Made by a program: the position numbers and the translations under genes. Below the pieces are notes generated by a model that worked only from the letters and a program-made list of their open reading frames with translations, searched no databases and was not told the origin of the DNA. From Olsenella uli (lineage in GTDB: Bacteria; Actinomycetota; Coriobacteriia; Coriobacteriales; Atopobiaceae), in the NCBI RefSeq assembly GCF_016899935.1, contig NZ_JACJJK010000004.1, positions 186,001 to 250,000 on the forward strand: a DNA stretch of 64,000 nt, in the 5' to 3' direction. Of the stretch, positions 1 through 64,000 are shown piece after piece. The stretch's first letter is position 1; each line of letters opens with the position of its first letter.

Positions 1-67
1 CGCCGGCGAGCGAGCGCGCCGCCTTGCGCGTGACCGTGACGCGAGGGTAGGGGCGGGTCTGCTTCAT
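1..67 (-). CDS. Class I SAM-dependent rRNA methyltransferase, N-terminal fragment
   Basis: Only the first 22 codons are present; the gene runs off the left edge. The peptide begins MKQTRPYPRVTVTRKAARSL, which resembles the opening beta strand of the PUA-like domain of RlmI-type 23S rRNA cytosine methyltransferases; in that family a GHPWV motif follows soon after, but here it would lie outside the window. An AGGAGGA Shine-Dalgarno sequence on the minus strand (71-77) sits just upstream of the ATG, which supports a real start. The assignment rests on about 20 residues and is tentative. Confidence 0.5.
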   Translation of the reverse strand, partial: MKQTRPYPRVTVTRKAARSLAG

Positions 68-79
68 GCGTCCTCCTGT

Positions 80-149
80 ATGTGAATTGGGGACAGTCCC
101 CAATTCACATAAATGATTTGTGTAAATCGGGGACTGTCCCCAATTAACA
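80..149. repeat. Two tandem short palindromes (GGGGACAGTCCCC type)
   Basis: Positions 80-110 form a perfect palindrome with 14-base arms around TTGGGGA...TCCCCAA. Positions 121-149 hold a second, slightly imperfect copy with the same core. They fill the space between the start of the minus-strand methyltransferase and the end of the minus-strand helicase, and belong to the short-palindrome family found ten times in the window. As RNA each would form a stable hairpin, so a terminator or processing role for the helicase transcript is possible. Confidence 0.85.
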
Positions 150-151
150 GA

Positions 152-1414
152 CTAGTAGTGGCGACCGTAGCGACCGCCGGCGATGCCGCGCCCGCGCGAG
201 CGCGAGCCGGCGAACATCGTGCGCGTGGAGCGCTTGGTCGGGCGGTCGGCCTGCGGAACGATGCGCCCGGCGTCGTAGGCAAAGCCGTCGAGGTCCCACA
301 CCGGCACGAGCTTCTTGGTGAAGTACTCGATCTCGCGCAGGGGGCTGATCTCGTCCGGCGCCACGAAGGTGTAGGCGTGGCCCGTGGCGCCCGCGCGGCC
401 CGTGCGGCCGATGCGGTGCACGTAGTCCTCCGGGTCCATGGGAACGTCGAAGTTCACCACGGCGTCGATGCCGGAGACGTCGATGCCGCGGCTCATGACG
501 TCGGTCGCCACGAGGACCTGGACCTTGCCCTCGCGGAACTTCTCGAGCGCGCGCTCGCGGGCCTTCTGCGGGCGGTCGGCGTGCATGACGTCCACGCGCA
601 CGCCGGCGGTCTTGAGGGTCTTGGAGACGTCGTCTACGCGGTGCTTGGTGCGGCAGAAGACCAGCACGCGCTCGGGCTTCTCGCCTGCCGCTCCGCCGGT
701 GTCCAGGAGGGCGCGCAGGAGCTCGGTCTTCTGGCCCTGTGTGACGGGGCAGAGGTGCTCCTCCACGGTGTCCGCCGTCTCGCCCACGCGGGCGATCTCC
801 ACGGTCGCGGGGTCGGTGAGCAGCGCGTCGATCGTGGACTTGATCGACGGTGGGATGGTGGCCGAGAAGAGCAGCGTCTGGTGCTTGGCCGGCAGGGCGT
901 GCATGATGCGGCGGACGCTCGGCCAGAAGCCCATGTCCAGCATGCGGTCCGCCTCGTCCAGGACCAGCACCTTGACCTGTGCCAGGCTCACGTGGTTGTG
1001 CTCCATGAGGTCGATCAGGCGGCCCGGGGTGGCCACGAGCAGGTCGCAGCCCCGCTCCAGCTCGCGAATCTGGCGGTCGAACTTGGCGCCGCCCATGACG
1101 ATGACCGCGCGCTGGCCGGTCTGCTCGCAGACCACGCTCACGACGTTCTCGATCTGCGCCGCGAGCTCGCGCGTGGGCGTGACCACGAGCGCGTGCGGTC
1201 CCTTGCCCTTGGCGCCGGCCACGAGCTGCAGCGCGGGCAGCGCGAACGCGGCGGTCTTGCCCGTGCCCGTCTGCGCGGAGGCCACGATGTCCCGCCCGGT
1301 GAGCACCACGGGAATGGCCTGTTCCTGGACGGGGGTCGGGGTGGTGAAGCCGAGGGCGTCCACCCCGGCGAGGATCTGCTCGTTAAGCCCGAGCTCGGCA
1401 AATGTAGTAGTCAT
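152..1414 (-). CDS. DEAD-box ATP-dependent RNA helicase
   Basis: A 420-residue superfamily 2 RNA helicase that unwinds RNA duplexes during ribosome assembly, mRNA decay or cold adaptation. Visible motifs, in order: Q-motif region (PTPVQEQAIP, 26-35), Walker A AQTGTGKT (47-54), PTRELA (80-85), TPGR (129-132), DEAD (153-156), SAT (184-186) and HRIGRTGR near residue 330. The tail is short and basic, with SRSRGRG and GGRYGRHY, typical of RhlE-like enzymes. The in-frame sequence extends far upstream, but ATG 1414 starts the conserved TFAELGL segment. A TATACT box lies only 7 nt before this ATG, so the transcript is probably leaderless. The gene is divergent from metA. Confidence 0.95.
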   Translation of the reverse strand: MTTTFAELGLNEQILAGVDALGFTTPTPVQEQAIPVVLTGRDIVASAQTGTGKTAAFALPALQLVAGAKGKGPHALVVTPTRELAAQIENVVSVVCEQTGQRAVIVMGGAKFDRQIRELERGCDLLVATPGRLIDLMEHNHVSLAQVKVLVLDEADRMLDMGFWPSVRRIMHALPAKHQTLLFSATIPPSIKSTIDALLTDPATVEIARVGETADTVEEHLCPVTQGQKTELLRALLDTGGAAGEKPERVLVFCRTKHRVDDVSKTLKTAGVRVDVMHADRPQKARERALEKFREGKVQVLVATDVMSRGIDVSGIDAVVNFDVPMDPEDYVHRIGRTGRAGATGHAYTFVAPDEISPLREIEYFTKKLVPVWDLDGFAYDAGRIVPQADRPTKRSTRTMFAGSRSRGRGIAGGRYGRHY

Positions 1415-1421
1415 GCGGCTA

Positions 1422-1427
1422 AGTATA
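1422..1427 (-). promoter_or_regulatory. -10 box of a likely leaderless helicase promoter
   Basis: On the minus strand TATACT is followed by exactly 7 nt and then the helicase ATG, and no Shine-Dalgarno sequence is present. Transcription would therefore start at or within a base of the start codon, as in the leaderless mRNAs common in actinobacteria. No clear -35 box was identified. Confidence 0.55.
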
Positions 1428-1450
1428 GAGCATGGGCGGCGTGGCGTGGG

Positions 1451-1456
1451 TATACT
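1451..1456 (+). promoter_or_regulatory. -10 box of the metA promoter
   Basis: TATACT lies 31 nt upstream of the metA ATG. It predicts a start near 1463 and a leader of about 25 nt carrying an ACGGAG ribosome binding site. No convincing -35 box is visible. No T-box or SAM-riboswitch-like leader fits in this short space. Confidence 0.5.
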
Positions 1457-1487
1457 GGACAGGTTCACGCGCAGAAACGGAGCCCCC

Positions 1488-2462
1488 ATGCCCATCAACA
1501 TCCCCGACGGCCTGCCCGCCAAGACCATCCTCCAGCAGGAGCGCATCTTCGCCCTTGAGGAGGAGGTGGCCAGCCACCAGGAGATTCGCCCCCTGCGCGT
1601 GGCGATTCTCAACCTCATGCCCACCAAGATCGAGACCGAGACCCAGATCCTGCGCCTCATCTCCAAGTCCCCGCTGCAGGTGAGCTGCGACTTCATGCGC
1701 GTCTCAACCCACGAGTCCACGCACGTCTCGCAGGACCACCTCGTCAAGTTCTACGACACCTTCGACGCCTTCCGCGACAAGAACTACGACGGCCTCATCA
1801 TCACCGGCGCGCCCGTGGAGCACCTGGAGTACGAGGAGGTCGACTACTGGGACGAGTTCTGCGAGATCGTGGACTGGAGCCAGGAGCACGTGTTCTCCAC
1901 GATGTTCCTCTGCTGGGGCGCGCTCGGCGCCCTCTGGCACCTCTACCAGATTCCCAAGCGCCAGCTCGGCGCCAAGCTCTTCGGCGTGTTCAAGCAGCGC
2001 CTCTGCGACGAGTACAGCTTCCTCACCAACGGCTTCGACGAGGTGCACTACATGCCGCACAGCCGTCACGCCGCCATCGACACCGGCGAGCTGGCCAAGC
2101 ACCCCGAGCTCTGCACGCTCTCCGAGGGCTTCACGAGCGGCCCGTCGCTGCTCGCCACGCGTGACTTCCACGAGGTCTACGTGACCGGTCACTTTGAGTA
2201 CGGCCGCGACACCCTGGCCGACGAGTTCTGGCGCGACTTCCACAAGGGCCTGCCCATCCGCGTGCCGGAGAACTACTTCCCCGACGACGACCCCGAGCGC
2301 CAGCCGCTCTTCACCTGGCGCGCGCACGCCAACCTGCTCTACCGCAACTGGCTCAACTGGGTCTACCAGATGACGCCGTACAACCTGGACGAGATCCCGG
2401 CCGCGATCGCGGAGCTGCGCGCGCGGAGCACGGCGGCGACTGGCCACGTGGACAAGTTCTAA
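1488..2462 (+). CDS. metA: Homoserine O-acyltransferase MetA (probably acetyl-CoA using)
   Basis: A 324-residue cytosolic enzyme that activates homoserine by O-acylation, the first committed step of methionine synthesis. It has the glutamine-amidotransferase-like MetA fold with catalytic Cys142 (LCWGA), His235 and Glu237 (GHFEYGR). Residue 111 is Glu (GAPVEHLEY). In characterised MetA proteins Glu at this place goes with acetyl-CoA, while Gly (as in E. coli) goes with succinyl-CoA, so O-acetylhomoserine is the likely product. ATG 1488 is preceded by ACGGAG and starts the conserved MPINIP sequence. Upstream in-frame codons are antisense to the helicase and are not used. No other methionine genes are nearby. 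Confidence 0.95.
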   Translation: MPINIPDGLPAKTILQQERIFALEEEVASHQEIRPLRVAILNLMPTKIETETQILRLISKSPLQVSCDFMRVSTHESTHVSQDHLVKFYDTFDAFRDKNYDGLIITGAPVEHLEYEEVDYWDEFCEIVDWSQEHVFSTMFLCWGALGALWHLYQIPKRQLGAKLFGVFKQRLCDEYSFLTNGFDEVHYMPHSRHAAIDTGELAKHPELCTLSEGFTSGPSLLATRDFHEVYVTGHFEYGRDTLADEFWRDFHKGLPIRVPENYFPDDDPERQPLFTWRAHANLLYRNWLNWVYQMTPYNLDEIPAAIAELRARSTAATGHVDKF

Positions 2463-2493
2463 GGCTTGCGAGAAGGACGCACCGCCTGATGCG

Positions 2494-2645
2494 GCGCGCG
2501 TAACCTCGCGTTACCAGCAATCCCCGCTTACGTACGCCGAGAAGCGCGCGTAAGCGGGGATTCTTGGCAGAGCGGACACGTTTCTCCGGTTGCGCGATCT
2601 TCTCGGCTGCGCGCAGCGCGCGTAACCACGGATTGCCGGTAATCC
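2494..2645 (+). repeat. Intergenic cluster of three ~30-bp direct repeats
   Basis: Three direct copies begin at 2494, 2544 and 2616. Each starts GCGCGCGTAA and continues to a GGATT/AATCC-like end; copies 1 and 3 are most alike. Inside, AATCCCCGCTTACG (2519-2532) pairs perfectly with CGTAAGCGGGGATT (2549-2562), giving a 14-bp hairpin with a 16-nt loop that could end the metA transcript. The cluster fills the 248-bp gap between metA and the next gene. Confidence 0.6.
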
Positions 2646-2710
2646 TCGATTGCGCGCGTCGCCGGGCGCTAAGATGTGAGCGTCCCGTACACGTCTCAGA
2701 GGAGCGTGCC

Positions 2711-3169
2711 ATGGCCGAGAAGAGCGAGATGCCGCGCGAGCGTCTGACCAGCGAGCTGCTCGACCAGCTGCTCAACGCGCCCACGCCGGAGTCCTACCTT
2801 GACGAGGGCCTCACGATCGACCGCACGCTGCCGGAGTACCTCGAGCAGCTGCGCGCCGCGAAGGGCCTCAAGCGCTCGGAGATCATCCGCGCCTCCGACG
2901 TCAACGCCACCTTTGTCTACGACGTCTTCAAGGGCAAGAGCCGCCTCGGGCGCGACAACGCCATCATGCTGGCCCTCGGGATGGGCTGCACCCTCGAGGA
3001 GGCCCAGCGCCTGCTGCGGCTGGACGGCGTGGCGGAGCTCTGGCCCAAGGTGCGTCGCGACGCCATCATCATCTGGTGCGTCAACCACGGCTACACCCGC
3101 CTGCAGACCGACGAGGAGCTCTATCGCCTGGGCGAGAAGACCCTCTTCGGCACGAGCCCGCTCGCGTGA
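2711..3169 (+). CDS. Small helix-turn-helix (Xre/Cro-like) protein
   Basis: A 152-residue protein of unknown specific function. Residues 43-104 form a Cro/C1-type helix-turn-helix region (LEQLRAAKGLKRSEII, then KGKSRLGRDNAIMLALG), followed by a short helical tail. The last third (WPKVRRDAIIIWCVNHG) looks like a small alpha-helical effector or dimer segment. ATG 2711 follows a GAGGAGCG ribosome binding site. It lies directly upstream of a membrane Ser/Thr kinase gene whose promoter carries palindromic operators, so it may regulate that locus; this is inference from position. It could also be a kinase substrate or partner rather than a DNA-binding repressor. Confidence 0.7.
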   Translation: MAEKSEMPRERLTSELLDQLLNAPTPESYLDEGLTIDRTLPEYLEQLRAAKGLKRSEIIRASDVNATFVYDVFKGKSRLGRDNAIMLALGMGCTLEEAQRLLRLDGVAELWPKVRRDAIIIWCVNHGYTRLQTDEELYRLGEKTLFGTSPLA

Positions 3170-3202
3170 CGGGACCGGGCGCCCGTCGGCGCGCGGGCGC
3201 GA

Positions 3203-3237
3203 TTCAGTTCCCAACTGAGGAATCAGTCACCAACTGA
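3203..3237. promoter_or_regulatory. Double palindromic operator ahead of the kinase gene
   Basis: TCAGTT-CCC-AACTGA (3204-3218) is followed directly by a second, imperfect site TCAGT-N5-ACTGA (3223-3237). A third copy, TCAGTT-GCC-AACTGA, lies before the membrane protein gene at 5018. A TATAAC-like -10 box immediately after the second site (near 3239) would put the operators over a promoter. The binding protein is unknown; the HTH protein at 2711 is a candidate. Confidence 0.65.
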
Positions 3238-3289
3238 ATATAACCTGTACCATTGACAGGAGGGCAGCCGGACGATCGGGGCGACGGAA

Positions 3290-4912
3290 GTGAACGACCA
3301 GCAGGTCATGCACGCATTGGGCATCGATGACGCCTACAAGGTCGACCGCGTGCTCGCGAGCGGGCCGGGCGGCGTGACCGAGCTCGTGTCGCTCGACGGC
3401 TCCGTGCCCTTCATCCGCAAGCGCATCCCCTCCAAGCTCGCGCGCCGGGGCGTGTGGGCCATGCTCTCCGAGTGCGGCTGCGCGCGCCTGCCGCACGTCG
3501 CGGCCACCTACGAGATGCCTGACGAGTTCGTGGTGGTCTGCGACTTCGTCCCCGGCGAGAACCTCGAGCAGCTCGTGGCGGAGCGCGGCCGCCTGCCCGA
3601 GAAGGACGCCTTCCAGCTGGTCTCTCAGCTCTGCGAGGCGGCGCAGGCCTTGCACGAGCACGGAATCGTCCACCGCGACATCTCGCCGACCAACGTCATC
3701 GTGGCGGCGGACGGCGTGCACCTCATCGACCTCGGGATCGCGCGCTTCCGCAACGAGGACGTCACGCACGACACCACGCAGCTCGGCACGCGCGGCTTTG
3801 CCTCGCCGGAGCAGTGCGGCTACGCGCAGACCGACGCCCGCTCCGACGTCTACTCGCTCGGCCGCGTGCTGGGCTACCTGCTCACGGGCGTGCGCCCGGA
3901 GACGCCCGACACCGCCGAGTACGAGCGCGTGCTCGCTGACGACTCCGTGGTGAGCCCGGGCGCGCGGGCAATCGTGTCCCGGGCGAGCGCCTTGGAGCCG
4001 AGCGCGCGCTACCAGAGCGCGGCGGACCTCGCGGCGGCGCTGGGAGGCGAGAGGGACGTGGCGCCCGCAGCCCCGACCGCCGCGTCGCCGACGTCCGGTC
4101 CCGCCTCCGGGGTGAAGCGGAACGGCTGGGTCAAGGTCCTTCTCGCCGTGATGGCGGCCGTGGCGTTTGTGGCGGCGGTCGCGATCATTCTTGTACAGGC
4201 GCTCGGGCAGGGCGCGGGCGAGAAGAACGCCCCGGTCGCCACGCCGCCTGCGGACGAGCCCGCCGCGAGCGCGCCTGCGGCCGACGACGAGCCCGAGCCG
4301 GACGACGACGCCACGGCGGCTCCGGCCCCCTCCGACGCGACGTCCGACCTCGAGATCGTTGAGTCCGGGTGGTCGGCGGACTCGCAGGGGTACGTTCACT
4401 ACGCGGTCGGGCTGCGCAACAACGGGGACGTCACCGTGGTCACGCCGGGCTTCACAATAACGGGGCGCGATGCCTCGGGACGTGTGGTGTTCTCAGACGA
4501 GCAGGTCCTGTCGATTCTCGAGCCCGGCGCGACCGCGTACTGGGGCTTTCAAACGGGCAACGGGACCGCGCCCGCGACGGTGGACTTTGCCCCGATCGAG
4601 CCCCAGAGCTACCAGCTGGAGGCGGGGGCCGAGGCGTCGCGCTTCTCTGTGTCGGGCACGAACGTCGTACCCGACGGCCTCGGTGGTACGAACTTCACGG
4701 GTGACGTCATGACCGAATCCATGGGCGACCAGGTGCTTAAGAGCGGGCAGGTGGCCATCGTGGTGGTGCTGCGCGACGAGACGGGCGCCATTGTGGGCGG
4801 GGATACGGACTTTGTGAGCGCGCCCGCTGAGGGCGAGTCCATGTCGTTCGAGGTCCACATATACGACGCGCCCGACTACGCGTCGTACGACGTGTACCCG
4901 CTGGAGTGGTAG
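3290..4912 (+). CDS. Membrane-anchored Ser/Thr protein kinase
   Basis: A 540-residue transmembrane signalling kinase. The N-terminal kinase domain (about 15-265) has an atypical glycine loop (LASGPGGV), a lysine in FIRKRI, the catalytic loop HRDISPTN near 128-135, DLG in place of DFG near 147, and an ASPEQCGY activation-end motif. One membrane helix lies at about 281-304 (VLLAVMAAVAFVAAVAIILV). After it come an acidic Ala/Pro/Asp linker and an extracellular beta-rich domain (about 345-540) resembling FxLYD-like ligand or stress-sensing modules. GTG 3290 is the chosen start (GAAGTGAACG); the upstream site is weak. Two palindromic operators precede it. PASTA repeats are absent, so this is not a standard PknB. 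Confidence 0.9.
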   Translation: MNDQQVMHALGIDDAYKVDRVLASGPGGVTELVSLDGSVPFIRKRIPSKLARRGVWAMLSECGCARLPHVAATYEMPDEFVVVCDFVPGENLEQLVAERGRLPEKDAFQLVSQLCEAAQALHEHGIVHRDISPTNVIVAADGVHLIDLGIARFRNEDVTHDTTQLGTRGFASPEQCGYAQTDARSDVYSLGRVLGYLLTGVRPETPDTAEYERVLADDSVVSPGARAIVSRASALEPSARYQSAADLAAALGGERDVAPAAPTAASPTSGPASGVKRNGWVKVLLAVMAAVAFVAAVAIILVQALGQGAGEKNAPVATPPADEPAASAPAADDEPEPDDDATAAPAPSDATSDLEIVESGWSADSQGYVHYAVGLRNNGDVTVVTPGFTITGRDASGRVVFSDEQVLSILEPGATAYWGFQTGNGTAPATVDFAPIEPQSYQLEAGAEASRFSVSGTNVVPDGLGGTNFTGDVMTESMGDQVLKSGQVAIVVVLRDETGAIVGGDTDFVSAPAEGESMSFEVHIYDAPDYASYDVYPLEW

Positions 4913-4945
4913 CGCTCGGACGCGCGCGGCGACCGCTCGCATAAT

Positions 4946-4960
4946 TCAGTTGCCAACTGA
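4946..4960. promoter_or_regulatory. Palindromic operator ahead of the membrane protein gene
   Basis: TCAGTT-GCC-AACTGA is a perfect 6-bp inverted repeat with a 3-bp spacer. It matches the operators at 3204-3237, including the flanking GAGGAAT. A CATAAT box overlaps its left edge. It suggests co-regulation of the kinase gene and the downstream membrane and lipoprotein genes. Confidence 0.65.
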
Positions 4961-5017
4961 GGAATTGCCCCGGCTCCCTTCTCAGAATGGGTCTCACCCT
5001 TCTGAAAGGAGCCATGA

Positions 5018-5527
5018 ATGGCCGAGAAGAACGTTCAGCCGAAGACGGTTGCCGTCGTGGCGGGGGTGGTCGCGGCGATTCTGCTGGTAGCGGCCTTCTT
5101 CCTGCCGTATGCGTCGGCGACGGAGGAGTATCGCGCGGCGTTGGGGATGCTCTCGCAGAATCCCTTTGGGCTGGAGAACGGGGAGCTGGCGGATGTCTCG
5201 CTCTTTGAGTACGTGCGCATCTACCTGAACGCCGCGTCGGAGACGTTCGCTGCCGTCTATGTTCCGCTGACGGTGGCGCCCGCGGTTCTCGGCGTGCTGA
5301 CAGTGTTCTTTGCCGCGCTACGCAAGCCGATTCCATCGATCGCGTTCTCCGTGCTCACGGTTGCCGTGACGTTCCTGCTGAATTGGGACTTCGAGGACCG
5401 CGGCGTCATCCCCAGCGATTCGTACGACTGGGGTATCGCGAAGTGGGTGTACTTGGTTGCGGGCGTCGCCGTGATTGCGTGCGCCGTCTGGCAGATTGTG
5501 CTGCGGAGAAAAGCAAAGCGGGCGTAG
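5018..5527 (+). CDS. Small integral membrane protein of unknown function
   Basis: A 169-residue protein with about four predicted membrane segments: residues 8-30 (VVAGVVAAILLVAAFFLP), 73-95, 97-115 and 140-160, ending in a basic tail (RRKAKRA). The first two helices are separated by an outside loop of about 40 residues. ATG 5018 is served by GAAAGGA at 5003-5009; an overlapping ATG at 5014 is in another frame. It follows the kinase gene and shares its operator, and two lipoprotein genes follow. I do not recognise a family. A role as accessory subunit of the kinase sensing unit is only a positional guess. Confidence 0.8.
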   Translation: MAEKNVQPKTVAVVAGVVAAILLVAAFFLPYASATEEYRAALGMLSQNPFGLENGELADVSLFEYVRIYLNAASETFAAVYVPLTVAPAVLGVLTVFFAALRKPIPSIAFSVLTVAVTFLLNWDFEDRGVIPSDSYDWGIAKWVYLVAGVAVIACAVWQIVLRRKAKRA

Positions 5528-5556
5528 GGAGCTTGCTGCTGAATAGGGGGCAGGTC

Positions 5557-6444
5557 ATGAGGAAAAGTCTTGTGTACGTGGTTGCTGCGGCCGTTGTCCT
5601 GTCATTAGGGGCGTGCTCTGGTGCAAAGACAAGTGAATCATCTCCGGAAGGGTCGGTCCAGGAGGAGGCTTCGGGCGAGAGGGCGGAGAATGAAGGCGAA
5701 CCCGCAACCGAAATAATCCCTTCCCCGGACAAGTACACGTGGTACATAAAGGACTACGTTGGGATGAACGCCGCCTCCGTAGGCTATGAGGCCATAGATG
5801 GATTCAGGCATGATGCTTATGGGGACGGCAACATTAAAGTGATTTATGTTGCCGACGATGGGACCTATGTTGACCCGGGCAACGAGGAGCAGCTCAAGGG
5901 GTATGTTGTCGCAGGGCAGAACCTGGAACCCAATACAGAGATGAAGTATACGTATGAGGTTGACAGCGAAGGCGAGGAATACAGCAATCTCGTGAACTTC
6001 CAGACCATCGACGAGATCGTTCTCTCCGTAAGCAAGGTCGGAGTATCTGAGGACGCTCCTGAGCTTACGACGATTGATCCCTCTCCTGATAAGTACACAC
6101 ATTACGTGCGCGATTACGTTGGTCGGAACCTTGCCGAGTGTGGCTACTACTCCATATCGGGGAATCTCACCGATGCGTATGGCCACGGCTATATCACCTT
6201 TGATCTTGTTGCCGATGACGGGTCGTTCATCGACCCCGAGGACAAGGCGTCATTGGCGGGCTATATGGTTACGAGCCAGAGCGTGGCTCCAAACACCGCG
6301 ATCGAGATGACGTATACGACCGACAGCAATGGGAATGAGTACAGCAACCTCATTGACAGCCAAACTCTCCAGTCGATCACGCTAAATGTGACCAAGGCAC
6401 CGGACTCGGGTTATCCGGTTGGGGATGACGCGGAGGCTGAGTAG
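5557..6444 (+). CDS. Lipoprotein with two copies of a ~105-residue module
   Basis: A 295-residue secreted lipoprotein with signal peptide MRKSLVYVVAAAVVLSLGAC and the lipobox cysteine at residue 20. After a Ser/Glu-rich linker two homologous modules follow (about 54-158 and 174-280). Each runs PSPDKYT, then YVGxN, GYxxI, DAYGxGxI, VADDGxxxDP, a YTYEVDSxGxEYSNL-like strand and a final QTxxxIxLxV. The spacing and beta-rich character recall PASTA-like or carbohydrate-binding outer modules, but I cannot assign a family. Base composition is clearly lower in GC than the housekeeping genes, so the gene may be acquired. It follows the membrane protein gene by 30 nt and is probably co-transcribed. Confidence 0.85.
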   Translation: MRKSLVYVVAAAVVLSLGACSGAKTSESSPEGSVQEEASGERAENEGEPATEIIPSPDKYTWYIKDYVGMNAASVGYEAIDGFRHDAYGDGNIKVIYVADDGTYVDPGNEEQLKGYVVAGQNLEPNTEMKYTYEVDSEGEEYSNLVNFQTIDEIVLSVSKVGVSEDAPELTTIDPSPDKYTHYVRDYVGRNLAECGYYSISGNLTDAYGHGYITFDLVADDGSFIDPEDKASLAGYMVTSQSVAPNTAIEMTYTTDSNGNEYSNLIDSQTLQSITLNVTKAPDSGYPVGDDAEAE

Positions 6445-6585
6445 GCGATAAGGGCGCGGTTCGGGATAGCGTGACGCTTAGTGTCGCGCGGGAGCCGTTC
6501 GAATCGGTTGGGCTGACAGCTGGGGAATTGGTCCTGCGCCCCTCTCGGAATGTGGGCCGTCGGGAACGTCTGGAAGGAGATTGTT

Positions 6586-7407
6586 ATGAAGTGGCAGCCC
6601 GTTGTGTTGGCGCTTGTTTTGTGCCTTACGACGACCGCATGTTCGGCCGCTCCGTCTGAGGGGACAACTCCTGCAGCTTCGGGGGAAGGGAGCGAGGCAA
6701 GCGCGGCGACGGAAGAAGCCTCTGTACCAGAAGTCGATGCTTCATGGCTTACCGAGGACGGAGCGGCTATGTGCCCGGGCGTGTACGTGGTTGGTGTAGA
6801 CATTGCGTCCGGCAATTACATATTCAGTTGTCCCGATGAGGACGACGCGCGGGCCAACGTCACGGTGTTCGAGACGAAGGATTCTTACTCCGCCTACCAT
6901 CAGATGAGTCGATTTACTGTTGGAGAGGAAAACGAGGCCATCGCCGCTCACTCCTCCCTAGACGAGTACCTGAGCGCAGGTGAATCGGCTGCACTCAACC
7001 TGAAGGAGGGCAACGTTCTGATGGTTGAGGACGGAGTCGGTCACATTGTTGCTTCGGAGGGCACAACGTCAGACAAGGGGGGCGAGGTGACTGGTGACCC
7101 ACTAATGGTTGTCGATGGAGTATATGAGGGAGGAAGCATTCAGAGCGGGGCATATATCCTCGTGAACACGGATGATTCTGGGTGGAATGCCGTGGTATTT
7201 CCAAATGATGCCGCTTACGAGGCGTTCGAGAACGCCGATCACTTCACCAATGGTGAGTGGGGCGCAGCGGTCGAGAAGAACGCGTGGAGCGATTTCTACC
7301 TCAACGAGGACGGCGCCTGCTACCTGAACCTGGATAAGGACGATGTGCTTATGATTTCCGGTGGCTCGGGCGTGTTGGTTCCAGTTCAGATGGCATGGGC
7401 GCTCTAA
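6586..7407 (+). CDS. Lipoprotein with repeated GxYxxGxDIxxGxY motifs
   Basis: A 273-residue lipoprotein with signal peptide MKWQPVVLALVLCLTTTAC and the lipobox cysteine at residue 19. A low-complexity Ser/Ala/Glu linker is followed by two related halves. The first holds CPGVYVVGVDIASGNYIF (about 65-82) and the second DGVYEGGSIQSGAYILV (about 178-194); this GxYxxGxDIxxGxY pattern is common in small extracytoplasmic beta-sandwich proteins of Gram-positive bacteria. Each half also has a YxAYxxxxxF/YEAFENADHF segment. ATG 6586 is preceded by GGAAGGAGA. Composition is AT-richer than the neighbours. The function is unknown; its place after the kinase and the first lipoprotein suggests a surface role. 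Confidence 0.85.
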   Translation: MKWQPVVLALVLCLTTTACSAAPSEGTTPAASGEGSEASAATEEASVPEVDASWLTEDGAAMCPGVYVVGVDIASGNYIFSCPDEDDARANVTVFETKDSYSAYHQMSRFTVGEENEAIAAHSSLDEYLSAGESAALNLKEGNVLMVEDGVGHIVASEGTTSDKGGEVTGDPLMVVDGVYEGGSIQSGAYILVNTDDSGWNAVVFPNDAAYEAFENADHFTNGEWGAAVEKNAWSDFYLNEDGACYLNLDKDDVLMISGGSGVLVPVQMAWAL

Positions 7408-7524
7408 AGTGCGGGAGGCCGCATCCTTTGTGGACGATAGGGGTGCAGCTAGGTAGGCGAGCGGAGCCTGAGTCGACAGGGTTCTTGTCGACAGCGAGTG
7501 AGGTCATTCGGGCTGTAGGAGACG

Positions 7525-7740
7525 CTAAAAATCAATGAGGTCTCGTACGGGCATGTCGAGCGCCTTCGCGATGCGGATGAGCACGTCAATCCCCACGTCA
7601 GCCGCTCCTGTCTCGATTTTCCAGAGATAGGAGCGGCTCGTGCCCGTCATGAGCGCGAGCTGGCGCTGTGAGATGCCGCATCTGGTGCGCTCGGCGCGTA
7701 TTCGAGAGCCGATGGCCCGTTTCTCCTCCGCGTTGTCCAT
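7525..7740 (-). CDS. Xre-family transcriptional regulator
   Basis: A 71-residue protein that is almost entirely one Cro/C1-type helix-turn-helix: IGSRIRAERTRCGISQRQLA, TGTSRSYLWKIETG and DVLIRIAKALDMPVRDL. On the minus strand a TATCCT box lies 7 nt before the ATG (7738-7740) with no Shine-Dalgarno sequence, so a leaderless transcript is likely. It is divergent from the dynamin/HerA/nuclease operon, whose first codon is about 310 bp away, and is the natural candidate regulator of it. It could instead be the antitoxin half of a lost pair, since no partner gene overlaps it. Confidence 0.85.
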   Translation of the reverse strand: MDNAEEKRAIGSRIRAERTRCGISQRQLALMTGTSRSYLWKIETGAADVGIDVLIRIAKALDMPVRDLIDF

Positions 7741-8048
7741 GCGGGAAAGGATAGAAGCGGTACCATCGGCTCATGCTCTCTGTAGAGTGCCATTGAGGTT
7801 ATGAGGAATGGGCAATGTGCGCTGTGGCTGCAAATCGTCCTGTCGGCTTCGGCCATGCGCCGAGGTTTTGTTGTAGCGCCGAGGATAAATTCGCGCGAAG
7901 CGGGATGGCTTCCAGCTGGCTCAAAATACGCTCGCTGACCGCAAGCCTGACGACCGTGCTCATGACTCAAACTAGAATGCAGGGAGTCAGCCCGTAAGTC
8001 TCGACCGCTCTGACTGGTAATTCCGCTGTTTGTCGAAGGGGAATCATC
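7741..8048. other. 308-bp intergenic region between the Xre regulator and the GTPase operon
   Basis: I see no convincing gene here. A 60-codon open frame at 7815-7997 (plus strand) has no family resemblance and no good ribosome binding site. The region must hold the divergent promoters: a TATCCT box (minus strand, near 7748-7753) for the regulator, and one upstream of the GTPase gene, which has AAGGGG at 8036-8041. Composition is less GC-rich than the flanking housekeeping DNA. Confidence 0.5.
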
Positions 8049-10565
8049 GTGTCCAAGGTGAAAGTCGTCAGCGACCCATATCATCGTTCGGTGCAATTTA
8101 TGAGCTGGAGCGGTGCTTGGGCACCCCTCGATTATGGGAGCAATCCAAACAGCGCGCTGCTGAGCAAACAGTTTGTTCAGGGCTTTCTCCCCTTCAAGGC
8201 ACATCAGATTGTGGAAAGCATCGTATCTGAGTACGGCAGCTTGGACGAGCCGACAGAGATTGTGTTTGAGGGCCCGGACGATGAATGGGCGGAGCTTATC
8301 GGCGTTTGCGCAAAGTCGCCTCTGCGAGAAAGAGTCAGGCTTGTTCGAGGAAACCGTTTTCTTGCAAACGCGCGCGACATCCTGCCCTTTGTGAGGACGG
8401 AGTTCGAGAGCGTATCTTCGATCATCTCGGGCTCCCTTGAAGGTGATGCGGATGCCGAAGGCCTTCTGAAGATGTTCAAGGACGCCTCGGGTGATGTTGT
8501 TCCCGTCTGTGTTGTTGGCAACTACAGCTCCGGAAAGTCGACCTTCATCAATGCGCTTATTGGGGCCGAACTGCTTCCCAGTGGGGACAAGCCGCTCACC
8601 GCTCGCGTCTACCAAATCGAGCGCTCCGACCAGCCGGATAGAGCAAGCGTTTCGATTGATTATATGAATGGCGAGCTTGCTGTCAGTCTCTCCGATGGCG
8701 GGATGACGCTTTCTGGCCCCGACCAAAACGGTGCTCTTGCACAGAAGATTGTAGCTGCGGTATCCCCAGAAGACGCGTCCCCCATTGTGGACCGAGCCCG
8801 TAAGGTCCTCACGGCGATTAATGAACATAGGGCCGAAGATGCGGAGCTCATCGGCAATCTCGTAAAGGTGAAGGTCCCCTACAAGAGGGGCGCCTGGATG
8901 GATGAAAAGCGCTTCGTCATCTTTGACACTCCGGGATCAAACTCAAATTCGAACATCGACCACCTTCGTGTTCTCCAAGAGGCCATGAGGGGCATGTCTG
9001 ACGGACTCCCGATTTACGTGACGGAGTACAGCGCAATAGACAGCAACGACAATGCGGAGCTCTATGACGAAATCAAGAAGATCGAAGCTCTTGACGAGCG
9101 CTTCTCGATGATCGTTGTGAACAAGGCAGATGCGGCCGACCTTTCCGAGGGTGGGCTTACGCCTGATGACGTTGACTATGTGATGGGGACTGCCGTGGCG
9201 CGCAACATGTACGCGCAGGGCATCTATTTTGTCTCATCGGTCATGGGGCTCGGGGCTAAGACCGGTGGGCATCTCTCTGATCGTCACTATGACCGCTGCT
9301 ATCGTCAACTGCTTGCGAGCTACCAGGACCCCGAGGATCGATACTACACGAGGCTCTATGACTACGATCTTATGCCCACTCAGCTCAGGACAGAGATGCT
9401 TGCCGACGCGGAGGGCTGTGCGGATACGGTTCTTGCAAATAGCGGTCTCTACAGCGTCGAGTGCGGCATCGAGGATTTTGCCACCAAGTATTCCGTGTAC
9501 AACAAGTGCTATCGCTCCGACGTTCTGCTTCGCAAGCTTATCGAGAAGACAGACGACGTGCTCGAGGACGCCTCCACAAGGCTTCAGGAAAGCAAGCGCC
9601 TAGGTGAGGATGATCTGGATGAGAGCCGCGCCGCACATCTCGATCGCCTTAATGCAACGTCGGATGCCCTACGTGAGCGGTCAACGGCCGGCTACCTGCC
9701 CTTCATGAACGAGCGAGACTTCACGGCCGGTGCGATGCTTGACACGGATCTGCTCCGCAAGTGGGAAGGGGAGTATTCGAAGGTCCGTCAGCAGGAAGAG
9801 GGGGTCGATGAGAAGGACCGCGCTGCTGACGAAACGCGCCATGCGGTCTCGAGAAAGTTCAGGGAGCGCTTCTCCAACCTGGTTGACTCACGGGATTTTC
9901 TGGGCTTGGGCAATCTCGCCACAAGCTTGGTTGGCGACATCTCAAAGGCGGTGGAGAGTCATTCCGAGGAGATGGACGCGCGACACGCTGCTGACAGAAG
10001 CGCCTCAGAAGACCTCCTCGGTCACGTTCGCAAGCACTTTGATATTGAGCTGAGCCGGGCAATCAGCACGGTCGAGGCGCGTTCAAAGCATTATTGGGAA
10101 CTGTGCGCCCAAGAGGCAAAGGATAGCCTACTAGAGCTGGTTTCTAATGGCGAGGGGGTAGATGAGACCCAGAGAGAGGCCCTTCGCAGCATCATTCTGA
10201 GCTTCCGTCCCTTGAGCCTGGCCGGCTCAGTTCCGGAGATTAAGGACATCCGGCTTCCGTTCGACCCCAACAAGCTCTGGAAGGCGCCCCTTGCCCTGCA
10301 GCACAACCTCGAGCTCTCGCGGCGCGTCTCAAGGTGGCGCTCTGTTGTCGAGCCCGCACACGAGGAAAGCTTCCTCGGGTGGCTGGAGGAGCTTACCGAT
10401 GAGCTGGGCGAGAACATCGTTGGCCTCAATCCCGAGCTTAGGTCAAAGCTCGAGTTCATTCGCAAGAACGAGCGAGAAATTGCTGAGCTCAGGCTCAAGC
10501 GAGACAGACTGCAGCGTGCGGAAGAGCGCGTCTCGTCGCTTATGAGCTGGCGTGGTGAGGACTAG
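8049..10565 (+). CDS. Dynamin-like large GTPase
   Basis: An 838-residue protein. An N-terminal domain (1-120) of unknown fold is followed by a dynamin-type GTPase domain: G1 GNYSSGKST near 157-165, a switch region around PLTARVYQI, G3 DTPGSNS near 293-299, and G4 NKAD near 357. Residues about 470-838 are largely helical, with charged coiled-coil stretches (SKRLGEDDLDESRAAHLDRL, and KRDRLQRAEERV at the end), as in bacterial dynamins that bind or remodel membranes. No membrane helix is evident. GTG 8049 is chosen because AAGGGG lies 7 nt upstream. It opens a four-gene operon: the HerA-like gene starts 2 nt after its stop. Several bacterial dynamin-like proteins act in phage defence or stress; the role here is inferred to involve the downstream ATPase and nuclease. 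Confidence 0.85.
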   Translation: MSKVKVVSDPYHRSVQFMSWSGAWAPLDYGSNPNSALLSKQFVQGFLPFKAHQIVESIVSEYGSLDEPTEIVFEGPDDEWAELIGVCAKSPLRERVRLVRGNRFLANARDILPFVRTEFESVSSIISGSLEGDADAEGLLKMFKDASGDVVPVCVVGNYSSGKSTFINALIGAELLPSGDKPLTARVYQIERSDQPDRASVSIDYMNGELAVSLSDGGMTLSGPDQNGALAQKIVAAVSPEDASPIVDRARKVLTAINEHRAEDAELIGNLVKVKVPYKRGAWMDEKRFVIFDTPGSNSNSNIDHLRVLQEAMRGMSDGLPIYVTEYSAIDSNDNAELYDEIKKIEALDERFSMIVVNKADAADLSEGGLTPDDVDYVMGTAVARNMYAQGIYFVSSVMGLGAKTGGHLSDRHYDRCYRQLLASYQDPEDRYYTRLYDYDLMPTQLRTEMLADAEGCADTVLANSGLYSVECGIEDFATKYSVYNKCYRSDVLLRKLIEKTDDVLEDASTRLQESKRLGEDDLDESRAAHLDRLNATSDALRERSTAGYLPFMNERDFTAGAMLDTDLLRKWEGEYSKVRQQEEGVDEKDRAADETRHAVSRKFRERFSNLVDSRDFLGLGNLATSLVGDISKAVESHSEEMDARHAADRSASEDLLGHVRKHFDIELSRAISTVEARSKHYWELCAQEAKDSLLELVSNGEGVDETQREALRSIILSFRPLSLAGSVPEIKDIRLPFDPNKLWKAPLALQHNLELSRRVSRWRSVVEPAHEESFLGWLEELTDELGENIVGLNPELRSKLEFIRKNEREIAELRLKRDRLQRAEERVSSLMSWRGED

Positions 10566-10567
10566 GA

Positions 10568-13500
10568 ATGGGCATCAAGAACATCATCAAAGGGGCAGTG
10601 GGCAAGGCTGCGGGCAAGGCGGGAAACGCGGTTTCAAAGTTGTCCGCCCTCAGTCCGAGTCAGCTCGAGGAGGTCGAGGAGCGACGCGCTCGCTATCTGG
10701 AGGAGATGCCCTCTTCCGATGACGCCACGGCGGTCGAGCAGACAAGCCGGCTTATTGCCGCCGCAGGCGTGGAAATCTATGCTGCCTATCTCCCTCAGAT
10801 AGGCAGCATCTACCTGCCCCTCACCGCCAGCGCGGAATATGATGGGCCGTTCGATGCCGCACGCAACATCAGGTTTCTTAACATTACCAAATGGGTGAGC
10901 GATCCGGAAGAGAACAGCTTGGAGAAGCTCGTCAACGTTTATGACGTGCTGTCCAACGAGCGATGCAATATCGCGTTGGTGTTCCACCGGACCAAGCTGA
11001 CGACAGAAGTCTACCTTGCCGTTGTCAATACGGAGAATGCCGACAACAACGTGGACGCCGACTCGTTTGTGCGTCGGCTTGAGGAAGCGTTGCGCGGCAA
11101 CTTCCCGGGGTCGGAGTGCTCTGGGGGAGTCGGCTCCGGCACCCTGCCCTGCCTTCGGGGATTGGGCGAAGTCTCAGTTGCCACGGTCTCAAACGTGCCT
11201 ACCGAGAAGTCCGAGAAGTTCGTGAGCCAGACCATCGAGAAACTGCTCGACGGGATTGTTCCGCGCAGTCATCGAGAGGAATACACGCTCATTCTGCTAG
11301 CGACGCCAACGCTTGATGTTGAGGAGCGCAAGCTACGCCTTGAGCAGCTCTACACTGGCCTGGCACCGTATTCCTCGTGGCAGACGCAATATACGTATCA
11401 AGAGTCCAGTGCTCAGGGCTCCTCGGCGACCGTTGGTGTGAACGCGGGTCTGAGCATTGGCAGCCAGCAGGGGAATAACCAGTCGCTGAGCGACGGTGAG
11501 GCCCTGGCGGAGTCCGAGAGTCGTGGGACCACGGATACCGAGGGCGATTCGAGGCAGGTGACGGAGTCGGAGTCTGAGACTGATACTGCGGGAGGATCAT
11601 CGAATGTTTCCGTTCGAACCCCGGTCCTTTCTCCGGTTTCTGTTCAAGGCAGCGTTTCTGCTTCATATTCAAAGGGACTAACCAAAGGCATCAGCGAGAC
11701 CGTGGGACGCACCACCAGCCGCGCCCTCTCCAACACCCTTGGCAGATCTGTCACCCGTTCTCTTACCAATACCGTCGGCAGCTTCGCCAGTACCAACCTT
11801 GGCGGCAATTTCGGCGTCAACTTTGCACGCTCTTCTACCGTTACGGCAACGATCGGAAAAAACGAGGGCATCACCCAGACTCATACCAACTACGCCATCA
11901 AGCATGCCCTCGAACTTCTCGAGAAGCAGATGGCGCGCTTGGAGCAGGGTGCGGCGCTCGGCCTCTGGGATTTTGCCGCCTATGTCTTGAGCGAAGATGT
12001 GGTGACCGCCAACAACGTCGCCCACTCCTATCTGGCGCTGACCCAGGGCGAGGAATCCTTTATGTCGCAGGCGTCGGTGAATGTCTGGCGTGGCGATGTT
12101 CCAGACAACCATGCCGCGGCTACAATCTGCAGCTACCTAAGGGACCTGCGCCACCCCGTTTTTGGCCTCAACCTCGATATCGTGGAGAGTCAGCCCAACG
12201 TACTCCCGTATCCCGCAGCCGTGACGGCAACGACGACTCTGACCGGCAAGGAGCTTGCTCGGTCGCTCAACTTCCCGCGCAAGTCCGTGGCGGGCCTCCC
12301 AGTCTTTGAGTGTGCCAGTTTTGGCAGGAACGTCTCTACCTTCGACGGGCGAGCGTGTGGCAAGAGCGTTCGCCTCGGCTCCATCTTCCACATGCATCGC
12401 GAGGAGCCTACCCCCGTACTTCTCGACATGGATTCGCTGGCGTCGCACGTCTTTGTGACGGGCAGCACCGGTGCGGGCAAGAGCAACGCCGTGTACCGAC
12501 TGCTCGAGGGCGTTGCCCAAGAGGGCGCTGGCTTCCTTGTTGTGGAGCCGGCAAAGGGGGAGTACAAGGACGTCTTTGGCACTGACGCAGGGGTGAGCGT
12601 GTACGGGACCAATCCCGAGTACGCGCCTCTGCTCAGGCTTAACCCCTTCAGCTTCCCTGCGGGCATGCACGTGCTCGAGCACCTTGACCGGCTCGTGGAA
12701 ATCTTCAACGTTTGTTGGCCAATGTATGCGGCAATGCCAGCGGTTCTCAAGAGCGCTATCGAGAAGTCCTACGAGGACTGCGGTTGGAATCTAGTGGAGT
12801 CGCGGAATCCGTATGGGGACGGCCTCTATCCCTGTTTTGCCGATGTGGCTCGCAACGTGCGCGAGATCATCGACTCAAGCGAGTATGACGCCGAGAACAA
12901 GGGTGCCTACAAGGGGTCGTTGCTCACGCGCCTGAGCTCGCTATCCTCCGGCATCAACGGGATGGTGTTCTCCTCGGACGAGACCGATCAGGCCGACCTC
13001 TTTGACGGACGGGCAATCGTTGATCTGAGCCGGGTCGGCTCGAGTGAGACGAAGTCCCTGCTCATGGGCATTCTCGTTCTCAAGCTGCAAGAGAGGCGCA
13101 TGACCCAGGGGATTTCGCACAATGCGGGGCTGCGCCACGTGACCGTTCTTGAAGAGGCGCACAACCTTCTCAGAAAGACGTCGACGGAGCAGCCCGTTGA
13201 GGGTGGCAACCTGCTAGGTAAAAGCGTGGAGATGCTCTCGAATGCCATCGCCGAGATGCGCACGTACGGGGAGGGCTTCATCATTGCCGATCAGGCTCCA
13301 GGCCTGCTTGATGCGTCGGTGATCAGGAACACAAATACCAAGATTGTCATGCGCCTTCCAGATGGCAGCGACCGCCAGCTCGTTGGTGGGGCGGAGGCTC
13401 TGACCGAGACGCAGACGACTGAGCTTGCGAGGTTGCCGCGCGGCGTTGCGGCGGTGTACCAGAACGACTGGATCGAGGCCGTGCTGTGCAAGATCGACAA

Positions 13501-13993
13501 GGCTGAGCATGGTGGAGGTCGGTATGAGTATGTGCGGGAGGGGCAGATTCGCCAAGACGAGGCTCGCGATGTTGACGCGGCGCTGGAAATCGCCGGCCTT
13601 CTAAGTCGATGCGAGCGTATAAGCGACGAGGCTAGGCTAAGCGATATTCGAGAGAAGATGGACCGTCTTGGGATTGATGCTACGACAAAGGTGGCTATTC
13701 TCAAGCTCTTGGCCGAGCCGCCCAAGAAGCCGAGAATGACCAGACTCGCACCGATTATGAGCGCTCTTTTTCCAGAGGTGCATGCTGTGGCGGTGGAGGC
13801 GATAGCGTCTGGCAATGAGATGATTGAGTGGACAGAGCGCGTTCGGCGAGCGCTTTATGAGCTGACCGGAAGGATGGAACGGGATCAGCTGGAGCGCGAT
13901 ATCGTTCAAGGCATCTTTGTCGAGTGTCTGCTCATCGAGCAGGGAGATATTCAGAAGCTGGAGCGTTGGACAACGGAAGGAGGTCTCTGGTGA
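10568..13993 (+). CDS. HerA/FtsK-type ATPase (DUF87) with Ser/Gly/Thr-rich insert
   Basis: A 1141-residue protein. It opens with a small amphipathic Gly/Lys/Ala segment (MGIKNIIKGAVGKAAGKAGN). Residues 30-280 form an unassigned domain. Residues about 290-440 are strikingly rich in Ser, Thr and Gly with short repeats (SxSxGLTKGxSETVGRTTSR-like). The C-terminal half is a HerA/VirB4-like motor: Walker A TGSTGAGKSN near 632-641, VVEPAKGEYKD shortly after, Walker B VTVLEEAHNLL near 857-867, and a sensor block IIADQAPGLLDASVIRNTN. Such hexameric ATPases pump or remodel DNA or protein. A 2-nt gap to the GTPase gene and a 4-nt overlap with the nuclease gene imply joint translation. It may move the nuclease or DNA; this is inference. 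Confidence 0.85.
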   Translation: MGIKNIIKGAVGKAAGKAGNAVSKLSALSPSQLEEVEERRARYLEEMPSSDDATAVEQTSRLIAAAGVEIYAAYLPQIGSIYLPLTASAEYDGPFDAARNIRFLNITKWVSDPEENSLEKLVNVYDVLSNERCNIALVFHRTKLTTEVYLAVVNTENADNNVDADSFVRRLEEALRGNFPGSECSGGVGSGTLPCLRGLGEVSVATVSNVPTEKSEKFVSQTIEKLLDGIVPRSHREEYTLILLATPTLDVEERKLRLEQLYTGLAPYSSWQTQYTYQESSAQGSSATVGVNAGLSIGSQQGNNQSLSDGEALAESESRGTTDTEGDSRQVTESESETDTAGGSSNVSVRTPVLSPVSVQGSVSASYSKGLTKGISETVGRTTSRALSNTLGRSVTRSLTNTVGSFASTNLGGNFGVNFARSSTVTATIGKNEGITQTHTNYAIKHALELLEKQMARLEQGAALGLWDFAAYVLSEDVVTANNVAHSYLALTQGEESFMSQASVNVWRGDVPDNHAAATICSYLRDLRHPVFGLNLDIVESQPNVLPYPAAVTATTTLTGKELARSLNFPRKSVAGLPVFECASFGRNVSTFDGRACGKSVRLGSIFHMHREEPTPVLLDMDSLASHVFVTGSTGAGKSNAVYRLLEGVAQEGAGFLVVEPAKGEYKDVFGTDAGVSVYGTNPEYAPLLRLNPFSFPAGMHVLEHLDRLVEIFNVCWPMYAAMPAVLKSAIEKSYEDCGWNLVESRNPYGDGLYPCFADVARNVREIIDSSEYDAENKGAYKGSLLTRLSSLSSGINGMVFSSDETDQADLFDGRAIVDLSRVGSSETKSLLMGILVLKLQERRMTQGISHNAGLRHVTVLEEAHNLLRKTSTEQPVEGGNLLGKSVEMLSNAIAEMRTYGEGFIIADQAPGLLDASVIRNTNTKIVMRLPDGSDRQLVGGAEALTETQTTELARLPRGVAAVYQNDWIEAVLCKIDKAEHGGGRYEYVREGQIRQDEARDVDAALEIAGLLSRCERISDEARLSDIREKMDRLGIDATTKVAILKLLAEPPKKPRMTRLAPIMSALFPEVHAVAVEAIASGNEMIEWTERVRRALYELTGRMERDQLERDIVQGIFVECLLIEQGDIQKLERWTTEGGLW

Positions 13994-14472
13994 GCCCAAT
14001 GGGACATTCGGAAGTTCGGGGGAAGAGCGAGATTAGTGACGTAAAGTCTCCGAGCAGCTCGTTCGATCCTGACGCGCGGGTTGAGAGGCCGAGGGCGGAG
14101 GCCTCGGGAGAATATCGCGGCGGAAGCTACAGAGACGTTTTTGTCGGGGGTAGGGGTGACCGCATCGAGGTGCATCATATGCCGGCAGACGAAGTTAATG
14201 GTCTTGAACGTAATGATGGCCCGTCCATTGCAATGGACAAAGCTGACCATAGGATGATGTCGAGCACGGGCGCTTCAAAGGAGGCCCGAGAGTATCGTGC
14301 AGAGCAGCTAAAGTTAATCGAGTCTGGTGACTTCAAGGGCGCTCTGAAGATGGACATAGATGATATTCATGGCAAGTGTGGCGACAAATACGACGGTGCC
14401 ATACAACAGATGCTCGATTACGCTGAAAGCAAGGGCTACATCTCCGACCAGAAAGGACTTCTGAATGACTAG
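13990..14472 (+). CDS. Putative HNH/EndoVII-like nuclease toxin domain protein
   Basis: A 160-residue protein. The first 60 residues are polar and low-complexity. The last 100 contain RIEVHHMPADEVNG, then DGPSIAMDKADHRMMSSTG, then SGDFKGALKMDIDDIHGKCG and KYDGAIQQMLDYAESKGYI. This HHMP ... DKADH arrangement resembles the HNH/EndoVII-superfamily toxin domains found at the C-termini of polymorphic toxins; the histidines would be metal or catalytic ligands. GTG 13990 has an excellent AGGAGG 5 nt upstream and overlaps the HerA-like stop by 4 nt (GTGA); ATG 13999 is an alternative. The downstream acidic gene overlaps its stop, as toxin-immunity pairs often do. No signal peptide is visible. Function is inferred. 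Confidence 0.65.
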   Translation: MSPMGHSEVRGKSEISDVKSPSSSFDPDARVERPRAEASGEYRGGSYRDVFVGGRGDRIEVHHMPADEVNGLERNDGPSIAMDKADHRMMSSTGASKEAREYRAEQLKLIESGDFKGALKMDIDDIHGKCGDKYDGAIQQMLDYAESKGYISDQKGLLND

Positions 14473-14854
14473 GGTAACTGCCGAGCCACTGAAGCGAGTT
14501 GGGGAGATTGATCTCGGGGCTTCTCGCCCTGCCGTTCGTGAAGTCGCTAACCTTCCCTACAAGGAGTTCAAGAAGACGCCTCTGAGCACTAACACCACGG
14601 ATGACTTCGGCGCGTTCCACGTGTACTACGACGATGACGACTGCTGCGAGGCCGTCGAGTTCTTCGACGACGTTGAGGTTGAGGTGGACGGAAAGTTGGT
14701 CTTCCCGACGTCATCGGAGGAAGTCCGTCGCGTCATTCCCTCGCTCGTCCCAGATGGCGACGGTCTCGTCTCTGTCGAGGAGTCCATCGGGATTAATGCC
14801 CCGGGGGGGACGATGGAAAGCATCCTCTTTGGCGTGAAGGGGTATTACGAATAA
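14465..14854 (+). CDS. Acidic small protein, putative immunity to the nuclease
   Basis: A 129-residue, strongly acidic protein (YYDDDDCCEAVEFFDDVEVE around 58-77). It ends with a SVEESIGINAP segment and a SILFGVKGYYE tail. The size, acidity, single-domain look and GIxIxAP-like motif resemble immunity proteins that neutralise polymorphic-toxin nucleases. Its ATG (14465) lies inside the end of the nuclease gene, whose stop is 14470-14472, so translation is coupled and toxin and putative immunity are made together. I cannot name the immunity family from sequence alone. Confidence 0.6.
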   Translation: MTRVTAEPLKRVGEIDLGASRPAVREVANLPYKEFKKTPLSTNTTDDFGAFHVYYDDDDCCEAVEFFDDVEVEVDGKLVFPTSSEEVRRVIPSLVPDGDGLVSVEESIGINAPGGTMESILFGVKGYYE

Positions 14855-14901
14855 CAGGCGGAGTTCTCATTCTTTTCGTGAGGGTCCATATCGTGTTGCC
14901 G

Positions 14902-14957
14902 GGGCATGATGGTCGGGAAAATTGACATTACTGTCGGCTTTTCCGACCATCATGCCC
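14902..14957. terminator. Long inverted repeat after the toxin-immunity operon
   Basis: The left arm GGGCATGATGGTCGG (from 14902) pairs with CCGACCATCATGCCC (to 14957); with the flanking AAAA/TTTT the stem is about 19 bp with one extra G and a 17-nt loop. It lies about 50 bp after the last gene of the operon. It could be a terminator, but lacks a T-run after the right arm, so the end of a lost mobile or satellite element is an alternative. Confidence 0.5.
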
Positions 14958-14971
14958 TCGTTTGTATGGGC

Positions 14972-15217
14972 AGCGATGCAATCAAGGTGATTGCGGGCAT
15001 CCGACGTTGCGGAAAGACCCGCCTGGCATTTACGTTCTTCCGAGAGCTTTTGCGGAAGTCGAGCGTTCCTGACGACCCCGTGATCGAAGATACCCTCGAT
15101 GACGGGCGAGACCAACGCTGGCTTTCGCGACGTCAAGGCTCTCTTATGGACGACGACGGCATCCTCACGATGGGACTGTTCGACTTTCGGCCGGATCCGA
15201 ACAGCCTTGATAGTTAA
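14972..15217 (+). pseudogene. Relic of an AAA ATPase (AAA_14/DUF4143-like)
   Basis: The reading frame contains AIKVIAGIRRCGKTRLAF, which is very close to the Walker A start of the ATPases annotated 'ATP-binding protein, DUF4143' (IKVIxGxRRxGKS/T). Some 40 codons later it reads DDDGILTMGLFDFRPDPNSL, similar to a segment met near the C-terminus of that family. The roughly 300 residues that should lie between are missing, so this looks like an internally deleted remnant without function. The inverted repeat immediately upstream overlaps the apparent start. Family assignment is from memory of the motif only. Confidence 0.45.
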
Positions 15218-15553
15218 GCAGTCGTTGCTGGCCGCTCCGGCGTTCTTCTCGCTTGCAATAGGGCCTCGTCATTCGCAAATGCTGTCAACAGAAGGTCAAT
15301 CTCAAGGGAAGTGAGTGGCGCGGAGGGACGCTGGGCCTGCGGTGAAGCTCCGCCGCAAGGACTCTCCAATTAATTGGCTCCGGTATCTTGAAATACAAAC
15401 TAATGTTCTATCATATAATAGAACATTAGTTCGCTCAAGAAGCGCGATTTGTGCAGAAGGGGCGCCGGACGCCTCTCTCAACAAATCGCTTCGAGATAGT
15501 TCTTCTCGTCCGACGAGTGACTGCATATATGTTCTCCTTTGAAAGAAGATGCG
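15218..15553. other. Intergenic region with an AT-rich perfect palindrome
   Basis: No gene is recognised in these 336 bp. AACTAATGTTCTAT (15398-15411) and ATAGAACATTAGTT (15418-15431) form a perfect 14-bp inverted repeat with a 6-nt loop (CATATA), a rare AT-rich patch here. It may be an operator or transcript end for the toxin-antitoxin genes that follow, or the scar of a mobile element. Two copies of the TTCTTCTCG word also occur (near 15242 and 15500). Confidence 0.5.
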
Positions 15554-15907
15554 ATGTATGAAGCGATCTTCTTCGAAAGGGAAAACGGTGAAGCCCCGGT
15601 CCAAGAGTTCTTGGGCGGCTTGCCAATCAAGCTGAGGGAGAAGGCCTTGAGAAGCCGGATACTGCTTCAGGAGCTCGATTCCAAGCTCCGTGGAGAGGAA
15701 AAGGCATATGTTCGAGACGGCCTGTTCGAGCTCAGGACGAAGTTCGGGAGCGACATCACCCGAGCCTTCTATTTCTTCTTCGTCGGACAGAGGGTTGTTG
15801 TGACGAGCGGCTTTGTGAAGAAGAGCCCAAAACCGCCGCAGCGCGAGATAGAGCGGGCGCTTCGGTATAAGAGAGCCTGGGAGGAGGCCCATCGTGAAGA
15901 CGCTTAA
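15554..15907 (+). CDS. HigB/RelE-type toxin (Gp49-like)
   Basis: A 117-residue member of the phage-derived Gp49/HigB branch of the RelE/ParE superfamily, ribosome-dependent mRNA endonucleases of type II toxin-antitoxin systems. Typical features are the N-terminal MYEAIFFERENGEAPVQEFL, then LRSRILLQELDSKL, the strand GLFELRTKFGSDITRAFYFF and the C-terminal VVTSGFVKKSPKPPQREI. ATG 15554 begins the family's usual first strand and has AGAAG upstream; a TTG at 15539 is less likely. Its end overlaps the antitoxin start by 14 nt, the toxin-first order typical of HigBA. No inactivating change is seen. Confidence 0.85.
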   Translation: MYEAIFFERENGEAPVQEFLGGLPIKLREKALRSRILLQELDSKLRGEEKAYVRDGLFELRTKFGSDITRAFYFFFVGQRVVVTSGFVKKSPKPPQREIERALRYKRAWEEAHREDA

Positions 15908-16202
15908 CGAGTACGTTGAGCAACAGCTCGAGAACCCCGAATTTGCCGCCGCATGGCGCGAGGGCGAAGGCGAGTATCAAGCCATGCGGGCGCTCGTTCT
16001 GGCGCGCGCGGAGGCTGGCCTCTCGCAGAGGGAGCCCTCCGACAGGGCGGGTGTGCCCCAGAAGACCATCAGCCTCATAGAGACTGCGGACACCAACACG
16101 ACCGTCCGGACGCTGTCCAAGCTTGCGAAGGGTATGGGGAAGGTGCTCAGGATTAGCTTTGAGGATCGTGGGCAGGATGCGGACGAGGTGCTGGAGGAAT
16201 GA
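15894..16202 (+). CDS. HigA-type antitoxin, Xre family
   Basis: A 102-residue protein with a Cro/C1 helix-turn-helix at about 36-92: RAEAGLSQRE, AGVPQKTISLIETAD and TTVRTLSKLAKGMGKVL. It would bind the upstream toxin and repress the pair's promoter. GTG 15894 overlaps the toxin gene by 14 nt; the preceding GGAGGCCC gives a ribosome binding site. The recognition region reads QREPSDRAG where the family usually has QRELADRAG, so the helix may be less stable. The next gene starts at its stop (ATGA), making a three-gene cluster. Confidence 0.85.
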   Translation: MKTLNEYVEQQLENPEFAAAWREGEGEYQAMRALVLARAEAGLSQREPSDRAGVPQKTISLIETADTNTTVRTLSKLAKGMGKVLRISFEDRGQDADEVLEE

Positions 16203-16537
16203 GTGCAGGCGTAAGCGCCATGAGGTTCAACTATCCCGGCTACTTAGAGCCCAACGAGCTCGGGGGCTACAGCGTGTGGTTCCCCGACCTCCCGGAGTGT
16301 CATACGGACGGCGATGATCTTGACGACGCGGTGAACATGGCCGCTGAGGCGCTCGAGCTCGTACTTGAGTCCTATATCGAAAATGGTCGCGAGCTTCCGG
16401 AGCCCACGCTCGATGCACCGGTGCCGGAGGGCGCCCGAGGGCTGCTTGTCTCGGTGGACGTTGATTCTGAGAATCGCCTGGTCACTGCCTATGATGCCGC
16501 CAAAATGCCGGGCGTGAGCGACGCACGCGTCCGTTAG
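16199..16537 (+). CDS. HicB-like antitoxin, C-terminally truncated
   Basis: A 112-residue protein with the HicB partial RNase H fold: FNYPGYLEPNELGGYSVWFPDLPECHTDGD and DDAVNMAAEALELVLE. The C-terminal DNA-binding domain begins (VTAYDAAKMPGVSDARVR) but stops at the second helix, so the helix-turn-helix is incomplete. No HicA toxin is next to it. The start at 16199 overlaps the HigA stop (ATGA); ATG 16220 begins the conserved domain and is an alternative. It may be a decaying orphan, or a remnant using the HigBA transcript. Confidence 0.75.
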   Translation: MSAGVSAMRFNYPGYLEPNELGGYSVWFPDLPECHTDGDDLDDAVNMAAEALELVLESYIENGRELPEPTLDAPVPEGARGLLVSVDVDSENRLVTAYDAAKMPGVSDARVR

Positions 16538-16656
16538 CTCATCCTCAGGGGCGTCCTTCTCGCCGAGGCGCCCTGCGCGCTGCCCGGAGCGGCGGCGATT
16601 GCGTCCGTCCGCCGTGCTACGCTCGTCGCACCGTAAGCGCGAGCGAAGGGACGCCC

Positions 16657-17457
16657 ATGCACATCTACAACTTCCTGGACAACGACGACGTCAAGATCAT
16701 CTCCGGCAAGGGCCCCTTCAAGGTCGCGGAGTGGCAGCGCGACCTCTCCGTTCCCTACGGCGGTGCCATCACGGCCTACTACGCCGCCGAGATGGGCGTG
16801 CGCCGGCGCCAGCTCGTCTGCGAGCTTGACGGGCGCACCGGCGTGACGCTGCAGGCAGGCGCCATGCAGTGGACGGTCGGCAACATCCAGGCCACGACCG
16901 GCGTCAAGGGTGTGGGCGACTTCTTTGGCAAGGCCATCCGCGGCTCCGTGACCGGCGAGTCTGCCATCAAGCCCGAGTACGTGGGCGCGGGCACCATCGT
17001 CTGCGAGCCCACCTACCGCCACATCCTGCTCATGAGCCCGCAGGCGGAGATGGGCGGCACGATGGTCATCAACGACGGCCTGTTCATGGCCTGCACCTCG
17101 GACATCAAGCACCGTGCGATCATGGTCAAGCGGCCGAGCGCGGCGGTGGCGGGCAACGAGGGCCTGTTCAACCTCGGACTTTCCGGCGCGGGGACGGTGG
17201 CGCTCGAGTCGCCCGTCCCGGCGAGCGAGCTTGCGGTCGTCGACCTCGAGGGCGAGGAGCTCAAGGTGGACGGCAACTTTGCGATCGCCTGGACCGAGTC
17301 GCTCGACTTCACCGTGGAGCGCAGCGGCAAGTCGCTCATCGGGTCCGCCGTCTCGGGCGAGGGCCTCGTCAACGTGTATCGCGGCTACGGCCGCGTGCTG
17401 CTCTCGCCGGTGGCGTCGCTCACGCCCAATCCTAACGCGGGCAGCGGCGAGGTGTAG
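16657..17457 (+). CDS. AIM24/DUF124 family protein
   Basis: A 266-residue protein of the AIM24 (DUF124, TerD-neighbouring) beta-helix family. It shows the repeated short strands typical of the family: LDGRTGVTLQAGAMQWTVGN, GSVTGESAIKPEYVGAG, GLFMACTSDIKHRAIM, LFNLGLSGAGTVALESP and an ending FAIAWTESLDFTVERSG. The bacterial members have no proven biochemical role; the mitochondrial protein helps cristae organisation. It is cytosolic by sequence, with no signal or membrane helix. ATG 16657 is preceded by GCGAAGGGACGC. The gene is monocistronic, with a strong bidirectional hairpin downstream. Confidence 0.85.
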   Translation: MHIYNFLDNDDVKIISGKGPFKVAEWQRDLSVPYGGAITAYYAAEMGVRRRQLVCELDGRTGVTLQAGAMQWTVGNIQATTGVKGVGDFFGKAIRGSVTGESAIKPEYVGAGTIVCEPTYRHILLMSPQAEMGGTMVINDGLFMACTSDIKHRAIMVKRPSAAVAGNEGLFNLGLSGAGTVALESPVPASELAVVDLEGEELKVDGNFAIAWTESLDFTVERSGKSLIGSAVSGEGLVNVYRGYGRVLLSPVASLTPNPNAGSGEV

Positions 17458-17468
17458 CGCGGGGCACG

Positions 17469-17569
17469 CTGGCGGAAACACCGCATCGCCGGTGGAAACA
17501 ACATACACTGGCGCGGTAATTATCGCCAAAAGCCGAGAAGAACTTTCAGGTTCGCTGATCCAGTGTATG
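17469..17569. repeat. Small inverted repeat and GGAAACA direct repeats
   Basis: CATACACTGG (17503-17512) and CCAGTGTATG (17560-17569) form a 10-bp inverted repeat spaced by 47 bp. The left side also has two related sequences GGCGGAAACACCG and CCGGTGGAAACAAC. A CGAGAAGAAC word lies between the arms. It recalls a small version of the larger intergenic elements in this window, but is much less regular. Confidence 0.4.
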
Positions 17570-17595
17570 CTATCGACAGAGCATGTCGAGAAGAA

Positions 17596-17631
17596 CGGGC
17601 GGGCCCGGACATTCGCGTCCGAGCCCGCCCG
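17596..17631. terminator. Bidirectional GC-rich terminator hairpin
   Basis: CGGGCGGGC pairs with GCCCGCCCG, extended by CGGAC/GTCCG, between the convergent AIM24 and oxidoreductase genes. It is framed by CGAGAAGAACG on the left and CGTTCTTCTCG on the right, an inverted pair of the recurring word. There is no long T-run, but the position between convergent stops supports termination on both strands. Confidence 0.65.
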
Positions 17632-17660
17632 ATTGCCGTGCGTTCTTCTCGTCCGCCGTT

Positions 17661-20240
17661 CTAGCAGGTCGCCCCGCCCACGACGGTCTTGTTGAGAATC
17701 GCGTCCTTGTCGATGGGCGCGCTCAGCAGCTTCTCCTGCACGTAGTCAAAGCCAAGGCGCGCCACGGTGTCCGCGAAGCGCTCGCCGCTCTGGCCCTCGT
17801 CGCGGAAGAAGAGGATCGCGCGCTCCACCACGTCCATGACCTCGTCCTCGCTGGTGAAGATCTTGTCCAGCGCGCGGCCGTGCGCCGTCTTCTTGCCCCA
17901 GCGCCCGCCGATGTAGACCTTGTAGCCGGCCAGCCCCTCGGTCACGGCGCCAAACGGGCACGCGCCCACGCAGCGGCCGCAGTGGTTGCACGCGGAGCCG
18001 TCGATCGTGATCTTGCCGTCCGGGCCAATCTGAGCGTCGCCCATCGGGCATGCCTTCACGACCTGGCAGACCTTGCACGCGCGGCACTTCGTGAGATCGA
18101 TCTGCGGCACGCGCTGGCCAACGATGCCCAGGTCGTTGAGGTCGGGCTTGACGCACATGTTGGGGCAGCCGCCCACGGCGATCTTGAACTTGTGCGGCAG
18201 CTCCACGCCGTGGTAGCCCACGTAGAAGCGCTCGTGCAGCTTCTCGGAGAGGTCGAAGGTGTCGATCAGACCGTACTGGCAGGTGGTGCCCTTGCAGCTC
18301 ACCACCGGGCGCACCTTGGAGCCGGTGCCGCCGGCGTCCAGCCCCGCGTCCTGCAGGAACGCGATGCACGCGTCGATCTTCTCGTACCTCACGCCCTGGA
18401 TCTCCAGCGTGAGGCGCGTGGTCATGGTGACCTCGCCGGAGCCAAAGCGCTCGGCGGCCTCGGCCACGGCGCGCTGCTCGTCCACCGTGATCTTGCCGTT
18501 GCGCGTGATCACGCGGATGTTGAAGACATCGTCAAAGCGCTTGTCCTGGAGGCATCCCAGGCCCTTGAGACGCTTGATCTCTGCGGCGGGAAGCTTGGCG
18601 CCGGCTGGGCGCGGCACGCGCACCTCGTTGAACGTGGCGCCGCCCTCGAGCACGCGCGTGTTGGTGTAGCCGGCAGCCTTGAGGCGGTTCTGCGTGAAGT
18701 AGCCGCGCTTGCCCTTGGCGCACACCAGCAGGAGCTTCTCGTCCTTCTCGTGCCCGGACAGGCCGTCCGGGCCGATCTTGGTGAGGTCCACCCACTCCGC
18801 GCCGGGGATCGTGGGCGCGGGCAGCACGTCGATGACGTGGTAGTCCTTGGCGGCGCCGGCGGCGTACTCGGCCGGCGTGAAGCTCTCCAGCGCGCCCGCG
18901 AGCTTGTTCTCCAGGATGTAGCCGGTCGTGACCAGCGGGTGGATGGCGGTCGAGAAGGGCGGCGCATAGGCCAGGTCCATGAGGCCCAGGTCCTCAACGG
19001 TGAGCTTCTGGTAGAGCGCCGTCACCATCACGTCCACGACCTTGTCCACCGCGCCCGCGCCCAGTACCTGCACGCCGAGCAGTCGGTGCGTGCCGCGGTC
19101 GGCGATGAGCTTGATGAAGAAGCTCGAGGAGCCGGGGTAGTAGTGGGCCTTGTCGTCCACCACGGAGACCACGCTCACGGGGTCAAAGCCCGCCTCGCGC
19201 GCCGCGGCCTCGGTGAGGCCGGTGCGGCCGCCGTTCAGCGTGGGCAGGATCCGCACGACGCTGGTGCCGAGCGCGCCGGGGTAGGGGGTCGGCGTGCCGG
19301 TGAGCGTGCGGGCGATCGCGCGACCGGCGATGTTGGCCGTGGAGCCCATGGCGCTCCAGAACGGCTCGCCGGTGATGAAGTTCGTGACCTCGGCGCAGTC
19401 GCCGGCGGCGTAGACGTCCGGCAGGTTGGTGGCGCCGAACTCGTCCACGAGCACGCAGCCCTTGAGGGTCTCCACGCCCGAGCCCTCCAGCCACGCGGTG
19501 TTGGGCCGGATGCCGATGGAGAGGATCACGAGGTCCGCCGGCAGCGTGCCGGACGCGGTCTCCACGGCCTCGGCCTTGCCCTCGCCCGTGATGCCCACGA
19601 GCGCGCACGACGTCATCACGCGCACGCCGGCGACCTTGAGCTGGCGCTGCGCGAAGCCGGCCATCTCGGGGTCAAAGACGTTGGGCAGAATCTGCGGCAT
19701 CGCGTCGATCACGGTGACGGAGAGGCCGCGCGCGAGCAGGTTCTCGGCGACCTCCAGGCCGATGAAGCCGGCGCCCACCACCACGGCGCGGCGCGCCCCC
19801 GCGTCGGCGTAGGCGCGGATGGCCTCGGCGTCGTCTGGCGTGCGCACGGTGAAGACGCCCGGCAGGTCCGCGCCGGGAAGGCCCGCAGGCACAAACGGCG
19901 AGGCACCGGTGGCGATGACCAGCTTGTCGTACTTCTCGGCGTGGCTCGTGCCGTCCTTCTCGCGTACCGTGACCTCGTGCGCCGCCGCGTCGAGCGCGGT
20001 GGCCTCCACGCCCGTGCGCACCTCCACGCCAGTGAGCCCCGCATAGGCGGCCGGCGTGTTCACGATGAGCTCGCCGCGCGTCTGGATATCCCCGCCGATG
20101 TAGTACGGCAGGCCGCAGCCGGCGTAGCTGATGTCCTCGCTCTTAGTGACAACCACGACCTCGGCCGAGCGGTCGCAGCGCTTGAGCTTGGCCGCGACCT
20201 TGGTTCCAGCGGCCACGCCGCCGACGATCAGATACCTCAT
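17661..20240 (-). CDS. CoA-disulfide reductase/rhodanese/sulfite-reductase-like/ferredoxin fusion
   Basis: An 859-residue multidomain redox enzyme. Residues 1-440 are a FAD- and NAD(P)H-dependent CoA-disulfide reductase-type module, with MRYLIVGGVAAG, active Cys42 in YAGCGLPYY, VVVGAGFIGLEVAENL and YAAGDCAEV. Residues 455-540 form a rhodanese domain with the Cys loop VCAKGKRGY. Residues 555-690 resemble one half of a siroheme nitrite/sulfite reductase, with CKGTTC and GGCPNMC as cluster/siroheme ligands. Residues 690-770 carry two 4Fe-4S sets (CRACKVC, CNHCGRC). The minus-strand GGAAGGAGGGCCC precedes ATG 20240. This architecture suggests NAD(P)H-driven reduction of sulfur compounds such as persulfides or sulfite. 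The electron path and substrate are inference. Confidence 0.85.
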   Translation of the reverse strand: MRYLIVGGVAAGTKVAAKLKRCDRSAEVVVVTKSEDISYAGCGLPYYIGGDIQTRGELIVNTPAAYAGLTGVEVRTGVEATALDAAAHEVTVREKDGTSHAEKYDKLVIATGASPFVPAGLPGADLPGVFTVRTPDDAEAIRAYADAGARRAVVVGAGFIGLEVAENLLARGLSVTVIDAMPQILPNVFDPEMAGFAQRQLKVAGVRVMTSCALVGITGEGKAEAVETASGTLPADLVILSIGIRPNTAWLEGSGVETLKGCVLVDEFGATNLPDVYAAGDCAEVTNFITGEPFWSAMGSTANIAGRAIARTLTGTPTPYPGALGTSVVRILPTLNGGRTGLTEAAAREAGFDPVSVVSVVDDKAHYYPGSSSFFIKLIADRGTHRLLGVQVLGAGAVDKVVDVMVTALYQKLTVEDLGLMDLAYAPPFSTAIHPLVTTGYILENKLAGALESFTPAEYAAGAAKDYHVIDVLPAPTIPGAEWVDLTKIGPDGLSGHEKDEKLLLVCAKGKRGYFTQNRLKAAGYTNTRVLEGGATFNEVRVPRPAGAKLPAAEIKRLKGLGCLQDKRFDDVFNIRVITRNGKITVDEQRAVAEAAERFGSGEVTMTTRLTLEIQGVRYEKIDACIAFLQDAGLDAGGTGSKVRPVVSCKGTTCQYGLIDTFDLSEKLHERFYVGYHGVELPHKFKIAVGGCPNMCVKPDLNDLGIVGQRVPQIDLTKCRACKVCQVVKACPMGDAQIGPDGKITIDGSACNHCGRCVGACPFGAVTEGLAGYKVYIGGRWGKKTAHGRALDKIFTSEDEVMDVVERAILFFRDEGQSGERFADTVARLGFDYVQEKLLSAPIDKDAILNKTVVGGATC

Positions 20241-20338
20241 GGGCCCTCCTTCCGCGCCGCCCCTGCGACGCCCGTTGTGCCTATGGTATTCCTTACCGTG
20301 CCCTATCATGGTGCGCAGGTAAGACGAACGGAGGCCTC

Positions 20339-21145
20339 ATGCCCGCAACGGCGGTTTTCAGCGACATCGACGGCACGCTGCTCAACTCGGCGAGCCAGGT
20401 CACCCCGCGCACGCGACGGGCGATCGCGGCGGTCCAGGCCGCCGGGATACCGTTCGTCATCGTGACGGCGCGCGGGATCTCCGGGACGTATCCGCTGCTC
20501 GAGCAGCAGGAGATCTCCTGCACGGTGGTCACCTACAGCGGCGGCGTGATCTTGGACGAGGCGCGCAACGTCATTCACCACCACGGGCTCACGCGGGCGC
20601 AGGCGCAGGAGGTCGTCGACTTTGCTGAGGCCGAGGGGCTGCCCATGACCTGGAGCGCGTACTCCTTCGAGGACTGGGTGGCGCCGGACGCGAGCGACCC
20701 ACGTCTGCTCCAGGAGGAGCGCATCGTCATGGCGCGGGCGCGCGAGGGCACCATCTCCTCCATCGAGCGCGACGAGGTGCAGAAGATCCTCTGCCTCTGC
20801 ACGCCGGGCCGCACCATCGAGGTGGAACGGCGCCTTAAGCAGCGCTTTCCTGGGCTTGCGATCGCGATCTCCTCGGAGACGCTCATCGAGGTCATGCCCG
20901 CCGGATCGAGCAAGGCCGGGGCGGTCCGCACCCTCTGCGACCTCTGGGGCATCAACCCCGCCGACGCCTTTGCCTTTGGGGACAACTACAACGACCTGCC
21001 CATGCTCGAGGCGGTGGGCCGTGGCTACCTCATGGGCAACGCCCCGGCTGAGCTGCTTGAGCGCGCGTCGCTCGTCGCCCCGAGCAACGATGACGACGGT
21101 GTGGCGCGCATAATCGAGGACCAGCTGCTGACTGGGTGCTCTTGA
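20339..21145 (+). CDS. HAD-superfamily (Cof-type, class IIB) phosphatase
   Basis: A 268-residue hydrolase of the Cof/YidA-like HAD subfamily, usually sugar-phosphate or nucleotide-like phosphatases. Motif I FSDIDGTLLNS (7-17) gives the nucleophile and acid aspartates, motif II is IVTARG (41-46), motif III involves SSKAGAV with Lys near 190, and motif IV is FGDNYNDLPML. The cap domain between motifs II and III fits class IIB. ATG 20339 has GGAGGCC just upstream. It is divergent from the oxidoreductase gene; a TATCAT box near 20303 could be its promoter. The substrate cannot be predicted from sequence. Confidence 0.9.
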   Translation: MPATAVFSDIDGTLLNSASQVTPRTRRAIAAVQAAGIPFVIVTARGISGTYPLLEQQEISCTVVTYSGGVILDEARNVIHHHGLTRAQAQEVVDFAEAEGLPMTWSAYSFEDWVAPDASDPRLLQEERIVMARAREGTISSIERDEVQKILCLCTPGRTIEVERRLKQRFPGLAIAISSETLIEVMPAGSSKAGAVRTLCDLWGINPADAFAFGDNYNDLPMLEAVGRGYLMGNAPAELLERASLVAPSNDDDGVARIIEDQLLTGCS

Positions 21146-21199
21146 ATCAGAATATAAATCAGTTCGGACGGTGTTTCCTTACTGGAGGCGCGGTGGCAC

Positions 21200-21420
21200 C
21201 TGCAAAACGGCCGCTCGTGTGATGATTGGCCCCGCGCGCCTGCAAAACGGCCGCTTGTGTGATAGAGATTCGGGCGTCGCGCGGGCTTGCGGTGCGCTCG
21301 CAAGGACAAACGCCCAGTTGCACCTTATCCGGAGTCGCCCTCAGGGCCCAAAACGCATCACACGAGCGCCCGTTTTGCAGTTGGCCGGCAAGGATCATCA
21401 CACGTGCGTCCGTTTTGCAG
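21200..21420. repeat. Phased inverted element: two forward and two reverse 25-bp units
   Basis: A 25-bp unit (CTGCAAAACGG...TCGTGTGATG) occurs forward at 21200-21224 and 21240-21264, and reverse-complemented at 21356-21380 and 21396-21420. Both pairs are exactly 40 bp apart start to start, and 91 bp of unique sequence separates the two halves. The whole fills the 384-bp gap between the HAD gene and the NifX-like gene. A second element of the same design lies at 47821-48051. There is no open reading frame of note inside. Confidence 0.9.
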
Positions 21421-21529
21421 GCGCGGCGCCCTCGACAGAGGCTCCAAGTCCCGCCCACCGCCGCTCTTGTGCGAGAATGGCCGCGTCAAGCAACGCGGGC
21501 GCGCCGGCGCCCAACGAGAGGAGAGTCCC

Positions 21530-21892
21530 ATGAAGGTTGCCATTCCAACCCTCGGCAAGGGTGGTCTGGACTGCGAGCGCTCCGGTCACTTTGGCCACTG
21601 CGACTGCTTCACCGTGGTCGACATCGAGGACGGCAAGGTCGGCGCCGTGACCGTCATCGACAACCCGCCCCACGAGGAGGGTGGCTGCATGCGTCCGGTG
21701 GCGCTGCTCGCCCAGAACGGCATCGACGCGATCGTGGCCGCCGGTATGGGCATGCGCCCGATGATGGGCTTCGCGCAGGCGGGCATCACTGTCTACTTTG
21801 AAAACCAGACGCCCGGCGTGGGCGACGTCGCGCAGATGGCCGCCGCCGGCACGCTCCCCGTCATGGGCGAGGAGCACGCCTGTCACCACTAA
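21530..21892 (+). CDS. NifX/NifB-type dinitrogenase iron-molybdenum cofactor-binding domain protein
   Basis: A 120-residue single-domain protein of the NifX/NafY fold: MKVAIPTLG, CERSGHFGHCDCFTVVDIEDGKV, NPPHEEGGCM, and DAIVAAGMGMRPMMGFAQAGI. Stand-alone members occur widely in anaerobes that do not fix nitrogen, and are thought to bind iron-sulfur or other metal cofactors; no nif genes are seen here. Cys and His residues (CERSGHFGHCDC, and EEHACHH at the end) could bind metal. ATG 21530 is preceded by GAGAGGAGAG. The chelatase-like gene follows, separated only by a short palindrome, so cofactor handling is a shared theme. Confidence 0.88.
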   Translation: MKVAIPTLGKGGLDCERSGHFGHCDCFTVVDIEDGKVGAVTVIDNPPHEEGGCMRPVALLAQNGIDAIVAAGMGMRPMMGFAQAGITVYFENQTPGVGDVAQMAAAGTLPVMGEEHACHH

Positions 21893-21921
21893 CGTGGAAA
21901 AGGGACAGCCCCTTTGTCACG
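21893..21921. repeat. Short palindrome containing a start codon
   Basis: An imperfect copy of the GTGGAAAAGGGACAG.CCC palindrome family. It begins right after the NifX-like stop and spans the TTG start (21914) of the next gene. Its AAAAGGGA arm also provides the likely ribosome binding site. Compare the perfect copies at 25329 and 38138. Confidence 0.75.
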
Positions 21922-22603
21922 CGCGCTGGTCATAGCCGGCTGCCTGTCCGGCGAGAAGGGCGACGCGGGCATCGCCGCGCTCGTGCGCGAGCTCGCGGAT
22001 GCCGTGGGCGCGGACGTGGTGGCGCGGGCGCGCACGGGCGGCCGGCCCGTGGGGCCGACGCTGCCGGAGACGCTGGACGACCTGCGGGAACGCGGCGTCC
22101 GGCGGGCGCTCGTGGCGACTACGCACGTCGTCGACGGCAGGCTCCAGCGCGGGGCTGAGGCGGCGGTCCGGGCTGCCGCCCCCGACTTTGACGAGCTGCG
22201 GCTCGCTCCGCCCCTGCTTGCCAGCGAGAAGGACGTGCGTGCCGTGGCCGCCGCGCTCGACGAGGCGCTGCCCTGGCGTGACGGATGCGTGGTGGCGCTC
22301 GCCGGTCATCGCGGCGCGGAGTGCGAAGCAGCGCAGGCCGCCCTCGAGCGCGCGCTGGCCGAGCGCGGCCGGGACGACGTGCTCGTTGGCACTCCGGAGC
22401 GCCTTCGCGCGCGGCTGGCGGGGAGCGGCGAGCGCGACGTGCTTCTCGGCCCGCTCCTCATGTCGCTCGGCCACCATGCCCGCCACGACGTACTGGGCGA
22501 CCTCGCTCGGACCCTTTCTGCCCGGACCTGGCCGCACTCCCTCGCCGAGCTGCCTGCCGTCCGTGCCCTCGTGGTCGACCATGCGCTACATTGGGTCTGT
22601 TAA
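21914..22603 (+). CDS. CbiK-like sirohydrochlorin chelatase, divergent
   Basis: A 229-residue protein with the CbiK-type chelatase layout, which inserts cobalt or iron into sirohydrochlorin. Matching segments are VVALAGHRG in place of MGHGT (metal His kept), VLVGTPERL in place of VGTVEG (Glu kept), and LMSLGHHARHDVLGD in place of LMLVAGDHARNDM (His kept). The N-terminal third is poorly conserved and has no clear signal peptide. TTG 21914 is the only start compatible with the preceding in-frame stop, apart from much later codons; it lies within a short palindrome. Because a siroheme-like domain occurs in the oxidoreductase at 17661, iron insertion for siroheme is possible, but this is inference. 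The stop codon lies inside another palindrome. Confidence 0.7.
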   Translation: MSRALVIAGCLSGEKGDAGIAALVRELADAVGADVVARARTGGRPVGPTLPETLDDLRERGVRRALVATTHVVDGRLQRGAEAAVRAAAPDFDELRLAPPLLASEKDVRAVAAALDEALPWRDGCVVALAGHRGAECEAAQAALERALAERGRDDVLVGTPERLRARLAGSGERDVLLGPLLMSLGHHARHDVLGDLARTLSARTWPHSLAELPAVRALVVDHALHWVC

Positions 22604-22627
22604 TTGGGGACTGTCCCCAATTAACAG
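22597..22627. repeat. Perfect 31-bp palindrome overlapping a stop codon
   Basis: CTGTTAATTGGGGA and TCCCCAATTAACAG pair over 14 bases with a 3-nt centre. The TAA stop (22601-22603) of the chelatase-like gene lies in the left arm. The AAAGGA ribosome binding site of the next gene follows directly. It matches the pair at 80-149. Confidence 0.9.
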
Positions 22628-22639
22628 AAAGGAACTCCC

Positions 22640-23179
22640 ATGAAGCTCGTCATCGCCTCCGACATCCATGGCGCCGCCGACGCCTGCGCGCGCCTCATGG
22701 CCGCCGTCGCCGCCGAGTCCCCGGACCGCATCGTCCTGCTCGGCGACCTGCTCTACCACGGCCCGCGCAACGACCTCCCCGCCGACTACGCACCCAAGCG
22801 CGTCATCGAGATGCTCAACTCGGTGGCCGACCGCGTGATCGCCGTGCGCGGCAACTGCGAGGCCGAGGTCGACCAGATGGTCCTCGGCTTCCCCTGCATG
22901 GCGGACCACAACGTCCTGCTCGACCCCGCCACAGACACGACGCTCTTCCTCACGCACGGTCACGTCTGGGGCCCCGGCCGCCACAACAGTGTGGACGCCT
23001 GGCCCGCGCTGCCGCCGCGCTCCGCGCTCGTCTACGGCCACACCCACATCAAGGTGAGCGAGAAGGACGAGGCGCACGACGCGTGGGTATTCAACCCCGG
23101 CTCGGTGGGCATCCCCAAGGATGGCTCGGCCAGCTACGGCGTCTACGAGGACGGACGCTTCGAGCATCGCCTGCTGTAG
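22640..23179 (+). CDS. YfcE-type metallophosphoesterase
   Basis: A 179-residue calcineurin-like phosphodiesterase of the YfcE/MJ0936 family. It shows the expected metal-binding blocks: SDIHGAAD (8-15), LLGDLLYHG, RGNCEAE, LTHGHVWGPG and YGHTHIKV, with a final NPGSVGIPKDGSASYGV. It is cytosolic and has a dinuclear metal centre; the natural substrate in this family is uncertain. ATG 22640 has AAAGGA just upstream, placed immediately after a palindrome. dnaK follows on the same strand but has its own promoter. Confidence 0.93.
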   Translation: MKLVIASDIHGAADACARLMAAVAAESPDRIVLLGDLLYHGPRNDLPADYAPKRVIEMLNSVADRVIAVRGNCEAEVDQMVLGFPCMADHNVLLDPATDTTLFLTHGHVWGPGRHNSVDAWPALPPRSALVYGHTHIKVSEKDEAHDAWVFNPGSVGIPKDGSASYGVYEDGRFEHRLL

Positions 23180-23213
23180 CCGTGTGCTCTCCCTAAAATG
23201 TGTGCGTCAAAAA

Positions 23214-23246
23214 ATCTCATGTGTAGAGACTTAGATTATGTATAGA
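23214..23246 (+). promoter_or_regulatory. dnaK promoter with HspR-like operator
   Basis: ATCTCAT-N9-CTTAGAT (23214-23236) is followed by a TATAGA -10 box (23241-23246), about 95 nt before the dnaK ATG. The same right half CTTAGAT, at the same distance from an ATCT, appears before clpB (27748) and hsp20 (31191). Since hspR lies in this operon, it is the probable HspR site, although it differs from the textbook HAIR sequence. Confidence 0.65.
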
Positions 23247-23339
23247 ATCGTCACGCACAGGGGATAAACTCAACCGTACACACGGATACAGGCGAGCGGG
23301 CCCGCGCGACGGGCCCCACGCAGGAAAGGGAGAGCAACC

Positions 23340-25250
<1,911 letters not shown>

Positions 25251-25279
25251 TTCCGAGCTGGCCGTATAACGGATTGACT

Positions 25280-25309
25280 GGGGGCGGCCACGGCTTCGCG
25301 GCCGCCCCC
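25280..25309 (+). terminator. GC-rich hairpin after dnaK
   Basis: GGGGGCGGCC pairs perfectly with GGCCGCCCCC around a 10-nt loop. No T-run follows, so it may attenuate or stabilise the dnaK message within the dnaK-grpE gap rather than end it fully. Confidence 0.55.
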
Positions 25310-25328
25310 GTCGGATTTGCGGAAGAGT

Positions 25329-25355
25329 GTGGAAAAGGGACTGTCCCTTTTCCAC
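25329..25355. repeat. Perfect 27-bp palindrome between dnaK and grpE
   Basis: GTGGAAAAGGGA and TCCCTTTTCCAC flank a 3-nt centre. It ends 15 nt before the grpE GTG and just ahead of that gene's GAGGAGGG ribosome binding site. It is the same family as 21893 and 38138. Confidence 0.9.
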
Positions 25356-25370
25356 GTTGAGGAGGGTGAC

Positions 25371-26147
25371 GTGAAGGTGCCCATCGAGGTAGAGGACGAG
25401 AAGAACGAGGCCGCCGAGCCCGAGGCCACCGAGGCCACCGAGCCCGTCGCTGCGGACGAGGACGCCGAGGAGCGCGCCCGTGTGGAGGCCGCCATCCGCG
25501 CCGGGGAGGAGGCCGCCGAGCGCGAGCTCGCGGCGGACGCCGACAAGATTCGCTCCGAGCGCGACGAGCTGCAGAAGAAGCTCTCCGACGTGGAGGACCA
25601 GATCGAGGCCGCCAAGAAGGAGGCCGCCGACGCCACGGAGCGCATGCTGCGCCTCCAGGCGGACTGGGAGAACTATCGCCGCCGCACCGCCGCCGAGCGC
25701 CTCGCCGAGAAGGAGCGCGCGGCCGAGGGCCTGGTCACGAGCCTGCTGCCCGTGATCGACGACATCGAGCGCGCCATCGAGCACGCCGGCTCGACCGAGG
25801 ACGACTCCCAGCTCAAGCAGTTCGTCGACGGCGTGTCCGCCGTGCACGACAAGATGCTCGCGGTCCTCGCGAAGGAGGGCGTCGAGCCCGTCGACCCGGC
25901 GGGGGAGCCCTTCGACCCGCTGGCCCACCAGGCCGTCGGGCGCGTGGAGGACGCGGAGGCCTACGACGAGACGGTCGCCCAGGTCTACCAGAAGGGCTAC
26001 CGCATGGGCGAGAAGGTCATCCGCGCCGCCATGGTGACGGTGACCTACGGCGGGCCCAAGCGCCCCGCCGAGCAGGCGGACGACGCCGGGGCCGTAGACG
26101 CTGCGGAGGCCGAGAAGAGCAACGACGCCGAGAAGGACGAGGCCTAG
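25371..26147 (+). CDS. grpE: Nucleotide exchange factor GrpE
   Basis: A 258-residue GrpE. A long acidic, low-complexity N-terminal stretch (1-55) is followed by a coiled coil (RSERDELQKKLSDVEDQIEA), the conserved LQADWENYRRRTAAE and the C-terminal beta domain ending VIRAAMVTVTYGG. It releases ADP from DnaK. The first conserved residues are well downstream; GTG 25371 is chosen because GAGGAGGG lies 5 nt upstream. It lies in the dnaK operon, 55 bp before dnaJ. The acidic N- and C-terminal tails are longer than in model GrpE proteins. Confidence 0.95.
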   Translation: MKVPIEVEDEKNEAAEPEATEATEPVAADEDAEERARVEAAIRAGEEAAERELAADADKIRSERDELQKKLSDVEDQIEAAKKEAADATERMLRLQADWENYRRRTAAERLAEKERAAEGLVTSLLPVIDDIERAIEHAGSTEDDSQLKQFVDGVSAVHDKMLAVLAKEGVEPVDPAGEPFDPLAHQAVGRVEDAEAYDETVAQVYQKGYRMGEKVIRAAMVTVTYGGPKRPAEQADDAGAVDAAEAEKSNDAEKDEA

Positions 26148-26201
26148 CGGCCCGACGTTCTTCTCGCCAGAACCTGAGGCGCGAAGGGAGGCGCGTGTGA
26201 C

Positions 26202-27170
26202 ATGGCAACCAACAAGAGCTACTACGACATCCTGGGCGTGAAGCGCGACGCTTCCGACGACGAGATCAAGCGCGCGTTCCGCAAGCTCGCGGCCAAGTAC
26301 CACCCCGACGCGGGCGGCGACGAGCAGAAGTTCAAGGAGGTCAGCGAGGCGTACACCACGCTCTCCGACCCCAAGAAGCGCCGCGAGTACGACCAGATGC
26401 TGATGTTCGGCGGCATCCCGGGGGCCGACTTCGGCGGCTCCGGCGGGCGCGGCCGCTACACCTACACCACCAACGTGGGGGGCGACTGGTCCGACATCTT
26501 CAACAACATGCGCGGCGGGGACGGGGGTTTTGGCGGCTTCGACTTCTCGTCGATCTTCGGCGGGGCCGGCGGCGCCCGCGCGGCCAACCGCCCGACCAAG
26601 GGCTCCGACCTCACGATGTCCGTGGACGTCACCGCCGAGGAGGCCTTCCGCGGCGCCACGCGTAAGGCCACCTACCGCGTGCCCTCCACGGGCGAGGAGC
26701 AGACCCTCACGATCAAGATCCCGGCCGGCGCCGTGGACGGCGGCAAGCTCCGCTACCGCGGGCGCGGCGAGTACGGCACCAACGGCGGCGACCGCGGTGA
26801 CCTCGTGATCACCACGCACGTGGCCGAGCACCCCGTCTTCAAGCGCGACGGCGCGGACGTGCGTATGGAGCTGCCGCTCTCCGTCTACGAGGCCGCTCTC
26901 GGCGCCACGGTGGACGTGCCCACGCCGGATGGCACCGAGGTCCGCCTCAAGGTGCCCGCCGGCACGCAGGACGGCAAGACGTTCCGCTTCCGCGACCTGG
27001 GCGCGCCCAACGTCAAGCGCAAGGGCTCGCGCGGCGCGCTCTTCGTGACCGTGCGCGTGAAGGTCCCCACGATGCTCTCCAAGAAGGAGCGCGAGGCCCT
27101 CGCCGCCCTGCGCGACGCGGACACGCGAGACTACCGCGAGGAGGTCATGCGCTATGGCGCCAAGCGATAA
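26202..27170 (+). CDS. dnaJ: DnaJ-type co-chaperone lacking the zinc-finger domain
   Basis: A 322-residue J-domain protein. The J domain (5-70) contains KYHPDAGG with the HPD motif that stimulates DnaK ATPase. A Gly/Phe-rich linker (about 73-125) follows, then two C-terminal client-binding beta domains. The cysteine-rich zinc finger of classical DnaJ (four CxxCxGxG) is absent, so it is a class II (CbpA/DnaJ2-like) protein; in HspR-type actinobacterial clusters such a protein usually stands here. Its last 17 bp overlap the hspR start, giving coupled translation. ATG 26202 follows GGGAGGCGCGTGTGAC. Confidence 0.92.
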
Positions 27171-27618
27171 GGACGCCCGGGAGCGCGGTCGCGACCGCGA
27201 CAAGCCGCTCTACATGATCAGCGTCGCCGCCGAGCTCACGGGCATGCACCCGCAGACCCTGCGCGTCTACGAGCAGAAGGGCCTGGTCACGCCCGGGCGC
27301 TCGCGCGGCAACACGCGCCTCTACAGCCAGGCGGACATCGAGCGGCTGAACCTCATCTCCAAGCTTACCGACGAGGGCATCAACCTCGCCGGCGTGGTGC
27401 GCATCCTCGACATGCGCGAGCGGATGCTCGAGCGCGAGGCCGAGCTCGACGACCTGCGCGCCCGCGTCCGCGAGCTCGAGGACGAGGTCCACGAGTACAG
27501 GATGCAGGAGAAGATCACCGCGCTCGCCCGCTACGACGCGCAGGCGAGCCCCGAGCAGGTCATGCGCCGGCTGCTGCTGAACGGCACCACCGCTGCGGAC
27601 GATAAGAACGAGGGGTAG
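27154..27618 (+). CDS. hspR: Heat-shock repressor HspR (MerR family)
   Basis: A 154-residue MerR-type regulator. The winged helix-turn-helix reads [45 protein letters not shown], shown here in parts: [20 protein letters not shown] at about 20-39. A long coiled coil ([17 protein letters not shown]) follows for dimerisation. HspR normally uses DnaK as co-repressor, closing a feedback loop. The start overlaps dnaJ. The shared ATCT-N12-CTTAGAT sequences before dnaK, clpB and hsp20 are its probable targets. A strong terminator follows. Confidence 0.93.
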
Positions 27619-27642
27619 CGGCCGCATGTTCTTCTCGCCGGG

Positions 27643-27716
27643 CTCAGGTGGAGCGGACGGACGTTTTTGTCGCCATGGCGACCGCAGAACGCCCGTCCGC
27701 TCCATCTGAGTTTTTA
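27643..27716 (+). terminator. Rho-independent terminator of the dnaK operon
   Basis: The left arm from 27643 (CTCAGGTGGAGCGGACGG...) pairs with the right arm ending at 27710 (CCGTCCGCTCCATCTGAG) over about 22 bp with two mismatches, followed by TTTTTA. The loop contains its own small hairpin (TCGCCATGGCGA). The best intrinsic terminator in the window. Confidence 0.85.
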
Positions 27717-27747
27717 TATTCGCGTGGCCGGCGCCCGTCTGCTCAAA

Positions 27748-27781
27748 ATCTATCACATAGACACTTAGATTTGCGTATACG
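27748..27781 (+). promoter_or_regulatory. clpB promoter with HspR-like operator
   Basis: ATCTATC-N9-CTTAGAT (27748-27770) followed by a TATACG -10 box (27776-27781). The sequence AAAATCT and the half-site CTTAGAT are identical to those before dnaK, in the same spacing, 60-90 nt upstream of the clpB ATG. Confidence 0.65.
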
Positions 27782-27840
27782 CCCCAGCTCAGGCGGGAAC
27801 AATAGTCCTTGACTAACCACAACCCAGAAGGGGGCAAACC

Positions 27841-30513
<2,673 letters not shown>

Positions 30514-30555
30514 CGCGCTATCATGGCGTCAACGCCGGGCGAGACGGGGGGCACG

Positions 30556-30681
30556 ATGGACGACAGGGACGAGAAGGACGAGTTCCGCCGCGCGGAGAAC
30601 GAGGACGACGACGGCTACGACCCCTACTCGGACCGTCGCCCGGACCCCGAGCCCCTCTTCGAGCCCGACCCCTGGTCCTAA
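30556..30681 (+). CDS. Small acidic protein (41 residues)
   Basis: A 41-codon gene starting ATG 30556 and ending TAA 30679-30681. It encodes MDDRDEKDEFRRAENEDDDG, then PYSDRRPDPEPLFEPDPWS: strongly acidic and proline-rich, with no membrane helix. ACGGGGGGCAC precedes the start. It lies 42 bp after clpB on the same strand and ends on the edge of a palindrome that also borders the convergent membrane protein gene. Codon use follows the genome's GC-rich third positions, which favours a real gene. The function is unknown. Confidence 0.55.
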   Translation: MDDRDEKDEFRRAENEDDDGYDPYSDRRPDPEPLFEPDPWS

Positions 30682-30713
30682 CCTGCCAAAGGGGTCAGAC
30701 CCCTTTGGCAGGT
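30681..30713. repeat. Perfect 33-bp palindrome between convergent genes
   Basis: ACCTGCCAAAGGGG and CCCCTTTGGCAGGT pair over 14 bases around TCAGA. It fills exactly the space between the stop of the small acidic gene (30679-30681) and the stop of the minus-strand membrane protein (30714-30716), so it can act as a bidirectional terminator. Confidence 0.9.
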
Positions 30714-31130
30714 CTAGCGGGCGGTGGAGCCCCAGTTGGTCTGCATGTACCCCCAGACGAAGTAGACCACGACGGCGAGCACGGCGAGCACCACGAACAG
30801 CGCGACGGCCGTCTTGATGCGCGTGCGCCGCTCGCGCGACGCGAAGATGTCGCGCCGGCCCTTGGGGATCTCCAGGTACTGGCCGTAGTGGAGGTCGCGT
30901 CGGAGCTGCTCCCCCTCGGCGCGGGAGCGTCGGTAGGCGCGGCCGGAGAGCGCCCCGCCGCGCACGGTGAAGTCTGAGTCGTGGGTCACGAGCCCGTCCT
31001 CGTCCGGGTCCTGGGCGAGGTCGTCGATCGGCTCCACGCTGCGGTGGGCCGGGCGCTGGCGCACGTACGGGGCCGCATGCCGTCCGGTGACCTCGTCTTT
31101 CGTAGCCTTCGTGGGCTCGCTGCTGCTCAT
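30714..31130 (-). CDS. Single-pass membrane protein of unknown function
   Basis: A 138-residue protein: a polar, probably cytoplasmic N-terminal 105 residues (LVTHDSDFTVRGGALSGRAY, RRDLHYGQYLEIPKGR and RRTRIKT) followed by one C-terminal membrane helix (VALFVVLAVLAVVVYFVWGY) and a short outside tail. The start MSSSEP (ATG 31130) is preferred because GGAG precedes it; a second in-frame ATG (31163) lacks a ribosome binding site. It is divergent from hsp20 and shares the intergenic region carrying the HspR-like site, so stress control is possible. I do not recognise a family. Confidence 0.75.
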   Translation of the reverse strand: MSSSEPTKATKDEVTGRHAAPYVRQRPAHRSVEPIDDLAQDPDEDGLVTHDSDFTVRGGALSGRAYRRSRAEGEQLRRDLHYGQYLEIPKGRRDIFASRERRTRIKTAVALFVVLAVLAVVVYFVWGYMQTNWGSTAR

Positions 31131-31190
31131 GGGGTCTCCAGCTCTCTCGACAGTCGCCGCCATTATGCTACAGCCCCGTGCGTTCGCAAA

Positions 31191-31213
31191 ATCTAAGTCA
31201 ACTATGCTTAGAT
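31191..31213. promoter_or_regulatory. HspR-like operator upstream of hsp20
   Basis: ATCTAAG-N9-CTTAGAT is a perfect 7-bp inverted repeat with a 9-bp spacer, preceded by AAA. It is the most symmetric of the three related sites (dnaK, clpB, hsp20). TATGAT and TATGTG boxes follow closely; which is used is unclear. The hsp20 start is about 130 nt downstream. Confidence 0.65.
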
Positions 31214-31340
31214 ATGATGAGTATGTGACGCTAAGAAAACTTCGCTCCGCGCGCATAAATCGAGCGGGGCGGGGAATAACTACCAACGAGCGACAGGGCG
31301 CCCCGGGAGGCGCCCACCACAGACAGAAGGAGTGAGCATC

Positions 31341-31772
31341 ATGGCAGGCATGATTCCGTACGATCGTTACTCGAGGGCTCTCCGCAGCTGGCCGTTCGAC
31401 GAGTTCGACCGCTTCTTCGACGCGCCGTTCGCCGCGCTCTCCACGGGCAACGCGGGCTTCAAGATGAACGTCGAGGACGCGGGCACCGCCTATGTGGTCA
31501 CCGCGGAGCTGCCGGGCGTCAAGCGCGAGGACATTGACGTCGAGCTCAACGAGGGCCGTCTCTCCGTCTCCGTTGAGAAGAAGGAGTCCGACGAGGAGAA
31601 GGGCAAGAACTACCTCTACAAGGAGTCCGGCGAGTGGAGCGCCACGCGCGGCGTCTTCCTCAAGGACGCGGCCACGACCGGCCTCACCGCCAAGCTCGAG
31701 GGCGGCATCCTCACGGTGAACGTCCCCAAGCAGGACGAGAAGGCCAACGTCACGAAGATTGCCATCGACTAG
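31341..31772 (+). CDS. Small heat-shock protein Hsp20
   Basis: A 143-residue alpha-crystallin-type holdase. The N-terminal region is short (MAGMIPYDRYS, RSWPFDEFDRFFD); the alpha-crystallin domain (about 40-130) has VTAELPGVKREDIDVEL, GRLSVSVEKK, the family's GVFLKDAATTGLTAKLEGGILTV (given here in part as AKLEGGILTVNVPK) and an ending KANVTKIAID. It binds unfolding proteins until DnaK/ClpB refold them. ATG 31341 lies 9 nt after AGAAGGAG; the GTG at 31332 is too close to the ribosome binding site. Its operator matches those of dnaK and clpB. Confidence 0.93.
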   Translation: MAGMIPYDRYSRALRSWPFDEFDRFFDAPFAALSTGNAGFKMNVEDAGTAYVVTAELPGVKREDIDVELNEGRLSVSVEKKESDEEKGKNYLYKESGEWSATRGVFLKDAATTGLTAKLEGGILTVNVPKQDEKANVTKIAID

Positions 31773-31794
31773 CGCTTGCCGCAAGGGCGAGCCG

Positions 31795-31830
31795 ACGGGT
31801 CGGGACCCACGGGTTCCGGCCCGTTTTCTT
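31795..31830 (+). terminator. Terminator of hsp20
   Basis: ACGGGTCGGGA pairs with TTCCGGCCCGT (two G-U or mismatched positions) around an 8-nt loop, then TTTTCTT. It lies 22 nt after the hsp20 stop, just before a palindrome. Confidence 0.7.
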
Positions 31831-31862
31831 GCCTAAAAGGGGTCAGACCCCTTTTAGGCAAG
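31828..31862. repeat. Perfect 35-bp palindrome between convergent genes
   Basis: CTTGCCTAAAAGGGG and CCCCTTTTAGGCAAG pair over 15 bases around TCAGA. It ends 2 nt before the stop codon of the minus-strand hydrolase at 31865. Same subtype as 40626 and 51493. Confidence 0.9.
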
Positions 31863-31864
31863 TT

Positions 31865-32677
31865 TTACCAGACGGTGAGCGGCCAGTCCTGGGCGGCGCA
31901 GCAGATCGTGAGGCGACCGTCGGGCGTGCGGGCCTCGGGGCGGCCGTCCTCGCCGGTCGTGACCTCGGCGCCCACGGCCTCCGCGAGCGTGCGGACGCAG
32001 ACGCTCGGGCGGTTGTTCTCCTGCGAGAGGTGCATCGCCACCACCGTCTCGGTGTCCGGGCCCACGAGCTGCGCGAGCGCAGCGGCGGCCTGCGCGTTGG
32101 AGAGGTGGCCGCACGGCCCCGCCACGCGCGCCTTGAGGTGGGCGGGGTAGTCGCCGGTGGCGAGCATGCGCTCGTCGTGGTTGGACTCCAGCGCCAGGAT
32201 GCGGACGCCCGCCAGCGCCCCGAGCGCCGCCGCGCCCAGCTCGCCGGTGTCCGTGCAGAACCCGAGCGCGTCGTCGTCCGTCGAGAAGCGCAGGCCCACG
32301 GGGTCGGCCACGTCATGCGAGGTCGGGAAGGTTCGTACCCGCATCCCCGCGAGCTCCAGCTCGTCGGCGTGACCCACGAGCGTGAACGGCAGCTCGGTGA
32401 GGTAGCGGCGCGCGGCCACGGTGCCCGCCGTCGCAAAGAGCGGCCCGTCGAAGCGGTTGCAGAACACGCTGAGGCCGCCCACGTGGTCGGAGTGCTCGTG
32501 CGTGAGGATCACGGCGCGCACGCGGCCCATGTCCGCGCCCAGCTCCTCGGCGCGCCCGAGCAGCGTGCGGCGCGAGATGCCGCAGTCCACCAGGACGGAC
32601 CCCTCGGGCCCCTCGACGAGGGCGGCGTTGCCCTTGGAGCCGCTGGCGAGCACGTGCAGGTGAATCTCGGGCGTCAT
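31865..32677 (-). CDS. Metallo-beta-lactamase-fold hydrolase, YycJ/WalJ-like
   Basis: A 270-residue MBL-fold protein of the YycJ/WalJ exonuclease-like group. It shows the metal motif THEHSDHVGG (about 59-68), VLASGSKGNAALVEG at the N-terminus, LVDCGISRRTL, TSHDVADPVGLRF, ALESNHDERML and a final AMHLSQENNRP. These proteins are cytosolic 5'-3' nucleases or processing factors linked to cell-wall/DNA maintenance in other Gram-positives, but the WalRK operon is not here. The ATG at 32677 is preceded by GAAAGGACCCCC on the minus strand; the farther in-frame start (MYASER) lacks a good site. It is divergent from tilS. Confidence 0.9.
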   Translation of the reverse strand: MTPEIHLHVLASGSKGNAALVEGPEGSVLVDCGISRRTLLGRAEELGADMGRVRAVILTHEHSDHVGGLSVFCNRFDGPLFATAGTVAARRYLTELPFTLVGHADELELAGMRVRTFPTSHDVADPVGLRFSTDDDALGFCTDTGELGAAALGALAGVRILALESNHDERMLATGDYPAHLKARVAGPCGHLSNAQAAAALAQLVGPDTETVVAMHLSQENNRPSVCVRTLAEAVGAEVTTGEDGRPEARTPDGRLTICCAAQDWPLTVW

Positions 32678-32754
32678 GGGGGTCCTTTCGCTGGCGTACA
32701 CTTGGTGGCGGGGCGCGACGCGCCAAGGTACAGGGTACTCGTTGGAGGTGGCGC

Positions 32755-34260
32755 ATGCCGAGCGTTTCTCGCAGGTTCGCCGGCGCGGGAGGGCGCTTCG
32801 AGCGGCCGAGCGGGCGGCCGGACGCCGAGCTCGCCGGTCCCGTGGTCCTCATGGTCTCCGGCGGCGCGGACTCCACGGCGCTGCTCGTGCTGGCCGCCAC
32901 CTCCGCGCTCGACATCGACGACGGCCGCGGCCAGGCGCGCATCGCCCGCGAGCGGCTGCACGTGCTGCACGTCAACCACGGCCTGCGCGGCCTGGACGCC
33001 GAGGAGGACGAGGAGTTCGTCCGCGACCTCGCCGCGCGCTACGGCATCCCCTGCACGATCCGCCGCGCCGACGTGGCGGCGCTCGCCGCGAGCGCGGGCG
33101 ACAACGTGGAGAACGCCGGCCGCGAGCTGCGCTACGCCGAGGCGGCCCGCCTGGCCAACGAGCTCTCCGAGCGGCTCGGCACGCCGCGCTCCGCCGCGCG
33201 CATCCTCACCGCCCACACCGCCGACGACCGCGCGGAGACCTTCTTTATGAACGCGATCCGCGGCACCGGCGCCGCAGGCCTCTCCTCGATCCCGCGCCGG
33301 CGCAACCGCATCGTGCGTCCGCTGCTGGACCGCACCCACGAGGAGCTCTGCGACCTGCTGCGCATGCGCGGCATCGTCTGGCGTGAGGACGACACCAACG
33401 CCGACACGCGCTACCTGCGGGCCTACGTCCGCCACGAGGTCATGCCCGTGGTGCGGGCGAGAAACCCGCGCGTGACCGCGAGCCTGGCCACGACCTGCGA
33501 CATCCTCTCCGACGAGGACGCCTACCTCACCTCGGTCGCCGGCCGCGCGCTGCGCGACCTCACGCGGCGCACCGCCGAGGGGCTCATGGTGCTGGACGCC
33601 GCCCGCCTCGCCGCGCTCGAGGTCGCGATCGCGCGGCGCGTCGTGCGCACGGCCCTGCTCGTCGCCTGCCCCGGCGCCCGCCTCGAGGCCCGGCACGTGG
33701 CCGGCGTCCTGCGTGCGGTCGCGGCGGGGGAGGGCTCGCTCACCATCCCGATGGGCGTCTCGGCGCGCGTGGAGCACGGGCTGCTTGTGCTGCGCGCCCG
33801 CTCCGGCGTGCCGGCCCCCTCGGCCGCCTGGCTCGAGGTCCCCGGCCGGCTCGAGCTCGCCGACGGCCGCACGCTCACGGCCCGCGTCATCGAGGCCCCT
33901 GCGGGCGCCGACCTCGCCGCCCGCGCCCGGGCGCACGCGCTCGAGTGGGACGGCGCGTCCGTCCTGCTCGACGCCGAGGCCGCAGGAGTCGACCCCGTGC
34001 GCGGCGGCCGCCTCTGGGTGGACGCGCCCCGCCCCGGCGACGTGCTCTGTCCGCTCGGCATGCACGGCCAGTCCAAGAAGGTGTCCGACCTGCTCGGCGA
34101 GGCGGGCGTTCCGCTCGACGACCGCGCCGCCGTGCCGGTGGTGCGCACTTCGCCCACCGGCGCGCCCGTCTGGGTCGCCCCCGTTCGCCCCGACGAGCGC
34201 GCCCGCTGCACCGCGACCACGAGATGGCTGCTTGAGCTGACGCTCCTGGACGCCGTCTGA
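32755..34260 (+). CDS. tilS: tRNA(Ile)-lysidine synthase TilS
   Basis: A 501-residue enzyme that converts C34 of the AUA-reading tRNA-Ile to lysidine, essential in most bacteria. The N-terminal N-type ATP pyrophosphatase has the PP-loop SGGADSTALL (about 35-44), HVNHGLRGLDAEED and TAHTADDRAETFFMN; the central and C-terminal TilS domains follow, with LWVDAPRPGDVLCPLGMHGQ. An N-terminal extension of about 20 residues and the total length are slightly above the usual 430-470. ATG 32755 follows TTGGAGGTGGCGC. It is followed by hpt and ftsH, the tilS-hpt-ftsH order conserved in many Gram-positives. Confidence 0.95.
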   Translation: MPSVSRRFAGAGGRFERPSGRPDAELAGPVVLMVSGGADSTALLVLAATSALDIDDGRGQARIARERLHVLHVNHGLRGLDAEEDEEFVRDLAARYGIPCTIRRADVAALAASAGDNVENAGRELRYAEAARLANELSERLGTPRSAARILTAHTADDRAETFFMNAIRGTGAAGLSSIPRRRNRIVRPLLDRTHEELCDLLRMRGIVWREDDTNADTRYLRAYVRHEVMPVVRARNPRVTASLATTCDILSDEDAYLTSVAGRALRDLTRRTAEGLMVLDAARLAALEVAIARRVVRTALLVACPGARLEARHVAGVLRAVAAGEGSLTIPMGVSARVEHGLLVLRARSGVPAPSAAWLEVPGRLELADGRTLTARVIEAPAGADLAARARAHALEWDGASVLLDAEAAGVDPVRGGRLWVDAPRPGDVLCPLGMHGQSKKVSDLLGEAGVPLDDRAAVPVVRTSPTGAPVWVAPVRPDERARCTATTRWLLELTLLDAV

Positions 34261-34431
34261 CCCCTCACCGCGAGGCTGGGTTCATGGTTTCACCCCCGGA
34301 ACGGGTCCTTCTCGCCGCCACGGCCAAACCCAAACCCGATTCCGACGCGCCGAGTCCGGGCCCCATGACCACCTAGTGCGCTATCCTTGGGTATCAGGCC
34401 AAAGAGCTTCCGCCGACGGAAGGAGCGAGCG

Positions 34432-34980
34432 ATGGAGGCACTGCACCCCGACGTCAAGGAGATCCTGCTCAGCGAGGAGGACATCCGCCAGATCGTCAGC
34501 CGCATGGGCGAGCAGATCTCGCGCGACTACGCAGAGAAGAACCCGCTGGTCGTGGCCGTCCTGCGCGGCGCCGTGGTCTTCACCGCCGACCTCATGCGCG
34601 CCATCGACTGCCCGATGTCGGTGGACTTCATGGCGGTCTCCAGCTACGGCGACGCGGCCAAGAGCTCGGGCGTGGTGCGCATCGTCAAGGACCTCGACAC
34701 CAAGATCGAGGGGCGCAACGTGCTGATCGTGGAGGACATCCTCGACTCCGGCCTGACGCTCTCCTACCTCATCGACCTGCTCAAGGGCCGCGGCCCCGCC
34801 TCCGTCGAGGTGGCCGCGTTCCTCGTGAAGGACGTCGCCGGCAAGACGCCCGCCATCGAGCCGCGCTACGTGGGCACGCACGTGCCCGACGAGTTCATCG
34901 TGGGCTACGGCCTCGACTTCGCGGAGCGCTACCGCAACCTGCCCTACATCGGAGTCCTCAAGCCCGAGGTCTACCAGTAA
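34432..34980 (+). CDS. hpt: Hypoxanthine-guanine phosphoribosyltransferase
   Basis: A 182-residue purine salvage enzyme that joins hypoxanthine or guanine to PRPP. It shows VAVLRGAVVFTADLMR, FMAVSSYGDA, the PRPP loop LIVEDILDSGLT (about 100-111) and KPEVYQ at the end. ATG 34432 follows GGAAGGAGCGAGC. It lies between tilS and ftsH with a 171-bp gap on the left that has a TATCCT-like box and one CGAGAAG-type word, and 17 bp on the right to ftsH. Confidence 0.96.
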   Translation: MEALHPDVKEILLSEEDIRQIVSRMGEQISRDYAEKNPLVVAVLRGAVVFTADLMRAIDCPMSVDFMAVSSYGDAAKSSGVVRIVKDLDTKIEGRNVLIVEDILDSGLTLSYLIDLLKGRGPASVEVAAFLVKDVAGKTPAIEPRYVGTHVPDEFIVGYGLDFAERYRNLPYIGVLKPEVYQ

Positions 34981-34997
34981 GCTGACAAGGAGGGCCC

Positions 34998-36950
34998 GTG
35001 CCCAGCCCAGACAACACGCCCGAACCACAGCGCCCGGGCGGGCCCGGCCTCCCCGGCGGCCCGTCCCGCACCAGCGCCATCACGACGATGCTCGTCGTGG
35101 CGATCGTGGTCTACCTCGTCTACTCGATGGGCTCCTCGTTCAGGGGGCAGACCCAGTCAACCGAGGTCCTGCCCACCAACGAGTTCGTGTCCGCCGTCGA
35201 GCAGGGCCGCGTCCACGACGTCAACTACAAGACCTCCGACGGCAGCGTCACCGGCTCGCTCTGGACGAGCGCGGCCGACAAGGGCGACGAGGAGAAGCTC
35301 GTCCCCTACCAGAGTGTCTACGTGGGCTCGGACTCCCTGGCCGAGCTCATGGCCCGCTACCCCACGGTCACCTACGAGATCGACACGAGCTCCGGCGACC
35401 TGCTCGAGACCATCATCGTCTCCGTGGTCCCCACGCTGCTGCTCGTGGGCGTCTTCGTCTACTACATGAGCCGCATGTCCAACCAGCAGGACAAGACGAT
35501 GTCCTTCGCCAAGACCAAGGCCCGGACGGTGGAGAGCGAGCGCCCCAAGGTGACCTTCGCGGACGTCGCGGGCATCGACGAGGCCGTCGAGGAGCTGCAG
35601 GAGGTCCGCGACTTCCTCTCCGACCCCGAGCGCTACCACCAGATGGGCGCACGCATTCCGCGCGGCCTCCTGCTGGTGGGCCCGCCGGGCACCGGCAAGA
35701 CGCTGCTCGCGAAGGCGGTGGCCGGCGAGGCGGGCGTGCCGTTCTTCTCGATCAGCGGCTCTGACTTCGTGGAGATGTTCGTGGGCGTGGGCGCCTCGCG
35801 CGTGCGCGACCTCTTCAAGCAGGCCAAGGAGGCCGCCCCCTGCATCGTCTTCATCGACGAGATCGACGCAGTGGGCCGTCAGCGCGGCGCCGGCCTCGGC
35901 GGCGGCCACGACGAGCGCGAGCAGACCCTGAACCAGCTGCTCGTGGAGATGGACGGCTTCGAGGACAACTCGTCGGTGATACTCATCGCCGCCACCAACC
36001 GGCCCGACATCCTCGACCCGGCGCTGTTGCGCCCCGGCCGCTTCGACCGGCGCGTGACCGTGGACCGTCCGGACGTGGCGGGCCGCGAGAAGATCCTGCG
36101 CGTGCATGCCAAGGGCAAGCCCGTCTCGGATGACGTGGACTTCGCACGGCTGGCCAAGGTGACGCCGGGCTTCACGGGCGCCGATTTGGCCAACCTCATG
36201 AACGAGGCGGCCCTTCTCGCCGCGCGCCGCCACAAGTCGACGATCGATCCCCCCGAGGTCGAGGAGGCCATGGAGCGCGTGATGGCCGGCCCCGAGCGCA
36301 AGAGCCGCGTCATCACCGAGGGCGAGCGTCGCGTGATCGCCTACCACGAGTCCGGCCACGCCCTGGTGGGCCACGTGCTGGAGAACTCCGACCCCATCCA
36401 CAAGATCAGCATCGTGAGCCGCGGCCAGGCCCTCGGCTACACCATGCAGATTCCCGAGGAGGACCACTTCCTGGAGACGCGCGACGGCATGCTCGACCAG
36501 ATCGCGGTGCTGCTGGCCGGCCGCACGGCCGAGGAGCTCTTCTGCGACGACGTCACCACCGGCGCGAGCAACGACCTCGAGCGGGCCACCAAGCTCGCGC
36601 GCACGATGGTCACGCGCTACGGCATGAGCGAGGAGCTGGGCGCGCAGGTCTTCGGTGAGGCGCAGCACGAGGTCTTTCTCGGCCGCGACTACGCCGACCA
36701 CCAGGACTACTCCGCCGAGACCGCCAAGCGCATCGACGACGAGGTGGAGCGCATCATGCGCGAGGGCCACGGGCGCGCCCGAGCGGTCCTGGACGCCCGA
36801 CGTGGCCAGATGGACACCATGGCGCGCGTGCTCCTGGAGCGCGAGACCGTGGAGGGTGCGGCGGTCGACGCGCTGCTCGACGACCGCTGGGACGCCTACG
36901 CTGCGGGCGAGAAGAACGACGGGGCGGCGGACGCCGCCGGAGAGGAGTAG
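34998..36950 (+). CDS. ftsH: Membrane AAA+ zinc protease FtsH
   Basis: A 650-residue membrane protease for quality control of membrane and regulatory proteins. There are two N-terminal helices (about 20-40 and 137-155) around an extracytoplasmic domain, then the AAA module with Walker A GPPGTGKT near 228-235, Walker [12 protein letters not shown] and SRH segments [18 protein letters not shown], then the zinc protease site HESGH near 450. The C-terminal tail is acidic and Ala-rich. GTG 34998 follows AAGGAGGGCCC. It lies 17 bp after hpt. Confidence 0.97.
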
Positions 36951-36952
36951 CC

Positions 36953-38137
36953 ATGTCCATCAACGAGAAGAGCCGCGCGTACGGCGCGCAGAAGTCCTCC
37001 ATCCGCGAGATCTCCGCGTACGCCGGCGCCCGCAAGGCCGAGATTGGGGCCGAGAACGTCTTTGACTTCTCGCTGGGCAACCCCTCGATCCCCGCGCCGG
37101 ACGCCGTGCGCGCCTCCATCGAGCGCGCGCTTGCGCTGCCGGCCACGCAGCTCCACGGCTACACGCCCGCAAACGGCCTGCCCGCTGCGCGCGAGGCCGT
37201 GGCCGCGAGCCTGACGCGCCGCTTCGGCGACGGCGCCGCGCGTACCGACGACCTCTACCTCACCTGCGGCGCGGCCGCCTCGCTCTCCATCACGTTCCAC
37301 GCGATCGTGAACCCCGGCGACGAGGTCATCGTCATCGCGCCGTACTTCCCGGAGTACCGCGTCTGGATCGAGACTGCCGGCGCCGCCTGCGTTGAGGTGC
37401 TCGCGGACCCCGCCACGTTCCAGGTTGACGTGGCCGCCGTGGCTGCCGCGATCACGCCGCGCACCAAGGCCGTGGTCATCAACTCGCCCAACAACCCCGT
37501 GGGCTCGGTGTACTCGCGCGAGAACCTCGGCGCGCTGGCCGCCGCGCTGCGCGACGCCGGCGAGCGCCTGGGCACCACCATCTACCTCGTGGCCGACGAG
37601 CCCTACCGCGAGATCACCTACGGCGCGGAGGTGCCGTGGGTGCCGGCCGTCTACGACCGCACGATCGTGTGCTACTCCTACTCCAAGAGCCTCTCGCTGC
37701 CGGGCGAGCGCATCGGCTGGGTGCTAGTGCCGCCGACCAACCCCGAGCACGACGAGCTGCTGCTCGCCGTTGCCGGTGCGGGCCGCAAGCTGGGCTTCGT
37801 CTGCGCGCCGGCGCTCTTCCAGCGCGTGCTCATCGACTGCGTGGACTGCCCGAGCGACGTCGCGGCCTACGCGGAGAACCGCCGCGCCCTCACCGAGGGC
37901 CTCGGCCGCCTGGGCTACGAGTTCATCGAGCCCGAGGGCGCGTTCTACCTGTGGGTCAAGGCGCTCGAGCCGGACGCCGAGAAGTTCTTCGAGCGCGCGA
38001 AGGCCCTCGAGCTGCTGCCCGTCCCGTCCGACTCCTTCGGCTGCCCGGGCTGGGTGCGCGTGGGCTACTGCGTCTCCCACGAGACGATCGTCAACTCCCT
38101 GCCCGCCTGGGAGCAGCTCGCCGCCAGCTACCGGTAG
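36953..38137 (+). CDS. PLP-dependent aminotransferase (fold type I, aspartate aminotransferase-like)
   Basis: A 394-residue class I/II aminotransferase. It shows FSLGNPSIPAP, GAAASLSITFHAI, the INSPNNPVGS block, a Tyr-Arg pair in VADEPYREITYG, and the PLP lysine in YSYSKSLSLPGERIGW (near residue 243). The gene starts 2 nt after the ftsH stop, with GGAGAGGAG within ftsH. The exact amino donor is not readable; aspartate or aromatic amino acids are plausible. Its stop touches a 27-bp palindrome. Confidence 0.93.
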   Translation: MSINEKSRAYGAQKSSIREISAYAGARKAEIGAENVFDFSLGNPSIPAPDAVRASIERALALPATQLHGYTPANGLPAAREAVAASLTRRFGDGAARTDDLYLTCGAAASLSITFHAIVNPGDEVIVIAPYFPEYRVWIETAGAACVEVLADPATFQVDVAAVAAAITPRTKAVVINSPNNPVGSVYSRENLGALAAALRDAGERLGTTIYLVADEPYREITYGAEVPWVPAVYDRTIVCYSYSKSLSLPGERIGWVLVPPTNPEHDELLLAVAGAGRKLGFVCAPALFQRVLIDCVDCPSDVAAYAENRRALTEGLGRLGYEFIEPEGAFYLWVKALEPDAEKFFERAKALELLPVPSDSFGCPGWVRVGYCVSHETIVNSLPAWEQLAASYR

Positions 38138-38164
38138 GTGGAAAAGGGACAGTCCCTTTTCCAC
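38138..38164. repeat. Perfect 27-bp palindrome after the aminotransferase
   Basis: GTGGAAAAGGGA and TCCCTTTTCCAC pair around a 3-nt centre. It begins on the base after the aminotransferase stop (TAG 38135-38137) and ends about 20 nt before the next ATG. Same subtype as 25329. Confidence 0.9.
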
Positions 38165-38184
38165 GTCTCGCACGAGGGGGAGCC

Positions 38185-39012
38185 ATGCTGCAGAACCGCT
38201 GCGACGTCCACACCCACACGCTCTTCTCGCGCCACTCCTACTCCACGGTGCGCGAGAACGTCCTCGCCGCCCGCGACGCCGGGCTCGAGCTCCTGGGCGT
38301 GGCGGACCACTTCAGCGACATGCTCTACCCGAGCGCGGACCTCACGCACGCCGACGTCCGTGACTACCAGCACTTCGTCAACGCCGTCGCGTGGCCCCGG
38401 ACCTGGGAGGGCATCCGGCTGCTGCGCGGCGCCGAGGCGGACGTCCGCACGCTGGACGGACGGCTCTTCGGGCAGGACGTCGCGCTCCACCGCGACCTCA
38501 TCGGCATCCCGCTCGACGGGACGGAGACGCTCTACGACCGCGTGGTCGCGAGCTGCGACTACGTGATCGCGAGCGTCCACTACCGCGAGTTCGCCCGCGA
38601 CGCCACCGTCGCCCAGGGGACCGAGATGTACCTCGGCGCGCTCGAGCAGCCCAAGGTGCTCGTGCTCGGGCACACCGGGCGCGCCGGCGTGCCGTTCGAC
38701 GTGCCCGAGCTCGTGGGGGAGGCGGCCCGCCAGCACAAGCTCGTGGAGATCAACGCGCACAGCCTCGAGCTGCGCCGCCGCGAGGGCCGCACGTGGCGGA
38801 CCTGCCGGGCCATCGCCGAGGCCTGCGCGGAGCTGGGCTGCCAGGTCGCCGTCAGCAGCGACGCGCACGTCTGCTGCGACGTCGGCTCGGTCGCGCCCGC
38901 GCTGGAGATGCTCGAGGAGATCCACTTCCCGCAGGAGCTCGTGGCCACGCGCTCGGCCGAGGCGTTTCTCGCCGCGATGGCCGCCGCCGGGCTCGACGTG
39001 CCAAGAGCCTAG
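38185..39012 (+). CDS. PHP-domain phosphatase/phosphoesterase
   Basis: A 275-residue PHP-fold metal-dependent hydrolase of the YcdX type. The metal ligands lie in CDVHTHTLFSRHSYST (6-21), LLGVADHFSDM, YVIASVHYREF, VLGHTGRA, EINAHS and VSSDAHVC. YcdX-like PHP proteins cleave phosphate esters with a trinuclear zinc or iron site; the physiological substrate is unknown here. ATG 38185 follows GAGGGGGAGCC, just after a palindrome. It precedes the exonuclease III gene on the same strand. Confidence 0.9.
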   Translation: MLQNRCDVHTHTLFSRHSYSTVRENVLAARDAGLELLGVADHFSDMLYPSADLTHADVRDYQHFVNAVAWPRTWEGIRLLRGAEADVRTLDGRLFGQDVALHRDLIGIPLDGTETLYDRVVASCDYVIASVHYREFARDATVAQGTEMYLGALEQPKVLVLGHTGRAGVPFDVPELVGEAARQHKLVEINAHSLELRRREGRTWRTCRAIAEACAELGCQVAVSSDAHVCCDVGSVAPALEMLEEIHFPQELVATRSAEAFLAAMAAAGLDVPRA

Positions 39013-39057
39013 ACCGCCGACGCCCTGAACCCCGAAGGCCCTGCCGAAAGGAGCCCC

Positions 39058-39837
39058 ATGCCCGACACCCGCGAGCTGCGCCTCGTCTCCTGGAACGTCA
39101 ACGGCCTGCGCGCCGTCATGAAAAAGGACCCCAGCTTCACCGACGTGGTGGAGGCAACGGGCGCCGACGTCTTTGCCGTCCAGGAGACCAAGCTGCAGGA
39201 GGGCCAGATTAGCTTGGACCTGCCCGGCTATCACCAGACCTGGAGCTACGCCGAGCGCAAGGGCTACTCCGGCACGGCCGTCTTCTCCCGTGAGGAGCCG
39301 CTGCAGGTGATCAACCACATCGGCGCGCCGGCCGCCGACGACGAGGGCCGCGTCTGCGCGCTCGAGTTCCCGAGCTACTGGTTCGTGGACGTCTACACGC
39401 CCAACGCCCAGAACGAGCTGGCGCGCATCGACACGCGCCTGGCCTGGGACGCGGCCTACCGCGAGTTCCTCTGCGGCTTGGCGGCCCAGAAGCCGGTCGT
39501 GACCTGCGGCGACTTCAACGTGGCCCACAACGAGATCGACCTTAAGAACCCCGGCCCCAACCGCGGCAACGCGGGCTTCTCCGACGAGGAGCGCGAGAGC
39601 TTCACCCGCCTGCTCGACGCCGGCTTCACCGACACCTTCCGCGCGCGCCACCCGGACCTGGCCGGCGCCTACAGCTGGTGGAGCTACCGCTTCAACGCAC
39701 GCAAGAACAACGCCGGCTGGCGCATCGACTACTTCCTCGTGAGCAACGACATCGCGGACCGCGTGACCGGCGCCTCGATCCTCTCCGAGGTCTACGGCTC
39801 CGACCACTGCCCCGTCGAGCTCACGATCGAGCTCTAG
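39058..39837 (+). CDS. xth: Exodeoxyribonuclease III (AP endonuclease)
   Basis: A 259-residue XthA-type enzyme that cuts at abasic sites and trims 3' ends in base excision repair. It has SWNVNGLRA (10-18), the metal Glu in VQETKLQ, YTPNAQ, the catalytic GDFNVAHNEIDL, WSYRFNARKNNAGWRIDYFLVS (in part: NNAGWRIDYFLV) and the final GSDHCPV. ATG 39058 follows GAAAGGAGCCCC. It is convergent with the minus-strand sirtuin gene, whose end is 33 bp away. Confidence 0.96.
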   Translation: MPDTRELRLVSWNVNGLRAVMKKDPSFTDVVEATGADVFAVQETKLQEGQISLDLPGYHQTWSYAERKGYSGTAVFSREEPLQVINHIGAPAADDEGRVCALEFPSYWFVDVYTPNAQNELARIDTRLAWDAAYREFLCGLAAQKPVVTCGDFNVAHNEIDLKNPGPNRGNAGFSDEERESFTRLLDAGFTDTFRARHPDLAGAYSWWSYRFNARKNNAGWRIDYFLVSNDIADRVTGASILSEVYGSDHCPVELTIEL

Positions 39838-39870
39838 CGGCGGCGAGAAGGGCGACGGCCCGGCGCCCGC

Positions 39871-40608
39871 TCAGAAGTCGAACGCCGCCGCGATGTCGCA
39901 GGCGCACACGAGGTCCGCGGCGCCGTCCTGCGGCGTGCGCTCGCGGTTGACGATCACGAGGTCGTTGCCGCCGAAGTAGTTGACGAGCCCGGCCGCCGGG
40001 TACACCACGAGCGACGTCCCGCCTATGACGAGCAGGTCGGCCCTCTCGATCGCGTTCACGCTGGCGAGAAGGACGCGCTCGTCGAGCTGCTCCCCGTAGA
40101 GCACCACGTCCGGCTTCACGAGGCCGCCGCACTTCTCGCAGTGCGGCACGCCCTCGGTCGCGAGCACCCACTCGGCCGAGTAGGTCTCGCCGCAGCGCGT
40201 GCAGACGTTGCGGTGGACGGAGCCGTGCAGCTCGTGGACCACGCGCGAGCCGGCCGCCTGGTGCAGACCGTCGATGTTCTGCGTGACCACGGCGGCGAGG
40301 TGCCCCTCGGCCTCGAGCTCGGCGAGCTTGACGTGCGCGCGGTTGGGCCGCGCCGTGAGGCAGATCATGCGCTCGCGGTAGAAGTCGTAGAACTCCGCCG
40401 TGTGCGTCACAAAGAAGTCGTGCCCGAGCATCTCCTCCGGCGGGTAGGCAAAGTGCTGGTGGTAGAGGCCGTCGGCGCTGCGGAAGTCGGGGATGCCGCT
40501 CGCCGTCGAGACCCCGGCGCCGCCAAAGAAGACCGCCCTTCTCGCCCGCGAGAAGAGACCTCTGAGCTCGCGTGCCGCCTCCGCCGGATCCGTGACCGTG
40601 CGTCCCAT
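39871..40608 (-). CDS. NAD-dependent deacylase, Sir2 family
   Basis: A 245-residue sirtuin that removes acyl groups from lysine using NAD. It shows GGAGVSTASGIPDFRS, the catalytic TQNIDGLHQAAGS, a four-cysteine zinc site (CTRCGETY and CEKCGG), GGTSLVVYPAAG and IVNRERTPQD. The start at 40608 (MGRTVT) is preferred since GGGGGCGAGG lies upstream; an in-frame ATG at 40626 is the edge of a palindrome and lacks a ribosome binding site. It is convergent with xth and divergent from the patatin gene. Confidence 0.94.
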   Translation of the reverse strand: MGRTVTDPAEAARELRGLFSRARRAVFFGGAGVSTASGIPDFRSADGLYHQHFAYPPEEMLGHDFFVTHTAEFYDFYRERMICLTARPNRAHVKLAELEAEGHLAAVVTQNIDGLHQAAGSRVVHELHGSVHRNVCTRCGETYSAEWVLATEGVPHCEKCGGLVKPDVVLYGEQLDERVLLASVNAIERADLLVIGGTSLVVYPAAGLVNYFGGNDLVIVNRERTPQDGAADLVCACDIAAAFDF

Positions 40609-40625
40609 GTCCTCGCCCCCAAACA

Positions 40626-40656
40626 TGCCTAAAAGGGGTCAGACCCCTTTTAGGCA
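40626..40656. repeat. Perfect 31-bp palindrome between divergent genes
   Basis: TGCCTAAAAGGGG and CCCCTTTTAGGCA pair over 13 bases around TCAGA. Unlike most copies it lies in a divergent promoter region, ahead of both the sirtuin gene and the patatin gene, so a terminator role is unlikely for this copy. Confidence 0.9.
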
Positions 40657-40723
40657 ACTTTACAAGGAATATCCTAGCTTCGTATGGGGAATAAGAAAAC
40701 CTATCGACCAAAAAGGAGGCGCG

Positions 40724-41677
40724 ATGGAGCCCCTGCGCAACAACGTCCTTGACTGCGCCCTCGTCTTCGAGGGCGGCGGCTACCGCGCGGCGTACACCTG
40801 CGCGTTCGCCAACGTCCTGCTCGAGCAGGGCATCTACTTCGACTACGTCTGCGGCCTCTCCGCCGGCGCCAGCAACTCCGTCAACTACCTCTCGCGCGAC
40901 CGCAAGCGCGTGCGCGAGGCCTTCATGACCGACGGCCCGGCCCGCCGCCTCGTGGGCCTGCGCTCGTTTTTGCGTGGGCGCGGCTACTTTGACGCGGACG
41001 CGCTCTATGAGGGCGCGCTGCGCGACGGCACGCTCCGCTTTGACTGGGACACGTTCGCCGCCAACCCCGCCCGCCTGCGCATCCAGGCCTTCGAGCGCGA
41101 CACCGGCCGCACGGTGCGCTTTGGCCGCGAGGACATGACCGACCCCCTGCGCATGATCGACCTCGTCCGCGCCAGCTCCACGCTGCCCGGCATGATGAAG
41201 CCGCTCGAGGTGGACGGCCGCGTCCTCATGGACGGCGGCCTGGGCACGGGCGCTGGCATCCCCCTGTGCATGGCCGAGGACGACGGCTTCGAGCGCTTCG
41301 TCTTCGTCGCCACGCGCCCGCGCGGCTACCGCAAGAAGGAGCCCGGCGCGCGCGACACGCAGATGTTCAAGGCCGTCGCGCGCGACTACCCCTACCTGCG
41401 CAAGGCCCTGCTCACCCGCTGGGAGCGCTACAACGCCGCGCTCGACCACGTGGAGGAGCTGGCCGAGAAGGGCCGCGCGCTCGTCATCTACCCGGACGAG
41501 ATGCCCGTCGAGAACGCCACCGTCAGCCCGCGCCGCCTCGCGGCCGCCTACGACGCCGGCCACGCCCAGTACCTGCGCGAGATGCCGCGCGTGCGCGAGT
41601 TCCTGTTCGGCGCCCCCGACGCGGGCCCCCGCCCCGAGGACCCGGACGAGGGCACGGGCTACATCACGCTCGGCTAG
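40724..41677 (+). CDS. Patatin-like phospholipase family protein
   Basis: A 317-residue protein of the RssA/patatin group. It has the oxyanion loop EGGGYRAAYT, the nucleophile serine in GLSAGASNS (about 44-52) and the catalytic Asp in MDGGLG (about 169-174). These enzymes are cytosolic acyl hydrolases with a Ser-Asp dyad. ATG 40724 follows AAAAAGGAGGCGC. A TATCCT box near 40670 is the probable -10. It is followed by the folate gene after 84 bp. Confidence 0.9.
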   Translation: MEPLRNNVLDCALVFEGGGYRAAYTCAFANVLLEQGIYFDYVCGLSAGASNSVNYLSRDRKRVREAFMTDGPARRLVGLRSFLRGRGYFDADALYEGALRDGTLRFDWDTFAANPARLRIQAFERDTGRTVRFGREDMTDPLRMIDLVRASSTLPGMMKPLEVDGRVLMDGGLGTGAGIPLCMAEDDGFERFVFVATRPRGYRKKEPGARDTQMFKAVARDYPYLRKALLTRWERYNAALDHVEELAEKGRALVIYPDEMPVENATVSPRRLAAAYDAGHAQYLREMPRVREFLFGAPDAGPRPEDPDEGTGYITLG

Positions 41678-41761
41678 GCTGGGGGCGCACGTCCTTCTCG
41701 CCCGGCGGCCGTCGCGTGGGTACAATGGGGCGAGAAGAACCCGCCCTCGAGGAGGACCCGC

Positions 41762-43216
41762 ATGCTCAGAGAGAACTACGCAACCTGGCGCTGCGGCGCG
41801 CACGAGATCTCGCTCGCGCGCCCGCGCATCATGGGCATCCTCAACGTGACGCCCGACTCCTTCTCCGACGGCGGGGAGAACCTCGACCACAAGACTGCCA
41901 TAGCGCGCGGCCTGGCCATGCTCGACGAGGGCGCCGACATCATCGACGTCGGCGGCGAGTCCACGCGCCCCGGCCACACGCCCGTGAGCTCCAAGGAGGA
42001 GGCCGAGCGCGTGGTGCCGGTGGTGCGCGCGCTTGTGGAGGCCGGCGCCGTCGTCTCCATCGACACCCGCCACGCGGACGTGGCGCGCATGTGCGTGCGC
42101 CTGGGCGCCGCGATCGTGAACGACGTCTCCGGCTTCACGGACCCCGAGATGGTGGCCGTCGCCGCCGACACGGACTGCGGCTGCGTCGTCGTGCACTGGA
42201 ACCAGGGCGGCCTCGGCACCCGCGTCGCGCGCCGCCAGGTGCTGCTCGACGAGTCGCGCCCCGCAGGCAGCGCGCTGCCGCGCCCCGTGACCTCCCAGCA
42301 CCGCTTCACCCTGCCCGACCAGGCGCCGATCATGCGGCAGGTCATGGGCTTTCTGGGCGACCAGGCCCGCACCCTGATGCGCGCCGGCGTCTCGCGCGAC
42401 CGCCTCTGCATGGATCCGGGCGCCGGCTTCGACAAGTACGCGGACGAGGACGTGGTCATCCAGCGCGCCACGCGCTCCATGTCCTCGATGGGCTATCCGC
42501 TCATGTGCGCCGTCTCGCGCAAGCGCTTCGTGGGCGCGCTCTCCGGCACGGACGAGCCCGCCGCCCGCGACGCGGCGACGGCCGGCGTCTGCATCTCCGC
42601 TATCGAGAACGGCGCCCGCATCCTGCGCGTCCACGACGTCGCGGAGATCTCGCGCGCCGTGAACGCCTACTGGGCCGTCTCGCACAAGGACGCGCGCCAG
42701 GGCTTTGTGAGCCTGGGCTCCAACGTGGGCAACCGCGTGGCCAACCTCGCGCGCGCCGCCCAGCTCATCGACGAGATCCCGCTCACCTGCGTGGTCAGCG
42801 TGAGCCACGCCTACGAGACCGAGCCCGCCTACGGCATCGCCACGCCGGTGGCCAACGCCGTGGCGGAGATCCGCACCGAGCTGCACCCGCTCGTGCTGAT
42901 GGACCGGCTGCTCGAGGTGGAGGACCGGATGGGCCGCATCCGCGCGGACGCCGCGACGCGCGACCCCAAGAAGCCGGGCACCGGCCCGCGCACCATCGAC
43001 TGCGATCTCGTCTGGGTCGAGGGGGAGTCCCACGCCGGCGCGCGCCTCACGTTGCCGCACCCCCGCCTCGGCGAGCGCGACTACGTGATCGTGCCGATGG
43101 AGGACCTGATGCACGACCCGGAGCGCTTCCTCGCGCACGCCGGCGTTCCCGTGACCCCGCGCGACGACCGCGTGGGCCACGTCACGGCCGACCTGGGGGA
43201 GGTCGCGTGGGAGTAG
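41762..43216 (+). CDS. folP-folK: Bifunctional dihydropteroate synthase / HPPK (FolP-FolK fusion)
   Basis: A 484-residue fusion of two folate enzymes. Residues 20-310 are dihydropteroate synthase with MGILNVTPDSFSDGG, DVGGESTRPG, IVNDVSGF, and the substrate site KRFVGALSG. Residues about 316-484 are 6-hydroxymethyl-dihydropterin pyrophosphokinase, with FVSLGSNVGNR, YETEPAYG, PRTIDCDLVW and LPHPRLGERDYVIVPM. It makes dihydropteroate from the pterin alcohol and p-aminobenzoate in one chain. The order FolP then FolK is the reverse of some eukaryotic fusions. ATG 41762 follows GAGGAGGACCC; TACAAT at 41721-41726 is the probable -10. No folB or folE is nearby. Confidence 0.93.
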   Translation: MLRENYATWRCGAHEISLARPRIMGILNVTPDSFSDGGENLDHKTAIARGLAMLDEGADIIDVGGESTRPGHTPVSSKEEAERVVPVVRALVEAGAVVSIDTRHADVARMCVRLGAAIVNDVSGFTDPEMVAVAADTDCGCVVVHWNQGGLGTRVARRQVLLDESRPAGSALPRPVTSQHRFTLPDQAPIMRQVMGFLGDQARTLMRAGVSRDRLCMDPGAGFDKYADEDVVIQRATRSMSSMGYPLMCAVSRKRFVGALSGTDEPAARDAATAGVCISAIENGARILRVHDVAEISRAVNAYWAVSHKDARQGFVSLGSNVGNRVANLARAAQLIDEIPLTCVVSVSHAYETEPAYGIATPVANAVAEIRTELHPLVLMDRLLEVEDRMGRIRADAATRDPKKPGTGPRTIDCDLVWVEGESHAGARLTLPHPRLGERDYVIVPMEDLMHDPERFLAHAGVPVTPRDDRVGHVTADLGEVAWE

Positions 43217-43725
43217 CGGCGTTCACGGTCCGGCCGACGGTGCCGATGGGCCACGTCACGGGCGTGCCGTACCTGTGCGCGCTCGCGGCGGCGGAGGCGC
43301 TCGGCGCGCGGCTGCGCTGGCCGCACGAGGTGGTGGGCGCGGACGGGGAGCTGCTCGCGCGCGTCCGGTCCCGTGCCGGCTACGACGAGGGCGGCGTCTT
43401 CGTGACGTGCGAGATCGCGCCGCAGGGCGAGAAGGACCTCGACGTCGCGGCGCTCGAGGGCGCGGCGCGCGCCCGCGTGGACGCCTGGGCCGCCGACGTC
43501 GCCGCCGGGCGCGCCGCGGCGGGCCCGCTCGCGCCGGTGCTGGGCGACTACTTTAACGCCCTGCTCGGCATGGGGGAGACGTTCGAGGTCGTGCGCGGCG
43601 GCCGCGTGATCGGCCGGGGGACGCTCGCCGGCGTCGACGTCTGGGGCCGCGCGACGGTACGCCTGGAGGGCGGCGCCCAGGAGCTGGAGATTGCCCCCGA
43701 GCAGGCCGCGCTGCGCGCCGTCTAG
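43207..43725 (+). CDS. Biotin-protein-ligase-like protein, reduced active site
   Basis: A 172-residue protein with the later half of the BirA catalytic fold: a helix [13 protein letters not shown], then LRWPHEVVG in place of the ligase's [30 protein letters not shown], and the small C-terminal barrel [20 protein letters not shown]. The biotin/ATP-binding GRGRxG loop that precedes the WPNDV block is missing, and the Lys of that block is Arg. It is probably not a normal ligase and may be a diverged paralogue. GTG 43207 overlaps the folP-folK stop by 10 nt. It is convergent with coaX, overlapping by 4 nt. Confidence 0.65.
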
Positions 43726-44516
43726 CGCGCGTCCTTCTCGCCCCGGTCGCGCTCCCCGAGCCAGATCTCGCGGATGCCGCGCAGCGTGAGGTCGGGGTCA
43801 ACGGCGTCGAAGAGGTCGGTCGCCGCGCTCACCGTGCGCGCGAGGCCGCCGGTGCCCACCACCGTCGCCTTCGGCGCGCCCAGCTCCGCCTTGATGCGCG
43901 CCACGAGCCCCTCGGCCTGCGCCGCCGCACCGATCACGAGGCCCGACTGCAGCGCCGCCTCGGTGGAGTCCCCGAGCGCGCGCTCGGGCGCCTCGATCGG
44001 GATGCTCGCCAGCTTGGCCGCGCGCGAGAAGAGCGCGCCCGCCGAGAGCATGAGGCCCGGCGAGATGGCGCCGCCGCGATAGCGGCCGTCCGCGTCCACG
44101 ACGTCGATGTTGGTGGCCGTGCCAAAGTCCACCACGATGACGGGCGCGCCGTAGGTGCTGCGCGCGGCGATGGCGTTGGCGATGCGGTCCGCGCCCACCT
44201 GGCGCGGGTCGGGCATGGCGATCTCCATGCCGTAGGGGCGCCCCGCGCTTACGACGGTCGGCTCGTGGCCGAGGTGCGCCTCCAGGCAGCGGCGCCAGGC
44301 GCGCTCGAGCGCGGGCACCACGCTCGCCACGCCCGCGTCGGTGACGTCGGCGAGCGCGAGGCCGTCCTTGGCGAAGTAGCTCCAGAGCCGCGCGTGCAGC
44401 GCGTCGGAGGTGTCCGTGGCGTCCGTTGCCATGCGCCAGCCGCGCACCAGCGCACCCCCCTCGTCGAAGAGGCCGAGCGTGGACTGCGTGTTGCCGACGT
44501 CGATGGCAAGAAACAC
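43722..44516 (-). CDS. coaX: Type III pantothenate kinase CoaX
   Basis: A 264-residue ASKHA-fold kinase for the first step of coenzyme A synthesis. It shows [15 protein letters not shown] (3-17), [44 protein letters not shown] and a final VVGTGGLA. The start is GTG (44516) on the minus strand, with GGAGGTG upstream. coaX is often next to birA; here the neighbouring plus-strand gene is a BirA-like protein, so the old pairing may be retained with an inversion. It overlaps that gene's stop by 4 nt. Confidence 0.95.
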
Positions 44517-44592
44517 GGGGCACCTCCGGTGGGTCGTCCTTCTCGCCCCATCTTACGCGCAAATCTCCACAGACGCATCACGGGCGTTCTGA

Positions 44593-44681
44593 TACAATCC
44601 AACGGCTGTTGTGTCTTGGTCGGAACCAAGACGAGCCCCCGCCCTGGTCGGAAACCAGGGCCGAAGAAGAGGAGTCCTGCC
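44593..44681 (+). promoter_or_regulatory. rpmE promoter and two-hairpin L31 leader
   Basis: A TACAAT box (44593-44598) precedes a leader with two nearly identical hairpins: GTCTTGGT-CGGA-ACCAAGAC (44613-44632) and CCCTGGT-CGGAA-ACCAGGG (44642-44660), and then AAGAAGAGGAG before the rpmE ATG. Ribosomal-protein leader candidates for L31, some restricted to Coriobacteria, have been reported, in which excess L31 binds its own mRNA. This twin hairpin is a good fit in position; identity needs a covariance search. Confidence 0.65.
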
Positions 44682-45101
44682 ATGAAGCAAGGTATCCACC
44701 CCGAGTACGTGGAGTGCCAGGTCCGCTGCTCCTGCGGCAACACCTGGACCACCCGTTCCACCAAGAGCGAGATGCGCGTCGACCTCTGCGACAAGTGCCA
44801 CCCGTTCTACACCGGCACCCAGAAGCTCGTTGACACCGGCGGCCGCGTCCAGCGCTTCGCCGACAAGTTCGGTGGCGCCGCTGCCGCCCAGCTGAAGAAG
44901 GCCGAGGAGGCCAAGGCCGCCCGCGCCGCCAAGGCTGCCGAGGAGGCCGCCGCCAAGAAGGCCGCCAAGGAGGCCAAGGCCGCCGAGAAGGCCAAGCGTG
45001 CCGCCGAGTACGCCAAGAAGGCCGAGGCCGAGGCTGCCGCCGCCCCCGCCGAGGAGCCCGCTGCCGAGGCTGCCGCCGAGACCACCGAGGCCGACGAGTA
45101 G
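44682..45101 (+). CDS. rpmE: Ribosomal protein bL31 with a long C-terminal extension
   Basis: A 139-residue bL31 of the large ribosomal subunit. Residues 1-72 are the normal protein: [20 protein letters not shown], the zinc ligands Cys16, Cys18 and a later [10 protein letters not shown] pair, and [10 protein letters not shown]. This is the zinc-binding (C+) form. Residues 73-139 are an Ala/Lys/Glu-rich helix ([20 protein letters not shown] and similar) ending AETTEADE. Ordinary bL31 is 65-75 residues, so the tail doubles its length. ATG 44682 follows GAAGAGGAGTCCTGC. A terminator follows. Confidence 0.96.
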
Positions 45102-45123
45102 CGCCCGGACATCACGCACGTCG

Positions 45124-45156
45124 AGGCGCCCCCGCGAGACCGTCGCGGGGGCGCCT
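45124..45156. terminator. Strong terminator between rpmE and a convergent gene
   Basis: AGGCGCCCCCGCGA pairs perfectly with TCGCGGGGGCGCCT over 14 bp around a 5-nt loop, followed by TCGTGTCT. It lies between the convergent rpmE and the minus-strand membrane protein gene and can serve both. Confidence 0.85.
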
Positions 45157-45187
45157 TCGTGTCTCGGGAGCAGGTTCTTCTCGGCCG

Positions 45188-46624
45188 CTACGCGACGTGC
45201 GACAGCGAGAACGTGTCGGTGTAGGAGGCCGTCCGCTCGTAGGGGATGAAGAGGAACGAGTCGTCGTAGCTGTACGAGGAGGCCAGCTCGGCGACGGCCG
45301 CGCTCGGGTCCTGCGCGGTGCCAAAGCGGAGCGTGAGCGTGGAGGTGCCGCCCACGTCCTCGGGCAGCGTCGCGACGAACACGAGGCCCTCCTCGTCGTC
45401 GGACTCCAGCCGCGCGGTGAACGCCACGCCCTCCAGCGCGAGGTCGCCCTCGCAGGAGGCCGCGTCGCCCGACGGGTTGACGTGGTAGTGCGCGACGCCG
45501 CTCACGGTGCCGGAGAGCGTGACCGCGTCGCCGTCGGCGCTCGTGCCCTGCACCTCCACGCTGAGCCCGGCCTCGCGCGCCGCCAGGCACTTGTCGCCCT
45601 CGGTCTGCTGGCTCTGGAACGCGCCCGTCCACGTGCCGAGAAGGGCGTCGAGGTTGCGCTCGCGGGCGCCGTCGGACGCCTCGACCGCCGAGACGGACCA
45701 CTGGCCGTTGGTCTGGCTGAACGAGAAGGTCACGCTCAGGCGGCACTCGTAGGACTCGAACGTTCCCGCGCGCACGCACGCGACCTCGAGCGCGTCGGTC
45801 TGGGCGCCCTCGTCGAAGGCCTCCTCCTCGACCGTGACGTCGGCGCCCGCGTAGAGCTCGGCCAGGGCGGGCTCCGTCCCGTCGGCCTCGTCGGCGCGCG
45901 CGAGCAGCAGGTGGACGTTGTTCAGCACCTTCTGCTGGTCCACGCCCGTCGTCGCGCGCCAGCTGACGCCCTCGTCGTCAATGCCGGGCAGCAGGCCCCA
46001 CGTCCCGTCGACGAGCGCGTAGGAGAGCGTCGCGCCCCGGCTCGCGCTCACGCCCTGGCCTGCGTAGGTGACCACCACCTCGGCAGTGGCGTAGCCGGAG
46101 GCGCCGAAGCGGGGCTCGGTCCCCTCGGGGGCGCTCTGGGAGCGGCGGACCGAGCGCACGTCCACGTCCTGCACGACGAGCGAGGCGTCGGTCCCGTAGG
46201 TGCCCCCGGAGTGCTCGGGCGCCTCGAGGGCGGCGCGGGCGTCCGCGGCGATTGTCGCCTCGTCGGGCACCGCGAGCGCGTTGAAGAGCGCAAGGCCGAG
46301 AAGGGCCACGGCGGCGCAGGCCACGAGCGCGAGCGCGACGGCCGCCGCCCGGTGGCGGCGCGCCAGGTCGGCGAGCAGCGCCGCCCGCCCGCGCACGTAG
46401 CCCGCGACCGTGCCCGCGACGTCGCGCAGGCGCGTCTCGCCGGCGCCCTCGGGCGCGGCCGGGCGCGGGGCCGTGGCCTCGACGGGCGGCCGGCGCTCGG
46501 TCGAGCCGGAGCCGTCGAGCTCGGCGGTGGGCTCGGAGATCTCCGCAGTGGGCTCGGCCGACTCGTCGGCCCTCTCGGCGACCTCGTCCTTCTCGTCCCG
46601 CTCGGCCTGCTCGCGCTCTGACAT
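45188..46624 (-). CDS. Membrane-anchored extracytoplasmic protein of unknown function
   Basis: A 478-residue protein. The N-terminal 95 residues are acidic/low-complexity then basic and cytoplasmic, followed by one membrane helix (AAAVALALVACAAVALLGLA, about 93-112). Residues 130-478 form a long extracytoplasmic region, predicted to be mostly beta strands, with two cysteine pairs (CVRAGTFESYEC; and KCLAAREAG...SCEGD). It resembles the sensor-like or cell-surface proteins of actinobacteria that combine one helix with a repeated small domain, but no family is recognised. ATG 46624 lies 89 bp from the prfA ATG in the divergent direction; no ribosome binding site better than GGGAGGCACC is seen. 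Confidence 0.8.
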   Translation of the reverse strand: MSEREQAERDEKDEVAERADESAEPTAEISEPTAELDGSGSTERRPPVEATAPRPAAPEGAGETRLRDVAGTVAGYVRGRAALLADLARRHRAAAVALALVACAAVALLGLALFNALAVPDEATIAADARAALEAPEHSGGTYGTDASLVVQDVDVRSVRRSQSAPEGTEPRFGASGYATAEVVVTYAGQGVSASRGATLSYALVDGTWGLLPGIDDEGVSWRATTGVDQQKVLNNVHLLLARADEADGTEPALAELYAGADVTVEEEAFDEGAQTDALEVACVRAGTFESYECRLSVTFSFSQTNGQWSVSAVEASDGARERNLDALLGTWTGAFQSQQTEGDKCLAAREAGLSVEVQGTSADGDAVTLSGTVSGVAHYHVNPSGDAASCEGDLALEGVAFTARLESDDEEGLVFVATLPEDVGGTSTLTLRFGTAQDPSAAVAELASSYSYDDSFLFIPYERTASYTDTFSLSHVA

Positions 46625-46675
46625 GGTGCCTCCCTGGATTCGCGTGCCCCCAGTGTCTCACACCGCGCCCTCGGG

Positions 46676-46681
46676 TATGAT
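46676..46681 (+). promoter_or_regulatory. -10 box of the prfA promoter
   Basis: TATGAT lies about 31 nt ahead of the prfA ATG, giving a leader of roughly 25 nt with GCAGGGAG as ribosome binding site. No clear -35 box is seen. Confidence 0.5.
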
Positions 46682-46712
46682 AGAAAGGCTGAAGACAACG
46701 CAGGGAGTGAAC

Positions 46713-47777
46713 ATGCGAGACAAGCTGCTCAAGATCATCCAGGCCTACGAGGAGCTGGAGAAGCGCCTCATGGACCCGGCCGTGGTCTCCGATCCCAAGG
46801 AGTACGCGCGCCTGGCCAAGGAGCACGCCGGCCAGGCGGAGCTCGTGGCCCGCGCCCGCGAGTACCTCGGCGCGCTCGACGACATCGAGGCCGCCAAGGA
46901 GATGCTCCACGAGGCGGACGCCGACGAGAAGGCCATGCTCCAGGAGGACATCGCCGCCAACGAGGAGAAGCTCCCCGCCCTGGAGGAGGACATCAAGTTC
47001 CTGCTCATCCCGGCCGATCCCAACGACGACAAGGATACGATCGTGGAGATCCGTGCCGGCGTCGGCGGCGACGAGGCGGCCATCTTCGCGGGCGACCTGT
47101 TCAAGATGTACGAGCGCTTCTGCGAGCATCGCGGCTGGAAGGTCGAGGTGCTCTCCTCGAGCCCGTCGGAGGCCGGCGGCTTCAAGACCATCGAGTTCAA
47201 GGTCTCCGGCGACAAGGTCTACTCCGTGCTCAAGTTCGAGTCCGGCGTTCACCGCGTCCAGCGCGTCCCCAAGACCGAGAGCCAGGGTCGCATCCAGACT
47301 TCCACGGCCACCGTGGCGGTCCTTCCGGAGGCGGACGAGATCGACATCCAGATCGACCCCTCCGACCTGCGCATCGACACCTACTGCGCGTCCGGCCCCG
47401 GCGGCCAGTGCGTCAACACCACCTACTCGGCCGTGCGCATCACGCACCTGCCGACCAACACCGTGGTGCAGTCGCAGGACCAGCGCTCGCAGATCCAGAA
47501 CCGTGAGGTCTGCATGCAGATGCTGCGCGCCCGTCTCTACGAGATGGAGCTGGAGAAGCAGCAGGCCGAGCAGGGGGCCGAGCGCCTCTCGCAGATCGGC
47601 CACGGCAACCGCTCCGAGAAGATTCGCACCTACAACCAGCCGCAGGATCGCGTGACCGACCACCGCATCGGCTTCAACGGCACCTACAACGGCGTGCTTC
47701 TGGGCGACACGCTCCCGAGCGTGATCGAGGCCCTCGCTGCCGCCGAGCGCGCCGAGAAGCTCTCCCAGGTGGCATAG
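46713..47777 (+). CDS. prfA: Peptide chain release factor 1
   Basis: A 354-residue RF1 that recognises UAA and UAG and releases the finished protein. It has the N-terminal coiled coil, VEIRAGVGGDEAAIFAGDLF (about 112-131), the methylated GGQ loop GPGGQCVNTT (about 229-238) and THLPTNTVVQSQDQRSQ. The stop-codon-reading PxT segment falls in the GVHRVQRVPKTESQGR region (PKTES in place of the usual PATE/PVT type). The gene starts at ATG 46713 after GGGAGTGAAC. prmC, which methylates the GGQ glutamine, follows after an intergenic repeat, giving the classic pair. Confidence 0.96.
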   Translation: MRDKLLKIIQAYEELEKRLMDPAVVSDPKEYARLAKEHAGQAELVARAREYLGALDDIEAAKEMLHEADADEKAMLQEDIAANEEKLPALEEDIKFLLIPADPNDDKDTIVEIRAGVGGDEAAIFAGDLFKMYERFCEHRGWKVEVLSSSPSEAGGFKTIEFKVSGDKVYSVLKFESGVHRVQRVPKTESQGRIQTSTATVAVLPEADEIDIQIDPSDLRIDTYCASGPGGQCVNTTYSAVRITHLPTNTVVQSQDQRSQIQNREVCMQMLRARLYEMELEKQQAEQGAERLSQIGHGNRSEKIRTYNQPQDRVTDHRIGFNGTYNGVLLGDTLPSVIEALAAAERAEKLSQVA

Positions 47778-47820
47778 GCGCCTGCGGGCTCCGGAAAAGC
47801 CGGTCGGGGCGCGGTCTGCC

Positions 47821-48051
47821 CTGCAAAACGGGCTCTCGTGTGATGTTTTTCGACGCTCGGATGCAAAACGGCCGCTCGTGTGATGGCTTTTTGGCCGGTT
47901 TCGGGAAAGAGATTCAACTTATGATAATCTTTCCTGCGGTTTTGTCCGGGCGCCGCGCGTCTGGTCCGGATTTGGCGCGAAAATCTCATCACACGAACGG
48001 TCGTTTTGCTTCTCGATCCGTCATTTCGTAGCACGAGAGGCAGTTTTGCAC
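47821..48051. repeat. Phased inverted element: two forward and two reverse 25-bp units
   Basis: The same 25-bp unit as at 21200 occurs forward at 47821-47845 and 47861-47885, and reversed at 47987-48011 and, degenerate, 48027-48051. Again each pair is exactly 40 bp apart, start to start. About 100 bp of AT-rich DNA (with TTATGATAATCTTTCC) separates the halves. It fills the 344-bp prfA-prmC gap. The last unit shows seven or so changes but keeps the GTTTTGC core. Confidence 0.9.
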
Positions 48052-48121
48052 GATGCCCGCGCGCCGCGACGCCCTGCGGCGAGGCTATGATGCAGTGAAC
48101 GACGGAAGGCGGGAGGAGAAG

Positions 48122-49012
48122 ATGCCGCAACAGGAGCCCTGGACCATCAAGCGCGTCCTCGACTGGACGAGCGGCTACCTCGGGCGCAGGGGGGACGAGC
48201 ACCCGCGCCTCTCCGCCGAGTGGCTGCTCGCCGCCGTCACGGGGCTCACGCGCGTGGAGCTCTACGTCAACTTTGACCGCCCGCTCCAGCCGGGTGAGCT
48301 CAACGAGATGCACGCCGCCATCGAGCGGCGGGCGGCCGGCGAGCCGCTGCAGTACGTGACCGGCGAGATGCCCTTCCGCCACATCGTACTGCGCTGCGAG
48401 CGCGGCGTGCTCATCCCGCGACCCGAGACCGAGGTGCTGGTCGACGCGGCACTCGAGGGCGTGGACGCGGCGGCGGGCGAGGGGGACGTGCGCGTGCTCG
48501 AGGTGGGCACGGGGACGGGCTGCATCGCCCTCTCGATCGCCTCGGAGCGCCCCGGGACGCTCGTGACGGCGACCGACCTTTCGCCGCGGGCCATCGAGCT
48601 CGCGACCCGCAACCGCGAGGCGCTCGGGCTCGACGATGCCGTCGACGTCGTGGAGTGCGACCTCGCCTCGGGCGTCGACCCCAAGCTCATGGGCACGTTC
48701 TCGGTGCTCGTCTCCAACCCGCCCTACATCCCCACGCGCGTGCTGGCCGACGAGGTCCCGGCCGAGGTCCGCGACTTCGAGCCCGAGCTCGCGCTCGATG
48801 GCGGCTCGGACGGGCTGGACGTCTTCCGTCGCCTGCTCGACCTCGCGCCCGAGGCCCTGGCGCCCGGCGGCATGCTCGCGGTCGAGCTCTTCGAGGGCGC
48901 CCTCGACGCCGCCGCGGGCCTCGTGCGCGAGCGCGACGACTGGGCGTCGGTCGAGGTCCGCGAGGACCTCACGCACCGTCCGCGCGTCCTGGTCGCCGTA
49001 AGGGAGGCCTGA
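48122..49012 (+). CDS. prmC: Release-factor glutamine methyltransferase PrmC
   Basis: A 296-residue SAM-dependent enzyme that methylates the GGQ glutamine of RF1 and RF2. It has the N-terminal helical domain, EPLQYVTGEMPFRH, motif I LEVGTGTGCIALSIA (about 128-142), the active NPPYIP (about 199-204) and DLTHRPRVL at the end. ATG 48122 follows GAAGGCGGGAGGAGAAG. prfA precedes it; tsaC follows after 3 bp, so they are probably one transcript. Confidence 0.95.
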   Translation: MPQQEPWTIKRVLDWTSGYLGRRGDEHPRLSAEWLLAAVTGLTRVELYVNFDRPLQPGELNEMHAAIERRAAGEPLQYVTGEMPFRHIVLRCERGVLIPRPETEVLVDAALEGVDAAAGEGDVRVLEVGTGTGCIALSIASERPGTLVTATDLSPRAIELATRNREALGLDDAVDVVECDLASGVDPKLMGTFSVLVSNPPYIPTRVLADEVPAEVRDFEPELALDGGSDGLDVFRRLLDLAPEALAPGGMLAVELFEGALDAAAGLVRERDDWASVEVREDLTHRPRVLVAVREA

Positions 49013-49015
49013 GCC

Positions 49016-49660
49016 ATGGGATCCGTTCTTCTCGCCAGCCAGTCGTCCCCCGAGCCCGGCGCGGTGTCGCGCGTCGCGGCCGTGCTGCGCGACGGGGGCG
49101 TCGTCGTGCTGCCCACCGACTCCGTCTACGGCATCTGCTGCGCCGCCACGGCGGGCAACCCCGCCCACGGGCGCATCTTTGACGTCAAGCGCCGCGACCG
49201 CGCGCAGACCCTGCCGTGGTTCGTTTCCGATGCGGACGACCTCGCCCGCTACGGCCGGGACGTGCCCGCGTGGGCGCTGCGTCTCGCCGAGCGCCTGTGG
49301 CCGGGCGCCCTCACGATCGTGGTGCGCGCGTCGGATGCCGTGCCGCCCGAGTACGCCCAGCCGTCGCCCGACGGCCCCACCGTCGCCCTGCGCGTGCCGG
49401 ACTCCGAGCTGGACCGTGCCGTCGTGCGGGCGGTCGGCGCGCCGCTCGCCCAGACGAGCGCCAACGCGCACGGCCGGCCCGCCGCCGTCGACGCCGCCGG
49501 GCTGGACCCCGTCATCGCGGCCGCCGTCGACCTCGTGGTCGACGCGGGCGCGGCGCCGGTCGGCGTCGCCTCCACGATTGTGGATGCCACCGGCGGCGAG
49601 CCGCGCGTCCTGCGCGCCGGGGCGCTCACCGAGGCCGAGGTTCTTCTCGCCGCGCGCTGA
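49016..49660 (+). CDS. tsaC: Threonylcarbamoyl-AMP synthase (TsaC/Sua5/YrdC)
   Basis: A 214-residue protein of the YrdC fold that makes threonylcarbamoyl-AMP for the universal t6A37 modification of ANN-decoding tRNAs. It has VVVLPTDSVYGICCAAT (about 29-45), the basic patch DVKRRDRAQTLPWF, LAERLWPGALTIVVRA, and PLAQTSANAHG. The C-terminal Sua5 domain is absent. ATG 49016 lies 3 nt after prmC; GGGAGGCCTGAGCC is the ribosome binding site inside the prmC end. prmC-tsaC adjacency is common in Gram-positive genomes. Confidence 0.94.
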   Translation: MGSVLLASQSSPEPGAVSRVAAVLRDGGVVVLPTDSVYGICCAATAGNPAHGRIFDVKRRDRAQTLPWFVSDADDLARYGRDVPAWALRLAERLWPGALTIVVRASDAVPPEYAQPSPDGPTVALRVPDSELDRAVVRAVGAPLAQTSANAHGRPAAVDAAGLDPVIAAAVDLVVDAGAAPVGVASTIVDATGGEPRVLRAGALTEAEVLLAAR

Positions 49661-49726
49661 GGTCGCGCCCCGCGCGCGTGGTACCCTAGTGCGTGTGCCC
49701 TGCAGCCCCGGCCAGGAGGAGATTCC

Positions 49727-50200
49727 ATGCGCATCGCCATCGCGTCAGACCATGCGGGCTTCGTCCAGAAGGACCCCCTCGCGGACTACCTGCGCTCCCG
49801 GGGCCACGAGGTGATCAACTGCGGCCCCGCGACCGACGACCGCTGCGACTACCCCGACTTCGCCGACCGGGTCGCCCGTCTCGTCGCGCGCGGCGAGGCC
49901 GACCGGGGCGTCCTCATCTGCGGGACCGGCATCGGCATCGCGATGACCGCCGACAAGGTCGCCGGCGTCCGCGCGTGCCCCATCCAGACCGTCGAGTTCG
50001 CCCGGCTCTGCCGCGAACACAACGACGCCAACGTCATCGGGCTCTCGGGCCGCTTCGTCTCGCTCGAGGACAACGAGGCGATCCTCGACGCCTTTCTCTC
50101 CACGGAGTTCGAGGGCGGCCGCCATGCCGGCCGCGTCGCCAAGATGATGCGCGAGGACGACCCGGCCTTCGCGGGCGTCCCGCTCGACTCTGGGATGTAG
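49727..50200 (+). CDS. rpiB: Ribose-5-phosphate isomerase B
   Basis: A 157-residue RpiB/LacAB-family isomerase for the pentose phosphate pathway. It shows IAIASDHAGF (3-12), the DYPDFA metal-free site region, VLICGTGIGIAMTADKV (Cys base near 65) and CREHNDANVIGLSGR. ATG 49727 follows CAGGAGGAGATTCC. A TACCCTAG stretch near 49681 may hold its promoter. It leads to glyA and upp on the same strand, with no terminator visible between rpiB and glyA. Confidence 0.95.
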   Translation: MRIAIASDHAGFVQKDPLADYLRSRGHEVINCGPATDDRCDYPDFADRVARLVARGEADRGVLICGTGIGIAMTADKVAGVRACPIQTVEFARLCREHNDANVIGLSGRFVSLEDNEAILDAFLSTEFEGGRHAGRVAKMMREDDPAFAGVPLDSGM

Positions 50201-50242
50201 CGCCGTCACGCGCCCCTCGGGGCGAAACGAGAAGGAGGCCCC

Positions 50243-51499
50243 ATGACCTACGAGCACCTGAGCGCGTCCGATCCGGAAGTCTTCGCCGCAGTGGGGGACG
50301 AGCTGCGTCGCCAGCGCTCCTCGATCGAGCTCATCGCGTCGGAGAACTTCGTCTCTCTGGCGGTGATGGAGGCCGTTGGGTCCCCCCTCACCAACAAGTA
50401 CGCCGAGGGCCTGCCCGGAAAGCGCTACTACGGCGGCTGCTGGGCCGTCGACGTGGTCGAGGACCTCGCCCGCGAGCGCGCCAAGAGGCTCTTCGGCGCG
50501 GGCTTCGTCAACGTGCAGCCGCACTCCGGCGCCCAGGCCAACTACGCCGCCCTCGCGGCGCTGGCCGCCCCCGGTGACACCGTCATGGGCATGGCGCTCG
50601 ACAACGGCGGCCACCTCACGCACGGCTCGCCGGCCAACTTCTCCGGCAAGCTCTACCACATCGTCTCCTACGGCGTGGACGCCCAGACCGAGCGGATCGA
50701 CATGGACGCCGTGGAGGCGCTCGCCCGCGAGGCGCGCCCCAAGGTCATCATCGCCGGCGCCTCGGCCTACCCGCGCATCATCGACTTCGAGCGCTTCGCC
50801 GAGATCGCGCACGCCGTGGGCGCCTACCTCATGGTGGACATGGCCCACATCGCCGGCCTTGTGGCCACCGGTCGCCACCCCAGTCCCGTGCCGCACGCGG
50901 ACGTGGTGACCTCGACCACGCACAAGACCCTGCGCGGCCCGCGCGGCGGCCTCATCCTCTGCAACGACCCCGACCTCGCCAAGAAGGTCGACTCCGCCGT
51001 CTTCCCCGGCAGCCAGGGCGGCCCGCTCGAGCACGTGATCGCCGGCAAGGCCGTGGCCTTCGGCGAGGCGCTCGCGCCGGAGTTCGCCGACTACACGGAC
51101 GCGATTCTCGCCAACGCCCGCGCGCTCGGGCGCGGCATGGAGTCGCGCGGCCTGCGCCTGGTCTCCGGCGGCACGGACAACCACCTGCTGCTCGTCGACC
51201 TCACGGCCGCCGGCGACGTCACCGGCCGCGACGCCGAGCGCGCGCTCGACGGCGTGGGGATCACGGTCAACAAGAACACGATTCCCGGCGAGGTTCGCTC
51301 GCCGTTCGTCACGAGCGGCATCCGCGTGGGCTCGGCGGCCGTCACCACGCGCGGCTTCTCCGAGCGCGAGTGCGAGCGCGTCGGCGAGCTCATCGGCGAC
51401 GTCGTGACCAACCTGGGCTCCGAGGACGTCCTCGACCGCGTCTCCTTCGAGGTCCGCGAGCTCCTTGACGCCCACCCCCTCTACCCCGAACTTGCCTAA
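50243..51499 (+). CDS. glyA: Serine hydroxymethyltransferase
   Basis: A 418-residue PLP enzyme that interconverts serine and glycine and supplies methylene-tetrahydrofolate. It has [20 protein letters not shown], the [13 protein letters not shown] block, [21 protein letters not shown] and the PLP lysine in [14 protein letters not shown] (near residue 227). ATG 50243 follows AAGGAGGCCCC. The TAA stop (51497-51499) lies inside a palindrome that separates it from upp. Confidence 0.97.
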
Positions 51500-51523
51500 A
51501 AGGGGTCAGACCCCTTTTTAGCA
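51493..51523. repeat. Palindrome overlapping the glyA stop codon
   Basis: TGCCTAAAAGGGGTCAGACC then CCTTTTTAGCA: an imperfect copy (one extra T, one missing G) of the TGCCTAAAAGGGG palindrome. The glyA stop TAA is formed by the repeat itself, and the upp ribosome binding site GAAAGGA follows about 8 nt later. Confidence 0.85.
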
Positions 51524-51544
51524 ACTTTGCGAAAGGAAGCAGCC

Positions 51545-52192
51545 ATGGCAGAAGCGTTCGACCCCACCCGGTTCACGGTCATCGACCACCCGCTCGTCCA
51601 GCACAAGCTCCACATCCTGCGCGACAAGGACACCTCGACCAAGCAGTTCCGCGAGCTGGTGAACGAGCTCGCGATCTTCGAGGGCTACGAGGCCATGCGC
51701 GACTTCCCGCTCGAGGACGTCGAGGTGGAGACCCCGCTCGAGACCACCACGTGCAAGCGCCTCGCGGGCAAGAAGGTCGCCATCATCCCGATCCTGCGCG
51801 CGGGCATGGGCATGGTCGACGGCCTGCTCCAGCTCGTGCCGTCCGCGCGCGTGGGCCACGTCGGCATGTACCGCGACCCCGAGACCCACGAGCCGCACCA
51901 GTACTACTGCAAGTTCCCAGACGACATCCAGAACCGCACCTGCCTCGTCGTGGACCCGATGCTCGCCACGGGCGGCTCGCTCACGGCGGCCATCCAGTTC
52001 CTGCGCGACGCCGGCGTGCGCGACATCCGCTGCCTCACGCTCGTCTCCGCGCCCGAGGGCGTGCGCGCCGCGCTGGACTTTGACCCGGACATCCGCCTCT
52101 ACACCTGCGCGCTCGACCGCTGCCTGAACGACCACGCCTACATCCTGCCCGGCCTCGGCGACGCCGGCGACCGCATCTACGGCACCAAGTAG
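51545..52192 (+). CDS. upp: Uracil phosphoribosyltransferase
   Basis: A 215-residue pyrimidine salvage enzyme that makes UMP from uracil and PRPP. It shows [20 protein letters not shown] (17-36), [15 protein letters not shown], the PRPP loop [12 protein letters not shown] (about 137-148) and the uracil site [15 protein letters not shown] at the end. ATG 51545 follows GAAAGGAAGC. It is probably expressed with glyA through the palindrome. A repeat element follows. Confidence 0.96.
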
Positions 52193-52209
52193 GGCGGGGC
52201 TGGGGCGGC

Positions 52210-52400
52210 TTCCGGGAATTGACGTCCTTGTCGCAGGGCGTTCTAGAAAACACCGCCCTTGTCGCCAGATTTCTAAAAAATGGGGGCCTTGCGCGCGAGA
52301 AGAACCTCGCACGTGCGCAAGGTCCCCAATTCTTAGAAGCTCACGTGTCAACCCCGGCAATTGCTAGACGCGCGGGCGACAAGGACGCCGTTTCGCGGAA
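52210..52400. repeat. Phased inverted element: three forward and three reverse ~25-bp units
   Basis: Forward units at 52210-52234, 52241-52265 and 52271-52295 follow a pattern TTCTAGAAA...CCTTGTCGC and lie 30-31 bp apart. Reverse units at 52315-52338, 52345-52369 (degenerate) and 52376-52400 again lie about 31 bp apart. The outer pair (GACGTCCTTGTCGC vs GCGACAAGGACG) and the inner pair (CCTTGCGC vs GCGCAAGG, plus CCCC/GGGG) match well. It fills the 371-bp gap after upp. The arrangement mirrors the elements at 21200 and 47821 but the unit sequence is different. Confidence 0.75.
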
Positions 52401-52563
52401 CGCGGGATCATCCCCCAGCCCCTCGGGAATGTGGTGATTTCGTGCCTCGGGACCCCCGCATGGGGCATACTTTCCCCGTCAGAAAACGCGCGTATAACGG
52501 TTCAGCGCGGGGCGCCCCTGCCTCGCGCTTTTTTGTTGCGCGCACGTCGAGAGGAGTCCCCAC

Positions 52564-53109
52564 TTGCAGTACCACATGCGCCTTCCCCGCGGCAGGCGGG
52601 AGTTCTGCCTGTTCATGGCCATCGTCTCGGTGATCTCGGTCAACATCATCGCGCCGGTGATCACCTGCTTCGAGATGGGCTTCTCGCTCGAGTCGTGGGC
52701 GGCGGCGCTCCATGCCATGCCCTTCGTCTGGCTTGCCGTCATCGCCTGTGTGCTCGCCACGTACTATCCCGCCGAGTGGGTCACGGCGCGCTTCCTGGAG
52801 GAGGACGACTCCTACAACGCGCACATCCTCGTGAACATCCTCGCCACCGTGTGCATGATGTCGGTCATTCTCACCGTGGCGGCGCCCTGGATCGCGGCGG
52901 GGCACGTCTCGCCGGAGCCCGTCGAGCACTTCTTCTTCCGCTGGCCGCGCAACTTCGCGGTCTCCTTCGCCGTGGAGGCCCTGGTGGCGCAGCCGATCGC
53001 TCGTGCGGCCATGAACCGCCTGCACCTCATGCTCGACGCTCGCGGCGCCAATATGTCCGCTTCGTTGCGCGACTGTGATGAATCCGGCGTCGAGCGGCAG
53101 ACGGCTTGA
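52564..53109 (+). CDS. DUF2798-like small membrane protein
   Basis: A 181-residue protein with about four membrane helices: residues 15-37, 44-66, 90-112 and 122-145. An N-terminal basic segment (MRLPRGRREF) and the pattern of a helix pair followed by FFRWPRNFAVSFAVEALVAQP resembles DUF2798-family membrane proteins. The predicted start is TTG 52564, because GAGAGGAG lies 7-9 nt upstream; ATG 52576 is too far from it. Its end overlaps the likely promoter of the ATP synthase operon. The function is unknown. Confidence 0.7.
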   Translation: MQYHMRLPRGRREFCLFMAIVSVISVNIIAPVITCFEMGFSLESWAAALHAMPFVWLAVIACVLATYYPAEWVTARFLEEDDSYNAHILVNILATVCMMSVILTVAAPWIAAGHVSPEPVEHFFFRWPRNFAVSFAVEALVAQPIARAAMNRLHLMLDARGANMSASLRDCDESGVERQTA

Positions 53110-53133
53110 CCTTACGGCCGGGCGCGCTAGACT
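53106..53133 (+). promoter_or_regulatory. Promoter of the ATP synthase operon
   Basis: TTGACC (53106-53111) and TAGACT (53128-53133) with a 16-bp spacer form the best sigma-70-type promoter seen in this window. It starts inside the last codons of the upstream membrane protein gene and precedes the first atp gene by about 40 nt. Confidence 0.6.
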
Positions 53134-53173
53134 TCTCGTGTCCTTGATTCGCTCGGACGGGAGGCGATGGAGC

Positions 53174-53482
53174 TTGGAGCCTCAGGTTGCCGTCGTCGCC
53201 GGCGTGCTCTTTGGCCTGCTGGGCTGCGTTGCCCCGGCCGTCCTGTTCGAGCGGGCTCTGAGGGGGAGCCGCGCGGTCTCGCTGGCCGCGGGGCTCGCGG
53301 CGGTGGCCGTGTCGTTTCTTACGCTTACCGTCGTCCTGCTCGTGGTGTACACTGCCACGAACGCGGGCTTCTTGGAGTTCGGTTGTGCGCTGGTCGCCGC
53401 GTTCCTGCTCTTCTGGGGCGTCGAGGCGATACGGGGCTGGAGGGCGGCCAACGGCCACGCTCCGCATAGAGGGGAAGGATGA
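53174..53482 (+). CDS. AtpI-like small membrane protein of the ATP synthase operon
   Basis: A 102-residue protein with about three hydrophobic segments (VAVVAGVLFGLLGCVAPAVL, AVSFLTLTVVLLVVYTA and GCALVAAFLLFWGVEAI). AtpI helps assemble the c-ring or insert subunits; sequence similarity is weak and the call rests mostly on place and topology. TTG 53174 is chosen, with GGGAGG 10 nt upstream; a farther in-frame GTG (53138) lacks a ribosome binding site. Its stop overlaps the atpB start. Confidence 0.7.
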   Translation: MEPQVAVVAGVLFGLLGCVAPAVLFERALRGSRAVSLAAGLAAVAVSFLTLTVVLLVVYTATNAGFLEFGCALVAAFLLFWGVEAIRGWRAANGHAPHRGEG

Positions 53483-54291
53483 TCTTGAATCCTCTGGACA
53501 GCCTGGGAGACGAGGTCAACGAGCTCGTTTCGAGCTTCACGTCTCAGCCGATCGCGGGGTCGCTCGACACCGTCGGCTTCACGCAGTACTCGTTCTGGTT
53601 CGCCGTCGCGGTCGTGCTCATGCTCGTCGCGCTCTTCGTCTTCAAGAAGAAGCAGTCCGCGAGCCTCGTGCCGCAGGGCGTCTTCGTGAACGGCATGGAG
53701 TACCTCGTCGAGTTCGTCCGTGACGACATGTGCAAGGGCCTGCTCGGCGACTCGTGGAAGAGGCACTTCCCGTTCATCGCCACGACCTTCCTCGTGGTGC
53801 TCGCCAACAACATCGTGGGCATCATCCCGGGCTGCAAGCCGGGTACCGGCACCATCTCCACCACCGCCGCGCTCGCGCTCTGCTCGTTCGTCTACTTCAT
53901 CGCGTGCGGCATCAAGAAGAAGGGCGCGCTCGGCTACGCCAAGAGCCTCGCGCCGGCGGGCGTGGCCTTCCCGCTCAACGCCCTCGTGTGGCTGATCGAG
54001 GTCTTCTCCACGATCCTGCGCCTCATCACCCTCGCCGTCCGACTCTTCTGCAACCTTTTCGCGGGCCACGTGGTCATGGGCACCTTCGCGATTCTGGCCT
54101 CGCTCTTCTTCGAGCCCATGGTGCAGGCCTTCTCGGTCGCCACCGCCGTGCAGGCGGGCGCGTCGGTCCTGTGGGTGGGCATCCTGCTCGTCATCTACGT
54201 CGTGGAGATCATGGTGGCCGCCATCCAGGCCTACGTCTTCGCGCTTCTCTCCGCCGTCTACATCCAGATCGCCGAGTCCGAGGAGGAGTAG
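53479..54291 (+). CDS. atpB: ATP synthase subunit a
   Basis: A 270-residue membrane subunit forming the proton half-channels. It has several membrane helices and the conserved arginine in the helix LIEVFSTILRLITLAVRLFC (LAVRLFCNLFAGH), which faces the c-ring carboxylate. An extra segment of about 45 residues precedes the first helix. ATG 53479 overlaps the AtpI-like stop, with GGGGAAGG upstream. atpE follows after 110 bp with its own good ribosome binding site. Confidence 0.96.
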   Translation: MILNPLDSLGDEVNELVSSFTSQPIAGSLDTVGFTQYSFWFAVAVVLMLVALFVFKKKQSASLVPQGVFVNGMEYLVEFVRDDMCKGLLGDSWKRHFPFIATTFLVVLANNIVGIIPGCKPGTGTISTTAALALCSFVYFIACGIKKKGALGYAKSLAPAGVAFPLNALVWLIEVFSTILRLITLAVRLFCNLFAGHVVMGTFAILASLFFEPMVQAFSVATAVQAGASVLWVGILLVIYVVEIMVAAIQAYVFALLSAVYIQIAESEEE

Positions 54292-54401
54292 GCGAGAAGT
54301 TCGGCAACTCGCGGGCGCCCGCCCGCTGAGGAATAGCACGTTGGTTTGAAACTCGCCCCTATCACACAGGCTCAAGCGGGGCGAATGTCAAAGGAGGAAC
54401 A

Positions 54402-54605
54402 GTGGGAGCTCTCGGTGTCGTTGGTTATGGTCTCGGCGTTATCGGCGCGGGCATCGGCATTGGCCTGGCCGCCAGTGGCGTCGCGCAGGGCATGGCGCGT
54501 CAGCCTGAGGTCCAGGGCCGTCTGTTCACGGTCTTCATCCTGGGCTCGGCCTTCGTCGAGGCCCTCGCCCTCATCGGCTTCGTCGTCAGCCTCATCGTCA
54601 AGTAG
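54402..54605 (+). CDS. atpE: ATP synthase subunit c
   Basis: A 67-residue hairpin proteolipid that forms the rotor ring. It has the N-terminal glycine-rich helix GALGVVGYGLGVIGAGIGIG, the polar loop ARQPEVQGR and the carboxylate Glu in FVEALALIGFVVSLI. Sodium-type c-subunits have Gln and a Ser-Thr pair near these places; they are absent, so a proton ring is likely. GTG 54402 follows AAAGGAGGAACA, one of the best ribosome binding sites in the operon, which suits the high copy number of c. Confidence 0.95.
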   Translation: MGALGVVGYGLGVIGAGIGIGLAASGVAQGMARQPEVQGRLFTVFILGSAFVEALALIGFVVSLIVK

Positions 54606-54636
54606 CGCTGTCGCACGTTTCCGAGTGGAGGCAAGC

Positions 54637-55242
54637 ATGAAGAACACTGTCACAAGGCTGCTTGCGCATGCGGGCGTCATCGCCGGTGCCGTCCTCGCGA
54701 CGCCCGCCGTGGCGTTCGCCGAGGAGTCGGCGGTCGGCCCCGACATCCTGATTCCCAAGATGGCGGAGTTCATCCCCGCGCTCATCGCCTTCCTCGTCAT
54801 CCTCGCCGTGCTCGCCAAGCTCGTGTGGCCGCCGGTGCTGGAGATGATGGAGAAGCGCCAGCAGAAGATCCAGGAGGACCTCGACGCCGCCGAGCGCTCC
54901 AAGGTCAAGGCGGCCGAGGAGGCCAAGGGCTACGAGGCCAAGATCCTCGAGGCGCACCACGAGGCCGACGCCATCGTCGCCAAGGCCAAGAAGGAGGCCG
55001 AGGAGGTCCGCTCCGCGGTGCTCGCCAAGGCCCAGCGCGAGGCGGCCGACATCATCGCCAAGGCCCACGGCGCCGTGGACTCCGAGCGCCACAAGGCCAT
55101 GATCGAGCTCTCCAGCTCCGTCGTGGATCTCTCCGTGGAGATCGCGAGCAAGATCATCGGCAACGACCTCTCCGAGGAGGAGCAGCGCCGTCTGGCCGAG
55201 AAGTACCTCGCGGAAGTGGGAACCCCCGATGAGCAGCGCTAG
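54637..55242 (+). CDS. atpF: ATP synthase subunit b with a signal-peptide-like N-terminus
   Basis: A 201-residue peripheral stalk subunit. The main membrane helix is at about 45-65 (FIPALIAFLVILAVLAKLVW), followed by a long charged coiled coil and a C-terminal region that binds delta. Before it is a second hydrophobic segment (LLAHAGVIAGAVLATPAVAFA, about 8-28) with a signal-peptide-like end and then an acidic stretch; model b subunits have only one helix. It may be cleaved or form an extra helix. ATG 54637 follows GAGTGGAGGC. Confidence 0.95.
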   Translation: MKNTVTRLLAHAGVIAGAVLATPAVAFAEESAVGPDILIPKMAEFIPALIAFLVILAVLAKLVWPPVLEMMEKRQQKIQEDLDAAERSKVKAAEEAKGYEAKILEAHHEADAIVAKAKKEAEEVRSAVLAKAQREAADIIAKAHGAVDSERHKAMIELSSSVVDLSVEIASKIIGNDLSEEEQRRLAEKYLAEVGTPDEQR

Positions 55243-55705
55243 GCGGGTGGACGCCGAGAAGGTCGAGGCGTACACGCGGGCCCTCCTGGAGGCCGCCCGC
55301 TCCGAGGGCCGCGCCAACGCGGACCTCGTCCAGTGGCAGCACGCCCAGAAGTTCACGCCCGAGGTGCTGGAGACCCTCGCCGCCATGCAGCGCGAGGACG
55401 ACCTCGGCCTCGTGGAGGCGGTCGCCAAGCACTACAAGGAGCTGCTCGACGCGCAGGACACCACGGTCTCCGTGACCGTGACCACCGCCGTGCCCATGGA
55501 CGACGAGCTACGCACCAAGGTGCGCGCCAAGACCGAGAAGGACCTCAACGCCCCGGTCTACCTCGTCGAGCGCGTGGACCCGGCGATCATCGGCGGCATC
55601 ATGCTCGAGGTGCGCGGCAAGCGCTACGACGCCTCCGTGCGTGCCCAGCTGGCCAACATCCGCAAGACCCTCTCGTCTACCTTCATCGAAGGCGAGGAAC
55701 GCTAA
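55229..55705 (+). CDS. atpH: ATP synthase subunit delta
   Basis: A 158-residue stator subunit linking F1 to the b stalk. It shows the N-terminal helix bundle YTRALLEAARSEG and the C-terminal strand pair TVSVTVTTAVPMDDELRTKV and DPAIIGGIMLEVRGKRYDAS. ATG 55229 overlaps the atpF end by 14 nt. It is shorter than the usual 175-180 residues, mainly in the middle helices. The stop abuts the atpA ATG directly. Confidence 0.94.
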   Translation: MSSARRVDAEKVEAYTRALLEAARSEGRANADLVQWQHAQKFTPEVLETLAAMQREDDLGLVEAVAKHYKELLDAQDTTVSVTVTTAVPMDDELRTKVRAKTEKDLNAPVYLVERVDPAIIGGIMLEVRGKRYDASVRAQLANIRKTLSSTFIEGEER

Positions 55706-57370
55706 ATGGAAACCATCAGCTCCGAGAAGATCATGAGCACGCTGCGCGAGGAGCTCGCGCAGATCAACGCCACGGTCGACCGCCAGGAGGCCTCGGTCGT
55801 CACCGAGGTCGCCGACGGCATCGCGCGCATCTCGGGCCTCAAGACCGCCATGGCCGGCGAGCTGCTCAAGCTCACGAGCTCTACCACCGGCCTCGACGTT
55901 TACGGCCTGGTCCAGAACCTCGACCAGGACGACGTGGGCGCGGTCCTCTTCGGCGACGCCGAGGAGATCAAGGAGGGCGACGAGTGCCGCACCACCGGGC
56001 GCGTCATGGACATCCCGGTCGGCCACGCCATGCTCGGCCGCGTGGTGAACCCGCTCGGCCAGCCGATCGACGGCCTCGGCCCGATCAACGCCACCCACCG
56101 TCGCCCGATCGAGTTCAAGGCCCCTGGCATCATGGACCGTCAGCCGGTGTGCGAGCCCGTCCAGACGGGGCTTCTCGCCATCGACGCGATGGTGCCCATC
56201 GGCCGAGGCCAGCGCGAGCTCATCATCGGCGACCGCAAGACGGGCAAGACGGCCATCGCGATCGACGCCATCGTCAACCAGCGCGACACCGACATGATCT
56301 GCATCTACGTGGCCATCGGCCAGAAGGCCTCCACGGTCGCCGGCATCCGCGAGTCGCTCGCGCAGCACGGCGTCCTGGACAAGACCGTCATCGTCTCCGC
56401 CACGGCCGCCGAGTCCGCGCCGATGCAGTACATCGCGCCGATGGCCGGCGCCGCGATCGGCGAGTACTTCATGTACAACGACGAGCACGGCAACCCCGCC
56501 GACGCCGAGCACCCCGGCGGCCACGTCCTGGTGGTCTACGACGACCTCTCCAAGCAGGCCGTCGCCTACCGTCAGATGTCGCTGACGCTGCACCGTCCGC
56601 CCGGACGCGAGGCCTACCCCGGCGACATCTTCTACCTGCACAGCCGCTTGCTCGAGCGCGCCTGCAAGCTCTCCGACGCCAACGGCGGCGGCTCGCTCAC
56701 GGCGCTCCCGATCATCGAGACGCAGGAGGGCGACGTCTCCGCCTACATCCCCACGAACGTGATCTCCATCACGGACGGCCAGATCTACCTGCAGTCCAAC
56801 CTCTTCTTCCAGGGCCAGCGCCCCGCCGTCGACGTGGGCATCTCCGTCTCGCGCGTGGGCGGCGACGCCCAGATCAAGGCCATGAAGCAGGTCGTGGGCA
56901 CGCTGCGCCTGGACCTGGCGGCCTACCGCGAGAAGCAGGCCTTCTCGCAGTTCGGCTCCGACCTCGACGCCACGACGCAGTACCAGCTCAACCACGGCGC
57001 CCACGTCATGGAGATGCTCAAGCAGCAGCGCTTCTCGGCGCTCGACGTCCGCGACCAGGTCATCGCGATCTTTGCCGCCAAGGAGGACTTCCTCGACGAC
57101 ATCGACCTCGAGAACGTGACGCTCTTCCGCGACGGGCTCGCCAAGTACATGTCCGAGCACTGCCCCAAGCTGCGCTCCTCGGTCATGAAGGGCAAGATCG
57201 ACGACGCCACGGCCTCGCGCCTGCGCGGCCGCATCGCCCGCTACAAGAAGCTCTTCCTTGCCGAGCACCCCAACCGCAAGCGCCTCGAAGACGTGGAGCA
57301 GGCCGCCGAGGACACCGTCGCCGCGCCGCCCGAGGGCGGCCACGAGCCGCTGGACGGTCAGGGGAAGTAG
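55706..57370 (+). CDS. atpA: ATP synthase subunit alpha
   Basis: A 554-residue noncatalytic nucleotide-binding subunit of F1. It shows [36 protein letters not shown], Walker A GDRKTGKT near 174-181, [14 protein letters not shown] and [12 protein letters not shown]. The last 30 residues ([15 protein letters not shown]) extend past the normal end. ATG 55706 starts on the base following the atpH stop; GAAGGCGAGGAACGC is the ribosome binding site. Confidence 0.97.
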
Positions 57371-57373
57371 ACC

Positions 57374-59775
<2,402 letters not shown>

Positions 59776-59779
59776 GCCC

Positions 59780-60202
59780 ATGGCCGAGCTCAACTGCCAG
59801 TTCGTGCGCCCCGACCGGCTGCTCTTCGACGGGCCGGTCGCCAACCTCGTGCTCGTCACCTACGCGGGCGAGCTCGGGATCTGGCCCGGCCACGCGCCGG
59901 AGATCGTGGCGCTCGGCGACGGCGTGGTGCGCATGCGCACCCGGCAGGAGGACGGCGGGCACGAGTACGACGTCGTCGTCTCCGGCGGCTACGCCGAGAT
60001 CGACAACGACGGCGTCATCATTCTCGCCGACCACGCCCGCCGCACCGACGACATCGACCCCGACGTCGTGCGCCGTACGCGTGACGAGGCGATTGAGGCC
60101 CTCGACGGGATTGGCGAGGGCGACCATCGTGCGGCATACTATGAGAAGAAGATCCGGTGGTGCAACCTCCTGCTCAAGCATGCGGCGGGGGGCGCCGCGT
60201 AG
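59780..60202 (+). CDS. atpC: ATP synthase subunit epsilon
   Basis: A 140-residue subunit with the N-terminal beta barrel (LLFDGPVANLVLVTYAGELG, IWPGHAPEIVALGDGVVRM, VVVSGGYAEIDNDGVIILAD) and a C-terminal helical part (DPDVVRRTRDEAIEAL) that can restrain rotation. ATG 59780 follows GGGGAGTAGGCCC. It is the last atp gene; murA follows after 20 bp with no terminator, so murA may share the transcript. Confidence 0.93.
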   Translation: MAELNCQFVRPDRLLFDGPVANLVLVTYAGELGIWPGHAPEIVALGDGVVRMRTRQEDGGHEYDVVVSGGYAEIDNDGVIILADHARRTDDIDPDVVRRTRDEAIEALDGIGEGDHRAAYYEKKIRWCNLLLKHAAGGAA

Positions 60203-60222
60203 CAGCTGAGCACGGAGGACGC

Positions 60223-61497
60223 ATGGAAGTCATTCAGATCGAGGGCGGTCACCGCATCACGGGCGAGGTGAGCGTCGAGGGCGCCAAGAACTCGGCGCTC
60301 AAGCTCATGGCCGCCACCATCATGGCGCCCGGCGTCACCACGCTCACCAACGTCCCCAACATCGCGGACGTGCACGTGATGGGCAAGGTCCTCAAGAACA
60401 TCGGCGCCCGGATCGAGGTCGTCAACGAGCACGAGCTCCGGATCGACACCGGGGGCGTCGACTCCTGGGAGACCCCCTATCACCTGGTCGCGCAGATGCG
60501 CGCCTCCACGGCGGTCCTCGGCCCGCTGCTCTCGCGCTTCGGCCGCGCGATCGTGGCCATGCCGGGCGGCTGCAACATCGGCGCGCGCAGCATCGACATG
60601 CACATCCTCGGCCTCGAGGCGCTCGGCGTCGAGTTTGCGGTCAAGCACGGCAACATCCACGCGAGCGCGCCGCACGGGCTCGTCGGCAACACGGTGACGC
60701 TCAACTTCGCCAGCGTGGGCGCCACGGAGAACCTGATGATGGCCTCGGTCTTCGCCAAGGGCGTCACCACGATCGACAACGCCGCCCGCGAGCCCGAGAT
60801 CGTCGACCTCGCCAACCTCCTCAACGAGATGGGCGCCAAGATCTCCGGCGCGGGCTCCCCCGTGATTGAGATCGAGGGCGTCTCCGAGCTCCACCCGGTC
60901 ACCCACCGCGTGGTGGGGGACCGCATCGAGGCGGGGACGTTCCTCGCCATCGGCGGCCTCACGGGCGAGCCGGTCACCGTGCGCGGCTTCGCGCCGCTGC
61001 ACCTGGGCCTCGTGCTCAAGAAGTACGAGCAGATGGGCATCTCGATCGAGCGCGGGACCAACTGGTGCCGCGCCTGGCGCGACCGCCCGCTCGTCCCCAC
61101 GGACATCCAGACGCTGCCCTTCCCGGGCTTCCCCACGGACATGCAGGCGCAGACCATGACGCTGCTCGCCCTCGCCAAGGGGAGCTGCGTCATCACCGAG
61201 AACATCTTCGAGAACCGCTTCATGCTCGCGAGCGAGCTCACGCGCATGGGCGCCGACATCGCGATCGAGGGGCACCACGCCATCGTCCACGGCGTCGACG
61301 GGTTCTCCGGCACCCAGGTGAAGTCGCCCGACCTGCGCGGCGGCGCCGCCCTCGTCATGGCGGGCCTCGTCGCGGACGGCATCACCACGGTCTCCCAGAT
61401 TCACCACATCGACCGGGGCTACGAGGGCTTCGTCGAGAAGCTCGCCTCGCTCGGCGCGCGCATCAGGCGCACGGACCTTCCCGACGAGGAGGAGTAG
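60223..61497 (+). CDS. murA: UDP-N-acetylglucosamine 1-carboxyvinyltransferase MurA
   Basis: A 424-residue enzyme for the first committed step of peptidoglycan synthesis, transferring enolpyruvate from PEP. It shows GEVSVEGAKNSALKLMAAT (with the Lys-Asn pair), the catalytic Cys117 in AMPGGCNIGARSIDMH, HASAPHGLVG and FPTDMQAQTM. The active cysteine is present, so fosfomycin sensitivity at the target is expected; in fosfomycin-insensitive MurA it is Asp. ATG 60223 follows CACGGAGGACGC. It lies 20 bp after atpC, an association seen in other actinobacteria and Gram-positives. Confidence 0.96.
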   Translation: MEVIQIEGGHRITGEVSVEGAKNSALKLMAATIMAPGVTTLTNVPNIADVHVMGKVLKNIGARIEVVNEHELRIDTGGVDSWETPYHLVAQMRASTAVLGPLLSRFGRAIVAMPGGCNIGARSIDMHILGLEALGVEFAVKHGNIHASAPHGLVGNTVTLNFASVGATENLMMASVFAKGVTTIDNAAREPEIVDLANLLNEMGAKISGAGSPVIEIEGVSELHPVTHRVVGDRIEAGTFLAIGGLTGEPVTVRGFAPLHLGLVLKKYEQMGISIERGTNWCRAWRDRPLVPTDIQTLPFPGFPTDMQAQTMTLLALAKGSCVITENIFENRFMLASELTRMGADIAIEGHHAIVHGVDGFSGTQVKSPDLRGGAALVMAGLVADGITTVSQIHHIDRGYEGFVEKLASLGARIRRTDLPDEEE

Positions 61498-61501
61498 GAC
61501 G

Positions 61502-61924
61502 ATGGGCAACTCCGAGCGACGGGACGACCACGCCCTCAGCCGCGCGGGCGAGGACTACCTCGAGGCGATCTACCGCATCTCCCGCGAGGACGCCGCAGGA
61601 GCCTCCGTCCGCTCCGTCGACGTCGCCGAGCGGCTCGGCGTCTCCAAGGCGAGCGTCAACAAGGCTCTCTCCACGCTCAAGGAGGCGGGCATGGTCGAGC
61701 AGAGCCGCTACGGCCGCGTCACGCTCACGCCGGAGGGCGAGAAGTACGCGGCGCTCGTGTGGCGCGCCCACCGCGCCCTGCGCACCTTCCTGGAGTCCGA
61801 CCTCGGGGTCGAGCCCGAGACCGCCGACTCCGAGGCCTGCCTCATGGAGCACGTCCTCTCCGCCGAGACCATGGGTCGCCTGATCAGCTATCTCGAGCGC
61901 CAGGGCATCGTCGTCCCGGAGTAG
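61502..61924 (+). CDS. DtxR/MntR-family metal-dependent regulator
   Basis: A 140-residue iron/manganese-type repressor. It has the N-terminal winged HTH (GEDYLEAIYRISREDAAGAS, VRSVDVAERLGVSKASVNKAL, RVTLTPEGEKYA) and the dimerisation/metal helix ALRTFLESDLGVEPETADSEACLMEHVLSAET (in part ETADSEACLMEHVLS). The metal ligands Glu/Cys-His in SEACLMEHVL and the family's His in the HRALRTFL helix are kept; the SH3-like third domain is missing, as in MntR. ATG 61502 follows GGAGGAGTAGGACG, 4 nt after murA. Confidence 0.9.
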   Translation: MGNSERRDDHALSRAGEDYLEAIYRISREDAAGASVRSVDVAERLGVSKASVNKALSTLKEAGMVEQSRYGRVTLTPEGEKYAALVWRAHRALRTFLESDLGVEPETADSEACLMEHVLSAETMGRLISYLERQGIVVPE

Positions 61925-62056
61925 CGCCTCCCCTTACTGGCGCACGACAGCCGCTGACAGGACGGGCCCTGTATGAAGCGCGGGGCTTGGGGTATGTTGT
62001 GAGTGCCGCCGGGCATTTGACGGCAGCGCACGCACACACGACCCGAAGGGAAGACC

Positions 62057-62962
62057 ATGAAGGCAATCATTCCTGCCGCCGGCCTCGGAACCCGCTTTCT
62101 CCCCGCCACCAAGTGCTCCCCCAAGGAGCTGCTCCCCGTCATCGACAAGCCCGTCATCCAGTACGTCGTCGAGGAGGCCCTCGAGCCTGCGGGCGTCGAC
62201 GGCGTCGTGATCGTCAACTCCCACGAGAAGCCCCAGATCGAGCAGTACTTCTCGGTAGACGAGGGCTTCGAGTCCATGCTGCGCGAGCGCGGCAAGGCCG
62301 CCGAGGCCGAGCGCGTTCACACGGCCTCCTCGCTGCCGGTGTCCTTCGTCTACCAGGACGTGGCGCGCGGGCTCGGACACGCCGTCCTCCAGGCTGCCGA
62401 GAAGATCGACGGGGAGCCCTTCTTCGTCCTTCTCGGCGACTACTTCGTCCCGGGGCGCCAGATGTGCGTCCGCATGGAGGAGGTCTCGCGCGCCCACGGC
62501 GGCGCCTCGGTCATCGCCGTCGCCCCCGTCCCCGCCGACCAGGTGAGCCGCTACGGCATCATCGCCGGCGAGTGCGTCGGCTGCCTCCCCGGCACCGACG
62601 CCGCAGACGAGCAGGAGGGCGCGGTCTGGAAGGTGACGGGCCTGGTCGAGAAGCCCCGTCCCGAGGATGCCCCCTCGCACCTGTTCATCGTCGGGCGCTA
62701 CCTGCTCTCGCCGCGCGTGATGGAGCTGCTTGCCACGCAGGAGCCCGGCGCCGGCAACGAGATTCAGCTGACCGACGCCATGGAGCGCCTGCTCGCCGAG
62801 GAGGAGATGTACGCGCTCGTCGTCGACCCGGCCGAGGGGTGTGACACGGGCACGCCCGCCGCGTGGGCGGCCGTCAACGCCCGGATGGCGCTCGAGGACC
62901 CGTCCCAGCGGGACGCCTTCCTCGAGGCGTTCGGCCCGGAGGGCGCCGCTCGTCTTGGATAA
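62057..62962 (+). CDS. galU: UTP-glucose-1-phosphate uridylyltransferase GalU
   Basis: A 301-residue nucleotidyltransferase that makes UDP-glucose for glycolipids, teichoic acids and polysaccharide. It shows AIIPAAGLGTRFLPATK (3-19), SPKELLPVIDKPVIQYVVEE, a modified DDVL-like block (FVLLGDYFVP), VEKPRPEDAPS, and NEIQLTDAMERLL. The family's usual LLADD reads LLGDY here, with the metal Asp kept. ATG 62057 follows GAAGGGAAGACC. TATGTT at 61993-61998 is a possible -10. The phosphohexomutase start overlaps its stop by 8 nt. Confidence 0.94.
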   Translation: MKAIIPAAGLGTRFLPATKCSPKELLPVIDKPVIQYVVEEALEPAGVDGVVIVNSHEKPQIEQYFSVDEGFESMLRERGKAAEAERVHTASSLPVSFVYQDVARGLGHAVLQAAEKIDGEPFFVLLGDYFVPGRQMCVRMEEVSRAHGGASVIAVAPVPADQVSRYGIIAGECVGCLPGTDAADEQEGAVWKVTGLVEKPRPEDAPSHLFIVGRYLLSPRVMELLATQEPGAGNEIQLTDAMERLLAEEEMYALVVDPAEGCDTGTPAAWAAVNARMALEDPSQRDAFLEAFGPEGAARLG

Positions 62963-64000
62963 GAGGGCGGACATACTTCGCTTTGGCGTCGACGGCTGGC
63001 ACGCCCGCTTCGACGACACCTTCTCGGAGGAGAACGTCGCCCGCATCGCCGACGCGCTCGGGCTGGTCTGGGCCAACGCGTGGCCCGGGGCGACCGTCTA
63101 CGTGGGCTTTGACACGCGCCACGACGCGCGGGAGAACGCCCGGCTCGTCTCCGGCGTGCTCGCGTCGTACGGCCTCGAGGTCAAGATGTCGGACCGTGCG
63201 GTCCCGACCCCGGCCGTCGCCTGGACGTGTGCCCGCGACGAGCGGGCCGTGGGCGCCGTGGTCCTGACGGCGAGCGAGCGCTCCTGCGAGTACGGCGGCG
63301 TGGTCGTGCGCGGCGCCGACGGCGGCCCGATCTCCCCGGAGCTGCTCGACGAGGTCGAGCAGGCCGTCTCGCTCGCCCCCACCGCCGCGCGCGGCGCGTT
63401 CGAGGAGGTTGACCTCGTGAGCGGCTACCTCGCCTCGCTCGCCGCCTGGGTCGACCGCCCCTCCATCGAGGCCGCGCGTCCCAAGGTCGTGGTCGACGCG
63501 ATGTTCGGCGCGGGCACGGGCCACCTCGCGGGCCTGCTCTCCGACCTCGGGTGCGAGGTCGTCGAGATTCACGTGGAGCCGCGCGAGGACTTCGGCGGCA
63601 TCCATCCCGACCCGCGCGACCCGTGGGCGGACTCGTGCGAGCAGGCGGTCGTGGCGCACGGCGCCGACATCGGGCTGCTGCTGGACGGCGACGCCGACCG
63701 GGCGGCGGTCGTGGACGAGGCGGGCAACCTCCTGCCGGCGCGCGTCCTCGTCCCGCTGGTCCTGGGCAACCTCGTGATGGGGCACGGCGCCCACGGCCGC
63801 GTCGTGCGGACGCTGACCTGCTCGGCGTGCATCGAGCGCGAGGCGAGCCGACTGGGGTGCGAGACCACCTCGGTCCCCGTCGGCTTCACGCGCGTCTACC
63901 GGGAGATGCTCGAGCCCGACGTGATCATGGGGGTCGAGGAGTACGGCGGCGTCTGCGTGCCCGCGCACCTGAGGGAGCGCGACGGCCTGCTCGTCTGCCT
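62955..64000 (+). CDS. Phosphohexomutase (phosphomannomutase/phosphoglucomutase), partial
   Basis: The gene runs off the right edge; about 348 codons are present. It shows FGVDGWHARFDDTF at the N-terminus, the catalytic serine loop TASERSCEYGG, the metal loop DGDADRAAVVD and the sugar-binding GVEEYGGV. Typical members have TASHNP, DGDGDR and GEESGH/G, so the serine loop and sugar loop are changed while the phospho-serine and metal aspartates are kept. TTG 62955 is chosen, with GGAGGG 10 nt upstream; it overlaps galU by 8 nt. With galU it probably links glucose-6-phosphate to UDP-glucose, though the substrate loop leaves this open. Confidence 0.85.
   Translation, partial: MDKRADILRFGVDGWHARFDDTFSEENVARIADALGLVWANAWPGATVYVGFDTRHDARENARLVSGVLASYGLEVKMSDRAVPTPAVAWTCARDERAVGAVVLTASERSCEYGGVVVRGADGGPISPELLDEVEQAVSLAPTAARGAFEEVDLVSGYLASLAAWVDRPSIEAARPKVVVDAMFGAGTGHLAGLLSDLGCEVVEIHVEPREDFGGIHPDPRDPWADSCEQAVVAHGADIGLLLDGDADRAAVVDEAGNLLPARVLVPLVLGNLVMGHGAHGRVVRTLTCSACIEREASRLGCETTSVPVGFTRVYREMLEPDVIMGVEEYGGVCVPAHLRERDGLLVC

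Follow-up and report, generated by a model that had tools for sequence, protein, structure and literature searches.

Dispersed four-arm intergenic DNA elements of Thermophilibacter and their co-variation with a linked, fast-evolving protein

In the parS sites of plasmids P1 and P7 a conserved box is combined with a species-specific box, and in GalR-type repressosomes a LacI-family repressor occupies phased operators with HU at the apex. REPIN/RAYT systems comprise REP doublets and REP-associated tyrosine transposases (PMC3116915, PMC2817692), and the gyrase motif spans 130 bp with a 10.75-bp periodicity (PMC6379681). The locus compared with these systems here is an intergenic four-arm element of about 220 bp (21201-21419) in a genome of Thermophilibacter (formerly Olsenella; Atopobiaceae). 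It was analysed within a window of 64,000 nucleotides (contig NZ_JACJJK010000004.1 of assembly GCF_016899935.1, positions 186,001 to 250,000), to which coordinates without a genome prefix refer. The element is probably a solo copy of the site that a dedicated, fast-evolving protein (of the family called P0001 below) recognises, in a pairing that overall resembles REPIN/RAYT.

Four copies of an asymmetric 23-bp unit make up the element, two in forward and two in reverse orientation (Table 1). The original prediction had placed them at 21200 and 21240 (forward) and at 21356 and 21396 (reverse), with an exact 40-bp period in each half. Both points stand, with the true starts at 21201, 21241, 21357 and 21397 (off by one). 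The unit follows the pattern tgCAAAAC-N-N-N-C-N-Y-TCGTGTGAT. The gap across the central segment, counted from the TC of F2 to the GA of R1, is 107, one of a series of length classes quantised at about 10 bp. Elsewhere in the window, 17661-20309 (-) encodes an 882-aa protein with pyridine-nucleotide-disulphide oxidoreductase, rhodanese, nitrite/sulphite-reductase and 4Fe-4S domains.

Table 1. Coordinates of the two elements in the window and of the genes flanking the first.
Feature	Position	Strand
Arm unit F1 (TGCAAAACGGCCGCTCGTGTGAT)	21201..21223	+
Arm unit F2, exactly 40 bp from F1	21241..21263	+
Central segment between arm pairs, 93 bp	21264..21356	
Central motif CAACTGGG (consensus ANCTGSG), close to the dyad (centre 21310)	21313..21320	-
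Arm unit R1	21357..21379	-
Arm unit R2, exactly 40 bp from R1	21397..21419	-
Upstream neighbour, HAD-family hydrolase (PF08282)	20339..21145	+
Downstream neighbour, dinitrogenase iron-molybdenum cofactor family protein (PF02579)	21530..21892	+
Second element, between prfA and prmC: arm units F1 (47822-47844) and F2 (47862-47884)	47822..47884	+
Second element: central motif CCTGCGG at the dyad (centre 47936)	47933..47939	+
Second element: arm units R1 (47988-48010) and R2 (48028-48050)	47988..48050	-

The 23-bp unit was searched for as a pattern with up to three mismatches, using 100 shuffles of the window as control. Seven matches were obtained in the window versus 0.00 expected: four at 21201-21419 and three in a second element at 47822-48050, whose R2 tail (GTGCTAC) is the dialect of a sister species. 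A sequence-agnostic scan of the window for the arrangement F-P-F...R-P-R returned precisely these two elements at P=40, and one weak match at P=37, 38, 39, 41, 42 and 43 together. The whole genome (G000) held 50 unit matches, all within 14 four-unit elements, and none for the reversed-pattern control. With 11 elements in G014 and 18 in G006, 43 elements from three species were available; their arms were spaced by exactly 40 bp in 84 of 86 pairs, the exceptions being one of 41 and one of 39, and one further arm, in element L076, was degenerate. The unit is present elsewhere in this genome and in its relatives, and its spacing does not vary freely. A CRISPR had been discounted from the start, and the data agree, with two direct units per side only, inverted halves and housekeeping genes as neighbours.

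Elements are about 220-230 bp long and number some 10-20 copies. Across 103 distinct elements the gap between arm pairs was 97-98, 106-108, 116-119, 126-128, 137 or 146 (Rayleigh R=0.89 at a period of 9.7-9.8 bp), the class of 116-118 being the commonest. Elements of G017, built on an unrelated unit, follow matching steps of about 10 bp (145, 154-156, 166). Length variants differ on one side of the core, and the distance from the core to the other arm pair is fixed. The core (GaaTTTGATTcaAttttTtATaT...ANCTGSG) is common to most elements, even where the units differ, and CTGSG lies at the dyad in the commonest gap class. Where G000 and G006 have orthologous elements, these were 95% identical at conserved unit positions, 54% at variable unit positions and 59% in the spacers, which are as unconserved as had been supposed; the excess at conserved unit positions over spacers shows that the units and their spacing are under selection. 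In G015 (contigs C27, C35 and C80) and at G013:C1:107694-107917 the left and right arm pairs are identical, the unconserved spacers included, so arms are at times homogenised within one element. At G013:C1:107694-108010 two elements of dialects TAGCG and CCACA lie within about 100 bp.

The elements are intergenic and adjoin unrelated housekeeping genes (ligA, rdgB, prfA/prmC, yebC, glnA, icd, engB and others). Twelve of the 14 elements of G000 have a counterpart in G006 at the orthologous place, between the same two genes. Gene context (tandem 55, divergent 25, convergent 9) did not differ from background, which indicates no promoter preference; a promoter operator role was rejected on the same gene-orientation statistics. 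The core occurs in both orientations relative to genes, independently of the direction of its neighbours. One promoter (-10) box often lies 20-65 nt outside an arm, a clustering that does not need a functional link. At two sites (L110 left, element L067; L099, element L056) a start codon lies 20-27 nt outside an arm, so that any promoter of the gene's own would be inside the element. Some prfA-prmC junctions have no element, and they show no clean insertion boundary. Between species, the orientation of the central segment with respect to the flanking genes is reversed at the ligA site (L055 vs L091; alignment score 31 vs 2) and at a response regulator/ABC-transporter site (L100 vs L262/L234).

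Two other proposals were dropped. A role at the origin or terminus or in nucleoid occlusion found no basis in the longest site-free stretch of G006 (763-1278 kb), which is not unusual when judged against 18 random points with an estimated expected maximum gap of about 0.42 Mb (dnaA of G006 is at 1.993 Mb). As to an origin of element or protein from plasmids, phages or viral contigs, nothing comparable was found there, and the sole viral match was due to chance.

At ten of the 14 sites of G000, the orthologous element of some other species differs in the unit of all four arms; the recognition sequence is thus exchanged in place, and position, geometry and core are kept. Between prfA and prmC, the same architecture with other unit tails is seen in other species. 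Genus-wide, the 5' part of the unit (AAAA-N7-TC) is often retained and the 3' tail varies by species: TGTGAT, ATGGA, ATGAA, CAACA, CAGCA/CTACA, CCACA, TAGCG, GCGATG, GAGGTG, GGGCCGG, GATCCAT and AGTCCAT were found. The 5' part is also altered in some species (TGCGCAATCAGCGCCTTGGTGCGAA; TGCAATCAGGGGGATAGTG), and seven genomes (G003, G012, G013, G014, G016, G023 and G025) contain additional dialects. The prfA-prmC junctions of G012, G013, G014 and G019 (L163, L172, L153 and L162) carry palindromes of a different class, GGTTTTGGGCAAcAAGTTTGATG, which stand there alone and resemble the unit flanking the P0001 paralogues L436 and L442, and that of G002 (L167) carries a short class.

The F-40-F...R-40-R geometry recurs in another genus of the family, g36, with the unit TGCAtAAAAATGCTCTATCGGACGG and mostly a 132-bp gap. 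Units of its loci L323-L352 (e.g. in G207, G228, G260 and G292) end in TATCGGACGG, the centre is dyad-symmetric with ATCAA/AACTA/TGCAT motifs every 10-11 bp, and one element (G228:C2:460960-461052) has three reverse units. The g36 elements were not at the Thermophilibacter sites tested, and no P0001 homologue was found within their flanks of about 1.5 kb.

P0001 (336 aa) is encoded outside the window, at G000:C81:120633-121640, with element L060 at the 3' end of its gene. It gave no Pfam, NCBIfam, PADLOC, PHROG or PDB sequence match, and its orthologues gave no Y1_Tnp match in Pfam at E<=1. The protein evolves fast, with 40-60% identity to most orthologues vs 87-97% for the neighbouring CNNM protein. 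Orthologues were present in 26 of 31 genomes, and an element lay directly 3' of the gene in 24 of these 26 by a de novo scan at a 40-bp period and in at least 25 of 26 in all; the element of G004 was found by pattern, and that of G002 is a degenerate candidate recognised by eye only. The scan also gave P0001-adjacent elements in genomes without a previously known unit, and at other periods 0-2 weak matches at P0001 3' ends. For the patterns and sample tested, no such element population was found in the five genomes without an orthologue (G001, G007, G010, G020 and G026).

Among close species, P0001 identity was 0.81-0.96 in six of eight pairs whose adjacent tails were identical or nearly so, and 0.38-0.69 in each of the 61 pairs whose tails differed. 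The partial Mantel correlation of P0001 with tail similarity, given prfA distance, was 0.49 (0/5000 permutations). P0001 sequence tracks arm dialect beyond species relatedness. In two pairs with prfA at least 99.4% identical, P0001 was only 58% identical and the tails differed. One is G005/G016, with prfA 100% identical. In the other, the alleles of Thermophilibacter gallinarum G025 and of G003 (L279:25-1050 vs L269:821-1834) are about 90% identical over the first ~75 residues and 28-72% per window over the remainder, mostly 30-60%. We read this as recombination with a breakpoint within the gene, since the tail of the adjacent element has switched as well: the tract took the C-terminal part of P0001 and the adjacent element together.

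Adjacency of gene and element could in itself make both swap together, P0001 not reading the arms. Tails were counted genome-wide with each genome's own unit in the P0001-bearing genomes except five, and the main tail was the P0001-adjacent one in nearly all genomes examined, which would argue against mere co-swapping. The clear exception is G016, with TTGGTGCGACG beside P0001 (L405, G016:C3:76406 region) vs AGTCCAT elsewhere in the genome; possibly the protein was swapped recently and the other sites have yet to turn over. Given this mismatch and the extra dialects in seven genomes, a second reader or a lag in turnover must be assumed.

In the main alternative, the element is a chromosomal architectural or regulatory site read by another DNA-binding protein (a GalR-repressosome-like microloop or a partition/nucleoid-type complex) and P0001 is a mere co-swapping neighbour. 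Stable positions beside unrelated housekeeping genes, the phased bending signature, the promoter boxes and start codons near arms, and the occurrence of two dialects with one P0001 orthologue in some genomes all fit such a site. It leaves unexplained, however, the elements beside at least 25 of 26 orthologues, the dependence of P0001 identity on the tail beyond species distance and the paralogues flanked by their own palindromes with the same central motif (below), and a gene context like background shows no preference for promoters. We consider this alternative unlikely. Binding of the elements by P0001 itself is strongly inferred.

The C-terminal half of P0001 is predicted to adopt a Vsr/EDxHD-type PD-(D/E)XK nuclease fold. 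Residues 183-298 matched the catalytic domain of I-Bth0305I (PDB 3r3p; 95 aligned, 4.7 A) with a VIA-align Z of 8.0, a value at the edge of common arrangements; AbaSI (Z 6.3), Vsr (5.8) and TnsA (5.2) scored lower, as did PvuRts1I, and Foldseek alone gave no significant match. The assignment rests on these Z values and on a structure model that is weak overall (mean pLDDT 51, the N-terminal 172 residues unresolved) and confident for residues ~173-312 only. Orthologues conserve SNSPrE...PDF.W...EY.S...H, including its E, D, E and H. P0001 is nuclease-like in prediction.

Each genome has 7-19 paralogues of P0001. Twenty-four paralogue loci (L419-L442, from G000, G006, G025, G023, G004, G020, G010, G026 and G001) were inspected. 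At 14 of them the gene lies between palindromes built on a common, family-specific unit; two such pairs were seen in 400 kb of control DNA. Most palindrome families inspected share the centre ACCTGCG/CCGCAGG/TATCTGGG. The simplest reading of these sequences would assign the constant centre to the constant catalytic-type domain and the variable arms to the variable part of the protein. The paired palindromes are inverted in L420, L423 and L436 and direct in L431 and L435, and the bracketed paralogues resemble a small composite mobile unit.

The remaining alternatives fared worse. A MITE-like non-autonomous transposon family, its arms being the ends of a DDE or tyrosine-recombinase element, would account for the inverted arms, which look like ends and carry two direct sites each, and for multiple intergenic copies. 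Flank repeats of at least 5 bp, however, as expected of target-site duplications, occurred in 4 of 103 elements vs 4.1 expected, positions are conserved over species, and no near-identical recent copies were seen within G000. Mu_transpos_C (Mu/TnsB transposase) gave no match in the 31 genomes, in a search whose positive control was also silent. A cognate tyrosine recombinase was rejected, since G023 and G025 contain many elements yet two such enzymes each, probably XerC/D. This origin is very improbable.

A/T peaks are arranged symmetrically around the dyad, at about 110, 89, 69.5, 46 and 35.5 bp on each side. Several of them are occupied by AAA or TTT with no strand preference, and this interchangeability is a signature of bending, not of base pairing. 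The periodicity and the GC-rich centre recall the 130-bp gyrase motif, and the element might accordingly be a strong gyrase/topoisomerase site of BIME type pinned by sequence-specific arms; the phasing, however, reaches about +/-110 bp, beyond the 130 bp of gyrase, and species-specific dialect arms are not a gyrase property, which makes such a site extremely improbable. A structured RNA (double stem) or transcription attenuator, suggested by the overall inverted symmetry, is scarcely credible, as the middles of the would-be partner arms F1/R2 and F2/R1 matched at 3.14 and 3.24 of 6 vs 3.14-3.31 for non-partners, no Watson-Crick covariation or compensatory change was found between arms or in the core, the gap is stepped by helical turns, the core lies in both orientations to genes and Rfam gave no gathering-threshold match (a sub-threshold SNORD88 hit was due to chance).

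The element is best taken as a DNA nucleoprotein site, not an RNA. Between the two possibilities originally offered, paired protein-binding sites phased on the helix and an RNA double stem, the first is supported: the spacing is exactly 40 bp, the gap changes in steps of about 10 bp, the A/T tracts are phased, purifying selection falls on unit positions only and the arms co-vary with a protein. The second has been abandoned.

A mechanism for a recognition site of the P0001 family can be proposed. Two protein molecules per side would bind the two asymmetric arm units (AAAA-N7-TCG plus dialect tail) 40 bp apart, the arms being read by the variable middle of P0001. The central ~100-130 bp, with its A/T tracts in helical phase, would be bent or wrapped, bringing the inverted arm pairs together over the central motif (A)NCTGSG, and the conserved Vsr/EDxHD-like PD-(D/E)XK domain would act at, or be held over, the shared centre (CTGSG); we infer both the wrapping and the action at the centre. 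Dialects would change when recombination replaces the 3' part of the gene and the adjacent element, after which the other sites would turn over, so that protein and arm dialect would change together and positions, geometry and centre would stay. Because many intact sites coexist, cutting may be rare, regulated or lost. P0001 may still cut or move DNA or may now be a binding-only (architectural or regulatory) protein, and the system may be selfish, as in REPIN/RAYT, a domesticated architectural or regulatory one, or both.

We lean towards an undescribed two-component element of the Atopobiaceae, a Vsr/EDxHD-like multigene family in which each member has its own palindromic, helically measured four-arm sites, dispersed over fixed chromosomal positions, and in which the arm dialect of every site follows in place once recombination has exchanged the reading domain. 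No paper on these repeats was found in open-access PMC, and the system is new in that sense only; that it is also categorically new seems to us somewhat probable. If true, it would be a bacterial co-evolution of a protein with genome-wide landmarks, in spirit a parallel to PRDM9 or DUS dialects, and a rare case in which the whole site set of a genome changes its recognition sequence in step with one protein, the sites unmoved. The dozen or so dialects, the dozens of species and the swappable linked protein would make specificity change without loss of sites directly testable, and a natural code between protein variants and 20-bp specificities would be at hand. A function is also suggested for a large unnamed protein family of gut Actinobacteria.

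Compared with BIMEs and the gyrase motif, the elements share helically phased A/T tracts around a GC centre and an intergenic position, but their arms are sequence-specific, with dialects by species, and their four-site architecture is fixed. As in P1/P7 parS and the GalR repressosome, two arm sets would be joined over a bent centre; the elements also combine a conserved part with a species-specific one, as P1/P7 parS does, and have an operator-like phased geometry. Unlike both, they are chromosomal and multi-copy, with two units per side at 40 bp, and no ParB or LacI-type protein was found in association with them. EDxHD/Vsr-like homing endonucleases provide the best match of the C-terminal domain (I-Bth0305I) and a like acidic/His pattern, and the P0001 gene stands beside its presumed recognition site. 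The gene is free-standing, however, with no intron or intein seen, and paralogues have different sites within one genome; many intact recognition elements are present in the same genome, so P0001 does not simply cut every site. REPIN/RAYT is likest in its dispersed, mostly intergenic, inverted doublets, in a dedicated nuclease-type gene flanked by its own elements (on one side for P0001, on both at the 14 of 24 paralogue loci), in long vertical persistence and in the concerted evolution of element and protein. In contrast to RAYT, P0001 has no Y1/HUH match and is predicted to carry a Vsr-like PD-(D/E)XK domain instead. Its elements differ from REPINs in being four-site duplex DNA of fixed 40-bp and helical-turn spacing, in showing no GTAG/CGTC-tagged hairpins (by inspection the units are not self-complementary) and no covariation for single-strand pairing, in numbering about 10-20 copies instead of hundreds and in switching arm dialect in place. 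On a conservative view the system may be a REPIN/RAYT analogue with unrelated parts, and such an unrelated counterpart bears on the puzzle of small palindromic element populations that bacteria keep for long periods.
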